DNA from: Crossiella equi
GTDB taxonomy: Bacteria; Actinomycetota; Actinomycetes; Mycobacteriales; Pseudonocardiaceae
NCBI RefSeq assembly: GCF_017876755.1
Contig: NZ_JAGIOO010000001.1
Coordinates: 992,001 to 1,056,000 of the forward strand
DNA length: 64,000 bases
Direction of reading: 5' to 3'
The notes beneath the pieces were generated by a model. It saw nothing but the letters and a program-made list of their open reading frames with translations, made no database searches and had not been told where the DNA came from. The translations under genes were made by a program, and so were the position numbers. Positions 1 to 64,000 of this stretch are shown in pieces (position 1 is the first letter of the stretch; each line of letters opens with the position of its first letter).

Positions 1-112
1 TGGTGGAGCAGTCCTGGTACTTGCCGCCCGCGTGGGCGACCTGCGGCAGGAGCACGAAGGCGCTCGCCGCGACGACGGCCGGGAGAACACCACGGAGGAG
101 CTTCTCGCGCAC
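1..112 (-). CDS. Small secreted protein, N-terminal part (array member A4)
   Basis: The reading frame starts at a GTG and runs off the left edge, giving 37 residues: a signal peptide ending VLLPQVAHA followed by GGKYQDCST. The signal is close to that of the next gene upstream (VAASAxVLLPQxAxA in both), so I read it as a fourth member of the A-type family in this array. Only 4 bases separate its start from the stop of that gene, so the two are probably co-translated. The mature part cannot be judged here and the function is unknown. Confidence 0.6.
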   Translation of the reverse strand, partial: MREKLLRGVLPAVVAASAFVLLPQVAHAGGKYQDCST

Positions 113-116
113 GGGG

Positions 117-491
117 TCAGCTCCCGGTCGGGTTGTCGAGCCAGCGCAGGCCGATGGTGGTCGAGCCCTGCGGGCCGGTCACCCGCGCGTGGAAGCGGCC
201 CTTCGGCGGCCAGCTGCGCAACCATGAGCCCGGCCCGGCGGCCGCGTCGAACTCCTGGACGTTGTACCAGTCGTAGTCCAGGCTCCACAGTTCCCAGCGC
301 GCGGTGCCGGTGCCGTGGGCGTCGGCGTCGATGGACAGGCCGCCACCCTTGTAGCCGGAGGTGTACAGGTCACAGACCGTGCCCTGGCAGGTGGAGGAGA
401 ACGCGGCGGCCGAGGCGGCCTGCGGGAGGAGCACCGCGGCGGAGGCGGCGACCACGCCGACGACCGCGGCGCGGGAGAGGATCTTGCGCAT
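117..491 (-). CDS. Small secreted protein, A-type (A3)
   Basis: A 124-residue protein with a Sec signal peptide (MRKILSRAAV, cleavage near AASA) and a short, probably beta-rich mature domain of the same type as A1 and A2. It shares the aromatic/glycine pattern GPGSWL and the C-terminal GPQG...GLRW. It keeps the first cysteine pair (TCQGTVC) but lacks both members of the second pair present in A1 and A2 (YRC/YYC and SWLC are replaced). It also runs on past GLRW by LDNPTGS, so the GTGA overlap with a following gene seen in the other units is lost. I do not recognise the family; it is extracellular by its signal peptide. Confidence 0.75.
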   Translation of the reverse strand: MRKILSRAAVVGVVAASAAVLLPQAASAAAFSSTCQGTVCDLYTSGYKGGGLSIDADAHGTGTARWELWSLDYDWYNVQEFDAAAGPGSWLRSWPPKGRFHARVTGPQGSTTIGLRWLDNPTGS

Positions 492-577
492 CAGTACCCC
501 AGAGTTGTTGCGGGAGAGGGAAATCAGGCGAGGAAGTAGCGGCAGTCGACGATCGCGTCGGTCTCACTGCTGGCGGG
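478..577. repeat. Recent duplication block in the secreted-protein array
   Basis: Bases 478-510 are identical to 1193-1225 (end of an A-gene signal sequence, start codon and the intergenic DNA upstream). Bases 524-577 are identical to 1246-1299 (the 3' end of the B genes). This nucleotide identity across coding and non-coding DNA shows that the A-B unit was duplicated as a block, with one short gap difference between the copies. Confidence 0.85.
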
Positions 578-859
578 CGCGTACCGCGTGCCCGGCGCGT
601 AGGCCTGGATGCGGTAGAGGTTGCCCCGGTCCCACTGCGCCGTGCACATCTGCACGTCGGTGGCGTTGGTGAACTTCTGCAACCCCTGCTGGTGCACGTC
701 CGAGGGCAGGTCGCGGTACCACTGGTAGGCGAAGGTGTACGCGGCGCTCTGGCTGGCCACGATGTAGTTCCCGCTGTCCGCGGCCGCCACACCGGGCAGG
801 GCGGACAGCGCGGCACCCACGGCCACGGCGACCGCCGCGGCGCGCACCGGGGCGCTCAC
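524..859 (-). CDS. Small secreted protein, B-type (B2)
   Basis: A 111-residue secreted protein starting at the GTG that overlaps the stop of A2 (GTGA, 4 bases). It has a signal peptide ending near GVAAA and a mature part rich in Tyr/Trp with the pattern DVQMCTAxWDRGxLYRIQ and the C-terminus SSETDAIVDCRYFLA. Two cysteines are likely to form one disulphide. It is a close paralogue of B1 (same length, near-identical C-terminus). No known family is recognised. The overlap with A2 implies equimolar expression and suggests the two mature proteins act together outside the cell. Confidence 0.75.
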   Translation of the reverse strand: MSAPVRAAAVAVAVGAALSALPGVAAADSGNYIVASQSAAYTFAYQWYRDLPSDVHQQGLQKFTNATDVQMCTAQWDRGNLYRIQAYAPGTRYAPASSETDAIVDCRYFLA

Positions 860-1206
860 CAGCGGAGACCGACGTTGGACGGCCCCTGCGGCCCGTCGAT
901 GCCCGCGCTGTAGGTACCGGCGGGCGCGTTGAAGCAGAGCCAGGAACCGGGGCCCCACTCCGCCCGGATCGTGATCTTGCAGTAGTAGCCGTTCGGCCCC
1001 CACACCTGCAGGTAGGCGTTGCCGGTGCCGTGCACGTCGCCGTCCACCGAGATGGTGCCGCCCGGGAAGTCGGTGGCCACCACCGTGCAGTAGTTCCGTT
1101 GACAGGTCGCGCTCTCCGGCTTGGCGACCGCGACCTGCGAGGTCAGCAGGGCGGCGGAGCCGACAACCGCGGCCGTGACCGCGGCACGGGACAGGATCTT
1201 GCGCAT
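856..1206 (-). CDS. Small secreted protein, A-type (A2)
   Basis: A 116-residue protein with a signal peptide (MRKILSRAAV...QVAVA) and a mature domain with four cysteines (TCQRNYC, YYC, SWLC). It has FPGGTISVDGDVHGTG in the middle and GPQGPSNVGLRW at the end. Length and glycine/aromatic spacing suggest a small disulphide-stabilised beta-sandwich. Its stop overlaps the start of B2 by 4 bases. Function unknown; I see no catalytic motif. Confidence 0.75.
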   Translation of the reverse strand: MRKILSRAAVTAAVVGSAALLTSQVAVAKPESATCQRNYCTVVATDFPGGTISVDGDVHGTGNAYLQVWGPNGYYCKITIRAEWGPGSWLCFNAPAGTYSAGIDGPQGPSNVGLRW

Positions 1207-1245
1207 CAGTACCCCAGAGTTGTTGTGGGAAAAGGAAATACTGGG

Positions 1246-1581
1246 TCAGGCGAGGAAGTAGCGGCAGTCGACGATCGCGTCGGTCTCACTGCTGGCGGGC
1301 TGCTTCCCGGAGCGCGGCGCGTAGCCCTGGATCCGGTACAGGGTCCCGCGGTCCCACTCCGCCGTGCACATCTGCACATCGGTGTCGTTGGAGAAGTACC
1401 GCAGCCCTTCCTGGTGGACCTCCGCGGGCAGGTCCAGGTACCACCGGTACCAGTAGGTGTGGTTGACGTTCTGGCTGCTCACCGTGTAGTTCCCGGTGTC
1501 CGCGGCCGCCACGCCGGGCAGGCCCGCGAGCGCGGCCCCGGCGGCGAGTGCGACCGCCGCGAGCCGGACCTTGGCGCTCAC
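1246..1581 (-). CDS. Small secreted protein, B-type (B1)
   Basis: A 111-residue secreted protein whose GTG start overlaps the stop of A1 (GTGA). An earlier in-frame ATG exists but would overlap A1 far more and lacks a signal sequence. Signal peptide VSAKVRLAAV...GVAAA, then DTGNYTVSSQ and the shared B-type core MCTAEWDRGTLYRIQGYAP with a terminal VDCRYFLA. It is a paralogue of B2. Unknown family, extracellular. Confidence 0.75.
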   Translation of the reverse strand: MSAKVRLAAVALAAGAALAGLPGVAAADTGNYTVSSQNVNHTYWYRWYLDLPAEVHQEGLRYFSNDTDVQMCTAEWDRGTLYRIQGYAPRSGKQPASSETDAIVDCRYFLA

Positions 1582-1931
1582 CAGCGGAGGCCGATGTTCG
1601 TGTCGCCCTGCGGGCCTTCGACGCGGGCGTTGTAGGTGCCCGCGGGCGCGTTGTGGCAGAGCCACGAGCCCGGGCCCGCCGAGGCGTGGAAGGTGTTCTC
1701 ACACCGGTAGTCGTTCGGCCCCCAGACGGTCCAGCGGCCGATCCCCACGCCGTGCACGTCGGCGTCCACCGAGAGGGTGCCGCCGGGGAAGTCGGTGACG
1801 TCCCAGAGGTCGCAGTAGCTCATCGAACAGGTCACGCTCGACGGCTCAGCCATCGCCACCGGTGCGGCCAGCACGAGGCTGGCACCCACGGCCGCGGTGG
1901 TGATCACGCCGCGCAGCATGGATCCACGCAT
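1578..1931 (-). CDS. Small secreted protein, A-type (A1), first gene of the array
   Basis: A 117-residue protein with a signal peptide (cleavage after APVAMA) and a four-cysteine mature domain (VTCSMSYC, YRC, SWLC). It has FPGGTLSVDADVHGVG and the terminal GPQGDTNIGLRW shared with A2. It is the promoter-proximal gene of the minus-strand array, so the promoter should lie between 1932 and about 2100. It is more divergent at the 5' end than A2 and A3, consistent with being the oldest copy. No enzyme motif is visible; a binding or structural extracellular role is possible. Confidence 0.75.
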   Translation of the reverse strand: MRGSMLRGVITTAAVGASLVLAAPVAMAEPSSVTCSMSYCDLWDVTDFPGGTLSVDADVHGVGIGRWTVWGPNDYRCENTFHASAGPGSWLCHNAPAGTYNARVEGPQGDTNIGLRW

Positions 1932-2178
1932 TGGTCTTCCCCAGGATTGTGTGTCGCTGACGGGGCGACCTTAAGACAGCGACCGTCGATGCGGTTGCGG
2001 TTTCAAGCCTGGCTGAAGTGCTTGCCCCGGGGCCCGGTGCGACCTCACGATAACGCCGCCCGTACGCCTCCGCGGCCTCCGGCACCTTCGCGGGAGGTGT
2101 TGCCGCGCCTGTACTTCCGACCATACCGGCGCACACGGACTCCCGGCCACCCGAGCAAGAAATGCGAGCTGAACGACC

Positions 2179-2685
2179 ATGAGCCTGACCTCCTTCCTCG
2201 GCAAGGCAGCGGCCGCCGCGGCCCTGCTCCTCGCCACGCTGTCCCTGCAACAGGCCCCGGCCAGTGCCGCCCCCGCCGCCCCCCAGCAGGCGGCCTCCTC
2301 CCAGCAGGCCGCCTGCTGGGGGTCGAGCTGCGCCGGTCTGGACCCGCAGTCCTCCGGCTGTTCCGCCAGCGGCTACACCGTCGAGTCCTTCACCGCGTAC
2401 TGGGGCGACCTGGTCGAGCTCCGGCACAGCTGGGACTGCGGTGCCTACTGGACCCGGGTCACCGCGAACAGCGACAACCGCCCGTACCGCACGGCGACCC
2501 AGTCCGGCCGTGACAACGGCACCGTGATCTACGAGCACACCGTCTCGGGCAACTGCTGGCCCAACGGCACCGGCCAGCCCTGCGCCGCCACATGGACTCC
2601 GATGGTCGCCGGTGCCCTCATCCGCACCTGCCACAACGCCGACCGCCTGGAGTGCACCGCCTGGCGCGTCACCAGCTCGGGCTGA
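2179..2685 (+). CDS. Secreted DUF2690-like protein
   Basis: A 168-residue protein with a signal peptide (MSLTSFLGKA... to about residue 31) and a mature domain opening with ACWGSSCAGLDPQSSGC. This is the cysteine pattern typical of the DUF2690 family of secreted actinobacterial proteins. Further cysteines (WDCG, GNCWP, PCAA, RTCH, LECT) suggest three or four disulphides. The family function is not known to me. The gene stands alone, with a strong hairpin terminator just behind it. Confidence 0.7.
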   Translation: MSLTSFLGKAAAAAALLLATLSLQQAPASAAPAAPQQAASSQQAACWGSSCAGLDPQSSGCSASGYTVESFTAYWGDLVELRHSWDCGAYWTRVTANSDNRPYRTATQSGRDNGTVIYEHTVSGNCWPNGTGQPCAATWTPMVAGALIRTCHNADRLECTAWRVTSSG

Positions 2686-2692
2686 GCCCGTC

Positions 2693-2725
2693 GTGGGCTG
2701 GCCGTCCCGCCGGCGGCCAGCCCAC
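2693..2725. terminator. Bidirectional hairpin terminator
   Basis: A perfect 12-bp stem (2693-2704 pairs with 2714-2725) with a 9-base loop lies between two convergent genes that end at 2685 and 2728. There is no T-run, as is common for actinobacterial terminators. Confidence 0.75.
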
Positions 2726-2727
2726 GC

Positions 2728-3294
2728 TCACAGCCCGTCCGGATCCCCCGTCAGGTAGTGCCGCACGACCGGCCCGAGCCAGGCCATGACCTCCGCCCGG
2801 CTCATCGCCGACACCGGGCCGATGCCCAGGACGTAGCGCGAGAAGGCCAGTCCCAGGATCTGCGTGCCCAGCAGGGCCGCCCGGCGTTCCGGCTGGTCGA
2901 CCGCCGCGGCGGTGAGGACCGGGAGCACCTGGGTGACGAACAGGGCCTGCATCTTCGCCCGCGCCGTGTCGCTGGTGGCCGAGGCCCGCAGCAGGGACAG
3001 GAAGGCGTTGTCCTCCCACACCTCGAAGAAGCGCGGCAGCAGCGTGGCCGCCAGCTCCTCCGGCGGGACGCCCGTCAGGTCCGGCAGGTCCAGCCGCAGC
3101 TCGGCCGCCTCGGCGAAGAGGTTGTCCTTGGTGCCGAAGTAGCGCACCACCATCGCCGCGTCGACGCCCACGTCCGCGGCCACGTCCCGCAACCGCACCC
3201 GCTCGAAGCCCTCCGCGCTGAACCTGGCCCGGGCCGCCTCCAGGATGGCGGCCTTGGTGGCGGGGGCGGAGCGGCGGCGGCGGGTCTCGGTCAC
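2728..3294 (-). CDS. TetR family transcriptional regulator
   Basis: About 188 residues from the GTG at 3294; a GTG at 3312 would add six residues but would sit inside an operator. The N-terminal helix-turn-helix is clear (ILEAARARFSAEGFERVRLRDVAADVGVD, MVVRYFGTKDNLF), followed by a helical ligand domain. It is divergent from an FAD monooxygenase gene. Two identical-type palindromes lie between the two starts, so it very likely represses itself and the monooxygenase until a small-molecule ligand is bound. The ligand cannot be read from the sequence. Confidence 0.85.
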   Translation of the reverse strand: MTETRRRRSAPATKAAILEAARARFSAEGFERVRLRDVAADVGVDAAMVVRYFGTKDNLFAEAAELRLDLPDLTGVPPEELAATLLPRFFEVWEDNAFLSLLRASATSDTARAKMQALFVTQVLPVLTAAAVDQPERRAALLGTQILGLAFSRYVLGIGPVSAMSRAEVMAWLGPVVRHYLTGDPDGL

Positions 3295-3304
3295 TCGGGC
3301 AGTG

Positions 3305-3326
3305 TAAGTCACCGGTCGTTGACTTA
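3305..3326. promoter_or_regulatory. TetR operator 1
   Basis: A 22-bp site of form TAAGTCA-N8-TGACTTA with perfect 7-base half-sites, overlapping the 5' edge of the TetR gene. A second copy lies 45 bp away. Confidence 0.75.
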
Positions 3327-3349
3327 GGTGGCGGACTGGCCCTACCGTC

Positions 3350-3371
3350 TAAGTCACCAGCCGTTGACTTA
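3350..3371. promoter_or_regulatory. TetR operator 2
   Basis: A second TAAGTCA-N8-TGACTTA site ending 9 bases before the monooxygenase start codon. Its spacer is nearly the same as in operator 1. Its place directly over the ribosome-binding and presumed promoter region fits repression of the monooxygenase. Confidence 0.75.
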
Positions 3372-3380
3372 GGGGGTCCC

Positions 3381-4781
3381 GTGGACGTCGTCGATGTTGT
3401 CGTGGTGGGTGCCGGTCCCACCGGGAGCACGGTCGCCGCCGAGCTCGCCCTCGCCGGGCGGTCGGTCGTGGTCCTGGACAAGCGCACCGAGGTGTCGCCG
3501 CACAGCCGCGCCTTCGGCGTGCAGGCCCGCACCCTGGAGGCGCTCGCCAGCCGCGGCCTGGCCGAACAGCTGATCGGCACCGGACAGGCCTCCCCCGGCC
3601 TGATGCTGTGGGGCGGTACCACGCTCAGCCTCCAGAACCTGCCCTCGCCGTTCCCGTTCGTGCTGGTCACTCCGCAGTCCTGCGTGGACACGCTGTTGGA
3701 GAAGCACGCCGTCTCCGCCGGGGCGCACGTGGTGCGCGGCGCCCAGGTCATCGGGCTCACCCAGCACGCCGACCACGTCGAGGTGCTCGCGCACACCCCG
3801 GACGGCGAGCGGCGGCTGCGGGCCCGCTACGTGGTCGGTGCCGACGGCGCGCACAGCACCGTGCGCACGCTGCTGGACGTGGAGTTCCCCGGCAAGGCCC
3901 TGCTCAACTCGATCATGCTGGCCGACGTGCGCCTCACCGCGCCGCCCCGCACGGTGATCACCGTCAACGCGGTCAAGGACCGCTTCGCCTTCCTCGCCCC
4001 GTTCGGCGACGGCTGGTACCGGCTGATCACCTGGGACCGGCGCAACGAGGACGTGCCGGACTTCCAGGCCACCGAGCAGGCGATCCGGGAGACACTGGTG
4101 GCCGCCCACGGCACCGACCACGGGCTGGCCGAGTTCCGCTGGGTCGGCAAGTTCCGCAGCGACGAGCGCCAGGTCGCCGAGTACCGGCACGGCCGGGTGT
4201 TCCTGGCCGGGGACGCCGCGCACATCCACTCCCCCGCGGGCGGTCAGGGTATGAACACCGGCATCCAGGACGGGTTCAACCTCGGCTGGAAGCTGGCCGC
4301 CGTGCTCGACGGCGCCGACGAGGCGGTGCTGGACACCTACCAGCAGGAGCGGCACCCCGTCGGGAGGCTGGTGCTGCGCAGCAGCGGCGCGATGATCCGC
4401 ATGATCACCCTGCGCCCCGCGCCCGCACGCCTGTTCCGGCGCCTGGTCCCGCCACTGCTGTTCCGCGTCCCGAGGCTCACCGCCAAGGTGGCCGGGATGT
4501 TCTCCGGCATCGCGCTGCGCTACCCCGGCCGCGGTCTGGTCGGCACCCGCGCCGGGGACGTGCCGCTCCGCACCGGCGGGCTGTTCGCCGCGCAGCGCGA
4601 CGGCGGTTTTGTGCTCGTACTGGCCACCGACGCACCGGAGGTCACCGCACCGGTGCGCGTGGTGCGCCGCACCGACGGCGGGCCGTCGATCCTGGTGCGC
4701 CCGGACGGCTACATCGCCTGGGCCGGGGACGGCTCCTGGCAGGAGGCACTGGCCCACTGGACTGAGCCGGGAGGCTTCTGA
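3381..4781 (+). CDS. FAD-dependent aromatic-ring-type monooxygenase
   Basis: A 466-residue flavoprotein of the class A hydroxylase family (PheA/UbiH/rifampicin-monooxygenase type). The Rossmann fingerprint VVVGAGPTGSTVAAELALAG is at residues 7-26. The FAD-binding segment GDAAHIHSPAGGQGMNTGI and DGFNLGWKLA follow near residue 275. The start is the GTG at 3381 behind an AGGGGG ribosome site and directly behind operator 2. Such enzymes use NAD(P)H and O2 to hydroxylate aromatic or polyketide substrates, including antibiotics. With a TetR switch, detoxification or tailoring is plausible; the substrate is not determinable. Confidence 0.85.
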   Translation: MDVVDVVVVGAGPTGSTVAAELALAGRSVVVLDKRTEVSPHSRAFGVQARTLEALASRGLAEQLIGTGQASPGLMLWGGTTLSLQNLPSPFPFVLVTPQSCVDTLLEKHAVSAGAHVVRGAQVIGLTQHADHVEVLAHTPDGERRLRARYVVGADGAHSTVRTLLDVEFPGKALLNSIMLADVRLTAPPRTVITVNAVKDRFAFLAPFGDGWYRLITWDRRNEDVPDFQATEQAIRETLVAAHGTDHGLAEFRWVGKFRSDERQVAEYRHGRVFLAGDAAHIHSPAGGQGMNTGIQDGFNLGWKLAAVLDGADEAVLDTYQQERHPVGRLVLRSSGAMIRMITLRPAPARLFRRLVPPLLFRVPRLTAKVAGMFSGIALRYPGRGLVGTRAGDVPLRTGGLFAAQRDGGFVLVLATDAPEVTAPVRVVRRTDGGPSILVRPDGYIAWAGDGSWQEALAHWTEPGGF

Positions 4782-4906
4782 TGCTCGCGATCACGATCGG
4801 CATCACCGTCAAACCGGAGTGGGTGGACCGTTGGCCCGGCCTGGTCGCCGGGTTCACCGAGGGCTGGCAGCGCATGCACGACCTGCTGCCCGTGCCGCCG
4901 GGCTGA
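4781..4906 (+). CDS. Small protein coupled to the monooxygenase
   Basis: A 41-residue frame (MLAITIGITVKPEWVDRWPG...) whose ATG overlaps the monooxygenase stop by one base (TGATG), the usual sign of translational coupling. The composition is protein-like. The beginning resembles the first strand and helix of small ferredoxin-like proteins, but it is too short to assign and may be the remnant of a longer partner gene. Confidence 0.45.
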   Translation: MLAITIGITVKPEWVDRWPGLVAGFTEGWQRMHDLLPVPPG

Positions 4907-4907
4907 G

Positions 4908-5477
4908 TCAGGCCCTCGGGTGCACGTGCGCGCGCACGCCCTGCGGGTCGAACAGCACCAGCAGCTCCACCGCCTGCCCGTCCGCGCTGCCCAGCCAGTG
5001 CGGCTGCCCGGTGTCGAACTCCGCGGCCTGACCTGAGGGCAGGGTCAGGTCGCGGTCGCCCAGCACCAGCCGCAACCGTCCATTGAGGACGTACAGCCAC
5101 TCGAAGCCCGCATGCACCTGGGGTGTGGGCTCCGGTTCGGACTGCCAGCCCGGGATCAGCATCTTGAACGACTGCACCCCGCCAGGGCGGCGGGACAGCG
5201 GGATGAAGGTCATGCCGAAGCGGTGCACGGGTTTGAGGTGGATGCGCGGGTCACCGGTCCGGGGCGCGCCGACGAGGTCGTCCAGCGGCACGTCATAGGT
5301 GCGGGACAGCGGCAGCAGCAGTTCCAGGGTGGCCTTGCGCTGGCCGCTCTCCAGCCTGGACAGCGTGCTCTCCGAGATGCCCGTGGCCAGCGACAGCTCG
5401 GCCAGCGTGCGATCGCGGGACTTGCGCAGCGCGCGCAGGCGCGGGCCCACCGCCGCCAGCAGGTCGTCGTCGGTCAT
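4908..5477 (-). CDS. XRE-family regulator with cupin domain
   Basis: A 189-residue protein from the ATG at 5477. Residues about 10-65 form an XRE helix-turn-helix (LRALRKSRDRTLAELSLATG, SESTLSRLESG). Residues about 110-180 form a cupin (HAGFEWLYVLNGRLRLVLGD, PHWLGSADGQ) that would sense a small ligand. This is a common actinobacterial one-component regulator. It is divergent from the lipoprotein hydrolase at 5546, with a 15-bp inverted repeat between them. Confidence 0.8.
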   Translation of the reverse strand: MTDDDLLAAVGPRLRALRKSRDRTLAELSLATGISESTLSRLESGQRKATLELLLPLSRTYDVPLDDLVGAPRTGDPRIHLKPVHRFGMTFIPLSRRPGGVQSFKMLIPGWQSEPEPTPQVHAGFEWLYVLNGRLRLVLGDRDLTLPSGQAAEFDTGQPHWLGSADGQAVELLVLFDPQGVRAHVHPRA

Positions 5478-5487
5478 GCCGGCCAGG

Positions 5488-5502
5488 TTGCCAGACCGGC
5501 AA
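5488..5502. promoter_or_regulatory. Inverted repeat between divergent genes
   Basis: TTGCC-N5-GGCAA lies 11 bases upstream of the XRE-cupin start and about 44 bases upstream of the hydrolase start. It is a plausible operator for the XRE regulator, inferred from position and symmetry only. Confidence 0.4.
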
Positions 5503-5545
5503 GATTCCGTGCCAGGCCCGCGCCCGGCCGGTGAGACTCGCGGCC

Positions 5546-6511
5546 ATGAGACCCACGGCCCTCCTCCTCGCGGCGGTGCTCGCCCTGACCGCCTGCGGCA
5601 GCGCACCGGAAGTCCCCGCCCACGCCTCCGCCACCCACGCCGACCCGCGCTTCGCCAAGACCTTCACACACGAGTTCGCCGAGGTGGACGGGGTGCGCCT
5701 GCACTACGTCAAGGGCGGCCAGGGCTCGCCGGTGGTGCTGCTGCACGGCTGGCCGCAGACCTGGTACGGCTGGTGGCCGGTCATGCCCGCGCTCGCCGAG
5801 CGGCACACCGTCTACGCCGTGGACCTGCCCGGCCTCGGGGACAGCGGCGGACGGCCGCGCGGCTACGACAAGGCCACGCTCGCGCGGTACGTGCACGGGC
5901 TGGTCGCGGACAGGCTCGGCATCCGGGACGCCGCGGTGGTGGGCCACGACCTGGGCGCCGGGGTGGCGTTCCAGTACGCCGCGCAGTTCCCCCGGGACAC
6001 CGCACGGCTGGGCTACCTCGACCTGCCGCTGCCCGGGCCCGGCATCGACGGCAACGCGTACCGGAGACTGAGCTGGCACATCGCCTTCCACAGCCAGCCC
6101 CGGGTCCCGGAGACCGTGGTCGGGGACAACGTGCGCGAGTACCTGGACCTGTTCTACCCCCAGGTCGCCTTCGGCGGCTCCGCGTTCGGCGGCACCTCCA
6201 CCCGGTCCCCGTTCAGCGCGGCGGAGGTCGACGAGTACGCGCGCACCTACCGGCGGCCCGAGGTGCTCTCCGGTGGCTTCGAGCTCTACCGCGCGCTGGA
6301 CCAGGATGTGCGGGACACGACCGCCGCCGCACCGGTGACCACCCCGGCGCTGGTCCTGGCCGCGCAGGGCCAGGCCGAGGCCATCCGGGGCATCGCCGCG
6401 CCGAGGCTGGCCAACGTCGTGCGGACCGCGGACGTGCCGAACGCCGGGCACTGGCTCGTCGAGGAGAACCCGGAGTTCCTCACCCAGGAGCTGCTGCGGT
6501 TCCTGGCTTAG
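5546..6511 (+). CDS. Lipoprotein alpha/beta hydrolase, epoxide hydrolase-like
   Basis: A 321-residue protein. The ATG at 5546 is preferred over the GTG at 5531 because it gives a clean lipoprotein signal with lipobox LTAC (acylated Cys near residue 16). The hydrolase fold shows HGWPQTWYGW (oxyanion region) and VGHDLGAGVA, where the Asp in GHDxG is the nucleophile typical of epoxide hydrolases and dehalogenases. The C-terminal GHWLVEENPEF carries the catalytic His. It is membrane-anchored outside the cell. The substrate is unknown. Confidence 0.8.
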   Translation: MRPTALLLAAVLALTACGSAPEVPAHASATHADPRFAKTFTHEFAEVDGVRLHYVKGGQGSPVVLLHGWPQTWYGWWPVMPALAERHTVYAVDLPGLGDSGGRPRGYDKATLARYVHGLVADRLGIRDAAVVGHDLGAGVAFQYAAQFPRDTARLGYLDLPLPGPGIDGNAYRRLSWHIAFHSQPRVPETVVGDNVREYLDLFYPQVAFGGSAFGGTSTRSPFSAAEVDEYARTYRRPEVLSGGFELYRALDQDVRDTTAAAPVTTPALVLAAQGQAEAIRGIAAPRLANVVRTADVPNAGHWLVEENPEFLTQELLRFLA

Positions 6512-7323
6512 GCCTGGGCGCGCAGGAAGCCGTCGATGAGCGTGTTCACCGTCTCCGGGACCTCCAGCGCGGCCAGGTGCGCCACGCCGTCCAGCACCAC
6601 GAACTCCGCGCCCGGGATGCCGTCGGCCACCTCCTTGGTCTCCGCCACCGGGAACGTGGCGTCCTCCGCGCCCGCGAGCACCAGCACCGGCGTGCGGATC
6701 GTGGCCAGCAGCGGGCGCTGGTCCGGGCGGCGGGGCACCACGCTGGTGACCGCGTGCGGGACCGACGTGACGTCCAGGCGGGACAGGGTCGCGCGGAGGG
6801 CGGTCACCGCGTGCGGGCGGGTGGCCCGGGAGGTCGGGCCCAGGAACGCGCCCAGCGCGGACGGCAGCAGCGGCCCCCGGACACCGCCGATCAGGCGGGC
6901 GGCGCGGGTGAGCAGGCCGTACTCCAGGCGCTGGCGGCGTCCGGCCGGGCTGGCCGTGCAGTTCAGCAGCACCGAGACGCCCACGCGGTCGGGGTGGTGG
7001 GCGGCGAAGGTCACGCCGACCATGCCGCCCCAGGAGTTGCCGACCAGGTCCACACGGGACAGTCCCAGGTGGTCCAGGATCTGCACGACGCAGCGCGCGC
7101 AGTCGTCGAAGGTGAACGGTCCGGTGAGCGGTTCGGACGCGCCGTGCCCGGGCGGGTCCAGCAGCAGGACCCGGCGCGTGGCCGCGAAGTACTCCGCCTG
7201 CGGTGTCCACAGTGCACCGTCCATCAGCAGGCTCGGCCAGAACAGCATGGCCGGGCCGGTGCCCGCGCTGCGCACGCGCAGCCTGCCGAGCACGGTCGGC
7301 ACGTACACGTCCTCGAAGTCCAT
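6508..7323 (-). CDS. Alpha/beta hydrolase
   Basis: A 271-residue cytoplasmic protein from the ATG at 7323 (MDFEDVYVPT); a 5' extension lacks hydrolase sequence. The nucleophile elbow is GNSWGG, the acid region is AGAEDATFPV, and the catalytic His is in GVAHLAALEVPE. The sequence resembles 3-oxoadipate enol-lactonase-type hydrolases but cannot be assigned to one. It is convergent with the lipoprotein hydrolase, and their stop codons overlap by 4 bases. Confidence 0.8.
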   Translation of the reverse strand: MDFEDVYVPTVLGRLRVRSAGTGPAMLFWPSLLMDGALWTPQAEYFAATRRVLLLDPPGHGASEPLTGPFTFDDCARCVVQILDHLGLSRVDLVGNSWGGMVGVTFAAHHPDRVGVSVLLNCTASPAGRRQRLEYGLLTRAARLIGGVRGPLLPSALGAFLGPTSRATRPHAVTALRATLSRLDVTSVPHAVTSVVPRRPDQRPLLATIRTPVLVLAGAEDATFPVAETKEVADGIPGAEFVVLDGVAHLAALEVPETVNTLIDGFLRAQA

Positions 7324-7389
7324 CGGGCCTCCCGCCGCCGGAGTGCGCACAGCTTCGTCCCCCGGCGGCGCCCGGTCAACTCGAACCGG

Positions 7390-7986
7390 TCAGGCGGGAC
7401 GGACGCGGTACTTCAGGTGCGTGACACCCTTGCCCTGGACGATCGAGTAGGGGTCCTCCAGCACGTACGGGCCCTTCTCCAGTCCGGCGAAGTAGGGCAC
7501 GCCGCCGCCGAGGACCACCGGGGCCAGGTCGATCCACACCTCGTCGACCAGGCCCGCGTCCAGGGCCTGCCCGCCGGTGACACCGGCCGCGACGCCCACG
7601 ATCTTCTCGCCCGCGAGCTCCTTCGCCTTGGCCACCGCGTCCGCGATGCCGGTGGTGACGAAGACGAACCGCTCCCCCACCTCGGACCAGCCCTCGGGCA
7701 CGGAGTGCGTCAGGACCACCACCGGGCAGCCGAGCGGGTGCTCACCGCCCCAGCCGTTGGTCAGGTCGAACAGGCGGCGGCCGACCACCAGGGCGCCGGT
7801 GTCCTCGACCAGCGTCCGGAAGTGGTCGGCGCTGACCTGCGTGAGCCGGAAGCCCAGCTCCTCGTGTGTGGTGCTGATCGGGACGTCGCCGTTGTCGTAC
7901 CAGCGGAACAGCAGCTCGACGCCGTCGTTGTGGTCGGCGACGTAACCGTCCAGGGAGGTGGTCGCGCCGGTGATCACCATGGCCAT
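7390..7986 (-). CDS. RibD C-terminal / dihydrofolate reductase-like protein
   Basis: A 198-residue protein with the N-terminal SLDGYVA motif, ALVVGRRLFD in the middle and VAAGVTGGQALDAGLVDEVWIDLAPVVLGGG near the C-terminus. These mark the stand-alone DHFR-like reductases of the RibD C-terminal family. They bind NADPH; the physiological substrate is usually unknown. A 12-bp palindrome lies 28 bases upstream of the start. Confidence 0.85.
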   Translation of the reverse strand: MAMVITGATTSLDGYVADHNDGVELLFRWYDNGDVPISTTHEELGFRLTQVSADHFRTLVEDTGALVVGRRLFDLTNGWGGEHPLGCPVVVLTHSVPEGWSEVGERFVFVTTGIADAVAKAKELAGEKIVGVAAGVTGGQALDAGLVDEVWIDLAPVVLGGGVPYFAGLEKGPYVLEDPYSIVQGKGVTHLKYRVRPA

Positions 7987-8013
7987 CGCGGGGCTCCTTC
8001 GTCAGTGGGTGTT

Positions 8014-8025
8014 GTCAGTACTGAC
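8014..8025. promoter_or_regulatory. 12-bp palindromic operator candidate
   Basis: GTCAGTACTGAC is a perfect palindrome upstream of the RibD-like gene. It overlaps a TTGTCA that could serve as a -35 hexamer on the + strand. No adjacent regulator gene is present to pair with it. Confidence 0.45.
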
Positions 8026-8043
8026 TCGGGGCCCCGCGAAAAC

Positions 8044-9543
8044 TCATCGCGGCAGCCACTCCGGCCGGGACGAGCCCTTCGGCACCAGCACCGTCCGGTA
8101 GCGGCCGGGGGTGGCGGACATGCGGACCTGGTCGGTGACGCCCTGGTAGTGGCCGAGCGGGGTGTCCGCGGTGAAGGTCTCCGGATCGAGGTAGGCGTGC
8201 TGCCCACCGGTGCCCGCGGTGGCGTGCGCGTAGTCCCGGTCGAAGACGCCGAGGCTGAGGATCCACAGCGCGACGCGGGTGAGCGAGACGTGCACGCGGT
8301 AGCTGCCGCCGTCCCGGGCGCGCCGGGCCAGTGCCTCGGTGGCGCCCGCGGCCATCAGCCAGGACACGATGTAGTCGTTGACCACCAGGATCGGCGGCAG
8401 GGCGGGTGCGGTGCCGTCGCCCTCCAGGTTCATCATGCCGACCAGGCTGCCCGCGGTCTGGTCGAAGCCGACGCGGTCGGCCCACGGTCCGCTGGGCCCG
8501 TTCAGCGAGGCGGTGACGTGGATGATGCCGGGCCGTACCTGCGCCGCTTCCTCCGCGGTGAGGCCGATCTGGCCGAGGTAGCCCGGCCTGCGGTTGGCGT
8601 AGAAGATGTCGGACCCGGCGAGCAGGCCCCGGATGCGGGCCGCGCCCTCGGCGCCGTACGGGTCGATGGTGGCCGAGCGGGTGCCCACGTTGGCCGTCAT
8701 GTACGTGTTCTCGTGCTCGGTCTCACCCGGCCGCCAGATGTTGAGCACGTCGGCGCCGTGCAGGGCCAGCGACCGCCCGGCCCCGGCCCCGGCGATCACG
8801 TGACCCATGCCGAGCGCGCGCACGCCCTCCAGCGGCTGCGCCACCCCCTCGGGCAGTGCCTCCGGCTCGCTGTCCCCGATCCGGGTGATCTCGACCAGGG
8901 GCAGCCCGGCGAGCACGGTCCGGTACTGCTCGGTGGCCAGGAACTCACCGGTCTCGCGCAGCAGCGGCAGCACCACCCCGGCCTCGACCGCGGCCTCCTC
9001 CAGCTCGGCGCCGCGCCACTGCCCGATGGCCTTGGCCACGGCGTCCGCGTCGTCGGGCACCCCGAGCAGCCGCTGGGCGTTGACCTTGATCTTGGGGTAC
9101 GGGTTGAGCGGCATCACCCAGCGGTCGTCGGCGGTCCGGTAGAACCCGAACCCGAAGGCGGGGCTGACGTTGGCCGAGGTGCCGGGGTAGCCGTTGAGCA
9201 GCTCCCACTTCCGGTCGTAGAACGGGCAGAGCCGGTGCGGCGCCGAACGCAGGTCGGCCGAGATGTCCTGCCCGCCGCCCCCGCGCACCCGCCACAGCTT
9301 GGCCACCGCCGCCGACTTGGCGACCAGGGCCACGGCCGCGGCCGCACCGAGGCGCAGCGGACTGGGCACCACCGGGTCGGCCCCCACGAACTCGATCCGC
9401 CCGCCGGTGTCACCCGCACTCATCCCGAGGCCGTCGAGCACCTCGTCGAGGGCGGCGTGCGGGTCGAACTCGTCGTGGCTCACCGGGTTGGCCACGGCCT
9501 GGGCCACGCGGTCGGTCAGGGTGTCGGTCTCGGCACGGTCCAC
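8044..9543 (-). CDS. CoA-transferase family III (CaiB/BaiF-like)
   Basis: About 499 residues from the GTG at 9543 (VDRAETDTLTDRV); an upstream ATG at 9738 adds sequence that does not look like coding DNA. The C-terminal half has the hallmarks of family III CoA-transferases: LEGVRALGMGHVIAGAGAGRSLALHGADVL, then the active-site region with DIFYANRRPGYLGQIGLTAEE and NGPSGPWADRVGFDQTAG. The N-terminal half is a related, more diverged domain. These enzymes move CoA between carboxylic acids. The expected catalytic Asp position could not be verified by eye. Single gene, no obvious pathway context. Confidence 0.75.
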   Translation of the reverse strand: MDRAETDTLTDRVAQAVANPVSHDEFDPHAALDEVLDGLGMSAGDTGGRIEFVGADPVVPSPLRLGAAAAVALVAKSAAVAKLWRVRGGGGQDISADLRSAPHRLCPFYDRKWELLNGYPGTSANVSPAFGFGFYRTADDRWVMPLNPYPKIKVNAQRLLGVPDDADAVAKAIGQWRGAELEEAAVEAGVVLPLLRETGEFLATEQYRTVLAGLPLVEITRIGDSEPEALPEGVAQPLEGVRALGMGHVIAGAGAGRSLALHGADVLNIWRPGETEHENTYMTANVGTRSATIDPYGAEGAARIRGLLAGSDIFYANRRPGYLGQIGLTAEEAAQVRPGIIHVTASLNGPSGPWADRVGFDQTAGSLVGMMNLEGDGTAPALPPILVVNDYIVSWLMAAGATEALARRARDGGSYRVHVSLTRVALWILSLGVFDRDYAHATAGTGGQHAYLDPETFTADTPLGHYQGVTDQVRMSATPGRYRTVLVPKGSSRPEWLPR

Positions 9544-10106
9544 ACAGGACAGCCTAGAGCCTGTCCACGGCAGTACCAGGACGAGCGCGGTCTGGAACAC
9601 GTCGCACCCACCAGGTCCGGAGCCTGGGGCCCCAGCCGGAAGCAGCTGCGGCTGGGGCCCGGCGCCGACCACGGGGAGTCGTTCGTCCGCGACCGCGCCG
9701 AGTACGAGCGGCGGAGCACCGCGTTCGCCAAAGCCCATCTCGCCGAGCAGGACACGCCCTGGTCGTCAGAGGTAGTCGGAGAAGCAGTCCCACCAGGTCG
9801 GCGAGGTGCCGCGCAGCCGAACCGACCGGCCGGGGTCAATGGCATGGCGTCCCTCCGATCAGAAGACCAGCCCCTCGGGCAACCCAGATCAGGAATGCAC
9901 ATGTTCAAAAAGACGGAAAAGTTGCACGGCGTTCGACCGAGGCTGCACTCATACATCCTGACCAGAGGATTCCGTGATGTGCATCTCAAACTCCACATCC
10001 GTTACAGCGCGTAACTATTAGCCCAAATGCAGGCATTTACTAGCGCACCTCCGCATTGCTCGGCATGATGTCGACCAGAAACCGATTGATTCCACGGGGG
10101 AATTCA
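9544..10106. other. 563-bp interval without a clear gene
   Basis: Bases about 9640-9790 read on the + strand as helical, protein-like sequence (FVRDRAEYERRSTAFAKAHL) with no start or ribosome site, so this may be a gene relic. From about 9890 the DNA becomes distinctly more AT-rich up to the next gene, as in a promoter region. It contains AAATGC-AG-GCATTT at 10025-10038, a near-perfect palindrome about 70 bases before the next start. I see no RNA gene. Confidence 0.4.
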
Positions 10107-11084
10107 ATGCGTACTGCAACACGTTTCGGCGCCGTCTCCGCCTTCGCCGTAATGGCATTATCATTGTTGTCGGTACCCGCTGGTGCCGCACCGGTGGCCC
10201 CGGCGCCCGCCGCGTGCTCCTGGCAGGTGGAGAAGCTGCCCGTGCCCGCCGGGATGGCCCCCGGCAACGTCCGCGTCGCCGGGGTGGACGCCCAGGGCAA
10301 CACGGCGGGCTCCTACGGCATGGTCGGCAGCCCCGACAAGCTGCTCCGCTGGTCCGCCAGCGGGGTGGAGGTGGTGGGCGGTCCCGGCGGGAAGTCCTTC
10401 CTCGCCTACGCCCAGAACGCCTCCGGGGTGGTCGCGGGCGCCTCCTACGACTCCGCGACCGGGTGGAGCGCCTACACCCACACGCCGGGCAAGGGCTTCC
10501 GCCAGCTCACCCCGCCCGCCGGGCTCACCAACCCGCGGGCGGTGGACGTCAACGACCGCGGTGACGTGCTCGGCGAGGTCGAGAACGGCAGGCACCCGGC
10601 GGCCGTGGTGTGGCGGGCCGACGGCAGCACCGAGGTGATCGCCCCGACCGGCGCGGTCTTCATCAACCCGATCGCGCTCACCAACGACGGGGCCGTGCTC
10701 GTCGGCCGCAGCTTCCACCTCGGTGTCTGGCGCGACGGCCAGCTCACCAAGATGCCCGTGCCCAGCTTCATGGTCAACGCCCGCGACCTGACCAAGGACG
10801 GGGTGCTCGGCCACAACCTGGACCTCAACAACAGCTGGCTCTGGAACCCGGCGACCGGTACCACCGAGAGCTTCGACGGCGAGGTGTTCCAGGCCAACGA
10901 CAACGGCACGGCCGTGGGCCGCTCCTCGGACAACAAGCCCACCGTCTGGCAGGGCATCGGCTCCCCCACCACGCTCCCGCTGCCCGCGGGCGCCACCGAG
11001 GGCTGGGGCAACGAGGTCAACAGCACCGGCACCGTCATCGGCGGGAACGCCAGCGGCACGCCGGTCCGCTGGTCCTGCCGCTGA
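10107..11084 (+). CDS. Secreted beta-propeller-like repeat protein
   Basis: A 325-residue protein from the ATG at 10107 with a GGGGG ribosome site 6 bases upstream; a further upstream start is out of register with the signal peptide. The signal peptide is RTATRFGAVS...AGA. The mature part carries six or so repeats of about 45-50 residues of the type 'ARDLTKDGVLGHN...WLWNPATGTT', as in HAF-type extracellular repeat proteins that fold as propellers. Only one Cys pair is seen (ACSW and the final WSCR). Role unknown; probably binding at the cell exterior. Confidence 0.7.
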   Translation: MRTATRFGAVSAFAVMALSLLSVPAGAAPVAPAPAACSWQVEKLPVPAGMAPGNVRVAGVDAQGNTAGSYGMVGSPDKLLRWSASGVEVVGGPGGKSFLAYAQNASGVVAGASYDSATGWSAYTHTPGKGFRQLTPPAGLTNPRAVDVNDRGDVLGEVENGRHPAAVVWRADGSTEVIAPTGAVFINPIALTNDGAVLVGRSFHLGVWRDGQLTKMPVPSFMVNARDLTKDGVLGHNLDLNNSWLWNPATGTTESFDGEVFQANDNGTAVGRSSDNKPTVWQGIGSPTTLPLPAGATEGWGNEVNSTGTVIGGNASGTPVRWSCR

Positions 11085-11159
11085 CCGGGTGCCCTGGTCA
11101 CCTCCGGGTGACCTGGTGGCCTTGCAAGTGACCACCACCCCGCGCCTACCGTGCGGGAC

Positions 11160-12218
11160 ATGAAGATCCTCGCGGTGCTGCTGGCCGCCGTCCTCCCGCT
11201 GCCCCCGGCTCCGGCTCCGGAGCTGGGGGTGGCGGCCAGGACGCACACGATGACCTGGAACTCGGTGGCCGTCGACGGCCACCGCACGTTCGTCTCCGGA
11301 CCGCGCTGGAGCGGGGCGACCGGGCCCGCCGTCGCGGTGCTGGACCGGCGCGGCGAGACCCGGCCGTTCCCGGACGCGGCGTGGAACTCCTGGCGGCCCG
11401 GCCAGGACCCGGCGCGGAAGTTCGTCAACGTCAACGCCCTGCACCACGACCGGCGCGGTTCGCTGTGGGCGGTGGACACCGGGGCCCCGGACTTCGGCGG
11501 CGACCCGCTGCCCGGCGGCGCGAAGCTGGTGCGCCTCTCCCTGGCCACCGGACAGGTCACCCGCGTCATCCCGTTCGACGCCAGCGTGGCCCTGCCCGGC
11601 TCCTACATCGACGACATCCGCTTCCGCGGCACCACCGGCTACCTCACCGACGCGGGCCGCCCTGGCCTGATCGTGCTCGACCTGGTGACCGGCAGGTCCC
11701 GGCGGGTGCTGGACAACCACCCGTCCACGGTCGCGCCCACCGACCGCCCGCTGCGGATGGACGGCGAGATCGTGCGCGGCCCCGACGGGCAGCCGCTGCG
11801 CGTGCACGCCGACCCCCTGGAGCTCTCCCCGGACGGACGCACGCTCCACTACGGCCCGCTGCACGGCCCGTGGTCCCAGGTGCCGACCGCCCTGCTGGAC
11901 GACCCGGCCGTCCCCGTCGAACGGCTGGCCGCCGCCGTGCGGCCCTGGCTGGACCTGCCCCCGGTGGGCGGCACGGCCCTGACCGCCCGCGGCGACCTGT
12001 ACTACACCGACCTGGTCGACCACGCCCTCAAGCTGCGCACCGCCGACGGCCGGACGCGCACCCTGGTCCGGGACGAGCGCCTGCACTGGGCGGACGCCCC
12101 GTTCCTGACCGCGGACGGCAGCGTGTGGCTGCCGGTGCCGCAGCTGGACCGGGTCGCCCTGTTCCACAGTGGACAGTCCAAGGTGCGCTGGCCGGTCGAG
12201 CTGTATCAGGTGTTGTAG
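11160..12218 (+). CDS. Secreted major-royal-jelly / SMP-30-type propeller protein
   Basis: A 352-residue protein starting at MKILAVLLAAV with a signal peptide. The sequence FVNVNALHHDRRGSLWAVDTG, YIDDIRFRG, GYLTDAGRPGLIVLDL and ADAPFLTADGSVWLPVPQLDR is typical of the six-bladed MRJP/yellow or gluconolactonase-like propeller. It may bind or act on a small sugar or lactone. The gene sits 75 bases behind the HAF-like protein and its 3' end overlaps the glycosidase gene on the other strand by 13 bases. Confidence 0.75.
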   Translation: MKILAVLLAAVLPLPPAPAPELGVAARTHTMTWNSVAVDGHRTFVSGPRWSGATGPAVAVLDRRGETRPFPDAAWNSWRPGQDPARKFVNVNALHHDRRGSLWAVDTGAPDFGGDPLPGGAKLVRLSLATGQVTRVIPFDASVALPGSYIDDIRFRGTTGYLTDAGRPGLIVLDLVTGRSRRVLDNHPSTVAPTDRPLRMDGEIVRGPDGQPLRVHADPLELSPDGRTLHYGPLHGPWSQVPTALLDDPAVPVERLAAAVRPWLDLPPVGGTALTARGDLYYTDLVDHALKLRTADGRTRTLVRDERLHWADAPFLTADGSVWLPVPQLDRVALFHSGQSKVRWPVELYQVL

Positions 12219-15200
12219 CCCTCCACCACGAGCTGGGGCTGCCCGGACGGCAGGTGCTTCGCCTTCCAGGTCAGCGTGACCGTCCGGGACTCCCCGGGCA
12301 GCAGCCAGAAGTAGTTGTCCGAGTATGTCGTGGGCAGTACGCGCTCACCGGAGCGCTTGTCCCGCAACGACAGCCGCAGCAGGGCCGCCACCGTGCGGCC
12401 CTCGTTGCGCAGCACCGCGGTCAGCGAGCCGTTCTGCTGCCGCCGCACCCGGGTGGCCACGCGCGTGCGGGCCAGCGAGTTCAGCTGCCGCAGGTCACCC
12501 GGGGTGCGGTAGCGCCAGTAGGTGTTCTCCGAGAGCACCGCGCCCTTCGGATCGGTCCAGGTCAGTCGCAGCAGGTGCAGGGCGGGCAGCGCGGCGGCGA
12601 ACGGCACCGCGAACGCCTCCGCCTTGGCCGAGGCCGCCACCGAGACCTCCTGGCGCCGCGGGCTGCCCAGCTGCCTGCCGGACAGGTCGTACAGCGCGGC
12701 GGTGACCGCACCGGCCAGCGGGTTCACCGTGTGGTTGACCGCGACCACCCGACCGTCCGGGTTGGCCTGCACGTGCACGGCCTCACAGGCCTTGCGCGCG
12801 CCGTAGTAGCTGCCGTTGACGTCCATGTCGTAGTCGTAGGTCTGCCACACCGTGCTGTGCCAGGCCGGGTGCGACATCCACAGCAGCAGGGCGTTGGCGT
12901 CCTGCCACAGGTTGGCGTTCCAGGCCTCGAACATCGCGCGCATGTTCTCGTAGTTGACGAACTGCGCCTTGCGGCAGAACTCGGCCAGGCTGGTCGACTC
13001 GCCCAGGCGGGCGTTGATCGCCTCCAGGTAGGTCTGCGGGCGCTGGTTGCCCTTGGTGGACCAGTCGTGGTGGTACCACGGCAGCCCGATCGGCCAGCCC
13101 GGGTCGCCCTCGCCGACAAGGTTGCGCATGCTCTCCACCACCGGGACCGTGGGCATGCCGATCTCGGTGTGGAAGCCGAAGTTGTTGGTGTCGTACGTGC
13201 TGGCCTGGAAGTACTTCTCCGGTTCGACCCAGTGGTAGGGTCCGTGGCCGGAGACGAAGCCGCCCGCCGAGTCCGGCAGGTACAGGATCTCGCTGTCCTC
13301 CTCGGCCACCGCCTTGGCGATGCCGTTGTGGATGGCGGGCGGCGGGTGCTGCTCGTTGGCCGCGCACCACACCACGATGCTGGGGTGCGTGCGGTAGCGC
13401 ACGATGGTGTCGCGGGCGATGTCCACGTAACCGGGTGGGTCCTCCAGGAAGGCGCCCGCCTCCCAGAAGTCGTTCCACACCAGGATGCCCTGCTCGTCAC
13501 AGCGGGCGTAGAGCTCCTCGCGGGTGCTGGAGCCGATCCAGTTGCGGATCATGGTGAAGTTCATGTCGCGGTGCATGGCCACGACCGACTCCAGCCGGTC
13601 GTCGAGCACCCGGCGCAGCAGCTCGTCCCAGCCCCAGTTGCCGCCCCGGCAGTAGATGTCCACGCCGTTGGCGCTGATCTTGAGCGGGATCGGCGCGTTG
13701 CTGACCGCCTTGGCGTCGGTCCAGCTCTGCCCGTCCTCGGAGACCTGGACGGTGAACTCCTTGCTGTAGGCCGTCTCCCACAGCAGTACCACGCGGTCCA
13801 CGGTGACCGGCTCCCCGAGGTCGACCGCGAGCCACTGGTTGTCCTCGTAGCCGGAGGACCAGCGGGTGCGCGGGTTGCCGTCCACCGCGTTGGCCGGGGG
13901 CTTGTCGTCGCCGTCCTGGGAGGAGGCGGTGGCGGTCTTGCCGAGTGCGAGGTCCTTGCCCGGGTCCTGGCTGTTCAGCACGGACAGCGACCACAGCGAG
14001 TGGCCCCAGCCGGTAGCGCGGGTCCGGCCCAGGACGCGCACGTGCTGGGCCCGGACGGGCGCGAAGTCCACGGTCTGCCGCGCGGAGCTGGTGGCCGGGT
14101 CAATCTTGATGGGGGTGTCGAAGCGGTAGCCGAACTGGCGGATGCCGAAGCGCGTGGACCGCCGGTCGCTGCGGGCGGTGCCGACGCTCGCGGTGAGGGT
14201 CAGCTCGTGCAGGTGCGCCTCGCCGTAGCCGTTGGGCCACCACAGCTTCGGGTCGCGGATGCGCAGCTGGGCGTGGTCCTTCGGCGCGAAGACGACCTTG
14301 ACGGTCTCCCCGGCCGGGACGGTCACCGTGCGGCTGAGGTCGATGCCGCTGAACTGGGCCCGCACGGTCACCGTGCGGGTCACCGGGTCGGCGTTGCGCA
14401 CCGGGACCGTGATGGTCACCTCCGCCACACCGCGGTCGGGCAGCTTCGGCAGCGCGGTCTCCACCCGCGGGTCGCCGAGCACGGCGGCCCCGGTGGCGCG
14501 CAGGCGGACGTGGTTCCAGATACCCGCGCCGCGGTCGCGCACGGCGGGCATCCAGTCCCAGCCGCTGGCCGCGAGGTAGGTCGGTGAGTCGAGGTAGAGC
14601 TTGCCGCCGTGCAGGAAGGCCAGGCCGCTCTCGCCCTTGTCGCCGGGGGTGCCGGGGTGCGGCATCGGGTCCACGCGCACGGCCAGGGCGTGCTTGCCGC
14701 CACCGGCCTTGAGCGCGTCGGTGACCTCCAGGACCGCGCGGGCGAACGGGCTGGTCACCGTGCCGACCTTGGTGCCGTTGAGCCACACCTCGCCGTGGTG
14801 GTTGATGCCGTCCAGCTCCAGCCAGACGTGCCGCCCGGGCCCGGCGTCGACCTCGCGGGGCAGGCTGAACGCGCGCCGGTACCACCAGCTGTTGCGGGAC
14901 AGGGCCTCCGGGATGCGCAGGTTGTTCTGCCCGGCCACCGGGTCCGGGAAGTGGCCGCGCCCGACCAGGTCGGCCAGCACGGTGCCGGGCACGGTCGCGG
15001 GCAGCCAGGCGGAGGTGTCCACACCGGGCGCGGAGAGGGCTTTCCCGTCGCCCCCGGCCCACTCGGCCATGGTCAGCGACCAGCCGGACTCCACCGGCAC
15101 GGTGCCGTCCTTGCCCACGGTCAACGCGGGTGCGGGTGCGCTGTCGCGGCCCCACTCGGTCCAGCCGCGCACGGCGGGCCGCTGCCGGTCGCTAGTGCCG

Positions 15201-15817
15201 TGCACCTCGATGGCGTTGAGCCCCACCGGGTTGGTGTTGTGCGTGGCCGAGGTCGACAGCCGCACCCACCGGCCGGTGACCGGCGCGGGCAGCGGGATGT
15301 CCACCGCGCCGCCGGGTCCGGAGGTGGTCTCGTGCACGGTCTGCCAGGCGGTCCCGTTGTCGGAGACCTCGACGCGGTAGGCGGTGGCAGCACTGGACAG
15401 GATCTCCGAGCCGCTGGTCTCGGAGTAGGGGTTCCACCCGGTGCCGGGCACGTAGACGGGGTCGCTGAGCTGGGCCTCGAACACCAGGCGCACACGCTCG
15501 ATGCGGCAGGGCGCCTGCAGGTCCACGACGAGCCACTGCGGTCCGGGCCCGGCCGCGCGCCACCCGCTGCCGCGCACCCCGGTGACGGCGAGCCCGTCCA
15601 CGGCGAACTCGGGCGGTACCGCCGCGTAGGCGGTGGAGGAGGCGGTCACCGGCCGGAACCTGGCCAGATCGGTCATCCGCGCCGCCGCCTCGCCGGTGGG
15701 CCCGGGAGCGGCTGCCGCCACCCCGGGCAGGGCCGCGCCCACCCCCACGCTGGCGAGCAGGGTTCCTGTTGTGGCAAGGAAACCGCGCCGGGAAACCGGG
15801 CCTGCCGCATCCACCAT
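12206..15817 (-). CDS. Tat-exported GH2 glycosidase with two discoidin (F5/8C) domains
   Basis: A 1203-residue protein with a Tat signal (SRRGFLATTGTLLASVGVG). An F5/8C-type carbohydrate-binding domain is at residues about 50-210. The GH2 sugar-binding and Ig-like domains follow to about residue 560. A second F5/8C domain (TATASSQDGDDKP, PRTRWSSGYEDNQWLAVDLG) sits at about 565-710, between the Ig domain and the barrel. The TIM barrel begins at GVDIYCRGGNWGWDEL; the acid/base is Glu822 (WCAANEQ) and the nucleophile probably Glu885 (GFHTEIGMP). The overall layout is like exo-beta-glucosaminidase or beta-mannosidase branches of GH2; the sugar is not certain. C-terminal Ig-like domains follow. 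Confidence 0.85.
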   Translation of the reverse strand: MVDAAGPVSRRGFLATTGTLLASVGVGAALPGVAAAAPGPTGEAAARMTDLARFRPVTASSTAYAAVPPEFAVDGLAVTGVRGSGWRAAGPGPQWLVVDLQAPCRIERVRLVFEAQLSDPVYVPGTGWNPYSETSGSEILSSAATAYRVEVSDNGTAWQTVHETTSGPGGAVDIPLPAPVTGRWVRLSTSATHNTNPVGLNAIEVHGTSDRQRPAVRGWTEWGRDSAPAPALTVGKDGTVPVESGWSLTMAEWAGGDGKALSAPGVDTSAWLPATVPGTVLADLVGRGHFPDPVAGQNNLRIPEALSRNSWWYRRAFSLPREVDAGPGRHVWLELDGINHHGEVWLNGTKVGTVTSPFARAVLEVTDALKAGGGKHALAVRVDPMPHPGTPGDKGESGLAFLHGGKLYLDSPTYLAASGWDWMPAVRDRGAGIWNHVRLRATGAAVLGDPRVETALPKLPDRGVAEVTITVPVRNADPVTRTVTVRAQFSGIDLSRTVTVPAGETVKVVFAPKDHAQLRIRDPKLWWPNGYGEAHLHELTLTASVGTARSDRRSTRFGIRQFGYRFDTPIKIDPATSSARQTVDFAPVRAQHVRVLGRTRATGWGHSLWSLSVLNSQDPGKDLALGKTATASSQDGDDKPPANAVDGNPRTRWSSGYEDNQWLAVDLGEPVTVDRVVLLWETAYSKEFTVQVSEDGQSWTDAKAVSNAPIPLKISANGVDIYCRGGNWGWDELLRRVLDDRLESVVAMHRDMNFTMIRNWIGSSTREELYARCDEQGILVWNDFWEAGAFLEDPPGYVDIARDTIVRYRTHPSIVVWCAANEQHPPPAIHNGIAKAVAEEDSEILYLPDSAGGFVSGHGPYHWVEPEKYFQASTYDTNNFGFHTEIGMPTVPVVESMRNLVGEGDPGWPIGLPWYHHDWSTKGNQRPQTYLEAINARLGESTSLAEFCRKAQFVNYENMRAMFEAWNANLWQDANALLLWMSHPAWHSTVWQTYDYDMDVNGSYYGARKACEAVHVQANPDGRVVAVNHTVNPLAGAVTAALYDLSGRQLGSPRRQEVSVAASAKAEAFAVPFAAALPALHLLRLTWTDPKGAVLSENTYWRYRTPGDLRQLNSLARTRVATRVRRQQNGSLTAVLRNEGRTVAALLRLSLRDKRSGERVLPTTYSDNYFWLLPGESRTVTLTWKAKHLPSGQPQLVVEGYNT

Positions 15818-15965
15818 CGTCCTCTGCTCCGATCGCCGCTGATCACCAGGTCACCTGCCCCGAGGCCCCGCCATCAGACCTTGATTCAAGGCATGGATCA
15901 AGTGGACAAGCAGGACAGAAACCAGCGTCGACGGGGCCACGACCCAGACGGCCCAGTCCGTTCGG

Positions 15966-16006
15966 ACCGCCCTTCCGGGCCGCGCCGGGCGGCCCGGAAG
16001 GGCGGT
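15966..16006. terminator. Strong hairpin terminator
   Basis: An 18-bp perfect stem (15966-15983 with 15989-16006) and a 5-base loop lie just downstream of the minus-strand secreted-protein gene that ends at 16020. It would also shield the glycosidase promoter region. Confidence 0.8.
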
Positions 16007-16019
16007 TCTCAGTGCGCGA

Positions 16020-16568
16020 TCACGTGCATTCCAGGGCCATGTCGTCGAGGCGGATGAATTTCCGGACCCCGTTCTCGTTGCCGAAGATCACCTGCACGTA
16101 AATCTTGTCAATCCCGTAGAGCGGGAATCGCGGTGTGGTGATTCTCTGGTAGCTGGCATTGTTCAGGTACGGAATCGTCTCCAGCATCTTGACCCAGCCG
16201 TTCGGGTTCCACACCTCGAGCGAGACGTGCGACCCCGGAGCGTCGTGCTCACCGACCGGGTTGGCGTAGATGCTGGCCTGACAGCTGTTCTTGGGCACGA
16301 ACCGGGTGTCGACCGGGATGCGCACCGCACCCCAGCCCCGCGAGGCCTCCACCCAGCCGTTGTTGGCCCCGGTGCGGGCCACACCGCCGTTGAAGTCGCC
16401 CCCGCCGGAACCGGCGCGATCGTTCAGGCGGTCCCACCGGGAGAACATGTCACCCTCGAAACCGTCCGCGAACACGGTGGCCCTCACGCCCGCGTTGCCG
16501 ACGCCCGCACCGGCCACCAGCCCGAGGGCCGCCAACGCGCCCGCCACAACCTTTTTCATCCCATTCAT
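16020..16568 (-). CDS. Small secreted protein, possibly a carbohydrate-binding fold
   Basis: A 182-residue protein from the ATG at 16568, chosen for its GGAGGGG ribosome site; an upstream extension in frame is unlikely. The signal peptide ends near GNAG. The mature part (FADGFEGDMFSRWDRLN, WVEASRGWGAVRIPV, SHVSLEVWNPNGWVKM, FIRLDDMALEC) has the strand pattern and terminal 'DDM' segment of jelly-roll carbohydrate-binding modules. Two Cys may pair. It is divergent from an IclR-type regulator, which may control it. Confidence 0.65.
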   Translation of the reverse strand: MNGMKKVVAGALAALGLVAGAGVGNAGVRATVFADGFEGDMFSRWDRLNDRAGSGGGDFNGGVARTGANNGWVEASRGWGAVRIPVDTRFVPKNSCQASIYANPVGEHDAPGSHVSLEVWNPNGWVKMLETIPYLNNASYQRITTPRFPLYGIDKIYVQVIFGNENGVRKFIRLDDMALECT

Positions 16569-16695
16569 TCGAGTCCCCTCCAGAAACCTGCTCGGGTTGT
16601 TCGACGCGAATGCTGCCCGAGCCGAGAGGCACTGGAAAAGGTTTCGGTCCACTCAGCGAACCGCGCTAGCTTCGAGGGAAATCGAGGAGGGACCC

Positions 16696-17343
16696 ATGGG
16701 AAGAGGCGTCCTGGAAGGGGCGTTCCGACTGCTCGAGGAAATCGTCGACTTCGAGGAGTGCGGTCTGAGCAAGCTCGCCGCGCGCACCGGCCTGCCGAAG
16801 GCCACCGCGCACCGGCTGCTGGAGCAGCTCGTGGAGCTGGGTGTGCTGGAGCGGAGGGCGGGGCGCTACCGACTGGGGGTCACGGCCTTCCGCCTCGGCA
16901 CCGGCCGGAGCCACGCCGAGGAGCTGCGCGCGGCCGCCCGCCGCCCGCTGCGCGAACTCTGCCAGGCGCTGCCCGGTGCCTCGGTGGTGCTGCTCATGCC
17001 CGACCAGAAGCAGGCCGTGGTGGTCAGCGCGAACCGCGGGGAAGCCCATGCCGTGCTGCCGCTGTCCAGCGGCTCCCGGTTCGACCCGGGGGACACATGG
17101 CTGCGGCTGGGCGCGACCGAACCGGATCGGGACGGTTTCGGCTGGCGCTACCGGTCGCCGTTCGGGCCGGTGATCACCGGCGCCAGCGCGAGCGTGCGCG
17201 CTCTGTCCGGGGAAGTCGTCGGTGCGGTGTCGGCGCTGGTGTTCGACCAGCGGCGGCTGCCCGCCATGCTGCCCGCGGTGCGACACGCGGCGCGGGTGGC
17301 GAGCGGTCAGCTCGCCCGGATCCAGCGGACGACGGGTCGTTGA
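16696..17343 (+). CDS. IclR family transcriptional regulator
   Basis: A 215-residue protein, start ATG 16696 with a GAGGAGG ribosome site. The winged helix (LEGAFRLLEEIVDFEECGLSKLAARTGLPKATAHRLLEQL) is clear. The C-terminal effector domain is present but short: the family is usually near 250 residues. It has VVVSANRGEAHAVLP, SPFGPVITGASASVRALSG and a final helix. IclR proteins sense aromatic or sugar-derived acids. It is divergent from a secreted protein gene with a GCTCGGG-N19-CCCGAGC inverted repeat between them (16590-16622). Confidence 0.8.
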   Translation: MGRGVLEGAFRLLEEIVDFEECGLSKLAARTGLPKATAHRLLEQLVELGVLERRAGRYRLGVTAFRLGTGRSHAEELRAAARRPLRELCQALPGASVVLLMPDQKQAVVVSANRGEAHAVLPLSSGSRFDPGDTWLRLGATEPDRDGFGWRYRSPFGPVITGASASVRALSGEVVGAVSALVFDQRRLPAMLPAVRHAARVASGQLARIQRTTGR

Positions 17344-17669
17344 GCGACCCCTTCGATGTCCACAGTGGACACCGGTGGAACTCGTCGGGTCATCGGGTCG
17401 TCGACGGTCGGCGCGCGCCTCGCCACCTCACGGGCGCGCGCCGCCGTCAACACCGGGTAAGGCCGATCTGCCCGCGATGCGGACCAGCACGAGGGCTGCC
17501 TCCCCGGACTCGAGCCACTGGCCCACGATCATCGTGTGGCCCCCTTCTTCTCCCCGCACACCCCGACTGACCTGGCGATACGCCCGGCCCAAGTCTCGTG
17601 AACTTGATCATCATCGTAGGTAACGGCGGGATAACCGGGCAAGGGACTTCGATCAAGGGGAGCCAAAGA

Positions 17670-17683
17670 GGTGACGCGTCACC
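17670..17683. promoter_or_regulatory. 14-bp perfect palindrome
   Basis: GGTGACGCGTCACC lies about 170 bases upstream of the DUF1996 start. It differs from the LacI-type operators beside it, so it may serve a second regulator. Confidence 0.45.
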
Positions 17684-17720
17684 CAGCTCGGTGACAAACA
17701 CAGAGTAGTTGCGTAAACAA

Positions 17721-17738
17721 TGAGAGAGCGCTTTCTCA
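17721..17738. promoter_or_regulatory. LacI-type operator 1
   Basis: TGAGAGAGCGCTTTCTCA, an 18-bp palindrome with one mismatched pair, centred on the CG step typical of LacI/GalR operators (AGCGCT core). Confidence 0.65.
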
Positions 17739-17802
17739 TGCGATCCCACTTCATCCGAAGGGCGGTACAGCCGACCTGCGGTTGGCGTCATAGTGACCGG
17801 TT

Positions 17803-17814
17803 GAGAGCGCTCTC
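17803..17814. promoter_or_regulatory. LacI-type operator 2
   Basis: GAGAGCGCTCTC, a perfect 12-bp palindrome with the same AGCGCT core as operator 1, 79 bp away centre to centre and 34 bases before the DUF1996 start. The LacI gene three positions downstream is the likely binder. Confidence 0.65.
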
Positions 17815-17848
17815 CCACACGTTTGTATTCAACAGAGGGAGTTCCGCA

Positions 17849-18733
17849 GTGACGATTCCTTCAACGGCGAAGAGAACGGTCCTGCCGCGCGGCCGGTCCA
17901 GGAGGCTCCTGGTGGCCGTGTTCGCCACCGCCCTGCTCGGTTCGGTGCTGACCGGTGGTGACCGCACCGCGTCAGCCGAACCGGTGCGCGTCGCGGAGTT
18001 CGTGGCCGAGTGCCAGCTCAGCCACCGGCTGCCCGACGACCCGATCGTGCTACCCGGCCTGGCCGGTGCCTCGCACTCGCACGACTTCTTCGGCAACCGC
18101 TCCACCAATGCCCACTCCGACTACCAGTCCCTGGCCGGGGCCACCGGCAACTGCGACCCGGTGATCGACATCAGCTCCTACTGGGTGCCGACCCTGTTCC
18201 AGAACAACGTGGCCGTGCCGCCGAGGACGATGACCTTCTACTACCTCGGCGAGGGCGTGAACCGGCCGCAGGACATCCGGTCCTACCCGGTCGGGCTGAA
18301 GGTCGTGGCGGGCAACGCGAAGGCCACCGGGCACAACGACAGCATCGCCCGCTGGTCCTGTCTGCACGCCGGGCACGTCAACCCGTCCAAGGACTTCGTG
18401 GCGTGCCCGTCCGGCACCTCGCTGGAGACCTACCTGGACTTCCCGCAGTGCTGGAACGGCCGCGACCTGGACTCGCCCAACCACGCCAGCCACATGGCCT
18501 ACCCGGTGGCGGGCGGCTGCCCGTCCTCGCACCCGGTGTCGGTGCCCAAGCTGCGCATGGTGCTGCGCTACCCGGTCTCCGGCCCGACCGGCGGCCTGCG
18601 GCTGTCCTCCGGGCCCGGCTACACGATGCACGGCGACTTCTTCAACGTCTGGCCACCCGCCGAGCTGGACCGCCGGGTGCGGAACTGCCTCAACGTGGTG
18701 CTCAAGTGCAACGCCGCGGGCGTCTCGGGATGA
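17849..18733 (+). CDS. Secreted DUF1996 protein
   Basis: A 294-residue protein from the GTG at 17849 with an AGAGGGA ribosome site. The signal peptide follows a basic N-terminus (RGRSRRLLVAVFATALLG). The mature part matches the DUF1996 pattern: FVAECQLSHRLPDDPIVLPG, SHSHDFFGN, CDPVIDISSYWVPTL, GHNDSIARWSC, DLDSPNHASHMAYP and HGDFFNVWPP. The family is found in fungi and actinomycetes, is extracellular and of uncertain function; the conserved His/Asp residues suggest metal or carbohydrate binding. Its stop overlaps the DUF305 gene by ATGA. Confidence 0.85.
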   Translation: MTIPSTAKRTVLPRGRSRRLLVAVFATALLGSVLTGGDRTASAEPVRVAEFVAECQLSHRLPDDPIVLPGLAGASHSHDFFGNRSTNAHSDYQSLAGATGNCDPVIDISSYWVPTLFQNNVAVPPRTMTFYYLGEGVNRPQDIRSYPVGLKVVAGNAKATGHNDSIARWSCLHAGHVNPSKDFVACPSGTSLETYLDFPQCWNGRDLDSPNHASHMAYPVAGGCPSSHPVSVPKLRMVLRYPVSGPTGGLRLSSGPGYTMHGDFFNVWPPAELDRRVRNCLNVVLKCNAAGVSG

Positions 18734-19290
18734 CCCTCACCCGAGTCGTCACGGCCGTGCTCCTGGCCGTGGGCCTCACCGCCTGCGGCCAGGGGCCGGT
18801 CCCCGCACCGCCACCGGTCCCGGCCACGAGCAGCGCCTCCGCCCTGGCCACCACCGCGCTGGCCGACACCGCGCGGGCCTTCGCCGAGCTGGTCATCGCC
18901 ACCGGCGACCAGGCGCTCAAGCTGCTCACCCAGGGCGGGGACCGCGCCAGCTCCCCATCCCTGCGCTCGCTGGCCCAGGAGATCGCGGCCGCCCGCCGGG
19001 GGGAACGCGCCGAACTGCACGGGCTGCTGCTGGAGGCCGGGGTCGCCTACGTGAACAACCACGAGGGCCACGACATGCCCGGCATGCCAACCGATCCCGA
19101 GCTGGCCGCGCTGGCCGCGAGCCCGGACTTCGACGCCGAGTTCACGCGGTTGTTGCGCGCGCACCTGACCGAGTCGGCGACCGTGGCCGAGTCGGGCGCG
19201 GCCCACCAGGCCACAAAGGACGTCGCCGAACGCATGCGTGAGCAGCGGCGGACCGAGCTGGCGCGTCTGGACCAGCTGGCGGGGAGGTGA
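18730..19290 (+). CDS. DUF305 lipoprotein
   Basis: A 186-residue lipoprotein (lipobox LTAC near residue 18), start overlapping the DUF1996 stop. It is a helical ferritin-like protein with NNHEGHDMPGMPTDPELAAL and repeated His/Met residues, as in the DUF305 family linked to copper or other metal handling. Some residues of the usual DUF305 pattern appear changed. Coupling to DUF1996 suggests the pair works at the cell surface under control of the LacI-type operators. Confidence 0.7.
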   Translation: MTLTRVVTAVLLAVGLTACGQGPVPAPPPVPATSSASALATTALADTARAFAELVIATGDQALKLLTQGGDRASSPSLRSLAQEIAAARRGERAELHGLLLEAGVAYVNNHEGHDMPGMPTDPELAALAASPDFDAEFTRLLRAHLTESATVAESGAAHQATKDVAERMREQRRTELARLDQLAGR

Positions 19291-19311
19291 GGCGGGCGCC
19301 TCTCGGGGCCC

Positions 19312-20349
19312 ATGCTCCATAATGATCAGGTGCCCCTCTCCCGCCGCCAGCCCGAGGAACGCGTGACCCTGGAGGTCGTCGCGCGGGTCGCGGGGGTCTC
19401 ACGCGCGACCGTGTCCCGGGTGGTCAACGGCAAGGCCAGTGTGGACGAGAACCTGCGCCAGGCGGTGGAGCGCGCGATCTCCGAGACCGGCTACCTGCCC
19501 AACCTGGCCGCCCGCTCCCTGGTCACCCGGCGCGCGGACGCCATCGCGTTGGTGCTGCCGGAGGAGGCCCGCATCCTGGGCGACCCGTTCTTCGGCCGCG
19601 TGGTCAGCGGGGTCACCAGCGTGCTCAGCCCGCTCGGGATGCACCTGGTGCTGATGATGACCGGCAAGGACACCCGCGAGCAGGTCATCTCCGACCTGCG
19701 CCAGGGCCGTCTGGACGGGGTCATCCTGATCCACACCGACGCCCAGGACCAGCTGCCCGCGCAGCTGGTCAAGAACCGCCTGCCCGCCGTGCTGTCCGGC
19801 CGCCCGTTCCACCCGACCCGCATCACCTGCGTGGACGTCGACCAGATCACGGGCGCGGCGCTGGCCGTGCGCCACCTGCACGGGCTGGGCCGCCGCCGCA
19901 TCGCCACGATCACCGGTCCGCTCACCCACATGGCGGGCCAGGACCGGCTCACCGGCTTCCGCGAGGGCATGGCCTCGGTGGGCCTGTCACCCGCCACCGT
20001 GGTGGAGGGCGACTTCTCCCCGGAGTCCGGCGCGGACGGCATGGCCCGCCTGCTCGCCGACACCCCCGAGGTGGACGGCGTGTTCATCGCCTCGGACCTG
20101 ATGTCCCAGGGCGCCCTGCCGGTGCTGCGGCGGCACGGGCGGCGCATCCCGGAGGACGTGGCCGTGGTCGGCTTCGACGACTCCACCGCGGCGCTGTCCT
20201 GCGACCCGCCGCTGACCACGGTGCGCCAGCCGGTGGAGGACATGGCCGCGGAGATGGCCCGCCAGGTGCTCACGAGGGTGGACGATCCGGACATCCCGCC
20301 CGCGATGGTGATGTTCGACCCGACCCTGGTCTGCCGGGACTCGGCGTGA
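19312..20349 (+). CDS. LacI family transcriptional regulator
   Basis: A 345-residue protein from the ATG at 19312; a GTG at 19330 is an equally good start, because a CATAAT-like -10 element sits just before it and would give a leaderless mRNA. The DNA-binding domain is VTLEVVARVAGVSRATVSRVVNGK, followed by a periplasmic-binding-protein-like effector domain ending with ALPVLRRHGRRIPEDVAVVGFDDS and PPLTTVRQPVEDM. It follows DUF305 by 21 bases. It is a likely repressor of the DUF1996 operon, with a sugar effector inferred. Confidence 0.85.
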   Translation: MLHNDQVPLSRRQPEERVTLEVVARVAGVSRATVSRVVNGKASVDENLRQAVERAISETGYLPNLAARSLVTRRADAIALVLPEEARILGDPFFGRVVSGVTSVLSPLGMHLVLMMTGKDTREQVISDLRQGRLDGVILIHTDAQDQLPAQLVKNRLPAVLSGRPFHPTRITCVDVDQITGAALAVRHLHGLGRRRIATITGPLTHMAGQDRLTGFREGMASVGLSPATVVEGDFSPESGADGMARLLADTPEVDGVFIASDLMSQGALPVLRRHGRRIPEDVAVVGFDDSTAALSCDPPLTTVRQPVEDMAAEMARQVLTRVDDPDIPPAMVMFDPTLVCRDSA

Positions 20350-20780
20350 GCGCGGCGGAGTTCAGCACGGTCGTGGTGCTGCCGGTGGCCCCGGAGGCGG
20401 TGTTCGCGCACCTGGCCGACCCGCACTCCTACCTCGGGCTGTCGCCGCTGATCGTCGAGGTGCGCGACGTGCGGCCCTCCCCCGGGCTCGTGCGGTACAC
20501 GGCGGTGGAGCGGTTCCGCCTGGGCCCGCTGCACCACGACAACATCATCGAGGTCACCCTGCGCCTGGGCGAGGGCACGGTCGAGGGCGACGTGGTCAGC
20601 CCGGGCGGGGTCCGCCTGGCCTACGGCTACCGCCTCTCCCCCGCGCTCGGCGGCGGCACGCGGGTGGTCGACTGGGTGCGGCTGACCGCGCCGTTCGGGC
20701 TGCGGGGCTTCGCCGCCGGGCAGGCCCGCAAGGTCCAGCTGGCGCGGGGCCGGGAGCTGGTGCGGCGCTTCCCCGGCTGA
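20346..20780 (+). CDS. SRPBCC-fold protein
   Basis: A 144-residue cytoplasmic protein whose GTG overlaps the LacI stop (GTGA). The N-terminus (EFSTVVVLPVAPEAVFAHLADPHSYLGLSPLIVEVRDV) and the terminal helix (KVQLARGRELVRRFPG) are typical of START/SRPBCC ligand-binding domains. These bind hydrophobic ligands or act as cyclases. Its place behind a regulator gives no firm role. Confidence 0.7.
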   Translation: MSAAEFSTVVVLPVAPEAVFAHLADPHSYLGLSPLIVEVRDVRPSPGLVRYTAVERFRLGPLHHDNIIEVTLRLGEGTVEGDVVSPGGVRLAYGYRLSPALGGGTRVVDWVRLTAPFGLRGFAAGQARKVQLARGRELVRRFPG

Positions 20781-20804
20781 GCGGGCCCGGTCCCACGGGG
20801 GCGG

Positions 20805-23063
20805 TCACCCCCGCGAGGCGAACCACACGCCGATCTGCACGCGGGAGGAGAACCCCAGCTTGCGGAGGATGTGGTCGATGTGCACCGCGACCGTGCGCGG
20901 GGAGATGGACAGCTCCGAGGCGATCTCCTTGTTCGTCTTGCCACCGGCCACGAGCCTGGCCACCTCCACCTGGCGGCGGGTGAGCGGCCCGGTGCCCCTG
21001 TCCTGGCCGTCCAGCAGGAACTCCGCCGCCTTCTCCATCGACTCGCCGTGGGCCGCGCCCTCCTCGTGTGCCGCGACGAAGCGCTCCATGCCGAGCGCGC
21101 TCAGGAGCACCGCCTCGCGTTCCCGGCGCGGCTCCAGCAGCAAGGGGTTGCCGGTCAGGAAGACCGTCCCGATCCGCGTCCACAGCTTCTCCACCAGGCC
21201 AAGGATCCTGGCGGCCCTGGGGAGCTCGCCGGTGGCCACCGCGACCTCCGCCAAGGTCTCGGCGACGAAGCACAGGCCGACCGGTTCCCGGAGGGCGACG
21301 GAGTGGCGGACGCACTCCGCGGCGTGGTCGAGGGTGGACCTCAGGTCCTTGCGCTGCCAGCTGCTGGCCGCCAGCACGAAGTGCCCGTAGGCCCGCACGG
21401 CGAACTCGCCGAGCTCGATCGAGACCTCGACCAACCGCCGTGCGTAGGACTCCGCCCTCGGGCTGTCGCCGCGCAGCATGGCGACGATGGCGGGCCCGAT
21501 GTACGGGGGGCAGTAGTCACCGGACGGGGACGCCAGGCCCTCGTACCGGACGATTGCCTCTTGGTAAGCGCTTTCCGTCCGTTCTAGGTCACCGTCCAGC
21601 AGGCGCGTGCGCCCCTCGGCCACCAGGGCCTTGCCCAGCAGCTGGTCGTCCCCGTGGGTGCGCGCCAGTGCCACAGCCGCCTCGCACAGCTTCAGCGCGT
21701 CCGCCAAGTCGCCGAGCACGGCCGCCACCGTGGCCGTCGAGCCCAGCAGGCTGATGCGCAGGTCGTCCGGCAGACCCTCCTGGGCCAGCGCGCGGTTGAG
21801 CCAGCGACGGCCCTCGCCGAGGAACCCGCAGGACCGCCAGTAGGAGAACAGGTTGCTGGCCATCCGTGCGCCCATCAGCCCGCCGGGCTCGCTGAACCCG
21901 TACTCGAGCGCGGCCCGCAGGTTGGCGTGCTCACTCCGCAGCTCCGCGGCGAGGTCCAGCTGCCGCGAGGTGTACCACGCCTCGGCCACCGCCTCGGAGC
22001 AGTCGTGGAAGTACCCGCAGTGCCGGGCGCGAAACTCCTCCAGCCCGCCGGTTCCGGCCAGCTGGTCACCGCCGAACTGGCGGGTCAGCTCCAGCATCCG
22101 GTAGCGGGGCGAGCCGTCGCGGTCGTCGCGGATGACCACGGACTTGTCGACCAGGCCCGCGAGCAGGCCCAACACCTCGGCGCGCTCGACCCGCTCATCC
22201 GCGCACACCGCTTCGACCGCGGCCAGGGTGAAGCCGCCCTCGAACACCGACAACCTGGCCCACAGCAGCTGTTCCCCGGCCGAGCACAGCTGGAAGCTCC
22301 AGTCGGTCATCGCCGTCAGCGTGCGGTGCTTTCCCGGCTTGGCGGTCTTCCCCTGCGCCGGGAGGCTGAACCGGTTTTCCAGTCGTACCAGCAAGTCCGA
22401 CAGGGGCAGCACGCGCAGCCACGCGGCGGTGAGCTCGATCGCGAGTGGCAAACCGTCGAGGAGACGGCAGATGCGCACCACCTCGGCGCGGTTGGCCTCC
22501 GTCACCTCGAAGTTCGACACCGCCATGCCCGCCCGGTCGGCGAACAGCGTGACAGCGTCGACGCCACCCCGCAGCTCGCCGTCCACCACGCGCGGCACCG
22601 GCAGCGGTCCGATCGAGAAGACGTTCTCCCCGTCGAGGCCGAGCACCTGCCGGCTGGTCGCCAGGACGTGCACGTCCGGCGCCGCGGCCAGCACCTCCGC
22701 CACGAACTCCCCACTCGCCTCGACCAGGTGCTCGCAGTTGTCCAGCACGAGCAGCAGCGCCTTGTCCGCCAGGAAGGCCGCCACGCCGCCGGTGGCGTCC
22801 TCGGGCATGTTCACCAGGCCGAGCTCCTTGGCCACCACCTGCGGGAGCAGATCCGGTTCCCGCAACGAGTCCAGCGCCACGAACCGGGCACCGTCGGCGA
22901 AGGCACCGGACCGCTCAGCCGCCACCCGCTGGGCCAGGCGCGTCTTGCCCACTCCCCCGGGCCCGGTCAGGGTGACCAGCCGACGGTCCACGAGCATCCT
23001 GCCGACCGCCGCGGTCTCGACCTCTCGCCCGACGAAACTCGTCAACTCAGTCCACTGCCTCAT
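20805..23063 (-). CDS. LuxR family regulator with NB-ARC/TPR-type ATPase
   Basis: A 752-residue regulator. The P-loop GPGGVGKT is at residues 34-41, Walker B in LLLVLDNCEHL near 113, then helical repeats. The C-terminal LuxR helix-turn-helix follows (GPLTRRQVEVARLVAGGKTN, SPRTVAVHIDHILRKLGFSS). This is the type found next to secondary-metabolite genes. It is divergent from the terpene synthase, and the 120-bp gap carries a striking inverted repeat, so it is the probable ATP-dependent activator of the terpene synthase. Confidence 0.85.
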   Translation of the reverse strand: MRQWTELTSFVGREVETAAVGRMLVDRRLVTLTGPGGVGKTRLAQRVAAERSGAFADGARFVALDSLREPDLLPQVVAKELGLVNMPEDATGGVAAFLADKALLLVLDNCEHLVEASGEFVAEVLAAAPDVHVLATSRQVLGLDGENVFSIGPLPVPRVVDGELRGGVDAVTLFADRAGMAVSNFEVTEANRAEVVRICRLLDGLPLAIELTAAWLRVLPLSDLLVRLENRFSLPAQGKTAKPGKHRTLTAMTDWSFQLCSAGEQLLWARLSVFEGGFTLAAVEAVCADERVERAEVLGLLAGLVDKSVVIRDDRDGSPRYRMLELTRQFGGDQLAGTGGLEEFRARHCGYFHDCSEAVAEAWYTSRQLDLAAELRSEHANLRAALEYGFSEPGGLMGARMASNLFSYWRSCGFLGEGRRWLNRALAQEGLPDDLRISLLGSTATVAAVLGDLADALKLCEAAVALARTHGDDQLLGKALVAEGRTRLLDGDLERTESAYQEAIVRYEGLASPSGDYCPPYIGPAIVAMLRGDSPRAESYARRLVEVSIELGEFAVRAYGHFVLAASSWQRKDLRSTLDHAAECVRHSVALREPVGLCFVAETLAEVAVATGELPRAARILGLVEKLWTRIGTVFLTGNPLLLEPRREREAVLLSALGMERFVAAHEEGAAHGESMEKAAEFLLDGQDRGTGPLTRRQVEVARLVAGGKTNKEIASELSISPRTVAVHIDHILRKLGFSSRVQIGVWFASRG

Positions 23064-23109
23064 AACTCTCCCGACACGTGCACAAAACCCGGCGATTGCA
23101 CCACGGAAG

Positions 23110-23148
23110 TGTGCCGTTTATCCAAACACCAGGCTTTGAAACGGCACA
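23110..23148. promoter_or_regulatory. Inverted repeat in the regulator/terpene synthase divergon
   Basis: TGTGCCGTTT at 23110-23119 is repeated exactly inverted as AAACGGCACA at 23139-23148, with a 19-base spacer. It is the only strong symmetric element between the two start codons, so it is the likely binding site of the LuxR-type regulator. Confidence 0.65.
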
Positions 23149-23183
23149 GCTCCCTATGGACAACGTCACAAGGTGGGTTCCCG

Positions 23184-24305
23184 ATGCAACCTCGCCATAA
23201 CGTCCGCGATTCCGCCGAAAGGGTGCACACCGTCGCCTGGGAACAACGGCGACCGTACCCTGGTCCGCTGGAGCACTTCTCCCGCAGCGGACTGGATTGG
23301 GTCCCCGTCACGCCGGGAGCGCCGTGCGAGGGAGGCCCGGTGATCCCCGCCGAGATCACGGCACTGACCATTCCCGACCTGTCCTTCCCGTTCCCCGCCC
23401 GCCTGCATCCCGACTGGGCGGAGCTGGAGGAGAACACCATCGGCTGGCTCAAGGATTTCGGGTTCGTCCGCGACGGCGACCACGAGCGGCGCTTCCGCAC
23501 CCAGCTGCTCGGCAAGAGCTTCGCCCACTTCTTCCCCGTCGGTGCGACGGAGCGCGTGGCCCTCGCCACCAACATGTGCGTCTTCTACACCCTGTGGGAC
23601 GACCGCATCGCGGTGGTCACCACCCCGGAGGAGCTCCGCACGATGGGCATCCGCTGCCTGCGCCTGGACAAGATCGCCGCCGACCCGCACCCCGTGCCCG
23701 ACACCGACGACCCGTTCGAGCACGCCTACCGCGACCTGTGGCTGCGCTTGCTGGCCTGGGCCAGTCCCCAGCAGGCCGAACGCATCCAGCGCGACATGCT
23801 GCACAACTCGCTGGGCTGGCTCGTCGAGGGCGCGCACGACCTGCACCAGAGGACTCCCGCACCGGAGGACTACCGGGAGATCCGGTGGGCCACCAGCGCA
23901 CTGTCGTTCTTCGTCGACCTCAACGAGATCGTGCGCGGCTTCGAGCTCCCCCTGGCCACCGCGCGGGATCCGGCGGTGCGGCGGCTGGTACGCCTGTCGA
24001 TGAACCTGTTCACCACCACCAACGACCTCCACTCCTGCGCGCGGGACGCCTACCGCGGGCACGTCATGAACCTGCCCGCCGTCCTCGCCCACGCCCACGG
24101 CTGCTCGTTGCAGCGGGGCATGGACCTGGCCGCGGCGGAACTGCGGCGACAGACCGAGGAGTTCCTCGTGCTGGCCGAAGGACTTCGCCACCGGGCGGAG
24201 GAGAAGCTCCCGGAGCTCATCGACTGCCTCCAGGACATGGTCGCGGGGCACCTGGTCTGGATCCGCGCGTGCGACCGGTACGCCATCGACGTGCCGCCCG
24301 TGTAG
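23184..24305 (+). CDS. Class I terpene synthase
   Basis: A 373-residue protein from the ATG at 23184. The first metal motif is degenerate: FYTLWDDRIAV with Asp139-Asp140 and no third acid. The second is NDLHSCARD (Asn280, Ser284, Asp288), an NSE-type triad with Asp for Glu. The RY pair that closes the active site is at Arg365-Tyr366, at the usual distance. These mark a bacterial sesqui- or diterpene cyclase that ionises a prenyl diphosphate. No P450 or prenyltransferase lies beside it, so the product may be a simple hydrocarbon or alcohol. Confidence 0.85.
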   Translation: MQPRHNVRDSAERVHTVAWEQRRPYPGPLEHFSRSGLDWVPVTPGAPCEGGPVIPAEITALTIPDLSFPFPARLHPDWAELEENTIGWLKDFGFVRDGDHERRFRTQLLGKSFAHFFPVGATERVALATNMCVFYTLWDDRIAVVTTPEELRTMGIRCLRLDKIAADPHPVPDTDDPFEHAYRDLWLRLLAWASPQQAERIQRDMLHNSLGWLVEGAHDLHQRTPAPEDYREIRWATSALSFFVDLNEIVRGFELPLATARDPAVRRLVRLSMNLFTTTNDLHSCARDAYRGHVMNLPAVLAHAHGCSLQRGMDLAAAELRRQTEEFLVLAEGLRHRAEEKLPELIDCLQDMVAGHLVWIRACDRYAIDVPPV

Positions 24306-24340
24306 CGGTGGCCCAGGGAGGCGTGCGATCGGGACAGCCG

Positions 24341-24359
24341 CCATGCGTCCGGTGCATGG
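24341..24359. promoter_or_regulatory. Inverted repeat before the decayed [2Fe-2S] gene
   Basis: CCATGC-N7-GCATGG, 56 bases upstream of the pseudogene start. It may be the relic of that gene's operator. Confidence 0.35.
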
Positions 24360-24414
24360 TCACCATCCGCGAAACGCGTTGCCGTTCGGAGGATCCGCAC
24401 TGGAGTCTGGGTCC

Positions 24415-24669
24415 ATGACCCACATCTCCCGGCGGGGCCTGCTGGGCCTCGTCGGCGCGACCGCCGCGTGACGCTCCTGGACGCGCTGCGCGAGCGGTTG
24501 GCGCTGACCGGTACGAAGGGGCTGTGACCGCGGCCAGTGCGGCGCGTGCACCGTGCACGTCGACGGGCAGCGGGTCCTGTCCTGCCTGACCCTGGTGGCG
24601 GCGATGGACGGCGCCTCGGTGACCACGATCGAGGGGCTGGCCGAAAGCGGGCAGCCGCGCGGGACCTGA
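24415..24669 (+). pseudogene. Decayed [2Fe-2S] subunit of a xanthine dehydrogenase/aldehyde oxidase-type enzyme
   Basis: The frame opens with a Tat-like leader (MTHISRRGLLGLVGATAA) and stops at 24469. After this, [16 protein letters not shown] continues in a second frame. A frameshift in a G-run near 24518 is then needed to read [42 protein letters not shown], the plant-type ferredoxin domain with its CxxxxCxxC iron-sulphur motif and a fourth Cys. The second [2Fe-2S] domain and the molybdopterin and FAD subunits are missing. A gene of this type normally starts a three-subunit hydroxylase operon. Confidence 0.75.
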
Positions 24670-24771
24670 CGCAGGCGCTGTGACCTGGGACTCAGCCGGT
24701 TGCCCCTGACACCGGTGTGAGGGGTGACGATGGCCGCGAAGCACCGGAAGTCACACGGGAGGCGGCGGAAC

Positions 24772-25695
24772 ATGGCACAGGCGTGGGGTTATGGCAGGCA
24801 CGGCGGGCCCGAGGTGCAGGAGCTCCTCGACCGCCCCGATCCGGTCCCCGGTCCGGGTGAGGTGTTGATCCGGGTCGAGGTCGCGGGGGTGAACCCCCTC
24901 GACCACCTCTTGCGCTCGGGCCCGGTCCCCGGGGTCGACGGCGGGCGGCCGTTCCCCCGCGTGCTGGGCGTGGAGGCGGCGGGCACCGTGCTCGCCCTGG
25001 GCGGGGACGTCGACGGGTTCGAGGTGGGCGCCGCGGTCTTCGGTCTCGCGCTCACCGGCGGCGGCACCTACGCCACGACGACGGTGCTGTCCGCGGCGAA
25101 CACCGCGCGGATCCCGGCGGGTCTGTCCACGACCGCGGCGGCGACGCTGCCGGTGGCCGGGACGACCGCGGTGGACGCGCTGGACCAGCTCGGCCTCCCG
25201 GCCGGGGCCACGATCCTGGTCAACGGGGTCGGCGGCGGGGTCGGCCACGCCGTGGCCCGGCTGGCCGTCGCGCGCGGGCTGCGTGTGCTCGGTACCGGCA
25301 GTGCCGCCAAGCGCGCGCGGGCCGAGGCCGTCGGGGTGCACTTCCTCGACTACACCAGCGAGGACGTGGTGGCCGCGGTCCGCGAGCTGGCCCCGGACGG
25401 CGTCGACGGGCTCGTCGACCTGGTCGGCGGCACCTCGCTGCGCGCGGTCGCCCCGCTGGCCCGGGAGCCCCGTGACGTGATCTCCGTGGGCGACCAGTCC
25501 GTGCCCGAGATCGGCGGGCGCTTCGTCGAGCGGCGCCTGGGCCGCGAGGACCTGGCGCGTGCCGCCCGGCTGGCCCTCGACGGCGCTCTCGCCCCCGTGG
25601 TCACCGCGGTGCACCCGCTCGCCGACGCACCGGCCGCCCTGGCCACCGTCGAGAACGGGCACACCGCGGGCAAGGTCGTCATCGCGGTGGCCTGA
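24772..25695 (+). CDS. Zinc-independent quinone oxidoreductase (MDR family)
   Basis: A 307-residue protein from the ATG at 24772 with a GGGAGGCGG ribosome site; the upstream ATG at 24733 is weaker. The N-terminal GroES-like domain has VEVAGVNPLDHLLRSG and FPRVLGVEAAGTV. The Rossmann part has ILVNGVGGGVGHAVARLA. It lacks the zinc ligands of alcohol dehydrogenases, as usual for NADPH quinone reductases. The substrate is unknown; there is no obvious operon partner apart from the pseudogene upstream. Confidence 0.8.
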   Translation: MAQAWGYGRHGGPEVQELLDRPDPVPGPGEVLIRVEVAGVNPLDHLLRSGPVPGVDGGRPFPRVLGVEAAGTVLALGGDVDGFEVGAAVFGLALTGGGTYATTTVLSAANTARIPAGLSTTAAATLPVAGTTAVDALDQLGLPAGATILVNGVGGGVGHAVARLAVARGLRVLGTGSAAKRARAEAVGVHFLDYTSEDVVAAVRELAPDGVDGLVDLVGGTSLRAVAPLAREPRDVISVGDQSVPEIGGRFVERRLGREDLARAARLALDGALAPVVTAVHPLADAPAALATVENGHTAGKVVIAVA

Positions 25696-25707
25696 TCGCC
25701 ACCTCGC

Positions 25708-26607
25708 TCAGGTGAGCGGTTTGCCGCCGGTGACCGCGAGCACCTCGCCGGTGACGTAGCTGGACTCCTGGGAGGCGAAGAAGACGTAGGCAGGGGCCAG
25801 CTCCGCGGGCTGGCCCGCCCGGCCCAGCGGGGTGTTGCCGCCGAAGGAGTCCACCTTCTCCTCGGGCATGGTGGCCGGGATCAACGGGGTCCAGATCGGG
25901 CCCGGGGCGACCGCGTTGACCCGGATACCGCGCTCGACCAGGTCGTGGGACAGGGCCTTGGTGAAGGTGACGATGCCGCCCTTGGTGGTGGCGTAGTCCA
26001 GGAGCTCGGCCGAGGGCTGGCTGGCCTGGATCGAGGCGGTGTTGACGATGCTGCCGCCCGGCGGCATGTGCGGCACCACGGCCTTGCACAGCCAGAACAT
26101 CGCGTACAGGTTGGTCTTGAGCACCCGGTCGAACTGCTCGGTGCTGATGCCGAGGATGCCCTCGTCCTGGGACATCTGGTAGGCGGCGTTGTTGACCAGC
26201 ACGTCGATCCGGCCGAACTCCCGCACCGCGCGGTCGACCAGGTGACCGCAGTGCTCCTCGGAGCGGATGTCGCCCGGTACGCACACCGCCTCGCGCCCGG
26301 CCTCCCGCACCACCGCCGCGGTCCGCTGGGCGTCGTCCTCCTCCTCGGGCAGGTAGGACAGCAGCACGTCGGCACCCTCCCGGGCGAAGGCGATGGCCAC
26401 CGCACGCCCGATGCCGGAGTCCCCGCCGGTGATCAACGCCTTGCGCCCGGCCAGGCGCTCGCTGCCGCGGTAGGTGCGCTCCCCGTGGTCGGGCTGCGGC
26501 CCCATCGCCTCGCCGCTGCCCGGGTGCGCCTGCTCCTGCCCGCGCTGCTGACCCGGTCGCGGGTACTGGGTGCGCGGGTCCTGCTGGGTGTACTGGTCCT
26601 CGGCCAT
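25708..26607 (-). CDS. Short-chain dehydrogenase/reductase with stress-type N-terminal extension
   Basis: A 299-residue protein from the ATG at 26607. It has a glutamine-rich, low-complexity N-terminus of about 50 residues, then the SDR domain: cofactor site ALITGGDSGIGRAVAIAF, NNAAYQ, the catalytic Ser in NTASIQAS, and YATTKGG with Tyr and Lys. Layout and sequence are like the general stress oxidoreductases of Bacillus and actinomycetes. It lies next to the phytochrome, catalase and CsbD genes, which fits a stress role. Confidence 0.85.
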   Translation of the reverse strand: MAEDQYTQQDPRTQYPRPGQQRGQEQAHPGSGEAMGPQPDHGERTYRGSERLAGRKALITGGDSGIGRAVAIAFAREGADVLLSYLPEEEDDAQRTAAVVREAGREAVCVPGDIRSEEHCGHLVDRAVREFGRIDVLVNNAAYQMSQDEGILGISTEQFDRVLKTNLYAMFWLCKAVVPHMPPGGSIVNTASIQASQPSAELLDYATTKGGIVTFTKALSHDLVERGIRVNAVAPGPIWTPLIPATMPEEKVDSFGGNTPLGRAGQPAELAPAYVFFASQESSYVTGEVLAVTGGKPLT

Positions 26608-26652
26608 GCCGGGGACGTACCCGGTGCCGGGGCGGTCAACCACCCGGAGCGG

Positions 26653-28959
26653 TCAGCCCGCCTCGAACGTGCACACCACCGTGGTCCCCCCGCCCGGTGT
26701 GGCCTCCAGCCGCAGCCTGCCGCCGTGCCGTTCCACGATGCGCTCCACGATGGCCAGGCCCGCGCCGTGCCCGCCGCCGTAGCTGTCCCTGGCGTGCAGC
26801 CTGCGGAACAGGCGCAGCACGTCCCGGCGCTGGGGTTCGGGAATGCCGATGCCGTTGTCCCGCACCAGGACCGCCGGGACGCCGCCGGGATCGGCGGCCA
26901 GTTCGACCGCGACCGTGCGGGGGTGCTCGGCGCGGGCGTACTTGGCCGCGTTCACCAGCAGGTTGATCAGGACCTCCTGCAGGCGGTCCGGGTCGGCGGA
27001 GAGCACCGCGCCCGGGGCGGGCAGCGTGACCGCCACCTGCTGTTCGGCCAGGCGCGGACCGGCGATCTCCAGGGCCGCGGTGGTGACCTCGCGCAGGTCG
27101 ACCTCCCGGCGGTTCAGCTCCGCCTGGCCGACCTGGGCGAAGTGCAGCAGTGAGTTGATCAGCTCGTCCATGCGCTGGGCCAGGCGGGAGATCGTGGCCA
27201 GGCGGCGCGTGGTGGTGGCATCCAGCGTGCCCTCGGCGTCCTCGCTGATGAACACCGAGGTGTTGGCGATGCCGCGCAGCGGTTCCTTCAGCTCGTGGGC
27301 GGCGGCGTGCGCGAAGGTGTCCAGGTCGCGGTTGGCCCGGCGCAGCTCGTCGTTGAGCATGGTCAGCCGTGCCGAGTGGCGCAGCGCCATCGTGGTCACC
27401 GCGCGGCCGAGCTCTCCGGCCACCGCCTCGTCCGAGCCGGTCCACGGCACGCAGTGCCCGCTCACCACGGCCTGGTAGACCGCCGAGGAACCCCGCGGGG
27501 TGAGGCGTTGGCCGCGCTCGCCCAGCTGGACCGGGCGGGCCGGGTCGGTGGCCCAGGTTCGGTCGGCCCGCCGTTCCCGCCGCGTCCAGGCGATGAGGTC
27601 CTCACCCCGGTCGTCCAGGGCCAGCACGAGCACGCCGCTGAGCTCCGCCGCGTACCCGGCCAGGGGCGGGTGGTGGGAGGCGAGGTGGTCGCGGTGCCAC
27701 ACCTCGCCCGCGCCGAGGGCGGGCAGGCTGGCCCACAGCTCGGGCAGCCCGGCCGCCAGGCCCTCCTCGGCGCTGCCCGGCACCACCCGGGTCTGCCCGC
27801 CCAGCCGCAGCACCACCGCGTCGGACTGGACCAGCTCGCCGAGCAGGTCGGCGCTGGCCATCACGGACTGGGCGATGTCGGAGTCCAGATCGGTGACCAG
27901 CCGGGACAGCGCGGTGCGCGCCTGGTGGCGGGCCTGGGAGGTCTGCGCCTCCTCCAGCGCCGCGAGCTGGAGGGAGAGCGTGACGCCGAAGAACTCGCAC
28001 GCCGAACGCACCTCGGCGTCGAGCTTGCGGGGCGCCAGGCCGTGGCAGGCGATGAGCCCCCACAGCGAGCCCGAGTGCAGCAGCGAGACCGACATCGACG
28101 AGGCGACACCGATGTTGCGCAGGTACTCCAGGTGGAAGGAGGACACCGTGCGCAGGGTGGAGTTGGACAGGTCCAGCGGGGTGCTGCCGCCGGGCAGCGC
28201 CTCCGGCAGCAGCCGCGCGGTGGCGTCGTCGACGTCCTGGATGACGCGGATCCAGTTGCGCTCGTAGAGCCTGCGGGCCTGCGGCGGGATGTCGGTGGCC
28301 GGGAACCACAGCCCCACCCAGGGTTCCAGGCCCTCGGCGACCGACTCGGCGATGACCTCGCCGGGGCCAGCGGCCCCCTCGAAGCGGTAGGCGACCACGC
28401 GGTCGTAGCCGGTCAGCGCGCGGATCTCGGCCACCGCGGCCTGGCAGACCGCCAGCACCGTCTGCCCGTGCTGGAGCCTGGTCAGGGCGGCGCGCACGCG
28501 CGGGTAGAAGCGGGAGAAGTGGAAGGTGCGCTCGGCGGGACGGGGCTCGAACTCCAGCACCACCCGGCCGTCGGCGCGGTAGACGGTGACGTCGAAGTCC
28601 GGGCCGTCCGCCGGGACGGCGAGCCCGCACAGGCCGCGGTCACCCGTTGGTGCGTCGAGCGTGGCGTGCACCGCGGCCACACCCTCCTCACCCAGCAGGG
28701 TGACCAAGGGGGTGCCCAGCAAGGCCTCCGGGGCGGTGCCGAGCACCTCGGCGGTGTTGGCCGAGGCGACCTCGATCTCGCCCCGCCCGTCCACGGCCAG
28801 CAACGCGCCGTAGGACTGGATGCCGCCGAGCAGGTGGATCGGCTCGGTCAGGCACACCGACAGGTCGAAGCCCGTCCCGGCCTCGGCGCGGATCGCCCGT
28901 TGCCACTCGTCCGTGAGCAGCCCATCACCCGGCTGGTCGCTCCCTGGGTCGGGTGACAT
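26653..28959 (-). CDS. Bacteriophytochrome sensor histidine kinase
   Basis: A 768-residue protein from the ATG at 28959. The PAS domain holds the biliverdin-binding Cys36 in the motif CLTEPIHLLGGIQSYGALLA. The GAF domain shows GLWFPATDIPPQARRLYERN and HLEYLRNIGVASSMSVSLL, and the PHY domain follows. The kinase region has the phosphorylated His in FAHAAAHELKEPLRG and the ATPase boxes LVNAAKYAR, DNGIGIP and GGGHGAGLAI. It would sense red/far-red light and phosphorylate a response regulator, most likely the Rcp1-type protein at 30953. No HTH is present. It is divergent from the SpoIIE phosphatase gene. Confidence 0.9.
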   Translation of the reverse strand: MSPDPGSDQPGDGLLTDEWQRAIRAEAGTGFDLSVCLTEPIHLLGGIQSYGALLAVDGRGEIEVASANTAEVLGTAPEALLGTPLVTLLGEEGVAAVHATLDAPTGDRGLCGLAVPADGPDFDVTVYRADGRVVLEFEPRPAERTFHFSRFYPRVRAALTRLQHGQTVLAVCQAAVAEIRALTGYDRVVAYRFEGAAGPGEVIAESVAEGLEPWVGLWFPATDIPPQARRLYERNWIRVIQDVDDATARLLPEALPGGSTPLDLSNSTLRTVSSFHLEYLRNIGVASSMSVSLLHSGSLWGLIACHGLAPRKLDAEVRSACEFFGVTLSLQLAALEEAQTSQARHQARTALSRLVTDLDSDIAQSVMASADLLGELVQSDAVVLRLGGQTRVVPGSAEEGLAAGLPELWASLPALGAGEVWHRDHLASHHPPLAGYAAELSGVLVLALDDRGEDLIAWTRRERRADRTWATDPARPVQLGERGQRLTPRGSSAVYQAVVSGHCVPWTGSDEAVAGELGRAVTTMALRHSARLTMLNDELRRANRDLDTFAHAAAHELKEPLRGIANTSVFISEDAEGTLDATTTRRLATISRLAQRMDELINSLLHFAQVGQAELNRREVDLREVTTAALEIAGPRLAEQQVAVTLPAPGAVLSADPDRLQEVLINLLVNAAKYARAEHPRTVAVELAADPGGVPAVLVRDNGIGIPEPQRRDVLRLFRRLHARDSYGGGHGAGLAIVERIVERHGGRLRLEATPGGGTTVVCTFEAG

Positions 28960-29018
28960 GCTGGTCCTGCCTTCCGTGCGGGTGGCGTGGCGATCCAGAA
29001 GACGGAGCACAACACCAG

Positions 29019-30968
29019 GTGGCGCATCAGGGTCAGTCCGCGTGGCAGGACCGCCTGCACGCGTTGTGGCGCACCGCGTTCAGCGCGGCCAACACCAAGG
29101 TCTTCTCGAACGAACTGTACCTGGGGCTGCTGTCCCTGCCCGGGGTGCGCGGGGTGCTGGGCGTGCGGCTCGGCGGTGACGGCCAGGTGCGGGTGGTGCG
29201 CTGGGCCGATGAGCCCGGTGGCGTGCGCACCGCGCCGCCCGGGCTGGCCGCCGAGGTCCAGCAGTGGCTCGCCGACGGCATCTCCCCCGGGCACGCGCAC
29301 GGCCAGGCGCGGGTCACCGGCGTACCGCTGGCCGAGCTGGCCCGCCGGGCACCCGCACTCGCCGCGCGGACCGCCGAGGTCGGCGGCGCGGGCCTGGCCG
29401 TGTCGGTCTTCCCGGTACCCGGCGGTGAGCACGGGCTGGTCGTGCTCGCCGTGGCGGAGCTGCCCACCAGTCAGGCGGTGCTGGGCGCGTTGGCGCAGGT
29501 CGCGGACGTGGTCATCGCCGCGGACGGCCGCATCAAGGACCAGGAGGCGCTGGACGACCGGCTCGCGGTGGACGCGATGCTGGCCGAGGCATCGTTGCGG
29601 CTGGCGGGCTCGCTGGACATCGAGGAGACCCTGCGCTCGGTGGTGCGGCTGGCCGTGCCGGGGGTGGCCGACGGCGCGGCCGTGCACATCCGGCGCGGTC
29701 ACCGCATGGAGCACATCGCCGCCGCGCACGTGGACGCCCACCGCGAGCAGCTGCTCGGCGAACACCTGCGCACCGGGCGCTGGGCCGGTGAGGAGGTGGT
29801 GCGCGCCAACCGGCGCTCCTCCGCCGACGACAAGCCGCGCCCCTCCGGCCTGGCCGAGGAGGTGGGGCTGTCCCTGATGACGATCACCGTGCTGCGGGCC
29901 CGGGGACGCAACCTCGGGCTGCTCAGCTTCTTCCACCGCGACGGTGCCCGGCGCCCACCCTCGCGGGAGTTCCTGCGCGACCTCGCCGCCCGTGCCGCGC
30001 TGGCCATCGACAACGCCCAGCTCTACGACCAGCGGCGCCAGGAGGTCAGCTCCCTGCAGAAGCACCTGCTGCCCTCGGTGCTGCCCGAGGTCGAGGGGCT
30101 GGAGCTGGCCGCGGCGTACAACGTGGCCGACCACCGCCTGGACGTGGGCGGGGACTTCTACGGCGTGGTGCGCCAGCCCGGCGGGCTGCTGACCGCGCTC
30201 ATCGGCGACGTATGCGGCCGAGGGGCGCCCGCGGCGGCGCTCACCGGCCTCGCCCGGCACACCGTGGAGACGATGCTGGAGGAGGGCGGCGATCCCGCCG
30301 AGGCCGTGCGGCTGCTGAACAAGAAGATGCTGCGCGGCGACGTCGGCCGGTTCCTCACCCTGGCCACCGCGACCTTCGGCACGCCGACCCCGGCGGGGCT
30401 GCCGCTGCGCTCGCTCACCGCGGGCCACCCCTCGCCGCTGCTGGTGCGGCGGGACGGGGCGGTGGCCGAGGCGGACTGCCGGGGCGCGCTGGTCGGGGTG
30501 CTGGCCGAGCTGGGCCTGGAGCCGGCCGAGGACGTGCTGCGCCCCGGGGACTCGGTGGTGCTCTACACCGACGGTCTGCCCGAGGCCCGGGACGGCGCGG
30601 GGGTGTTCTTCGGGGACGGCGACCTGGCGCCCACGATCAGCGGCCTGCGCGAGGAGCCGCTGACCGGGATGGTGAACACGCTGGTCGCGGGCGCGGGCCG
30701 GTTCGCGGTGGACGACGACGTGGCGGTGCTGGCGATCCGCTACCGGGGCCCGCGCGCCCTGCACACCGTGCTGCCCCCGGCACAGGCCGAGGAGGCGGCG
30801 CTGGCGGCGGTGCGCCGGGTGCGCGGCGGGCACGCGGTGCTGCCGGAGTCCCTGCGCCGCCACCTCACCGCGCTCGGGCGCGAGGGCACGCCGGAGGTGC
30901 GCGTCGTGGTGGACGGGGACGAGGACTGGACACGCGTGGAAGCGGGTACGGCATGGGCGCTCCTGTGA
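29019..30968 (+). CDS. GAF domain / SpoIIE (PP2C-type) protein phosphatase
   Basis: A 649-residue protein from the GTG at 29019. The earlier in-frame ATG at 28953 would overlap the phytochrome start. An N-terminal domain of unclear type and a GAF domain (about 190-340) are followed by the SpoIIE phosphatase with DVGGDFYGVV, ALIGDVCGRGAPAAALT, LYTDGLPEARDG and DDVAVLAIR. Such proteins dephosphorylate anti-anti-sigma factors and thereby release alternative sigma factors. With the divergent phytochrome and coupled response regulator it forms a plausible light-to-stress switch. Confidence 0.85.
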   Translation: MAHQGQSAWQDRLHALWRTAFSAANTKVFSNELYLGLLSLPGVRGVLGVRLGGDGQVRVVRWADEPGGVRTAPPGLAAEVQQWLADGISPGHAHGQARVTGVPLAELARRAPALAARTAEVGGAGLAVSVFPVPGGEHGLVVLAVAELPTSQAVLGALAQVADVVIAADGRIKDQEALDDRLAVDAMLAEASLRLAGSLDIEETLRSVVRLAVPGVADGAAVHIRRGHRMEHIAAAHVDAHREQLLGEHLRTGRWAGEEVVRANRRSSADDKPRPSGLAEEVGLSLMTITVLRARGRNLGLLSFFHRDGARRPPSREFLRDLAARAALAIDNAQLYDQRRQEVSSLQKHLLPSVLPEVEGLELAAAYNVADHRLDVGGDFYGVVRQPGGLLTALIGDVCGRGAPAAALTGLARHTVETMLEEGGDPAEAVRLLNKKMLRGDVGRFLTLATATFGTPTPAGLPLRSLTAGHPSPLLVRRDGAVAEADCRGALVGVLAELGLEPAEDVLRPGDSVVLYTDGLPEARDGAGVFFGDGDLAPTISGLREEPLTGMVNTLVAGAGRFAVDDDVAVLAIRYRGPRALHTVLPPAQAEEAALAAVRRVRGGHAVLPESLRRHLTALGREGTPEVRVVVDGDEDWTRVEAGTAWALL

Positions 30969-31405
30969 GCGACGCGGAGCTGCTCCTGGTCGTCGAGGAC
31001 AGCGAGGAGGACCGGGAGGCCATCAAACGGGCCCTGTCCCGCTCGCACCCGGAGCTGGCCCTGGAGTTCCTCGCCGACGGCGACGCGGTGCGGGGCAGGC
31101 TCCTCGACCCCGCGCGGCCACGCCCGTCCCTGGTGCTGCTGGACCTGAACATGCCCGGGGTGGACGGCTACCGCGTGCTGGCCGACCTGCGCGCCGCCCC
31201 CGAACTGGACCCGCTGGTCGTGGTCGTGTTCACCTCCTCCACCACCTCGGCGGACGTGGACCGCTGCTACGCGGGCGGCGCGGACAGCTACGTGTACAAA
31301 CCGGTCAACTTCGCCCTGTTCCGCACCGTCCTCCAGGGCACGATCGACTACTGGCGCACCAACGGCTACGCCCGGAGCGCCGGGCCGGGACCGGCTGGCG
31401 GCTGA
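30953..31405 (+). CDS. Rcp1-like stand-alone response regulator
   Basis: 150 residues from the ATG at 30953; a GTG at 30965 that overlaps the phosphatase stop as GTGA is an alternative. It is a single receiver domain of the type paired with phytochromes: LLVVEDSEEDREAIKRAL, the phospho-acceptor Asp64 in VLLDLNMPGVDG, and YKPVNFALF with the conserved Lys. There is no output domain. It probably takes the phosphate from the phytochrome kinase and acts on the phosphatase or another partner. Confidence 0.85.
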   Translation: MGAPVSDAELLLVVEDSEEDREAIKRALSRSHPELALEFLADGDAVRGRLLDPARPRPSLVLLDLNMPGVDGYRVLADLRAAPELDPLVVVVFTSSTTSADVDRCYAGGADSYVYKPVNFALFRTVLQGTIDYWRTNGYARSAGPGPAGG

Positions 31406-31557
31406 GCGGGTCGTCGTGCCCGGCACGGTCACCTGGTCCGGCGAAGTTCCGGCGTCCCGCGCGCCGCGGCGTGTTTGCGGGCCCCTCTTGAGGCCGATCC
31501 GGTCCGGAGGGGCACCTCCGCCCCAAACCCGTCCGGACACGCCGCTGAGAGGATCCG

Positions 31558-33084
31558 ATGGCTGACCTTCCCACCACAACCACCGACGCCGGGATCCCGG
31601 TCGAGAGCGACGAGCACTCGCTCACGATCGGACCGGCGGGCCCGATCGCGTTGCAAGACCATTACCTCATCGAGCAGATGGCGCAGTTCAACCGGGAACG
31701 CATCCCCGAGCGCCAGCCCCACGCCAAGGGCAGCGGGGCGTTCGGCAGGTTCGAGGTGACCGCGGACGTCTCGCGCTTCACCAGGGCGGCGGTGTTCCAG
31801 CCGGGGACCACCACCGAGGTGCTGGCGCGGTTCTCGACCGTGGCCGGGGAGCGGGGCAGTCCCGACACCTGGCGCGACCCCCGCGGGTTCGCGCTGAAGT
31901 TCTACACCTCCGAAGGCGTGTACGACATGGTCGGAAACAACACGCCGGTCTTCTTCGTCAAGGACCCGATGAAGTTCCAGCACTTCATCCGGTCGCAGAA
32001 GCGGCGCGCGGACAACAACCTGCGCGACCACGACATGCAGTGGGACTTCTGGACGCTGTCACCGGAGTCCGCGCACCAGGTCACCTGGCTGATGGGCGAC
32101 CGGGGGATACCCCGCACGTGGCGGCACATGAACGGCTACAGCTCGCACACGTACATGTGGGTCAACGCGGGTGGCGAGCGCTTCTGGGTGAAGTACCACT
32201 TCAAGACCGACCAGGGCGTGGAGTTCTTCACCCAGGACGAGGGCGACCAGCTCGCCTCGGCGGACACCGACTACCACACGCGGGACCTGTTCGAGTCGAT
32301 CGAGCGGGGCGAGCACCCGAGCTGGACCCTGTTCGTCCAGGTGATGCCCTTCGACGAGGCCAGCGGCTACCGGTTCAACCCGTTCGACCTGACGAAGGTC
32401 TGGCCGCACGGGGACTACCCGTTGACCGAGGTCGGCAAGCTGACCCTGGACCACAACCCCACCGACCACCACACCGAGATCGAGCAGGCGGCGTTCGAGC
32501 CGAACAACCTGGTGCCGGGCATCGGCGCGAGCCCGGACCGCATGCTGCTGGGCAGGCTGTTCGCCTATGCCGACGCCCACCGCTACCGCATCGGCGCGAA
32601 CTACAAGCAGCTGCCCGTCAACGCCTCGACCTCGCCCGTGCACAGCTACAGCAAGGACGGGGCGATGCGCTACACCAAGGTCGCCGACCCGGTGTACGCG
32701 CCGAACTCCAAGGGCGGGCCGCGTGCCGACGCCGAGCGCTACGGCCCGACCGCGGGCTGGGCCGCGGACGGCGAGCTGGTGCGCACGGCCTACCTCGCCC
32801 ACGCCGAGGACGACGACTGGGGACAGGCCCGCACCATGGTTCGGGAGGTCCTCGACGGGGAAGCCCGGACACGGCTGGTCGACAACATCGTGGGGCACTT
32901 GCTCAACGGTGTGTCGGAACCCGTTCTGCTACGCGCGTTCCAGTACTGGCGCAACGTGGACGAGGAGATCGGCAAGCGGGTCGAGGAGGGCGTTCGGGCC
33001 AAGCAGGACGAGCGGGATCCCAAGGCGGCCCAGCAGGCCAACCCAGCCCGGGGAAAGCATGCAGCGAAAAGCGTGACCACGTGA
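31558..33084 (+). CDS. katA: Monofunctional haem catalase
   Basis: A 508-residue clade 3-type catalase. The distal His55 lies in [16 protein letters not shown] and the Asn in [14 protein letters not shown]. The proximal haem ligand Tyr337 is in [13 protein letters not shown]. It destroys hydrogen peroxide in the cytoplasm. The ribosome site GAGAGGA precedes the start. The gene symbol is by family, not by orthology. It is followed at 41 bases by a CsbD-type stress gene, probably in the same transcript. Confidence 0.92.
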
Positions 33085-33125
33085 TCGCAGGTACCGGGAA
33101 GCTCACAGGTACCGGAAAGGAAGTC

Positions 33126-33299
33126 ATGGGCGCGGACGACAAGCTCGAAGCCAAGGGCGACCAGCTCAAGGGCAAGGTCAAGGAGGGCGTCGGTGACGTC
33201 ACCGGCGACGACAAGCTGGAGGCCGAAGGCCAGGGCGACCAGGTGAAGGGCCACGTGAAGGAAGCCGCCGAGAAGGTCAAGGACATCTTCAAGAAGTGA
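33126..33299 (+). CDS. CsbD family stress protein
   Basis: A 57-residue, very hydrophilic helical protein (KLEAKGDQLKGKVKEGVGDV, KDIFKK) with two copies of the CsbD-type 'K..GKVKE' segment. The ribosome site AAAGGAAG is good. Bases 33087-33114 hold two copies of CAGGTACCGG in direct repeat before the gene. CsbD proteins accumulate under general stress in many bacteria; the molecular role is not known. Its place behind catalase fits that. Confidence 0.85.
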   Translation: MGADDKLEAKGDQLKGKVKEGVGDVTGDDKLEAEGQGDQVKGHVKEAAEKVKDIFKK

Positions 33300-33300
33300 G

Positions 33301-35010
33301 CTACCTCGGATCCCGGCCCACGCGGCGGACGACGTCCTTGACGAAGTCCCGCGTGGGCCGGTCCGCCTCGGTCAGCACGCTGACGGTGTTGAAGTTCCAG
33401 GCGAACAGCCGGTGCCGGGTCAGCTCGGCCAGGGAGTGCTCGGTGAACAGCGCGCGCACGTCCCGCCCGATGACCTCGGCGGTGCGCTTGTTGCCGTAGG
33501 CGGCGACCATGACCGGGGCGTAGGCACCGAGCGCCCGCACCGAGCCGCGCACGTCCTCGACGTTGCCGTCGGGCTGCTTGGCCAGCACGGACTGGAAGTC
33601 GCTGGCGCGCAACGTTTCGGCGAAGTGCGCGAACATGGACCGCCCGGCCCCGGTGCCCGGGTCGTCGTCCCGGGCCTGCCAGGCGTCCCAGCCGAGGGCG
33701 ACGCGGGCGTTGGGGGCCTCCTCGCGGACCTCCCGGTAGCGGTCCTGGAGTGCGCGGTAGTAGGCCGTGGTCGCGGGTTCGGCGGCGTAGGCCCCGTCCA
33801 CGCAGGCGAACTTCTTGATCTCCTGGAACACCGTGACGTACAGCGGCGGCCCGTCGGCCTTCCCCGCGAACGCGCGGGCCAGGGTGCGCATGTGCCGGGG
33901 GAAGTCGGCGGAGAGCGGGTGGGCGCGCCCACAGCCCACCCCGTACTCGGTGTCGACCGGCACCTCGGGGTCGTCGGTCTCCCAGTCGGCGACCACCATG
34001 TGCAGCGCGTAACCCTGGGCGTAGGCATCGGCCACCAGGGCGTCGCGCCAGCTGGCGAGCTTCGTCAGGTCGCTGGGCTTGTGGTAGTTGGTGGTGAGCA
34101 CGCGGACGGGCGTCTCGCGCACGAGCTCGGCGGCGAGCGCGGAGTTGAGCTGGTCCCCGAGCCCGAACAACAGCTCGGTCCGCCCGCCGGGTTGGGCGGT
34201 GTGCTGGTCGGTGGGTGGCGCCTCGGGCCAGAGCGGCACGGCGGCCGCGGCCACGGCGGCAGCGGCCCCGAACGCGACGGCGACCCGGCTTTCGCGGGTC
34301 CGGCGCTGGATGAGCTCCCGCAACATGCGGGTGGCCTTGGCGATGCCCGGACGGCGTGCGGGGTCGTCCACGGTGAAGGCGGCGAGCACCTCGGTGAGCC
34401 GCCGATCGGCCCGCCCCTCCGCCACGGCAGCGAGCGTGACCCCGAGCGCGTAGAAATCGGCCGCCCCGGTGACCCGAACCTCGGCGACCACCTCGGGCGC
34501 GAGGTACCCGGGCGTCCCGGTGCTCAACGCACTCCCGGTCTACGTGACCTGGTCCCAGGCAGCCACCCCGAGATCGCTGAGCTTGGCGGTCCCGTCCGGC
34601 GCGAGCAGGATGTTGGCGGGCTTGGCGTCCCGGTGCACCATGCCCTTCTCGTGCAAGGCCCCGAGCGCGGCGAGCACCTGCGACCCGATCCGCGCGACCT
34701 GTTCCGGGTCGAGTGGCCCGTCGGCGCGGCACACCTCGTCGAGGCTGCGCGAGGGGAGGTACTCCATCACCAGCCACCGCCGCCCGTCCTCGACCACCAC
34801 GTCGAACACGGCGATCACGTTGGGGTGCTGCACCCCGGCCCCGATCCGCGCCTCCCGCCGGGTCTGCTCCCCGTCCCCGGTGCGGGTCAGCTTGAGGGCG
34901 ATCTCCCGCCGCAGCTCCAGGTCGGTGGCCCGCCACACCTGGCCCATGCCGCCCTCGCCAACGACCTCGTCAAGTCGGTAGCGGTCGGCGATGGTGTCCC
35001 CGGTGCGCAC
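33301..35010 (-). pseudogene. Ser/Thr protein kinase interrupted by one in-frame TAG
   Basis: The first 156 codons (from 35010) encode the kinase N-lobe and catalytic loop: GEGGMGQVWRA, Lys40, HRDAKPANILL (residues 126-130 on), and DLG in place of DFG at 146-148. A TAG at 34540-34542 then stops translation. The same frame continues at once with TGTPGYLAPEVVAEV (the APE motif), the rest of the C-lobe, a transmembrane helix (VAVAFGAAAAVAAAAVPLW) and a domain of about 300 residues (LLFGLGDQLNSALAAELVRE, VTVFQEIKKFACVDG, LGWDAWQARDD). I cannot name this ectodomain; it is perhaps a TIM-barrel of glycosidase type. It could be a recent nonsense mutation (CAG to TAG), readthrough or a sequence error. 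Confidence 0.8.
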
Positions 35011-35084
35011 GCGGGCGAGCTTAGTGGTCGTCGGCGGCCCGGAGGAGAGAGCACGTCATGGTCGAGCCCGGGTGCCCACCTCGA

Positions 35085-35684
35085 TCACCGCCTGCCTTTC
35101 CCACGACCGTGGTCGATCTCCCGGCGGTACCGCGCACGGGCCAGGTCGACGGTCTCGGTGAACCAGCGCGAACCGGGCTTGGCACTCTCAGTGCGCGAGG
35201 GCGGGTCTGCGGCTTCGTCACCGAGCGCGCGGTGCAAGGCCTCGACCGCGGACTGGCGGGTCCCGACGCCGGTTTCCGGGTGCACGGCCACCCGGATCAC
35301 GTCGGCGAGCAGATCGGGGTCCGTCCACTCCCGCAGGGCGAACCCGGCCGCGGTGAGCGCGGTGCACTGCACGTCCTGGTCCACGTCCCAGACCACGCCC
35401 TGGACGAAGGCGCGCACATGCGGCAGGTACTCCGCGAGCAGGGCCCACCGCAGGCTCAGGTTCATCACCGCGATCTTGGCCAGCATCGGGTCGTCCGGGC
35501 GGTGCAGGTACGTGGCGACCAGGCGCTCGTCCCGGGCCGGGTCGCCCGCGAAGCCGATGACGTTCAGCAGGCCGTAGAGGTCGGTGTCCGGCTCCGGCTT
35601 GGCCAGCAGGCGGCGGGTGGTGGCCAGCTCCACGGCGCCCAGCTCGCCGAACTTGGCCTGGTGGAGGGCCTCAGTGATGTTCAT
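35085..35684 (-). CDS. Hypothetical HEAT-repeat-like protein
   Basis: 199 residues from the ATG at 35684; the upstream extension is poorly supported. It is all helical, with paired helices of about 35 residues (AKIAVMNLSLRWALLAEYLP, VQCTALTAAGFALREWTDP, RQSAVEALHRALGDEA), as in HEAT or DNA-alkylation-repair-like folds. The C-terminal tail is basic. No catalytic residues are evident. It lies behind the kinase gene on the same strand but 74 bases upstream of it; co-transcription is possible. Confidence 0.6.
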   Translation of the reverse strand: MNITEALHQAKFGELGAVELATTRRLLAKPEPDTDLYGLLNVIGFAGDPARDERLVATYLHRPDDPMLAKIAVMNLSLRWALLAEYLPHVRAFVQGVVWDVDQDVQCTALTAAGFALREWTDPDLLADVIRVAVHPETGVGTRQSAVEALHRALGDEAADPPSRTESAKPGSRWFTETVDLARARYRREIDHGRGKGRR

Positions 35685-35756
35685 GGGTTTCCTGGTGGCG
35701 GGTCTGGGCAAGGCGCCCGATGCTAGGCGATGCCTACCTGACTCGTCACCGGGTTT

Positions 35757-35787
35757 GCGGGGCCGCGCCACTGCGGCACGGCCCCGC
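35757..35787. terminator. Hairpin terminator behind a secreted peptidase
   Basis: GCGGGGCCG at 35757-35765 pairs with CGGCCCCGC at 35779-35787 around a 13-base loop, just past the stop at 35796 of the minus-strand peptidase gene. Confidence 0.6.
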
Positions 35788-35795
35788 GCACCGGG

Positions 35796-37301
35796 TCAGC
35801 CAGCCGGTTTCGGTGTCGGCTGCGGGGCTGCCTGGCAGACCACGTCCGGCTTGCCGTGCTTGCGGTTGGCCGCGGGCAGGACGCCCGTCGACAGGTAGGT
35901 GGCGACCACCGAGTCCACGCAGGCCAGGCCGCGCAGGGAGTTCGAGTGGGTGGTGCCGCCCTCGGTGGCGACCAGGCGGGACTTGGGGAAGATCGCCCGG
36001 GCGCGTTCGGCGCCGTCGTAGGGGGTTGCCGCGTCCAGGGTTTCGCTCAGGATCAGCGTGGGCGGGGCGTCCAGGGGGCTGATCTGGACCTGCTTGCCCG
36101 GGGTTGCGGGCCAGTAGAGGCACGGGGCGTTGTACCAGGCGTTGGCCCAGGTGTAGAAGGGGGCCTGGTTGGCCGTCTTGGCGTTGTCGCGGTACCACTG
36201 CGACCACTTCCGCGGCCACTTGAGGTCCGAGCACTGGGTGGCCAGGTAGATGGCGTAGTTGTTGTCATCGCCCGGGCCGTTGGCCGAGTCGTAGAGCGCC
36301 TTCAGGCCCTCGGTGTCGTTCTTGTGGACCCAGTTCGACCAGCCGCGCGCGATGCCGTCCCAGTTGCGCTGGTTGTAGCCCGCCGGGAGGAAGAGGTCGG
36401 CGAACTCGCTGCCGCCGATCTTGCCGCCCGCCGGGTCCTTCGCCAGCTTCTCCTCATCGGCGTAGTAGCGGACCTGGACCTCGGTGTGCGTGGCGCCCAG
36501 CTTGTAGGTGTCGTTGTGCTTGGCCACCCACTCGAAGAAGATGTTGATCACCTTCTCGAACGCCACGTCCTGGTTCAGCTGCGACTGGTACCAGATGTCC
36601 CTGGCGTCGACCACGCCGTCCAGCACCACGCGCTTGAGGTTCTTGCCGAACAGCGTCGCGTAGACCTGGCCCAGGTAGGTGCCGTAGGAGAAGCCGTAGT
36701 AGCTGATCTGCGGGGCGCCCAGGGCAGCCCGGATCGCGTCCATGTCCCGGGCGTTGTCGCGGGTCTTGACGTGGTTGAGCAGCTTGCCGCCCGGCGACTT
36801 CGCGCACGCCTCCGCATAACCCTTGGCGCGCTTCAGGTTCGCCTGGACGATCGCGTCGTTCTCCCCCGTCGGCACGTACGCCGGGCGGTTGTAGTGCATG
36901 TAGTCCGGGTCGCAGCTCAGCGACGGCTCGCTCGCGCCGACGCCGCGCGGGTCGAAGCCGATCCAGTCGTACTGGCCGCCCACGCCGCCCGGCACCCGCT
37001 TGCCCAGCGTCGCCCACGGCAGGCCGGAACCGCCAGGGCCGCCGGGGTTCACCAGGATCGGGCCCTTGGACTGGGCGTCCGGGACGGTGTGCTTCACCCG
37101 GGACACGGCGATCTTGATCTTCTCGCCGCCCGGGTTGTTCCAGTCCAGCGGGACCGGTACGAACCCGCAGTCGGCACCGGCGGCCTTCAGCGGGTCGGTC
37201 GTGCACTTCGACCAGGTGATGCTCTCGGCCGCGTGCGCGACCGGTGTGAGCAGCCCGGCACCGAGCAGCACCGGCAACGCGGCGGCGAAGTACTTCCTCA
37301 T
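35796..37301 (-). CDS. Secreted TAP-like peptidase (alpha/beta hydrolase)
   Basis: A 501-residue protein. The ATG at 37301 is preferred over the GTG at 37307 because GAGGAG abuts the GTG and is properly spaced to the ATG. The signal peptide ends at PVAHA. Family hallmarks are LVNPGGPGGSG (oxyanion), DPRGVGASEPSLSCD, the nucleophile in YGFSYGTYLGQVYA, and the C-terminal lid and TAP-like region with SETLDAATPYDGAER and a final His in GGTTHSNSL. Streptomyces tripeptidyl aminopeptidases of this family trim tripeptides from extracellular proteins. It is paralogous to the next gene. Confidence 0.88.
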   Translation of the reverse strand: MRKYFAAALPVLLGAGLLTPVAHAAESITWSKCTTDPLKAAGADCGFVPVPLDWNNPGGEKIKIAVSRVKHTVPDAQSKGPILVNPGGPGGSGLPWATLGKRVPGGVGGQYDWIGFDPRGVGASEPSLSCDPDYMHYNRPAYVPTGENDAIVQANLKRAKGYAEACAKSPGGKLLNHVKTRDNARDMDAIRAALGAPQISYYGFSYGTYLGQVYATLFGKNLKRVVLDGVVDARDIWYQSQLNQDVAFEKVINIFFEWVAKHNDTYKLGATHTEVQVRYYADEEKLAKDPAGGKIGGSEFADLFLPAGYNQRNWDGIARGWSNWVHKNDTEGLKALYDSANGPGDDNNYAIYLATQCSDLKWPRKWSQWYRDNAKTANQAPFYTWANAWYNAPCLYWPATPGKQVQISPLDAPPTLILSETLDAATPYDGAERARAIFPKSRLVATEGGTTHSNSLRGLACVDSVVATYLSTGVLPAANRKHGKPDVVCQAAPQPTPKPAG

Positions 37302-37384
37302 CCGCACTCCTCAAGATCGATTAGGGCACCGAGGAGTATGCTCGCCCCGGGGGCCGGGTGCCAGCGCGACGCCCGGTTTCGCCA

Positions 37385-38860
37385 TCAACGCACCGGTTTG
37401 GGTCGCGGTGGCGGCGCGCACGACACGTCCCGCTCCGGCAGCCGTCCCGTCGACAGGTAGTCCGCGACCGCGTTGTCCACACACGACAGTCCGCCCTTGA
37501 GCGAGTCCGAGTGCGCGGTACCGCCCTCGGTGCGCACCAGCCGGGCCGCCGGGAAGATCTCCTTGGCCCGCAACGCACTCGGGTAGCGGGTGGCGGCGTC
37601 CAGGGTCTCGCCCAGCAGCAGCGTGGGCGGCGCGTCGGTGAGGTCGATCCGCACGGGCTCGCGCGGCGGTACCGGCCAGAACCGGCAGGGCGCGACGGAC
37701 CAGGCGTTGGCCCAGGTGTAGTACGGCGCGCGCTCGGCGATCCGCTGGTGGTCCTCGAACCACCGGTGCCACGACGTGGGCCAGGGCGCGTCCGTGCACT
37801 GGGTGGCCAGCGAGATCGCGTAGTTGTTGTCATCACCCGGACCGTTGGCGCGGTCGAACAGTTCCCGCAGCCCCTCGGCCGCCCCGCGGTGCACGAACTC
37901 GGCCCAGGCCCGCGCGATGCCGTCCCAGGTGCGCGGCGAGTAGGCCGCGGGCAGCAGCAGGTCGGTGAACTCGGTGCCACCGACCAACCCCAGGGCGGGC
38001 CGGGCCTGCAACGCCTCCCGGTCGGCATGGAAACGTGCGCGCACGGCGGCCTCCGAGGAGCCCAGCCCGTACGTGCCGTGGTGCTCGGCGACCCAGCCGA
38101 AGAAGATCCGGATGACCTCCTCGAACCCGCTGTCCTGCTTGAGGGCATGCCGGTACCAGACGTCCCGGGCGTCCACCACGCCGTCCAGCACGAGGTGCCG
38201 CAGGCGGTTGCCGAACAGCGTCGCGTACACCTGGCCGAGGTAGGTGCCGTAGGAGAAGCCGTAGTAGCTGATCCGCGACGCGCCCAACGCCTGCCGGATC
38301 GCGTCCAGATCCCGCGCGGTGTCCTCGGTGGTGAGGTGGCCGAGCAGCCGGGACCCCGCCGACCGCCCGCAGGCCTGCGCATAACCCTTGGCGCGCACCA
38401 GGTTCGCCGTCACGACCGCGTCCCCGTCCCGCACCGGCGCGTACGCGGGCCGGTGGTAGTGCATGTAGTCCGGGTCGCAGCTGAGCGCGGGCTCGCTCGC
38501 GCCGACCCCGCGCGGGTCGAACCCGATCCAGTCGTACTGCTCCCCCACGCCGTTCGGCACCCGCGAACCCAGCGCCGCCCACGGCACGCCGGAACCACCG
38601 GGCCCGCCCGGGTTCACCAGGATCGGTCCCTTGGACTCGGCGGCGGTGTGCGCGATCCGGGACACCGCCAGCCGGATCCGCTCCCCGCCCGGCTCGTCCC
38701 AGTCCAGCGGTACGGCCAGGAACCCGCAGTCGGCGTTCGCGGACCGCAGCGGCTCCTGCGCGCACTTCGACCAGCTGATCGCCGGTGCCGCGTAGCCGAC
38801 CGGCGCGAGCAGCCCCGCCACCAGCACCGCGACCAGCGCGGCGCCGAACACCCTCTCCAC
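37385..38860 (-). CDS. Secreted TAP-like peptidase, tandem paralogue
   Basis: A 491-residue protein from the GTG at 38860 behind GGGGGCGGTGG. The signal peptide ends at VGYAAP. It follows the previous protein motif for motif (LVNPGGPGGSG, DPRGVGASEPALSCD, YGFSYGTYLG, ETLDAATRYPSALRA, GGTAHSDSL), so it is a tandem duplicate. It is more arginine-rich and shorter at the C-terminus. Both genes point the same way with an 83-bp gap; each may have its own promoter. Confidence 0.88.
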   Translation of the reverse strand: MERVFGAALVAVLVAGLLAPVGYAAPAISWSKCAQEPLRSANADCGFLAVPLDWDEPGGERIRLAVSRIAHTAAESKGPILVNPGGPGGSGVPWAALGSRVPNGVGEQYDWIGFDPRGVGASEPALSCDPDYMHYHRPAYAPVRDGDAVVTANLVRAKGYAQACGRSAGSRLLGHLTTEDTARDLDAIRQALGASRISYYGFSYGTYLGQVYATLFGNRLRHLVLDGVVDARDVWYRHALKQDSGFEEVIRIFFGWVAEHHGTYGLGSSEAAVRARFHADREALQARPALGLVGGTEFTDLLLPAAYSPRTWDGIARAWAEFVHRGAAEGLRELFDRANGPGDDNNYAISLATQCTDAPWPTSWHRWFEDHQRIAERAPYYTWANAWSVAPCRFWPVPPREPVRIDLTDAPPTLLLGETLDAATRYPSALRAKEIFPAARLVRTEGGTAHSDSLKGGLSCVDNAVADYLSTGRLPERDVSCAPPPRPKPVR

Positions 38861-38921
38861 CCACCGCCCCCAAAGCTCGACCAGGCCGGGTGGAGTATGT
38901 CGGGCAGGGCCGTTCGCCGAG

Positions 38922-41180
38922 TTACCTGGAGGTCTGCGCCCCGCCGGTGCGCTTGCGGACCAGCTTGGCCACGCCGTCGACCGCGCGGTCCAGCTCGGAG
39001 CCGCTCGGGTTGTCCTGCACCATGTAGGTCCACGTCGAGTTCGGCCGGACCAGGCCCACCGACGGCAGGTCGGCGCCGTCCTCGGCGGTGATCGGGACCT
39101 CGTTGAAGGTCTCCACGGTGCGGCGGCGCAGCTCGGCCGGGAGCTCCTGGCGGAAGGCCGGGATGACCACGCGGTGGAACTCGTCCAGCGGGTTCTCCCT
39201 GGCCAGCGCACGCAGGTGGATGGTCTCGCGGACCTCGGCCAGCATCGCCAGGTGGTCGGCCCAGCAGCGGTCCATGTGGTGCAGCGTGACCTGGCGGGCC
39301 GCCTCGACCAGGACCTCCTCGGGGATGCCCTCGGCGCGCAGCTCCTTCAGGCGGTCCGCGCACGGCTGTTCGAGGTCCTTGAGCGCGATGTCGGTGCGCA
39401 GGACCTGGTCGCGCTCCTTGGCCAGCTGGTCGCGCTGGTGCTCCAGCAGCTGGTTGTACCGCCAGGTGTTGCTGTGCGTGGTCAGCATCTCCGCGTCGGC
39501 CACGCGCTGGAGGTGGTCGATCATCTTCGGGTTGCGGACCGGGCCGTAGCGCAGCACCAGCTCGTCGGTGAGGCTGACGAAGAACACCGACTTGCCCGGG
39601 TCGCCCTGGCGGCCCGCGCGGCCGCGCAGCTGGTCGTCCAGTCGGCGGCTGAGCTGGCGGCCGGTGCCGATGACGTACAGGCCGCCGGTCTCGCGCACGC
39701 GCTCGGCGTCGTGCTGGTCGGCGCCGCCGAGGCGGATGTCGGTGCCGCGGCCCGCCATCTGGGTGGAGACGGTGATCGCGCCGTAGGTGCCCGCCTCGGC
39801 GATGATCGCCGCTTCCTTGGCGTCGTTCTTGGCGTTGAGCACCGTGCACTCCACGCCCTTCTCCCGCAGCCGGTCGGCGATGCGCTCGGACTCGGCCACG
39901 TCCAGGGTGCCCAGCAGGACCGGCTGGCCGGTCTTGTGCACCTCCAGCACGTGGTCGATGATCGCGTCCTCCTTCTCCTCGACCGTGTCGTGCACGTGGT
40001 CGGGCTCGTCCACGCGCACGCACGGGCGGTGCGGCGGGATCGGCGCGACCTCGAGGTTGTAGAAGGTCTGGAGCTGCTCGGCGGCGACCACCGCGGTGCC
40101 GGTCATGCCGCACACGGTCTTGTACCGGCGGATGAGCGCCTGCACGGTCATCGAGTCCAGCACCTCACCGGACTCGCTGGGCACCAGGCCCTCCTTGGCC
40201 TCGACCGCGGCCTGCAGGCCGTCCGGCCAGCGCTGGAGGTTGGCCACCCGGCCGCGCGACTCGTTGATCAGCTGCACCCGGCCGTCCTTGACCAGGTAGT
40301 GCACGTCGCGCACGAGCAGCACGCGGGCGTGCAGGGCCAGGTTGACCAGGGTGAGCGTGGAGGAGATGTGCTCCTCGGAGTACAGGTCGATCTCCAGGTT
40401 GGCCTCGACCACGGCCGCGCCGACGTCGGTGAGGGCGACGTTGCGGCCCTCCTGGTCGACGGTGAAGTCGGTGCCGGGGCGCAGCGTGCGGACCAGCTCG
40501 GTGATCGCGCGCGAGGGGGCGACCGCGGTGGCCGAGCCCGCCAGCACCAGCGGAACGCGGGCCTCGTCCACGAGCACCGAGTCGGCCTCGTCCACGATGG
40601 CCACGTCGCTGTCCGGGGCGAGGAGGTCCTCGACGCTGGTGGCCAGGCGGTCGCGGAGCAGGTCGAAGCCGATCTCGCTGACCGGGGCGTAGGTGACCTG
40701 GGCGGCGTAGGCGGCGCGGCGCTCCGCGCGGCTGGAGTTGGAGCCGAGGCAGCCGACGGTGACGCCGAGCAGGTCGTAGAACGGGCGCATCCAGTCGGCG
40801 TCGCGGTGGGCGAGGTAGTCGTTGACCGACACCACGTGCACCGAGCGGCCGCGCAGGGCGAACGCGGCGCCCGCGATGGCCCCGGCCAGGGTCTTGCCCT
40901 CGCCGGTGGCCATCTCCACCACGTCCCCGGCCAGCAGCCGGGCCGCGCCGAGCAGCTGCTCGTCGAAGGGGCGTTCCCCGAGGGAGCGCTCCGCCGCCTC
41001 GCGCGCCACCGCCAGGTAGCGCACGAGGTCCTCGACGTGCTCCGCGGCCTTGGCGGCCAGCTCCTCGTCGGTGAAGGCGGCGGCCCACTCGGCATGGCTG
41101 CCCGAGGCGGTGACCAGCTTGGCCGACCGCCCACGCGCGCGCTCGTTCTTGCCACGCAGCAGCTTCCAGAACAGCCGCAC
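38922..41180 (-). CDS. secA2: SecA2-type accessory secretion ATPase
   Basis: A 752-residue SecA homologue, shorter than SecA1 and lacking the C-terminal zinc-binding linker, as in actinobacterial accessory SecA2. The nucleotide sites are clear: [16 protein letters not shown] at residues 90-105 with the P-loop GEGKT, the DEAD-like [13 protein letters not shown], the GMTGTA motif III and the [11 protein letters not shown] helicase end. It would power export of a small set of proteins, often lipoproteins or signal-less ones. The substrates are not visible here. Confidence 0.85.
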
Positions 41181-41210
41181 CGGGTCTCCCCCTCGTTCGT
41201 CCAGACCCGC

Positions 41211-41639
41211 CTAGTCGGCGGGCACGTGTCCTTCGTGGCCCAGCTCGCGCAAGGCCACCCGCAGCCGGTGCATCGCGTCGTCGAGCTTCGCGCCGTCCTG
41301 TTCCATCTCTACCCGCGCGAAGTCGAGGTCGTCCATGTCCCAAGCAGGCGAAACATGCACGTGCATGTGCGGCACCTCGAACCCCGCCACGATCAGCGCG
41401 GCCCTCGGCGCGTTCCACACACGCTGCACACCCTGCCCGATGACCTGTGCGATTGCCATACAGCGCGCGAGGATGTCCGGGTCGGCGTCGGTCCACCGGT
41501 CCACCTCGGCGTGCGGCACCACCAGGGTGTGGCCGGGGCGCAGGGGCGCGATGGACAGGAACGCCGACACGTTGTCCTCGCGCCAGACGAACCGGCCCGG
41601 CAGCTCGCCCTGCAGGATGCGGGTGAAGAGAGTAGCCAT
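41211..41639 (-). CDS. HIT family protein
   Basis: A 142-residue protein from the ATG at 41639. The histidine triad is His91-x-His93-x-His95 in VPHMHVHVSP. The N-terminus has FLSIAPLRPGHTLVVPHAE, typical of the Hint/HINT branch of nucleotide hydrolases and transferases. It probably acts on adenosine phosphoramidates or dinucleotides. It lies 30 bases behind the SecA2 gene's start (upstream side) and divergent from the DsbA-type gene. Confidence 0.85.
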   Translation of the reverse strand: MATLFTRILQGELPGRFVWREDNVSAFLSIAPLRPGHTLVVPHAEVDRWTDADPDILARCMAIAQVIGQGVQRVWNAPRAALIVAGFEVPHMHVHVSPAWDMDDLDFARVEMEQDGAKLDDAMHRLRVALRELGHEGHVPAD

Positions 41640-41705
41640 GCCCACATTGTGGCTGGTCGGGGGCGGCGGGGAATCAGCGGGCGGGTCCCCGGGGTTGATC
41701 TGACC

Positions 41706-42332
41706 ATGCGCGTGGAGATCTGGTTCGACGTCATCTGCCCCTGGTGCTACCTCGGCAACGCCCGGCTCGGGCACGCTCTCGCCGGGTTCGCGCACCGGGA
41801 CGAGGTGGAGGTCGTGCACCGCTCGTTCGAGCTGGATCCCAGTCGAACGCCCTCGGAGGTGGAGAGCGTCGAGCGGATGCTGGCGGCCAAGTACGGGCCG
41901 GGCGCCGCGGAGATGGAGCAGCGCGTGGCCGGCCTGGCCCGGGGCGAGGGGCTGCCGTTCCAGGTCGGGCGGGATGTCGGCGGCACGCTGGACGTGCACC
42001 GGCTGCTGCACCTGGCCCGCGAGCGGGGCCGGGCGCACGAGTTCACCGCCGCCGCCTTCGACACCTACTTCGGCCGCGGCCAGGGCGTGTTCGCCGCCGC
42101 CGACCTGGTGCGGGTGGCCGAGGAGGCGGGGCTGTCCACCGAGGACGCCCGGTCCGTGCTCGCCGACCCCGAGGCCTACCTGGCCGCGGTGCGCGCCGAC
42201 GAGCGGGAGGCCCGGCGGCTCGGGGTGACCGGTGTGCCGTTCGTGGTGCTGGACGGGCGCCTGGCCGTGCCCGGCGCCCAGTCCGCCGAGGTCTACGGCC
42301 AGGCGCTCGCCCAGGCCTGGTCAGACGTCTAG
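41706..42332 (+). CDS. DsbA/FrnE family thiol oxidoreductase
   Basis: A 208-residue protein, cytoplasmic (no signal peptide). Thioredoxin-like fold with the active-site Cys11-Pro-Trp-Cys14 right after the first strand, the FrnE-type segment HRSFELDPSRTPSEVESVE, and the cis-Pro loop GVTGVPFVVLDGR. FrnE-like proteins are 2-hydroxychromene isomerase relatives used in oxidative stress or polyketide formation. The substrate is unknown. Confidence 0.85.
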   Translation: MRVEIWFDVICPWCYLGNARLGHALAGFAHRDEVEVVHRSFELDPSRTPSEVESVERMLAAKYGPGAAEMEQRVAGLARGEGLPFQVGRDVGGTLDVHRLLHLARERGRAHEFTAAAFDTYFGRGQGVFAAADLVRVAEEAGLSTEDARSVLADPEAYLAAVRADEREARRLGVTGVPFVVLDGRLAVPGAQSAEVYGQALAQAWSDV

Positions 42333-42340
42333 GACACGAC

Positions 42341-43786
42341 CTAGGCCGGGCAGGCCAGGTCGTGCTCGACGCGCCTGCCGGTCAGCAGGAACTCGGTGGC
42401 CTTGTCGTTGGCGCACTTGCTGTCCATGAACGGGTAGGCAAGGTGCCCGCCCTGGTCAGCGGTGATCATCCGGGCACGCTGGCCCAGGGCCTTGCGCATG
42501 TCCTTGGCCGCCGCGAGCGGGGTGGCCGGGTCGCGGAGGTTCTGCACGATCAGCACGTTCGACGGGCCGTGGGCGGTGATGCGGGTCTGGGGCTCGACCG
42601 GGTCCGGCCAGAACGCGCACGGGCCGATGTTGGAGGCCGCCGAGCCGAACATCGGGTACCGGCGGCTGTCCAGGGCGTGCTCGGCGACGTAGCGGTGCAC
42701 CTCCTTCGGCCACCGCGAGTCGTTGCAGATCACGTGCAGCTGGCTGGCCAGGTAGTTGTCCGAGGGCGCGGCGGCGGTGCGGGCGGGCGCCGCCCCGGGC
42801 CGCCAGCTGCCGTTGTTGAAGTCCCGCCAGGTCTCGGCCAGCCTGCCCAGGCCGTTGTCGTAGTACAGCCCGGCGAAGGTGATCTGCCGGAACACCGCAC
42901 CGGCGCCCGGGATCTCCTCCAGCCGCCGGGTCAGCTCGAAGTACTTCGCGGTCACCTGCTCGGGCGTGGTGCCCAGGCCGAAGTCCGGGTGGTTCGCGGC
43001 CACGTACTCGGCGAAGTCCGGGAAGCGGTCCTGGAAGCCCTGGGCGAACAGGCGCGAGCCCGCGCGGTCCCAGCCGCCCGAGGCCAGTGAGCTGTCCAGC
43101 AGCACGCGGTCGGTGCGCTCGGGGAACAGCGTGGTGTACACGGCGCCGAGGTAGGTGCCGTAGGAGATGCCGAAGTAGGAGGCCTTCGCCTCGCCCAGGG
43201 CCGCGCGCACGCGGTCCAGGTCGCGGGCGGCGTTGGCGGTGCTGATGTGCGGCAGCAGGTCCTTGGAGGCCGAGTTCGCGCAGTTGGCCGCGACCTGCTT
43301 GGCCAGCACCGCGGACTCGCGCACGGCCGCGCCGTTGGCGGCGTGGGTCGGGATGTTGGTGTAGTAGCCCGGGGTCTTGGCCAGGTCACAGGTGACCGGC
43401 GCGCTGTGCGCGACGCCGCGCGGGTCCATGCCGATGACGTCGTAGCTGTCCAGGACCTCCTGTGGCAGGCCGACCGACCGCAGGTCGCCCGGGTGCCGAA
43501 GGCCCTCCCCGCCGGGGCCGCCGGAGTTGGTCAGCAGGATGCCGCGCCGCTTGGCCGGGTTCCTGCTGGGCAGGCGGGAGATGGCGATCTGGATCTTGGT
43601 GCCGTCCGGCTTCCGGTAGTCCAGCGGGACGTACAGGGTGGCGCACTCCAGGTCGCGGAAGGGCACCTCGACCGGGCAGGCGCCCCAGCTGACGGTGCTC
43701 GCGGCCACCGCCGGCGCCGGGACGGCCGCGATCAGCCCCATCGTGGCCGCGAGTATCGGCCAGGTCGTTCCACGCATGGTATCCAT
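42341..43786 (-). CDS. Secreted TAP-like peptidase, third family member
   Basis: A 481-residue protein; start ATG 43786, with ATG 43777 (after GGGATGGA) as an alternative. The signal peptide ends near PAVAA. Motifs: LLTNSGGPGGEG, DPRGVAHSAPVTCD, the nucleophile in FGISYGTYLGAVYTTLF, LIVQNLRDPATPLAAA (acid) and QGGHLAYPFMDSKC (His). It belongs to the same family as the two genes at 35.8-38.9 kb but to a different subgroup. Confidence 0.87.
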   Translation of the reverse strand: MDTMRGTTWPILAATMGLIAAVPAPAVAASTVSWGACPVEVPFRDLECATLYVPLDYRKPDGTKIQIAISRLPSRNPAKRRGILLTNSGGPGGEGLRHPGDLRSVGLPQEVLDSYDVIGMDPRGVAHSAPVTCDLAKTPGYYTNIPTHAANGAAVRESAVLAKQVAANCANSASKDLLPHISTANAARDLDRVRAALGEAKASYFGISYGTYLGAVYTTLFPERTDRVLLDSSLASGGWDRAGSRLFAQGFQDRFPDFAEYVAANHPDFGLGTTPEQVTAKYFELTRRLEEIPGAGAVFRQITFAGLYYDNGLGRLAETWRDFNNGSWRPGAAPARTAAAPSDNYLASQLHVICNDSRWPKEVHRYVAEHALDSRRYPMFGSAASNIGPCAFWPDPVEPQTRITAHGPSNVLIVQNLRDPATPLAAAKDMRKALGQRARMITADQGGHLAYPFMDSKCANDKATEFLLTGRRVEHDLACPA

Positions 43787-43851
43787 CCCATTCGATAAAC
43801 GCAGTTATCAGTTCCTGAAATCATCTCTGCTGCCCACAGCCTTCCACAGTG

Positions 43852-43866
43852 TGTCACTTAGTGACA
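43852..43866. promoter_or_regulatory. Operator candidate before the acylase fragment
   Basis: TGTCACTTAGTGACA is a perfect 6-3-6 palindrome, 11 bases before the start codon of the acylase-like gene. The TetR gene downstream, or an unlinked regulator, could bind it. Confidence 0.6.
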
Positions 43867-43876
43867 ACGTGGGTTC

Positions 43877-44620
43877 ATGAAGATCACCTGGGACCCTTGG
43901 GCCGTCCCCACCGTCACCGGCGCCGACGCGCACGAGGGCACGCACGGCGTGGGCTACGCCCAGGCGGTGACGAACGCGCGGCAGATCCTGGCGGGCTACG
44001 GCATCGCCCGGGGCACCACCGCCGCGCACTGGGGCCCGGACTTCCTCGCCGAGGACACCTTCACCGCCCGCCTGGGCCTAGTCGCCACGACCGAGGTGTG
44101 GCCGCGCGCGCAGGCCCCGGAGACGCTGGCCCGCATCGACTCCTTCTGCGCCGGGTTCAACGCCGCGTGCGCGGAGCACCCGGAGCTGGGCGCCGGGCGG
44201 CGCGAGGTCCTGCCGGTCTCGCCGAGGGATGTCATCGCCCACACGCTGCGCATCTTCGGGCGGTTCACCACGATCGACCCGCGTGGACTCGCGTTCGCCC
44301 CGGAGCAGTTCACCCAGTCGGCTGGTTCGAACGGGTGGGCCGTCGGCGCACGCCGATCGACCACCGGCAACGCGCTGCTGGTCATCAACCCGCACTTGGT
44401 GTGGCAGGGCTACCAGCGGTTCTTCGAGTTCCGCACCAGCCACCCGGGCCGGGACTTCCACGGCGCCGCGCTGCTCGGCCGGCCGTGGCAGAACATGGGC
44501 TACCGCCCCGTCCTCGGCTGGGGGCACACGGTCAACCCGGTGCCGAACCTGTCCGTCTACACCCTCGACCTCACCGGCGACGAGTACCCGGTGTGGGCGC
44601 GGGATGAACTGCGACCGTGA
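43877..44620 (+). CDS. Truncated penicillin-acylase-like (S45, Ntn hydrolase) protein
   Basis: 247 residues. The first 150 match the alpha chain of S45 acylases (ITWDPWAVPTVTGADAHEGT, GVGYAQAVTNARQILAGYGIARG, HWGPDFLAEDTF). The Ntn nucleophile is Ser151 in QSAGSNGWAVGARRSTTGNALL, followed by NPHLVWQGYQRFFEFR and LGWGHTVNPVPN. Family members run on for another 400 or so residues of beta chain; here the frame ends cleanly. There is also no signal peptide, although such acylases are usually secreted. It could be a broken gene or a minimal derivative. It is followed at 27 bases by a TetR gene, so they may be co-expressed. Confidence 0.75.
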   Translation: MKITWDPWAVPTVTGADAHEGTHGVGYAQAVTNARQILAGYGIARGTTAAHWGPDFLAEDTFTARLGLVATTEVWPRAQAPETLARIDSFCAGFNAACAEHPELGAGRREVLPVSPRDVIAHTLRIFGRFTTIDPRGLAFAPEQFTQSAGSNGWAVGARRSTTGNALLVINPHLVWQGYQRFFEFRTSHPGRDFHGAALLGRPWQNMGYRPVLGWGHTVNPVPNLSVYTLDLTGDEYPVWARDELRP

Positions 44621-44647
44621 CATAGTCTCGCCGCCAGGAGGTGTGCG

Positions 44648-45280
44648 GTGACCGAGGCGAGCACCGGCGACGAGCGTCGGCAGCGGGTTCGCATGGACAT
44701 CTCCCGAGCGGCCGCGCGGCTGTTCTGGGAGCAGGGTCTGGCCGGTACCACCGGCGAGCAGATCGCCGAGGCCGTCGGGGTGTCCACGCGCACCGTCTGG
44801 CGGCACTTCCGCAGCAAGGAGGCGTGCGCGGAAGCCGTGGTGGCGCAGTCGGTGGAGACCTTCGTGGAGATGCTGCGGGACTGGCCCGCCCACCGCTCGA
44901 TGGAGCAGCAACTGGCCCACAAGGTCGCCGACCGCTACCGCCAGGAACCCTTCTACGACGCCGACGACATCGCCGCGATGCAGATGATCGCCCTGGGCCT
45001 GACCGAACCGGCGCTGCGCACCGCGTGGCTGATGGCCTGCGACCAGGCCGAACGCGAACTGGTCGCCATCATCGCGGCCCGACTCGACCGCTCCCCGGAC
45101 GACCTGGAGGTCCGCCTGCACGTGGCCGCGGCGGGCGGGGCGCTGCGCGTGATCAACGAGACGATCAGCGCGGAGTACCTGGCCGGGACGCCGATGGACC
45201 GCATCAGCAACCCGTACGGGCAGTTCGCGCGGGCCATGCGGAAGGTGACCGGCGGGTTCATCGGCGATCCGGTGGGCTGA
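44648..45280 (+). CDS. TetR family transcriptional regulator
   Basis: A 210-residue protein from the GTG at 44648 with an AGGAGG ribosome site. The HTH (ISRAAARLFWEQGLAGTTGEQIAEAVGVSTRTVWRHFRSKEAC) is canonical, followed by a helical effector domain. It follows the acylase-like gene and may autoregulate through the palindrome at 43852. The ligand is unknown. Confidence 0.85.
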   Translation: MTEASTGDERRQRVRMDISRAAARLFWEQGLAGTTGEQIAEAVGVSTRTVWRHFRSKEACAEAVVAQSVETFVEMLRDWPAHRSMEQQLAHKVADRYRQEPFYDADDIAAMQMIALGLTEPALRTAWLMACDQAERELVAIIAARLDRSPDDLEVRLHVAAAGGALRVINETISAEYLAGTPMDRISNPYGQFARAMRKVTGGFIGDPVG

Positions 45281-45301
45281 GCGGCGGGACGAGGCAGGTG
45301 G

Positions 45302-45326
45302 GCGGGGGCGCGGTGGGCGCCCCCGC
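45302..45326. terminator. Hairpin terminator between convergent genes
   Basis: GCGGGGGCGC and GCGCCCCCGC form a 10-bp perfect stem around a 5-base loop between the TetR stop (45280) and the ATPase stop (45335). Confidence 0.75.
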
Positions 45327-45334
45327 TCCCCCGG

Positions 45335-46513
45335 TCACCGCTTCGGCCAGTGCCACGACGGCCGGTCCAGCCGCCCCTGCCCCTCGACCTGCGTGGCCCC
45401 GAAGTCCTTCACCAGCTCCACCGTGGCCAGGTCCGCCCCGGTCTCCTCGGCCCCGGCCTCCAGCGCCGCGGTCAGCGACCGCGCGTGGCTGACCACCACG
45501 AGCTGCGTGTTCTTGGCCGCGGTGAGGATCAGCCGGGCCAGCGGCGGCAGCAGGTCCGGGTGCAGGCTGGTCTCCGGCTCGTTCAGCACGAACAGCTCCG
45601 GGATGCGCGGGCTGAGCAGCGCGGCCACCCACAGCAGGTAGCGCAGCGTGCCGTCGGAGAGCTCGGCCGCCCGCAGCGGGCGGAGCAGGCCGTCCTGGCG
45701 CAGTGCGACCTCGAAGCGGTTGCCCTCGTAGCCGATGGACAGCCGCGAGCCCGGGAAGGCGTCCTCGACCGCCTCGTGCAGGGTGTCCGGGTCGCCCATC
45801 TCCAGGATGGTCTGCAGGGCCGCCGCCAGGTCACCGCCGTCGGCGGACAGGACCGGGGTGCGGGTGCCCGGGCGGGCCTGGCGGGCCGGGGCGGCCGGGT
45901 CGGTGCGGAAGTGGTCGTAGAAGCGCCAGCCCCGGATGCGTTCGCGCAGGACCACGATCTCCGGTGCCGCCCTCGGGTCGGTGAACTCGCTCAGCATGCT
46001 GTCGTACGGGCGGATGCGGAAGCTGTCCTCGCCCCACGCGCCGGTGGCCCCGCGCAGCAGGACCGCGCCGTTGCGGCGTTGCGCCAGCAGCGTCCTGGGC
46101 TGGAGCACCGGACCCCGCCACACGCTCTCCGCCTTGATCTCCGGGTCCTGGCCGAACACGGTCTCGGACGGGATCGGCAGGCCCAGGTCCATCGCGTAGC
46201 CGAAGTCGTCCCCGGAGAACCCCAGTTTCAGGCCCACCGGGGCATTGCGCACCGTGCCCCGCAGCGCGTAGTGCCCCTCGCGCACCCCTCGGCCGACCAC
46301 CTCCGGCCCCGCCCAGAGGGTGGACGCGAGCCCGCCCTCACCCGCCAGGGCGGCCACCGCGCCATTGCGGGAGGCCTCGGCCAGCAGTCTCAGCGCGCGG
46401 TACAGACTGGACTTGCCACTGCCGTTCGCGCCGGTCACGACGTTGAGACCACGCAACGGCAGCACCAGGTCGCGCAGGGATCGGTAGTTCTCGACAGCCA
46501 GGGTTCGGAGCAC
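45335..46513 (-). CDS. RecF/SMC-like AAA ATPase (AAA_21 type)
   Basis: A 392-residue protein from the GTG at 46513. The N-terminus is VLRTLAVENYRSLRDLVLPL with Walker A GANGSGKSS. The ABC-type signature region is ELSDGTLRYLLWVAALLSP, and Walker B is ELFVLNEPETSLHP. The final His switch is QLVVVSHARSL. This is the predicted-ATPase family often found alone or in overcoming-lysogenization-like defence systems. No TOPRIM or nuclease domain and no partner gene are present here, so a role in defence cannot be claimed. Confidence 0.8.
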   Translation of the reverse strand: MLRTLAVENYRSLRDLVLPLRGLNVVTGANGSGKSSLYRALRLLAEASRNGAVAALAGEGGLASTLWAGPEVVGRGVREGHYALRGTVRNAPVGLKLGFSGDDFGYAMDLGLPIPSETVFGQDPEIKAESVWRGPVLQPRTLLAQRRNGAVLLRGATGAWGEDSFRIRPYDSMLSEFTDPRAAPEIVVLRERIRGWRFYDHFRTDPAAPARQARPGTRTPVLSADGGDLAAALQTILEMGDPDTLHEAVEDAFPGSRLSIGYEGNRFEVALRQDGLLRPLRAAELSDGTLRYLLWVAALLSPRIPELFVLNEPETSLHPDLLPPLARLILTAAKNTQLVVVSHARSLTAALEAGAEETGADLATVELVKDFGATQVEGQGRLDRPSWHWPKR

Positions 46514-46594
46514 CCGCCCGACGCTAGCCGGGGGCACCGACAAAACACCGAACCGTGTCGGGTGGTCCGCGCGGTCGTGGGTCATGCTGTGCGC

Positions 46595-48460
46595 ATGCAG
46601 ATCGCGGTGGAGATCATCGGGCTGGTCGTCGCGGTGCTCGCGGTGGCCTTCCTGGCGCACAGGCTGAACATGTCCGCGCCACTGTTGCTGATCGTGGCCG
46701 GTATCGTCGCCTCCTTCATCCCGGGTGTGCCGGACTACGTGCTCAACCCGGACGTCGTCCTCTTCGGACTCCTGCCGCCGTTGCTCTACGCCACGGCCAT
46801 CCGCACCTCCCTGGTGGACTTCCGCGCCAACCGGGGCCCAATCGGGTTGCTCTCGGTCGGCCTGGTCATCTTCAGCACGTTCGGCGTCGGCATCGTCGCC
46901 TGGCTCGCGCTGCCCGGGGTACCGCTGGCCGCGGCGATCGCGCTCGGCGCGGTGGTGGCGCCCCCGGACGCGGTGGCCGCGACCGCGGTGGCCCGGCGGG
47001 TGGGCATGCCGCGCACGATCGTGCGGGTGCTGGAGGGTGAGAGCCTGGTCAACGACGCGGCCGCGCTGGTCGCGCTGCGCACCGCGACCGCGGCGATGGC
47101 CGGTGCGGTGAGCTTCTGGCAGGTCGGCGGCAACTTCCTGCTCGCCGCGGGCGCGGGTGTCCTGGCCGGGCTGCTGATCGGCTGGCTCAGCGCGTTCGTG
47201 CGCACCCGCCTCAACGACGCGGTCTTCGACACCGGCATGTCCCTGGTCGTGCCCTACCTGGCCTACCTCGCGGCGGAAGCCGTGCACGGCTCGGGTGTGC
47301 TCGCGGTGGTCATCGCGGGCCTGATGCTCGGCCACAAGGAACCGCGCATGCTCAACGGCGCCTCGCGCATCGCGGGCACGGTGAACTGGCAGACCATCCA
47401 GTTCCTGCTGGAGAACGCGGTGTTCCTGCTCATCGGTCTCCAGCTGCGCCGCATCCTGGCCGAGGTCGGCGAGACCGACGTGCCGATCCCGACCGTGGTG
47501 CTGGCCTGCACGCTGGTGCTGCTGGCCACGATCCTCACCCGGGTCCTGTGGATGGCCGGGATCACGCTGTTGCGCAAGGCCTTCCGCCTGCGCGCCTGGC
47601 GGTGGCGGTACACCGCGGTCACGGCCTGGGCCGGTATGCGCGGGGTGGTGACGCTGGCGGCGGTGTTCGTGCTGCCTGAGGACACCCCGCAGCGCCCGGT
47701 GCTGGTGCTGGCCGCGTTCGTGGTGGTGGCGGGCACGCTGTTCCTGCAAGGCGGCACGCTGCCGTGGCTGGTGCGCCGCCTGCGCCTGCCCGCCCCGGAC
47801 CCGGCCCAGGACGCGTTGCAGGAGGCCACCCTGCTGCAGAAGATGACCAAGGCGGGCCTGGACCGCCTGGAGGAGGAACGCCGCCCGGAGGACACCCAGG
47901 AGGTGCTGGACCGCCTGCGCACCCGCCTGAACAACCGCACGAACGCGGCCTGGGAGGCGCTGGGCCGCTCCGTGGACGACCTGGAGACGCCGAGCTTCGC
48001 CTACCGCCGCCTGCGCCGCTCCATGCTGGAGGCGGAGATGGAGACGCTGCTGGCGGCGCGGGACTCGCGAGCGGCCGACGACGTGGTGCTGCGCCGGGTG
48101 ATGGACACCCTGGCCATCGAGGAGTCCATGCTGGACCGCTCGGTCACGGTGGCCGCCTCGGACCCGGAGACCACGGGCTGGCTGCGCCCGAAGACCACCT
48201 CGGAGGTCTGCAAGCACCTCAAGTCGGCGCCGTACCACGTGCCCGCGCTGTCGGAGGAGGGCTGCCAGGACTGCCTGGTCGAGGGCACCACCTGGGTGCA
48301 CCTGCGGCTGTGCCTGACCTGCGGCCACGTCGGCTGCTGCGACTCCTCCCCCGCCCAGCACGCCACCCGGCACTTCCGCGAGGAGCAGCACCCGGTGATG
48401 CGCAGCTTCGAGCCCGGGGAGAAGTGGCGCTGGTGCTTCGTGCACGGGGTGGTCGGCTAG
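46595..48460 (+). CDS. Na+/H+ antiporter (CPA1) fused to a UBP-type zinc finger
   Basis: A 621-residue protein from the ATG at 46595. Residues about 1-400 hold twelve or so membrane helices with the CPA1 signatures GAVVAPPDAVAATAVARRVGMP and LEGESLVNDAAALVALR. A cytoplasmic helical region follows to about 530. The C-terminal 75 residues form a UBP (ubiquitin-hydrolase-type) zinc finger: CQDCLVEGTTWVHLRLCLTC, GCCDSSPAQHATRHF, HPVMRSFEPGEKWRWCF. The finger may sense a C-terminal peptide or a metal. The transporter exchanges Na+ or K+ for H+. Confidence 0.88.
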   Translation: MQIAVEIIGLVVAVLAVAFLAHRLNMSAPLLLIVAGIVASFIPGVPDYVLNPDVVLFGLLPPLLYATAIRTSLVDFRANRGPIGLLSVGLVIFSTFGVGIVAWLALPGVPLAAAIALGAVVAPPDAVAATAVARRVGMPRTIVRVLEGESLVNDAAALVALRTATAAMAGAVSFWQVGGNFLLAAGAGVLAGLLIGWLSAFVRTRLNDAVFDTGMSLVVPYLAYLAAEAVHGSGVLAVVIAGLMLGHKEPRMLNGASRIAGTVNWQTIQFLLENAVFLLIGLQLRRILAEVGETDVPIPTVVLACTLVLLATILTRVLWMAGITLLRKAFRLRAWRWRYTAVTAWAGMRGVVTLAAVFVLPEDTPQRPVLVLAAFVVVAGTLFLQGGTLPWLVRRLRLPAPDPAQDALQEATLLQKMTKAGLDRLEEERRPEDTQEVLDRLRTRLNNRTNAAWEALGRSVDDLETPSFAYRRLRRSMLEAEMETLLAARDSRAADDVVLRRVMDTLAIEESMLDRSVTVAASDPETTGWLRPKTTSEVCKHLKSAPYHVPALSEEGCQDCLVEGTTWVHLRLCLTCGHVGCCDSSPAQHATRHFREEQHPVMRSFEPGEKWRWCFVHGVVG

Positions 48461-48581
48461 AGAATTTTCGCCGTGGGTGTTGAGCCCTCCGGACGGCGTC
48501 GCCCGGGGCACGAACGACTCGGACGGCCCTCGCAACCGGCCGGTCCGCCCGGCCTGCCCCGGTAGCTCTCAAGGGTCGTGC

Positions 48582-48761
48582 GGCCTGACCAGGCAACCCC
48601 ACTGCTCGTGTGGCCTGACCAGGCAACCCCACGACTCGTACGGCCAGACCAGGCAACCCCACGACTCGCGCGGCCAGACCAGGCAACCCCACGACTCGCG
48701 CGGCCAGACCAGGAAACCCCACGACTCGCGCGGCCAGACCAAGAAACCCCACGACTCGCGC
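48582..48761. repeat. Six tandem 30-bp repeats
   Basis: Six contiguous 30-base units with consensus GGCCAGACCAGGCAACCCCA followed by CGACTCGCGC. Units 3 and 4 are identical. Units 1, 2, 5 and 6 differ at one to six positions, and a seventh partial copy (GGCCTCACTAG) touches the first hairpin. Inverted copies of the same unit lie at 49140-49199. Confidence 0.9.
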
Positions 48762-48771
48762 GGCCTCACTA

Positions 48772-48896
48772 GGCGTGTTGGCCGTGTGGGTACCTCGTGT
48801 TGGCACGGAGAGGACGGCCGGTTCCCCCAGGCCCGAAGGCCGCAGGGGCGGCCTCCACGCAGGGCCAACACGAGGTACCCACACGGCCAACACGCC
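48772..48896. repeat. Hairpin 1: perfect 33-bp inverted repeat
   Basis: 48772-48804 and 48864-48896 are exact reverse complements. Arms start GGCGTGTTGGCCG, then the 4-base variable part TGTG, then GGTACCTCGTGTTGGC. The 59-base loop is GC-rich and has its own pairing potential. Confidence 0.92.
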
Positions 48897-48904
48897 CGGC
48901 CCAG

Positions 48905-48997
48905 GGGCGAAACGGCGAAGCCGTAAGCCCGGAGCAACCCATCAGTCGTACACCCCGGGGGGCGTTACCCCGGGCTCACGGCTACGCCGTCTCGCCC
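48905..48997. repeat. Inner inverted repeat at the centre of the element
   Basis: 48905-48932 pairs with 48970-48997 in 25 of 28 positions around a 37-base centre that includes CCCCGGGG. It is the symmetry axis of the whole element, near 48951. Confidence 0.8.
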
Positions 48998-49005
48998 ACC
49001 GACCG

Positions 49006-49129
49006 GGCGTGTTGGCCGATCCGGTACCTCGTGTTGGCCCTCCGGGCAGGGCCGCCCCTGCGGCCTGCGGCCTCGGGGAAGGGCCGTCCCCTCCGTGCCA
49101 ACACGAGGTACCGGATCGGCCAACACGCC
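49006..49129. repeat. Hairpin 2: perfect 33-bp inverted repeat
   Basis: 49006-49038 and 49097-49129 are exact reverse complements. The arms equal those of hairpin 1 except for the 4-base variable part, here ATCC, which is changed in both arms so that pairing is kept. Its 58-base loop reads, in inverted orientation, much like the loop of hairpin 1. Confidence 0.92.
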
Positions 49130-49139
49130 TAGTCAGGCC

Positions 49140-49199
49140 GCACGAGTCGTGGGGGTTTCTGGGCAGGCCGCACGAGTCGTGGGGTTGCCTGGTCTGGCC
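49140..49199. repeat. Two inverted copies of the 30-bp repeat
   Basis: Two 30-base units (GCACGAGTCGTGGGG...GGCC) that are the reverse complement of the left-hand unit, closing the symmetric element. The copy number is two here against six on the left. Confidence 0.85.
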
Positions 49200-49338
49200 G
49201 CACGAACCCTCAAGTGCACCAGGAAAGGGCGTTCCAAAGGCAACTGTCCGGGAGCGGCCGATCGACAGGGAACACCCACGGCGAAAAACCCACTGGTGGC
49301 ACGGGGGCTGGCGGGGTGGTCTCGCCAGCCCCCTCACC

Positions 49339-50886
49339 TCAGCTCCGGCGGCAGGTCGCCGGGTCCGGGGACACGCTGCTGAAGATCGGCCCGGTGTGGC
49401 CCACCTCCCGCGTGGGCTCCCAGGTCTGGGTGTCCGGGTAGTACCGGGTCCACAGGATGTTCTCCCGCGAGGCGGTCACCGCGTCCAGCACGTAGACGAT
49501 GTCCGCGCCGACCGAGACGAGCTTGTCACCCGGGAAGCCCTTCGTGGTGATCACACCGGACGCGCCCGGGTGCTCGTAGCGGACCACGGTGCCGTTGGTG
49601 AGCGTGCCGTAGAGCGCGGTGCCGCTGGCGACGACGGTGCGCGTGCCGTGCTTGGCCAGCCACTGCGCGTCCACGACCTCGCCGCCCGGCCGCTCGAACT
49701 TCTTGGCCGCGTAGTCCCAGACGTACTTCAGCAACTGGCCGTTGTAGGCCGTGCCCGCCTGGCCGACGCGGTAGAGCACGCCGTTGGCGTCGACGGTCAT
49801 CTCCTGCGGGTTGGTCAGGTGGTACTGCCAGCTGGTGCCGACCTTCTCACCGCCGGTGAGCACGCCGTTCTGGTAGCGCCACAGCCGCAGCGTGCCGTCC
49901 ACGTTCGGGTCGGCGGTGCCGTTGCGGCGGTGCACGTTCCAGATCCAGCCGTCCGGCGCGGTCTTGATGATGCCGCGCAGCTTGTTCGCCTGCGGGCTGC
50001 CGTTGGCACCCCAGGTGTTCGTCGGCGCGAGCGCGGCGGGCCCCTCGGCCGTACCGGTGTTGAAGCGCGGTACGAAGTTGGTGTCCAGGTTGAGGTTCCA
50101 GGCCGTGGACGGGGCGCAGGTGACGTTGTCGTCCTGGTCGACGTCCGCGACCCACCCGCCGAGATCGTCCACTCTGGACTCGACGGCGCCGTTGCGGGAC
50201 TGCACCGTGCCCGCGCAGCCCTGCTGCCAGGACGCACCGTGCACGCCTACCAGCTCCAGGCCCTGCGGGGTGGTGCGGTACAGCGGGCCGCCCGCGTCGC
50301 CCCGGCACACCGAGGCCGGTCCGGCGATGCCGAGCGTGGTCGGGTTGACCGCGGTGACCGAGGTGGCGGCCTGGTGCTGGCGCGCGGTGACCCACTCCTG
50401 GCTGGTGCGGCCGAACCCGGTCATGGTCAGGGCATCACCCACGGCGGGCGGGGTGGTGGCCAGCCGGGCCGGGGTGGCCAGGTCGCCGCGGTAGGCGAGC
50501 TTGGCCAGCACCAGGTCCCGGTCGGTGCGCGGGAAGATCTGGGCGACCGGGATGTAGGCACCGGGCTCGCTGGAACCGCCCAGGGTGAAGTCGGCCGAGG
50601 AGCCGAATCGGGCCATCACCCGCATCGGCGGGGCGCCCTGGGCCAGCGTGGCCGGGTTGGCCGGGTCGGCGGCCAGGCAGCTGGCGGCGGTGAGCAGCAG
50701 GCGCGGGCGCACCAGCACGCCGCTGCACTGCCGGTCGCCGTTGCCGATCTCCAGGCGCGCGGTCTGCCCGTAGGGCTGGCCAGCGCCGCCGCTGACCGGG
50801 GTGCCGCCGCTGATCGCGTTGGCGGACAACGGGGTCAGCAGGAACGTGGCGAGCACGAGCGCCGGGAGGGCGCGGGCGGGCCTCAT
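49339..50886 (-). CDS. Secreted trypsin-like pseudo-protease with C-terminal propeller-like domain
   Basis: A 515-residue protein from the ATG at 50886, which overlaps the stop of the gene before it (ATGA). The signal peptide ends at ANA. The N-terminal 250 residues have the chymotrypsin fold (ISGGTPVSGG, QCSGVLVRPRLLLTAASC, DRDLVLAKL, VCRGDAGGPLYR). The catalytic His is Ser69 and the catalytic Ser is Ala198; only Asp124 remains, so it cannot be an active serine protease. The C-terminal 250 residues (WNVHRRNGTADPN, LYRVGQAGTAYNGQLLKYV) look like a tachylectin-type beta-propeller. A binding or scaffold role is likely. Confidence 0.8.
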   Translation of the reverse strand: MRPARALPALVLATFLLTPLSANAISGGTPVSGGAGQPYGQTARLEIGNGDRQCSGVLVRPRLLLTAASCLAADPANPATLAQGAPPMRVMARFGSSADFTLGGSSEPGAYIPVAQIFPRTDRDLVLAKLAYRGDLATPARLATTPPAVGDALTMTGFGRTSQEWVTARQHQAATSVTAVNPTTLGIAGPASVCRGDAGGPLYRTTPQGLELVGVHGASWQQGCAGTVQSRNGAVESRVDDLGGWVADVDQDDNVTCAPSTAWNLNLDTNFVPRFNTGTAEGPAALAPTNTWGANGSPQANKLRGIIKTAPDGWIWNVHRRNGTADPNVDGTLRLWRYQNGVLTGGEKVGTSWQYHLTNPQEMTVDANGVLYRVGQAGTAYNGQLLKYVWDYAAKKFERPGGEVVDAQWLAKHGTRTVVASGTALYGTLTNGTVVRYEHPGASGVITTKGFPGDKLVSVGADIVYVLDAVTASRENILWTRYYPDTQTWEPTREVGHTGPIFSSVSPDPATCRRS

Positions 50887-51440
50887 GGCGTCACCCGCAG
50901 CTCGAGCAGGGTGGCGGGTGGGGCGCCGGTGCCGGTACCGCTGCCGATCGAGTTCCACTTGTCCTTCTCCAGCTGCTTCTCGGTGGTCTGGCCCGAGACG
51001 GTGATCTTGGCCGTGGTGGCCTGGTTGGTGGTGCGGATCAGGTAGACGTCCTGCAGCTCCATGGCCAGGTAGGCGGGCACCACACCGGGGGCGGGCACCC
51101 GCGTGACCTGGAAGCAGATCTCCGGCTCCGGGACCTCCGCCGAGCTCAGGCGGATCAGCTCGCCTGGGCCGCAGTCGACCAGGCGGATGCCGCCGTTGCC
51201 CTTGCGCAGGGTGATGTTGCGCTCGGCCTTGAGGCGTTCGGCGTCGGGATGGACGAAGTCCTCGACGCTGTGCGGCGGCACGTTCTCGGCCCCGGCGGCG
51301 GGGGCGGCGGCCGGGGCGGCCAGCGGCAGCGGTCGCGGTGGTGGGGCGGCGGCGGGCGCGGCGAGCGCGGCCGCGCCCAACGCCACGGCGGTCACCGCCA
51401 GCGCGGTCACCACCCCGGCGGCGAGACGGGTTGCGGGCAT
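50883..51440 (-). CDS. Secreted protein coupled to the pseudo-protease
   Basis: A 185-residue protein from the ATG at 51440. The signal or anchor helix (VVTALAVTAVALGAAALA) is followed by an Ala/Pro-rich linker and a compact domain (FVHPDAERLKAERNITLRKG, PEICFQVTRVPAPGVVPAYL, VYLIRTTNQATTAKITVSG). No family is recognised. Its end overlaps the pseudo-protease start by 4 bases, so the two should be made together. It is divergent from the giant toxin gene at 51612, and the 171-bp gap could hold both promoters. Confidence 0.65.
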   Translation of the reverse strand: MPATRLAAGVVTALAVTAVALGAAALAAPAAAPPPRPLPLAAPAAAPAAGAENVPPHSVEDFVHPDAERLKAERNITLRKGNGGIRLVDCGPGELIRLSSAEVPEPEICFQVTRVPAPGVVPAYLAMELQDVYLIRTTNQATTAKITVSGQTTEKQLEKDKWNSIGSGTGTGAPPATLLELRVTP

Positions 51441-51611
51441 GCGAGATCGACTCCCTCTGGCTCGGCTGCGGGCAGGGGAGAAGAAGCCTCCACCCGGTGG
51501 GAGTAAAGACCACGGTAATCGTTGGAAATAGCGCCCGTTCGGCGTATTCCACTCCGGATCCGCCGGGTTATTTTGAGCGGGCTCAACTGGGGCGGACCTG
51601 GGGGGACTTCC

Positions 51612-54600
51612 GTGCACAAACGGCGATTTCGTGCTGCCTTCATTCCGATTCTGATCTTCAGCCTGCTGGCCGGGCCGACCCCGGCGGTACAGGCCCAGCC
51701 TGCGGAGACCGGCGACCGGCGCACTGTGGTCGGCTTCCTTACCAGTGGTGGTCCACTGCTGGCGAAGGCCGCCGGAACCGCGCTCACCGGAACGGATTCC
51801 GATCTTCGGGCATTCCTGGAAACCGGGCGCGCGCAGGCCGAGGGCGAGGACCTCCGGGTCAAGGTCTCCGAGGTGCTGGCCGCCGGTGGCCGCAAGGTCC
51901 GGGAGGCCGCGCAGACCGCGCTCGCCGGTACCGAGGCCGACCAGCGGGCGTTCCTGGACAACGGCTGGCGGGCACCGTGGGTCGTGGACGTGCGCACGCA
52001 GGTCGCGCAGGTGCTCAACGAGGGCGGCGCGAAGGTCAAGCAGGCCGCGCAGCAGGCACTGGACACCGGCACCGAACAGGCGCTGCTGGACTTCCTGGGC
52101 ACCGGACACCCGCAGGCGCAGGACCACGACGACCGGATCCAGGTCGCGCAGCTGCTCGCGGCGGGCGGGCCCCGGGTCAAGGAGGCCGCGCAGCGGGCGC
52201 TGGACGGCGGGATCGAGGAGGTCCGGGAGTTCCTGCGGCTGGGCTACGAGGTGGCCGCCGCGCGGGACCAGGAGACCAACTCGGTGGCGCAGCTGGCCGC
52301 GCTGGCGCGCACGGCCGGGGCCAAGGCGAGGCTGCACACCTACCTGGCCAAGGAAGCCGCCGACCGCGCGGTGCACGCGGCGGAGCTGGCGAAGGCGGCC
52401 GCGGAGAAGGCGGCGCGGGAGACCGAGGAGGCCAGGGAGTCCTCGGTCAAGGCGGCCAGCGCGGCCAGCCGGGCGGCGGACGCGGCCAAGCGCGCGGCCA
52501 AGGCCGCCGAGGGCGCGATCCAGGCGGCGGCGCGGGCCAACGACGCGGCGCGGGTGGCGGCCAACGCGGCCAACCAGGCGGCCCAGGCCTCGGCGCTGGC
52601 GGGCAAGGCCGCGGCCAAGGCGAACCGGGCCGCGCAGGCGGCGGCCGCGAACGCGGGCCAGGCCGCGGCGGCCCGGCAGGCGGCAGTGGAGGCGCGGGCC
52701 GTGGCGGCCGGTGCGCGGGAGGCCGCGGTGGCGGCGGGCGCGGCCGGTGCGGCGGCGGTGGCCGCGGGTGAGGCGGCGACGGCCTCGGCGCGGGCGGGCC
52801 AGCAGGCAGCCGCGGCGGCGGGTGCGGCCAGTGCGGCCGGGCGGCACGCGGCGGCGGCCGGGGCCAGTGCCGAGGAGGCGGAGCGGGCGGCGCAGCGGGC
52901 CAAGCGGGCCGCGGATGAGGCCAGCCGCGCCGCGGCGGCCGTGGTGGCGATCGCCAACGAGGCCAACCAGGCGGCCAAGGACGCGCGGGACGCGGCCAAT
53001 GACGCCGCCGGGCACGCCGAGGCGGCGGCCGACGCGGCGGAGAAAGCGGCGGCAGCAGCCGGTTCGGCGGCGGGTGATGCGAAGGTGGCGGGCCAGCACG
53101 CGGCCACCGCGGTCGCGGCGGCGAACCAGGCGACCAAGGCCGCGGCCCAGGCACGCAAGGTGTTCACGCTGGCGCGCAAGGCCGACGCGGAGCGGCTGGC
53201 CGCCGAGGAACGCCGCGCGGTCGACGACGCGGAGCAGGCCGCGCAGGTGGAGCGCGAGCGCAAGGTGGCCCAGCGCTGGGAGGCGGGTGAGACCGCGCGC
53301 CTGGACGCGGAGGCGCAGCGCCTGCTGACCGAGGCGCGCGATCCGGCGGCCCCGGAGTCCGTGGTGGTGGCCAACGGCCGCAAGGTCGCGCTGCACCTCA
53401 TCACCCGGGGCGGGCCGTTCGTGCGCTCGGCGGCCGAGGACGCCCTGGGCGGCGGGCCGCAGGACGCGGTGGGCTTCGTCCGGGCGGGCCTGGGCACGGC
53501 GACCGAGCAGGACGACCGCGCGAGCGTGGACTACCTGGCCGACACCACCACCCAGGAACCGGTCCGGGCGGCCGCGCGCACGGCGGCGGCCGGTGCCTAC
53601 GAGGGTGTGAAGTCCTTCCTGGACCTGGGCCAGCACGAGCTGCGGGTGCACGAGTACCGCCAGCAGGTGGCCGAGCAGGTGACGCGGGGCGGTCCGAAGG
53701 TCAGGGCGGCGGCCCAGGCGGCGCTGGACGACGGTTCGACGGCGGCCCTGCGCGACTTCCTGGCCACCGGCCAGCACACCGCGCGGGAGCAGGACGACCG
53801 GGTGGCCATCGCCCAGCTGCTGAACGCAAGCGGTCCTGAGGTCAAGGCGGCGGCGCAGGCGGCACTGAGCGGCCCGTCGCACTACCTGCGCGGTTTCCTG
53901 GACGTGGACCTGCACCGGGCCCGGCAGCGCGACGCGGACACCGCCGCCCACGTAGCCGAGGTGTCGGCACACGTGCTGGCGGCGGAGCGCTCGGCGGCCC
54001 TGGCCCGCCAGGACGCGGCCGAGGCCAACCGCCAGTGGGCACTGGCGAAGAACGCGCAAGCCGAGGCCACCGAGTACGCCAACCAGGCCAAGGCCTCCGC
54101 CGACCAGGCCGCCACCCACGCCGCGGCGGCCAGGCAGTCCGCCGACGAGGCCGACCAGTCGGCCCAACGTGCCGCGGACTCGGTGAAACTGGCCCGCCAG
54201 GCCGCCGACGACGCCAAGAACGCGGCCCAGGCCGCGGCCCGCAGCTCCGCCCGCGCCCAGTCCTACGCCGAGCAGGCCCGAGCCGCCGCCAGCGAGGCCT
54301 ACGCGGCGGCGGACGCGGCCCGCGCCTCGGCCCTGGCAGCGGGCAAGAGCGCGGCCGAGGCCGCCGCGGCGGCCAATGACGCGGCGCGGATCGCGGCGGA
54401 GAAGAAGCGCCAAGAGGAGGAGCGCAAGCGGCGCGAGGAGGAGCAGCGCCGCAAGGACCTGGCCGACGGCATCGGTCCGCCGCCCGGTTCCTCGGAAGAG
54501 GACCCCGACCAGGACCACCGCGAGCTGACCTCCGAGGAGGAGCTGCTCTTCGCCGAGGGCGGCCAGGAGATGGTCGACCGCTACCGAGCGGCCCAGGCAG

Positions 54601-55727
54601 CGCAGAACAAGTCCCTGATGGACTTCGTCCTGGAGATCGGCGGCCAGGTCATCCTCGACGTGATCGGCTGGAACGACGCGAAGGCCTGCTTCACCCAGGG
54701 CGACATCGCGGGATGCGTGTTCACCGCGATGAACGCGGTGGGCCCGCTGAAGGCGCTGCGGGTGGCATCGAAGCTGCCGGAGCTCAGCTCGGCCATCTTC
54801 AAGATCGCCAAGGGCATCGGCCCGTTCCGCGACGCGGTGGCGATGGCGCGGCGCACGGTGGACGAGATGCGCGGCCTGGCCCAGAGGCTGACCGGAAAAC
54901 TCAAGAACCCCTGTGGCACGAACAGCTTCACCGCGGGCACCCAGGTGCTGCTGGCCGACGGCTCGCGGCGCGCGATCGAGCAGGTCGCGGTCGGCGACGA
55001 GGTGCTGGCCACGGACGTGGAGACCGGGCGGACCGGTCCTCGGCGGGTCGAGGTGCTGGTCAACGGCAAGGGCGCCAAGGACATGGTGACCGTGTCGCTG
55101 GGCGGCCGGGTCGTCCACGCCACCGAGGCACACCCGTTCTGGGTGGACAACGTACGCCGGTGGCGCGAGGCACGCGACCTGGTACCCGGCGATCGGCTGC
55201 GTCTGCCCGACGGGCACTACGTCACGGTCACCGCGACCCACCCCTGGGTGGCGGAGCTGGAGGTTTTCAACCTCACCATCTCGGAGTACAGCACCTACTA
55301 CGTGTTCGCGGGCGACACCGCGGTCCTGGTGCACAACTCCGGTGGCGCGGACATCTGCGAGCTCGGGCAGGCCGGTGAAGCCGCCATCGGGCGGCACAAG
55401 AACACCGCCGCGAAGTTTCCCACCCAGCACGGCACCAGGACCAAGAACCGCATCCCGGACTTCTGGGACGACGAGGGCATCGGCGAGGCCAAGAACGTCG
55501 ACTACCAGTACTACTCGAACCAGCTCAAGGACTACTACGAGCACGCCTGCAAGCTCGGCGAGCCGTTCATCCTGTACATCCGGAACGGCGATGACGGCTG
55601 GCACACCGAGGTGTCGAAGGAGCTGATCGAGATGCAGGACCGGGAGACGAAGGTGACGTTCAAGGACGGCACGACGAAGAAGTGCCCGAAACTCATTATC
55701 GTGCCGACGATCGGGCGGAAGAAGTAG
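51612..55727 (+). CDS. ALF-repeat polymorphic toxin with HINT and REase-like nuclease tip
   Basis: A 1371-residue secreted protein from the GTG at 51612 (signal peptide to about residue 30). ALF-type repeats cover 35-235 and about 584-780, each with the pattern 'ggpkVkeAAqqAL...FL.tG...A...D'. Between and after them lie long Ala-rich coiled-coil stretches (about 243-573 and 780-945). A HINT autoprotease domain runs from Cys1101 (CGTNSFTAGTQVLLADGS) through HPFWVD to VLVHN at 1242. The last 127 residues carry RIPDFWDDEGIGEAKN with Asp1283, Glu1292 and Lys1294, the PD-(D/E)xK pattern of restriction-endonuclease-fold toxins. HINT would release the nuclease into a target cell. Confidence 0.85.
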   Translation: MHKRRFRAAFIPILIFSLLAGPTPAVQAQPAETGDRRTVVGFLTSGGPLLAKAAGTALTGTDSDLRAFLETGRAQAEGEDLRVKVSEVLAAGGRKVREAAQTALAGTEADQRAFLDNGWRAPWVVDVRTQVAQVLNEGGAKVKQAAQQALDTGTEQALLDFLGTGHPQAQDHDDRIQVAQLLAAGGPRVKEAAQRALDGGIEEVREFLRLGYEVAAARDQETNSVAQLAALARTAGAKARLHTYLAKEAADRAVHAAELAKAAAEKAARETEEARESSVKAASAASRAADAAKRAAKAAEGAIQAAARANDAARVAANAANQAAQASALAGKAAAKANRAAQAAAANAGQAAAARQAAVEARAVAAGAREAAVAAGAAGAAAVAAGEAATASARAGQQAAAAAGAASAAGRHAAAAGASAEEAERAAQRAKRAADEASRAAAAVVAIANEANQAAKDARDAANDAAGHAEAAADAAEKAAAAAGSAAGDAKVAGQHAATAVAAANQATKAAAQARKVFTLARKADAERLAAEERRAVDDAEQAAQVERERKVAQRWEAGETARLDAEAQRLLTEARDPAAPESVVVANGRKVALHLITRGGPFVRSAAEDALGGGPQDAVGFVRAGLGTATEQDDRASVDYLADTTTQEPVRAAARTAAAGAYEGVKSFLDLGQHELRVHEYRQQVAEQVTRGGPKVRAAAQAALDDGSTAALRDFLATGQHTAREQDDRVAIAQLLNASGPEVKAAAQAALSGPSHYLRGFLDVDLHRARQRDADTAAHVAEVSAHVLAAERSAALARQDAAEANRQWALAKNAQAEATEYANQAKASADQAATHAAAARQSADEADQSAQRAADSVKLARQAADDAKNAAQAAARSSARAQSYAEQARAAASEAYAAADAARASALAAGKSAAEAAAAANDAARIAAEKKRQEEERKRREEEQRRKDLADGIGPPPGSSEEDPDQDHRELTSEEELLFAEGGQEMVDRYRAAQAAQNKSLMDFVLEIGGQVILDVIGWNDAKACFTQGDIAGCVFTAMNAVGPLKALRVASKLPELSSAIFKIAKGIGPFRDAVAMARRTVDEMRGLAQRLTGKLKNPCGTNSFTAGTQVLLADGSRRAIEQVAVGDEVLATDVETGRTGPRRVEVLVNGKGAKDMVTVSLGGRVVHATEAHPFWVDNVRRWREARDLVPGDRLRLPDGHYVTVTATHPWVAELEVFNLTISEYSTYYVFAGDTAVLVHNSGGADICELGQAGEAAIGRHKNTAAKFPTQHGTRTKNRIPDFWDDEGIGEAKNVDYQYYSNQLKDYYEHACKLGEPFILYIRNGDDGWHTEVSKELIEMQDRETKVTFKDGTTKKCPKLIIVPTIGRKK

Positions 55728-55737
55728 GGCCGAGCAG

Positions 55738-56436
55738 TTAGCCCCGCGTGAGCAGCAGCGCGGTGACGTTGTCGGTGGCACCCCGGTCCACGGCGGTCGC
55801 GACGAGCTCCTGCGCCCGCGACCCCCAGTGCGCGGGCCGCGCGACCACGGCGGTCATGGTGGCGGGGTCCAGCCGCCCGTAGACCCCGTCGCTGCACAGC
55901 AGCAGCCCGGCCTCGTCCCGGGTCTCGACCAGGCCGATGTCCCGGGGCCGCGCGGTGCGGACCGTGGTGGTGACCACGTGCTCCATGGCGGGCGCGGTGG
56001 TCATGCCCTGGCGCCGGAAATACTCGGCCACGGTGTGGTCGGACGTCAGGCGGGTGAGCTGACGCCCGTCCCAGCGGTAGGCGCGGGCATCGCCCACCCA
56101 GGCGATGCGGTAGCCGCTGCCCAGCTGGTCGGCGAAGGGCATGGCCACCACCAGGACGCAGTCGCCGGTGTGCGGCAGCAGCTGGACGGCCTGCTGGGCG
56201 GCGAGGACGGCCTCGGTGGGGCCCCGGGCCGGGAGGGTGGCGGTGGCCGCGTCCACCGCGGCGCGGGCGGCTTCGGCGGCGGTGCGGGTGTCGCCCACGC
56301 CGTCGGCCAGCGCCAGGATGGGCGCCATGCCGTCCCAGCCCGGGCGGACGGCGACGGCGTCGGCGTTGACCATCCGGCGGCCGGAATCGGTGGCGGTCTC
56401 CCAGCGCAGCTGGTTGCGGTGCTCCATGAGGGTCAT
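55738..56436 (-). CDS. PP2C-type protein phosphatase
   Basis: A 232-residue single-domain phosphatase from the ATG at 56436; ATG 56427 is an alternative. Metal-binding and catalytic motifs: ALADGVGDT (Asp45), YRIAWVGDARAY, LLLCSDGVYG and ATDNVTALLL. It lacks membrane or sensor domains. It may reverse Ser/Thr kinase signals in the cytoplasm. Convergent with the toxin gene and only 10 bases from it, so it is not an immunity gene by orientation or family. Confidence 0.85.
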   Translation of the reverse strand: MTLMEHRNQLRWETATDSGRRMVNADAVAVRPGWDGMAPILALADGVGDTRTAAEAARAAVDAATATLPARGPTEAVLAAQQAVQLLPHTGDCVLVVAMPFADQLGSGYRIAWVGDARAYRWDGRQLTRLTSDHTVAEYFRRQGMTTAPAMEHVVTTTVRTARPRDIGLVETRDEAGLLLCSDGVYGRLDPATMTAVVARPAHWGSRAQELVATAVDRGATDNVTALLLTRG

Positions 56437-56741
56437 GCCCCCAGGGTGGACCGGTTTCCTAAGAGGAGACTGTGACCCGCCTACCGTTTTCCTGTGGCTG
56501 TCCCCTGCCCTGACCTGCGCATACGCCCCGAGTCGGCCCTCTCGCGGAGCGCTTGCCGACCGCTTGCGGGCAGGCCGTCGGCCGGCCCTGCGAAGAACAC
56601 TGTTTGCACTGGTCAGAGCACATAGGGCCCTATAGCGGCTCAACCTGCGTCGGCCCAGAACTGAACCAACTCGTGGCCCTGTCGGGTACCTGGACGCAGC
56701 CGTTCGGGCAGCCTCACCCTCGGCGGCAGGTGGACCGGGTG
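56437..56741. other. 305-bp interval without a gene
   Basis: It lies behind the nar operon and upstream of the phosphatase. It holds GC-rich dyads near 56545-56590 that may end nar transcription, and the perfect palindrome ATAGGGCCCTAT at 56632-56643, an unusual AT-flanked site about 200 bases upstream of the phosphatase start. I see no credible ORF or tRNA. Confidence 0.45.
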
Positions 56742-57077
56742 TCACCGGAGCGCGACCGTGAGCAGGACGACGGCGTCGGTCAGCGCGCCGAGCCCATGGC
56801 GTTGCGGCGGGACGGCCGTGAGGTGGCCCCTGTCGAGGACCCAGGCGCGGTCATGGGTGTGCAGCCGCACTTGACCGGTGACGACGTGGAGGGTGGCAGC
56901 CGGGGGCGAGTCGTGCTCGGCCAGCTCCGCACCCTGGGCCAGGGCGATGAGCGTGGCTCGCTGGGCTGGGCCGCTGACCAGCGTCCGGGCGGCGCGTCGG
57001 GCATCGTGTCGGCGAGCCTCCTCCAGCAACTCGGCGGCCAGATCGTGAACCCGGACGACGTCGGGATGATCGGTCAC
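56742..57077 (-). CDS. Small cupin protein coupled to narI
   Basis: 111 residues from the GTG at 57077, whose GTGA overlaps the narI stop; an ATG at 57092 is possible. The first half is helical (VVRVHDLAAELLEEARRHDA). The second half is a cupin barrel (SPPAATLHVVTGQVRLHTHDRAWVLDRGHLTAVPPQRHGL) with candidate metal-binding His residues. A role in nitrate respiration, perhaps sensing or metal handling, is inferred from the overlap only. Confidence 0.7.
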   Translation of the reverse strand: MTDHPDVVRVHDLAAELLEEARRHDARRAARTLVSGPAQRATLIALAQGAELAEHDSPPAATLHVVTGQVRLHTHDRAWVLDRGHLTAVPPQRHGLGALTDAVVLLTVALR

Positions 57078-57838
57078 TTCACCCGCTCCCATCCCCGCCG
57101 CGGTGCGCGGCTACCCAGGGCGGTGTCGCGGCTGCGGTAGACGACGTAGGGGCGGGTGAGGTAGCCCAGCGGCATGGAGAACACGTGCACCAGGCGGCTG
57201 AATGGCCAGAACGCGACCAACACCCATGCGGACAGCGCGTGCAGTTGGAACCCGAGCGGTGCCTCGACCATCAGCTCCGGTTGCGGTTGGAGGTAGAAGA
57301 TCGACCGGAACCACGGTGACACGGTCTCGCGGTAGTCGTGCGGGTGGTCGGTGAGGTTGCCCAGCACGGTGGTGCCCAGTCCGAGGACGATGGTGCCGAC
57401 CAGCAGCACGTACATGATCTTGTCGTTGCGGGTGGTGGCGGAGAACACCGGACCGACGGTGCGGCGTCGGTGGACCAGGATCGCCGCACCGGCCAGGGTG
57501 CACACGCCGGCGAGGATACCCAGGCCGACGGCCATGACGTGGTAGGCGGTTTCGCTGATCCCGATGACCTCGGTCCATGTTTTGGGGATGAGCAGGCCGC
57601 CGATGTGGCCGAGGGCGACGAGCAGGATGCCGAAGTGGAACAGCGGGCTGCCCAGTCGGAGGAGCCGGTTCTCGTAGAGTTGAGAGGAGCGGGTGGTCCA
57701 GCCGAACTTGTCGTAGCGGTAGCGCCAGACGTGTCCGACGATGAAGATCGCGATCGACACGTACGGCACGACGACCCACAGCAGGATGGCCACCGTGCTC
57801 ACACTCGTGGCGTCCTGGGCGGCGAGCGGTGTGCTCAT
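57074..57838 (-). CDS. narI: Respiratory nitrate reductase gamma subunit
   Basis: A 254-residue membrane protein with five helices (first AILLWVVVPYVSIAIFIVGH). It carries the four histidines that bind the two b-type haems (GHVWRYR, FHFGILLVALGH, AYHVMAV and the late FQLHALSAWVLVAFWPFSRLVH). It takes electrons from menaquinol and passes them to NarH. Its start overlaps narJ by ATGA, as in a strict operon. Confidence 0.92.
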   Translation of the reverse strand: MSTPLAAQDATSVSTVAILLWVVVPYVSIAIFIVGHVWRYRYDKFGWTTRSSQLYENRLLRLGSPLFHFGILLVALGHIGGLLIPKTWTEVIGISETAYHVMAVGLGILAGVCTLAGAAILVHRRRTVGPVFSATTRNDKIMYVLLVGTIVLGLGTTVLGNLTDHPHDYRETVSPWFRSIFYLQPQPELMVEAPLGFQLHALSAWVLVAFWPFSRLVHVFSMPLGYLTRPYVVYRSRDTALGSRAPRRGWERVK

Positions 57839-58494
57839 CGGGGACCTCCGGAGGGCATGTGTTCGGGTGGGGCGAACGGGGCCAGGCCGACTTCCTCTTC
57901 GGGTGGGCCTTCGGCGGCGAGCCGGGCGATCGCCTCGTGCTCACGCCTGCCGAGGGACGGCAGGGTGGCCGAGACCGAGTCCAGCACCTGTGCCCACGGG
58001 GAGGCGGCATCGTGCAGGCCCAGCCGCATCAGTTCCAGGCCGGCGCGGTGTTCGACGAGCAGCCGCTTGCCGACGGCGCGGTCGCCAGTGGCGGCGAACT
58101 CCAGCACGACCGCGAGGTGGTCGGGTAGCTCAGCGCCCTCGGAGGTGTCGTCGAGGTTCAGGCCGGCGGCGCGGTAGGCGTGTTTGAACCGCAGCAGGGC
58201 CATGCCGCGTTTGCGGGTGTCGCCGTAGGCGAAGTAGGTCAGGTACGGGCTGAACCGCTTGCGGTGGTCGAACGTCGCGACGTAGTCGGCGGCGAGTTCG
58301 GTCAGCGGGGTGGACTCGACGTGATCGAGGAACGCAGTCAGTGGCCCACCCAGCGAGACCGGCAGCGTCCTGACGGCGGCTCGCAGCAACGGCAGGTGCG
58401 CCAGGAGTTGCTCGTCGGGGTAGCTGATCAGCAAGGATTGCACCTGCCAGGCGGTGGCTTGGTGGGTCTCGGCGAGAACGCCGTTGGTGGTCAT
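57835..58494 (-). CDS. narJ: Nitrate reductase chaperone (delta subunit)
   Basis: A 219-residue cytoplasmic chaperone. All-helical TorD/NarJ fold with LLISYPDEQLLAHLPLLRAA, YVATFDHRKRFSPYLTYFAYGDTRKRGMALLRFKHAYR and ELPDHLAVVLEFAA, the family signature. It helps insert the molybdenum cofactor into NarG. It overlaps narI and narH by 4 bases on each side. Confidence 0.92.
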   Translation of the reverse strand: MTTNGVLAETHQATAWQVQSLLISYPDEQLLAHLPLLRAAVRTLPVSLGGPLTAFLDHVESTPLTELAADYVATFDHRKRFSPYLTYFAYGDTRKRGMALLRFKHAYRAAGLNLDDTSEGAELPDHLAVVLEFAATGDRAVGKRLLVEHRAGLELMRLGLHDAASPWAQVLDSVSATLPSLGRREHEAIARLAAEGPPEEEVGLAPFAPPEHMPSGGPR

Positions 58495-60200
58495 GGTTTC
58501 GGCCCCACCTCGCCAGCCGGATCCCCACCGGCTGGCTTGTCGCCGTTCGGTGCGGTCTTGGGTGGGAAGAGTCCTTCGGGGCGGCCTTTGCCATCCCAGT
58601 TGAGCAGGTTGACGCGACTGCCCTTGTCGACGGGGGCGGCGAGGGTGTCGGTGGTCTGCCGGTCGCGCAGCATGCGGAAGTTCTCCACGGCGATCGGGGA
58701 GACCCCGCCGGAGGACTCGCCGAAGGGGCCGGAGCCGCCCATGCCGGGGCCTCCTTCGTAGTCGAGGCTGCATTCGGTGGCGAGCTCTTCCAGGCCGTGG
58801 GCCTGTTCGGCGTGGGCGGGCGGGATGACGTAGCGCTCGTCGTACTTCGCCAGCGCGAGCAGCCGGTACATGTCGTAGACCTGCTCGCCGGTCATCCCGG
58901 CCTTGGTGGCGATGGCTTCCTGGGGTTCGCGGCCGAGGTTGATGTCGCGCATGTAGGAGCGCATCGCGGCCAGCTTGCGCAGCACGGCGTTGACCGGTTC
59001 CGGATCACCGGCGCTGAACAGCCTCGCGAGGTATTCGACCGGGATGCGCAGCGCGTCGATGGCGGCGAACAGGTTGCCGTGGTCCTCGGCGTCGTGCCCG
59101 GTGTCGCGGACGATGTCCACGACCGGCGAGAGGGGTGGGATGTACCAGACCATCGGCATGGTGCGGTACTCCGGATGCAGCGGCAGCGCCACCTTGAACG
59201 TGTTGATGAGCGAGTGGATCGGGGACCGCTGCGCGGCCTCGATCCAGTCCCGCGGGATGCCCGCGCGCTCGGCCTCCCGGACGACCGCCGGGTCGTGCGG
59301 GTCCAGGAACACCTGGCGCTGCGCCTCGTACAGATCCTGGTCATTCGGCGTGGATGCCGCATCGAGGACCTTGTCGGCGTCGTAGAGGAGCAGGCCGATG
59401 TAACGCAGCCGGCCCACGCAGGTCTCCGCGCACACCGTCGGCAGGCCGACCTCGACGCGAGGGAAGCAGAACGTGCACTTCTCGGCTTTGCCCGTGCGAT
59501 GGTTGAAGTACACCTTCTTGTACGGGCAGCCGGACACACACATGCGCCAGCCGCGGCACCGGTCCTGGTCGACCAGCACGATGCCGTCCTCGCTGCGCTT
59601 GTAGATCGCCCCCGAGGGGCAGGACGCGGCGCAGGAGGGATTGAGGCAGTGCTCGCAGATCCTCGGCAGGTAGAACATGAAGGTCTGCTCGAACTCGAAC
59701 CGGACCCTGTCCTCGATGCCCTTGAGCATCGGGTCCTGGTGGCCGTGGTCGGGGGCGCCGCCGAGGTTGTCGTCCCAGTTCGCCGACCACGTGATCTTGG
59801 TGGGTTCGCCGCTGATCAGCGACCGGGGCCGGGCGACCGGGGTGTGCTCCTGGAGCGGGGCGGTGGTGAGGGTGTCGTAGTCGTAGGTCCAGGGTTCGTA
59901 GTAGTCGTTGATGCTGGGCAGTTTCGGGTTGCTGAATATGGTCAGCAGCTTGCGCAACCGACCACCGCCCTTGAGCTTCAGCCGACCGCGCCTGTTGAGC
60001 GTCCAGCCACCGCGCCACTGCTCCTGGTCCTCGTAGGTGCGTGGATATCCTTGTCCTGGCCGGGTTTCGACGTTGTTGAACCACACGTACTCGACGCCGG
60101 AGCGGTTGGTCCACGCCTGTTTGCAGGTGACCGAGCAGGTGTGACAGCCGATGCACTTGTCCAGGTTCATCACCATGGCCATCTGCGCCATGACCTTCAT
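58491..60200 (-). CDS. narH: Nitrate reductase beta subunit
   Basis: A 569-residue iron-sulphur protein. The first cluster motif is CIGCHTCSVTCKQAW; later ones include CEHCLNPSCAASCPSGAIY, CRGWRMCVSGCPYKKVYFN (Trp for Cys, as in the 3Fe-4S site of NarH) and CTFCFPR. It carries electrons from NarI to NarG. The length is somewhat above the usual 500 or so because of a low-complexity C-terminal tail rich in Gly and Pro (KTAPNGDKPAGGDPAGEVG). Confidence 0.93.
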   Translation of the reverse strand: MKVMAQMAMVMNLDKCIGCHTCSVTCKQAWTNRSGVEYVWFNNVETRPGQGYPRTYEDQEQWRGGWTLNRRGRLKLKGGGRLRKLLTIFSNPKLPSINDYYEPWTYDYDTLTTAPLQEHTPVARPRSLISGEPTKITWSANWDDNLGGAPDHGHQDPMLKGIEDRVRFEFEQTFMFYLPRICEHCLNPSCAASCPSGAIYKRSEDGIVLVDQDRCRGWRMCVSGCPYKKVYFNHRTGKAEKCTFCFPRVEVGLPTVCAETCVGRLRYIGLLLYDADKVLDAASTPNDQDLYEAQRQVFLDPHDPAVVREAERAGIPRDWIEAAQRSPIHSLINTFKVALPLHPEYRTMPMVWYIPPLSPVVDIVRDTGHDAEDHGNLFAAIDALRIPVEYLARLFSAGDPEPVNAVLRKLAAMRSYMRDINLGREPQEAIATKAGMTGEQVYDMYRLLALAKYDERYVIPPAHAEQAHGLEELATECSLDYEGGPGMGGSGPFGESSGGVSPIAVENFRMLRDRQTTDTLAAPVDKGSRVNLLNWDGKGRPEGLFPPKTAPNGDKPAGGDPAGEVGPKP

Positions 60201-63200
60201 CAGTAGGTCACCTCCTGGCCTCGGCGGCGGATGACCGTCACTTCGTCACGCTGGTTACCGGTCGGACCGAGGTAGTTGAACGCGAACGACAGCTGGGCAT
60301 AGCCGCCGATCAGATGGGAGGGTTTGATCAACAGTCGGGTGAGCGAGTTGTGGATACCGCCGCGTCTGCCGGAGGTCTCGGTGCGGGGCACGTCGATCAG
60401 CCGGTCCTGCGCGTGGTGCATGTAGACGGTCCCCTCCGGCATCCGGTGCGACACGATGGCCCGCGCGACCACGACTCCGTTGCGGTTCACGGCCTCGATC
60501 CAGTCGTTGTCGGCCACTCCTATCTTCGCGGCGTCCTTTTCCGACATCCAGATGGTCTGGCCGCCGCGCGACAGGCTGAGCATGAACAGGTTGTCCTGGT
60601 ACTCGGAGTGGATCGACCACTTCGAGTGCGGGGTCAGATACCGCACGGTGATCCCGAGCTCGCCCTGGTCGCCAACGCGGGGCTCCTGGAACAGGGCGGT
60701 CATGTTCAGCGGTGGCCGGTAGACCGGCAGTCCCTCGCCGAGTTCGGTCATCCAGTCGTGGTCGAGGTAGAAGTGCTGGCGGCCGGTGAGGGTGTGCCAG
60801 GGTTTGAGGCGTTCGACGTTGATGGTGAACGGCGAGTACCGGCGTCCACCGGTCTCGCTGCCGGACCACTCCGGTGAGGTGATCACCGGGACGGGCGCGG
60901 ACTGGGTGTCGGCGAAGGTGATCTGCCTGCCCTCGTGCTCGGCCGCCAGGTCCGCCAGCTGTGTCCCGGTGCGTTCCTCCAGGGTCCGGAAGCCTTGTGT
61001 GGCCAGGTGTCCGTTGGTGGTACCGGACAGGGCGAGGATCGCCTCGCAGGCTTGCACGTCACGCACCAGCGACGGGCGGCCGTCCGCAGGACCGCCGCGG
61101 ACGGCGCCGTTCTTGTGCCGCAGATAGTCGACTTCACGCTCGACCCGGTAGGTGATGCCCTTGGTGGTCGCGCCCAACGAGTCCGCGAGCGGGCCCAGCG
61201 CGCCCATCTTCGCCGCGATCGCGGTGTAGTCCCGCTCCACCACCGTGAGCCGTGGCATCGTGACACCGGGAATCGGTTCGCAGTCACCGTTCTTCCAGTC
61301 CAGCACGCGGCCGTGCGGGGTGGCCAACTCGTCCGGGGTGTCGTGCAGCAACGGTGTCGCGACCACGTCCTGGCGCACCCCCAGGTGCTTGTCCGCGAGC
61401 TGGCTGAACACCTCCGCGATGGTCTGGAACGCCGCCCAGTCGGTGCGGGTCTGCCAGGGTGGGGCGATCGCGGGGTTAAACGAGTGCACGAACGGGTGCA
61501 TGTCGGTGGTGTTCAGGTCGTGCTTCTCATACCAGGTCGCCGCCGGCAGCACGACGTCGGAGAAGATGGTGGTGCTGGTCATCCGGAAGTCCAGTGTCAG
61601 CAACAGGTCCAGCTTGCCGACCGGTGCCTCGTCGTGCCACACCACCTCGCTGGGCCGGGCACCGGGCGGGGCTTCCCCGGCGCGCAGCGAGTTGTCGGTG
61701 CCCAGCAGGTGTTTGAGGAAGTACTCGTTGCCCTTGGCCGACGAGCCGAGCAGGTTGGCCCGCCACACCGACAGCACGCGCGGGAAGTTCTCCGGCGCGT
61801 CCGGGTCCTCGCAGGCGAACCGCAGCTGCCCGGCCTTCAGTTGCGAGACCACGTGGTCCTGGGCGGCCCTGCCGGAACGCTCTGCCGCGGCGAGTGCCTC
61901 GTCGGCGATGTCGAGGGGGTTGCGGTCGAAGGTCGGATAGGAGGGCATCCACCCGAGCCGGGCGGCTTGGGCGATCACGTCGGCGGTGGTCTTGCCCGCC
62001 AGCTGGCCGCCCGCGGTGGCGGCGGCGAGGGTATCGGCGCTGAAGTGGTCGTAGCGGAACTGGTCGGTGTGCAGGTACCAGTAGGCGGTCTGGATCATCT
62101 GGCGCGGCGGGCGCGCCCAGTCCAGCCCGAACGCCAGCTGGGACCAGCCGGTGATCGGGCGGCACTTCTCCTGCCCGACGTAGTGCGCCCATCCGCCGCC
62201 GTTGACGCCCTGGCAGCCGGTGAGCGTGGTCAGGGTGAGGAAGGCTCGGTAGATGGTGTCGGAGTGGAACCAGTGGTTGGTGCCCGCTCCCATGATGATC
62301 ATCGATCGGCCGCGGGATTCCTCGGCGTTGGCGGCGAACTCCCGCGCGATGCGCGCCGCCGCCCGCGCCGGCACACTCGTGATCGTCTCCTGCCACGCGG
62401 GTGTGTACGGCGCGGTGGCGTCGTCGTAGCCGCTGGGCCAGGAGCCGGGCAGACCGTCCCGGCGGACACCGTACTGGGCGAGCAGCAGGTCGAAGACGGT
62501 GGTGACCAGGTGCCCGCCGACCCGGCGCACCGGCACACCGCGGCGGACAGTGCCGGAGGGCTCGGCCAGGTCGAACCGGGGCAGCTCCACCTCCACGGTG
62601 CTGCCTGGGATGTCGCCGCCCTCAAGGGACAACAGGGGGTCGGTCTCGCCGAGGTCGAGGTTCCAGCGCCCGGCACCTTGCTCGCCGTAGCGGAAGCCGA
62701 GCGACCCGCCCGGCACCACCGGCTCCCCTGACCCTCGGTCGAGGAGGACGGTCTTGAACGCGGCGTGCTCGGTGCCCGCCTGGTTGTCCAGGTCGGCGGC
62801 GGTGAGGAACTTGCCCGGCAGGTAAGTGCCGTCGCGTGCGTCCAGACGGACCAGGAAGGGCAGGTCGGTGTAGCGCTTGACGTAGTCGGTGAAGTAGGGC
62901 ACCTGCTTCTCGACGAAGAACTCCCGCAGGATCACATGCCCCATCGCCATCGCCAGGGCACCGTCGGTACCGGGCTGCGCGGGTAGCCACTCGTCGGCGA
63001 ACTTGACGTTGTCCGCGTAGTCCGGTGCCACTGCGATGACCTTCTGGCCGCGGTAGCGTGCCTCGGCCATCCAGTGCGCGTCCGGCGTGCGCGTCACCGG
63101 CAGGTTCGAACCCCACATGATCAGGTACCCGGCGTCCCACCAGTCCCCGGACTCCGGCACGTCGGTCTGGTCGCCGAACACCTGCGGCGACGCGACGGGA

Positions 63201-63919
63201 AGATCGGCGTACCAGTCGTAGAACGACAGCATCGATCCACCGAGCAGCGACACGAACCGCGCCCCCGAGGCGTGCGAGACCATCGACATCGCCGGGATCG
63301 GCGAGAACCCCGCGACCCGGTCCGGGCCGTAGCGTTTGATCGTGTGCACGTGTGCGGCGGCGACCATCTCGGTCGCCTCGTCCCAGGTCGCGCGCACCAG
63401 TCCGCCTTTGCCGCGTGCCGCCTTGTACAGCCGGGCGCGTTCGGGGTCTTCGACGATCTCGGCCCAGGCGAGGACCGGGTCTCCGGTGCGGGCTTTGGCT
63501 TCCCGGTACATCTCCAGCAGCACACCCCGGACGTAGGGGTAGCGGACACGGGTGGGTGAGTAGGTATACCAGGAGAACGCGGCGCCGCGGGGACAGCCGC
63601 GTGGTTCGTACTCGGGGCGGTCAGGACCGACTGAGGGGTAGTCGGTTTGCTGGGCTTCCCAGGTGATGATCCCGTCCTTGACGTAGACCTTCCACGAGCA
63701 GGAACCCGTGCAGTTGACCCCGTGTGTGGAGCGGACGACCTTGTCGTGGCTCCAGCGGTCCCGGTAGAACTCGTCGGCTTGCCGTCCGCCGATTTTGTGC
63801 AGCGTCCGCAGGTCGGGCGAGACCTCGGCGTGGGTGAAGAACCGGCGGGTCCGCACCAGCGCGTCGGTCAGTTCGTTGTCCAAGCCTGGGCTGCTGTGGG
63901 GGTCGTTCTCGCTGCTCAC
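60200..63919 (-). CDS. narG: Nitrate reductase alpha subunit
   Basis: A 1239-residue molybdopterin subunit from the GTG at 63919, chosen for the AGGAGG site at 63930-63935; a TTG at 63940 is less likely. The N-terminal Fe-S ligands are His66, Cys70 and Cys74 in HGVNCTGSCSW, which mark NarG rather than periplasmic Nap. Other hallmarks: IMWGSNLPVTRTPDAHW, NHWFHSDTIYRAFL, and the C-terminal domain with LTLDFRMTSTTIFSDVVLPAA. It reduces nitrate to nitrite on the cytoplasmic side. No Tat signal is seen. Confidence 0.93.
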   Translation of the reverse strand: MSSENDPHSSPGLDNELTDALVRTRRFFTHAEVSPDLRTLHKIGGRQADEFYRDRWSHDKVVRSTHGVNCTGSCSWKVYVKDGIITWEAQQTDYPSVGPDRPEYEPRGCPRGAAFSWYTYSPTRVRYPYVRGVLLEMYREAKARTGDPVLAWAEIVEDPERARLYKAARGKGGLVRATWDEATEMVAAAHVHTIKRYGPDRVAGFSPIPAMSMVSHASGARFVSLLGGSMLSFYDWYADLPVASPQVFGDQTDVPESGDWWDAGYLIMWGSNLPVTRTPDAHWMAEARYRGQKVIAVAPDYADNVKFADEWLPAQPGTDGALAMAMGHVILREFFVEKQVPYFTDYVKRYTDLPFLVRLDARDGTYLPGKFLTAADLDNQAGTEHAAFKTVLLDRGSGEPVVPGGSLGFRYGEQGAGRWNLDLGETDPLLSLEGGDIPGSTVEVELPRFDLAEPSGTVRRGVPVRRVGGHLVTTVFDLLLAQYGVRRDGLPGSWPSGYDDATAPYTPAWQETITSVPARAAARIAREFAANAEESRGRSMIIMGAGTNHWFHSDTIYRAFLTLTTLTGCQGVNGGGWAHYVGQEKCRPITGWSQLAFGLDWARPPRQMIQTAYWYLHTDQFRYDHFSADTLAAATAGGQLAGKTTADVIAQAARLGWMPSYPTFDRNPLDIADEALAAAERSGRAAQDHVVSQLKAGQLRFACEDPDAPENFPRVLSVWRANLLGSSAKGNEYFLKHLLGTDNSLRAGEAPPGARPSEVVWHDEAPVGKLDLLLTLDFRMTSTTIFSDVVLPAATWYEKHDLNTTDMHPFVHSFNPAIAPPWQTRTDWAAFQTIAEVFSQLADKHLGVRQDVVATPLLHDTPDELATPHGRVLDWKNGDCEPIPGVTMPRLTVVERDYTAIAAKMGALGPLADSLGATTKGITYRVEREVDYLRHKNGAVRGGPADGRPSLVRDVQACEAILALSGTTNGHLATQGFRTLEERTGTQLADLAAEHEGRQITFADTQSAPVPVITSPEWSGSETGGRRYSPFTINVERLKPWHTLTGRQHFYLDHDWMTELGEGLPVYRPPLNMTALFQEPRVGDQGELGITVRYLTPHSKWSIHSEYQDNLFMLSLSRGGQTIWMSEKDAAKIGVADNDWIEAVNRNGVVVARAIVSHRMPEGTVYMHHAQDRLIDVPRTETSGRRGGIHNSLTRLLIKPSHLIGGYAQLSFAFNYLGPTGNQRDEVTVIRRRGQEVTY

Positions 63920-64000
63920 CGGGGTGATTCCTCCTGACAATCGCGGGTGGGGTGTGATCGACAGGGCCGCTGCTTCGAGGCTGGTTTTCGCAGCTGGGTC
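63920..64000. other. Upstream end of the nar operon
   Basis: It contains the AGGAGG site (63930-63935, minus strand) for narG. The rest is probably leader or promoter, but I see no recognisable FNR-type or NarL-type site in the bases available, and the window ends. Confidence 0.4.

Follow-up and report, generated by a model that had tools for sequence, protein, structure and literature searches.

A CTAG-tipped foldback element at gene ends in Crossiella equi, with core-bearing copies oriented toward the replication origin

What kind of object is the large, almost mirror-symmetric repeat between two convergent genes of Crossiella equi, and how did it come to lie there? We analyzed it in a stretch of 64,000 nucleotides, called the window here (RefSeq assembly GCF_017876755.1, contig NZ_JAGIOO010000001.1, positions 992,001 to 1,056,000), from a genome consisting of one contig of 9.44 Mb. 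The original prediction, made from the letters of the window, had described six 30-bp repeats, two perfect 33-bp-stem hairpins, an inner inverted repeat and two inverted 30-bp repeats, all of which we recovered (Table 1). The repeats are as described, but the boundaries 48582-49199 do not hold, as an outer inverted repeat common to the copies extends the element to 48457-49295. From the outside in, the order is a CTAG-tipped terminal inverted repeat (TIR, ~25 bp), a subterminal stretch, six 30-bp units, CTAG, hairpin 1, a central stem-loop pair, hairpin 2, CTAG, two inverted 30-bp units, a second subterminal stretch and the other TIR.

Table 1. Features of the window element and its neighbours, and loci of related arrays and insertion sequences. 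Positions are those of the window unless preceded by a locus label.
Feature	Position	Strand	Remarks
Whole element, tip to tip	48457..49295	+	839 bp; boundaries common to copies
Left terminal inverted repeat, CTAGAGAATTTTCGCCGTGGGTGTT	48457..48481	+	1 mismatch vs family TIR
Left array, six tandem 30-bp units	48576..48755	+	
Core module	48769..49132	+	364 bp; CTAG-bounded on both sides
Hairpin 1	48772..48896	+	perfect 33-bp arms 48772-48804 / 48864-48896
Central inverted repeat	48905..48999	+	about 48905-48931 / 48972-48999; two ACGGC..GCCGT stem-loops
Hairpin 2	49006..49129	+	perfect 33-bp arms 49006-49038 / 49097-49129
Right array, two inverted 30-bp units	49146..49205	-	
Right terminal inverted repeat	49271..49295	-	6 mismatches vs family TIR
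Left flanking gene, Na+/H+ exchanger with C-terminal zf-UBP	46595..48460	+	Pfam PF00999, PF02148; start approximate
Right flanking gene, trypsin-like protein, convergent	49339..50886	-	Pfam PF00089; start approximate
931-bp IS5-family insertion sequence, three copies	L025 5460-6390; L026 5472-6402; L216 10754-11684		
22-bp array loci	L039-L045, L047-L069, L100-L129		

The flanking genes are indeed convergent, but the interval between them, predicted to be gene-free, is not purely intergenic: the CTAG at the left tip contains the TAG stop of the left gene, which ends at position +4 of the element. The right gene stops with TGA 43 bp outside the element, and the right tip of this copy has no CTAG (the minus strand reads CAGT there). 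Mechanical, program-listed ORFs, which are predicted frames only, cross the element. The left neighbour is in itself a fusion of a Na+/H+ exchanger to a UBP-type zinc finger at its C-terminus.

An arm pair of 131 nt (48696-48826 / 49075-49205) is complementary at 86%. Folded as single-stranded DNA, the whole element reaches -345.7 kcal/mol on the plus strand, where 20 shuffles average -199.2 (z = -25.8), and -375.9 kcal/mol on the minus strand, where 20 shuffles average -209.0 (z = -28.9). Foldback of the whole element on either strand is far beyond chance. The suggestion of a non-coding RNA found no backing in Rfam, where 16 matches all fell below the gathering score.

Is the element a single oddity or a family? 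Used as a query, it gave 129 matches in its own genome. The terminal repeat matched 48 times with up to two mismatches, always inside one of 26 elements, at both ends in 22 of them and at one end in 4. The hairpin core is present in 24 of the 26, whole in 19 and partly lost in 5 (L027-L031); L032 and L033 are short elements without a core, and the right end is missing from L019 and L028. IS-bearing and end-truncated copies aside, lengths range from 276 to 854 bp, and the only transposase seen inside any element is that of an insertion sequence (IS) nested in L025 and L026. The core has a mean identity of 96.5% over 23 copies. Hairpin 1, whose long loop also pairs, is nearly invariant in the core comparison, loop included, unlike the outer arrays, which vary among copies. 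The most variable stretch of the core falls within the central inverted repeat, and the hairpin 2 arms, perfect in the window copy, carry a mismatch in most others.

In 30 relatives, four of them congeneric, the terminal repeat gave 0-2 matches each at up to two mismatches, which is background level in the four congeners, and no autonomous partner with the same TIR was found in the own genome or in these relatives at the same threshold. The exact TIR pattern had no match in a genome-contig collection, and the element none in plasmid and phage collections; records of the own genome may be absent from all of these. The original prediction had treated a unique element absent from relatives as grounds for abandoning it; this one is multi-copy in its own genome, yet absent from four congeners. 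A literature search returned nothing on the element, on such Crossiella repeats or on insertion into CTAG stop codons, which does not prove that no such report exists.

The CTAG at the tips recurs in resident ISs. L025 and L026 are each interrupted by an identical 931-bp IS, two frames of which match the IS5 family (DUF4096 and DDE_Tnp_1; the first frame also NCBIfam transpos_IS5_3). This IS is flanked by CTAG on both sides, and uninterrupted copies have a single CTAG at both places, which is direct evidence that a resident IS5-family IS duplicated CTAG. Its third copy lies within the CTAG common to two convergent stops. Other CTAG-bounded ISs belong to two further, unrelated families, IS982 and IS481 (998 bp at L037/L189, 1093 bp at L227/L233, lengths including CTAG). 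Five un-nested IS copies were examined, and four of them have at least one stop-codon tip and lie between convergent genes. Compared by eye, the TIRs of the element and of the IS5-family IS have little in common beyond the CTAG-AG tip. The CTAG tips of the composite and the CTAG borders of its core fit movement of the IS type, and we therefore read it as non-autonomous and moved in trans. The composite itself probably duplicates CTAG, rather than carrying it as part of its ends, and the transposase that moved it presumably acted in trans; no parent family is assigned, as the parent may have been lost or be more distant.

Where do the 26 elements sit? Genes were called with a simple codon model trained on the own genome, not taken from a curated annotation. 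By these calls, 18 elements lie between convergent genes, 8 between tandem and none between divergent genes. Twenty of the 26 carry CTAG at the left tip and 18 at the right. In 24, a neighbouring gene stops in frame at one tip or both, L010 and L029 being the exceptions. On the left, 17 copies supply the in-frame TAG of the left gene, and L027 does so with a shift of 1 bp; on the right, 12 supply an in-frame stop for the right gene, and 6 copies do this at both tips. A regular 800-kb sample of the genome contains 217 CTAGs, or 0.27 per kb. Coding sequence accounts for 16 of them and stop codons for 50 (26 at convergent and 24 at tandem sites); the rest lie in intergenic places, 142 assigned and 9 unassigned. 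In the same sample a single CTAG is common to overlapping TAG stops in 9 of 108 convergent gene pairs, an overlap already described (PMC2174442). Placement of elements at stop-codon CTAGs far exceeds what supply predicts (24/26 versus 50 of 201 non-coding CTAGs in the sample, Fisher p = 2e-11). Their preference for convergent over tandem sites does not exceed the supply of stop-site CTAGs (18:8 versus 26:24, p = 0.22). A longer target motif around CTAG was considered and dropped, as 24 copies showed only mild flank preferences (G adjoining the tip in 15 and 16 of 24).

Orthologous junctions in four congeners (labelled G001-G004) were compared for 18 of the 26 sites. Both flanks were adjacent at five sites, which gives 17 junctions (L012 in one congener; L015, L017, L024 and L025 in four each). 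The element was absent from all 17: 15 were bare, with genes overlapping or stops separated by no more than a few dozen bp, and the other 2 held unrelated 22-bp arrays (L024 in G001 and G002, with 293 and 378 bp between probes). It therefore arrived in the present lineage, mostly at native gene ends. Together with the 26 copies, this supports the suggestion of a dispersed mobile unit of an actinomycete. The stop of the left gene in the window is at the native codon position (GGC TAG versus GGC TGA, GGC TAA, GGA TAG and GGT TAG, by eye). Also by eye, the stop supplied by the tip coincides with the native position of the relatives in L024 left, at the L017 tip, in the right gene of L015 and at the L031 tip (the last versus G002), and lies off it in L015 left, L024 right, both L025 genes and L012 left. 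Insertion thus sometimes set a new gene end rather than using the native one. A CTAG at the site before insertion is not directly visible, because in most cases the orthologous stop of a relative is TGA or TAA.

L010 and L027, whose flanks do not adjoin in the congeners, and L026, for which only one flank was found, gave no empty site to read. At the L010 and L027 flanks and one L026 flank, congener homology ends at or near the element ends, and the L010 and L027 flank pairs map apart; the elements may therefore mark rearrangement breakpoints. Downstream of the ortholog of the left gene in the window, where the right neighbour differs from ours, G001 and G002 again carry 22-bp arrays and G003 and G004 none. 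Unrelated repeat families thus occupy the same junctions (L024 and after this gene) in G001 and G002, as if these were a general landing niche.

The 22-bp unit, GTGTTGGCCG-N5-GTAC-NNC, forms genus-specific arrays, frequently in opposed pairs close to the 3' ends of genes. Tandem matches number 127 in C. equi, 122 in G002, 47 in G003, 6 in G001, none in G004 and none in 145 other genomes of the family. The hairpin arms of the element are built from this unit, which among named genomes was found only in Crossiella sp. S99.2 (5 stretches). Genome-wide enrichment of the arrays at convergent junctions was considered and set aside: the regular sample lends it no support, though loci fetched by match lean that way. 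Separately, solo modules (L034-L038, L043) consist of CGTGCGGCC-type units adjoining an ACGGC..GCCGT stem-loop at gene ends and are related to parts of the composite.

The left and right subterminal sequences of the element differ, and every copy therefore has a direction. Eleven core-bearing copies read on the plus strand (0.72-4.65 Mb) and 13 on the minus strand (6.18-9.00 Mb); dnaA lies at 4.843 Mb, with the computed antipode at ~0.12 Mb. All 24 core-bearing copies point toward dnaA and the origin (p = 1.2e-7), as do 25 of all 26 copies (p = 8e-7), with L033 reversed and L032 in agreement among the short ones. The plus-strand share of coding averages ~0.41 to the left and ~0.61 to the right of dnaA (means of 40 sample rows). 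When all 26 copies are placed on a tree, 10 changes of replichore are required (bootstrap 8-11), near the shuffled mean of 9, so that copies of both replichores are mixed in the tree; changes of strand number 9. The orientation rule is kept across this tree by all copies but L033, on branches that are weakly supported (3 of 23 inner branches starred, with 2 independent supported pairs among the 24, both concordant). As controls, two IS982 copies run in opposite directions within one replichore, and three IS481 copies in the left replichore are split two to one in direction. The IS5-family IS is concordant in 3 of 3 copies so far, two of them nested, a number too small for a verdict. Of six clearly related solo modules, those at 0.76, 1.78, 4.34 and 6.35 Mb read plus and those at 9.04 and 9.11 Mb minus, 5 of 6 being concordant; a looser scan gave 11 of 17, with some chance matches, at least one of them certain (1029688). 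The lock may thus belong to the composite in particular or to related repeat modules more widely.

We bring what was observed (the number of copies, their tips and the stop codons at which they lie, their absence from congeners, an IS that duplicated CTAG, and the orientation) under one reading: the element is probably a non-autonomous, CTAG-targeting, MITE-like foldback composite that spread in one Crossiella lineage by insertion coupled to the replication fork. An outer module of CTAG-tipped TIRs and 30-bp arrays would at some point have gained the CTAG-bounded double-hairpin core, and the resulting composite would then have spread within that lineage. A transposase supplied in trans would cut at CTAG and duplicate it, a tetramer that is rare in the genome, concentrated outside coding sequence and often placed in stop codons, including overlapping convergent ones. 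Insertion at a CTAG common to convergent stops would leave both genes whole, because each keeps a TAG. With insertion coupled to the fork, the minus strand of the window would always be in the lagging-strand template, and core-bearing copies would therefore point toward the origin in both replichores. Fork coupling is our favoured cause of the orientation, and fork-coupled insertion by an end-discriminating transposase seems its simplest account. A stronger form of this reading is tentative: a gene-less, almost mirror-symmetric element of DDE type might have its orientation fully dictated by fork direction, its two almost identical ends being distinguished at a moving fork without a Y1 enzyme. 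As the one reversed copy has no core, the double-hairpin core would under that reading be the part that reads the fork.

The main rival is selection for a polar function. Insertion would be blind to the fork, and wrong-way copies would be lost afterwards, either because the element has a polar job (a marker of segregation or fork polarity, KOPS-like, or a polar fork barrier) or because it carries a polar cost. We regard this as unlikely, even though it would yield the 24/24 orientation and agrees with the same lean of the solo modules. The near invariance of hairpin 1 beside variable outer arrays and the high core identity also favour it, but conservation of the core could equally follow from recent spread or gene conversion. 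The core is, moreover, nearly symmetric, so that polarity must reside in small differences, and both the background level of the terminal repeat in the four congeners and the use of sites of this kind by ISs of three families argue against such a role.

Less probable still is that the element ends transcription in both directions, or insulates, between convergent genes and has been retained for this in the manner of BIMEs, with mobility secondary. The predominance of convergent sites and the absence of divergent ones suit it, as do the unrelated 22-bp arrays that two congeners hold in the same place at the L024 junction and after the left gene of the window. Arrays of that unit in match-fetched loci likewise lie at 18 convergent, 7 and 4 tandem and no divergent junctions (12 ambiguous, of 41). 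The regular 800-kb sample gives another picture, with 22-bp units at 1 of 108 convergent, 3 of 401 tandem and 1 of 108 divergent junctions, and the convergent share of the elements stays within CTAG supply. Orthologous gene pairs manage without the element at 15 of 17 junctions, and the orientation is left unexplained.

Transposition of single strands by an HUH/Y1 enzyme (IS200/IS605 or REPIN/RAYT) would give lagging-strand orientation directly and suits the strong foldback on both strands, but is very improbable, as the genome has no match to the Y1 transposase profile PF01797 (the only HUH profile searched, positive in 5 of 14 control genomes), and as long TIRs with CTAG on both sides are unlike IS200/IS605-type elements, which are not known to have long terminal inverted repeats. 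With no Y1 enzyme found, the element is therefore no REPIN, and the proposed REPIN/BIME identity fails in its strict sense, since units of ~280-850 bp with TIRs and CTAG tips are not a pair of short palindromes. Palindromic repeats and convergent or unidirectional contexts (here 18 convergent, 8 tandem) are shared with REP, REPIN and BIME sequences, but the present element is far larger. In PMC3733652, GTAG REPs are placed between uni- and convergently transcribed genes, with ends that often supply a TAG stop.

The preferred reading, a non-autonomous CTAG-targeting composite, is closest to the MITEs of CTAG-targeting DDE ISs (IS5, IS481 and IS982 type), which share with it TIRs, the lack of a gene, many copies and CTAG on both sides. 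The CTAG duplication by the resident IS5-family IS and the bare congener junctions add to this likeness. The element differs in having its own core and arrays and in that no partner with the same TIR was found, and its strict orientation was not found in the IS982 and IS481 copies examined. A further comparison is with the MIRU of mycobacteria, which is also an interspersed repeat placed on the stop codons of adjoining genes; MIRUs are small and lie in tandem stop/start overlaps. Folding of the whole element on itself is shared with foldback elements (Drosophila Foldback, Galileo), and long, internally repetitive inverted arms are described for Galileo (PMC3573991). This likeness is one of architecture; the present element is bacterial, shorter than 1 kb and tipped with CTAG.

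Replication-linked orientation of transposons is already known and has been linked to specific transposition proteins and to the beta clamp. PMC5371812 describes it for Tn7 via TnsE, for IS200/IS605 and for IS families with beta-clamp-binding transposases, and such binding also appears in PMC4549789. In those cases orientation goes with named transposition proteins, whereas here 24 of 24 core-bearing copies of a nearly symmetric element without genes follow it. The novelty would lie in how strongly such an element is locked in orientation in a genome with no detected Y1 enzyme. The 24/24 lock stands beside IS982 and IS481 copies that share the CTAG target and are unlocked, which narrows the question to the way in which an element end senses the direction of the fork. 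The sites suggest a survival rule for a gene-dense, high-GC genome, in which transposons may persist at stop-codon CTAGs and above all at one that two convergent genes have in common, where both reading frames survive an insertion.
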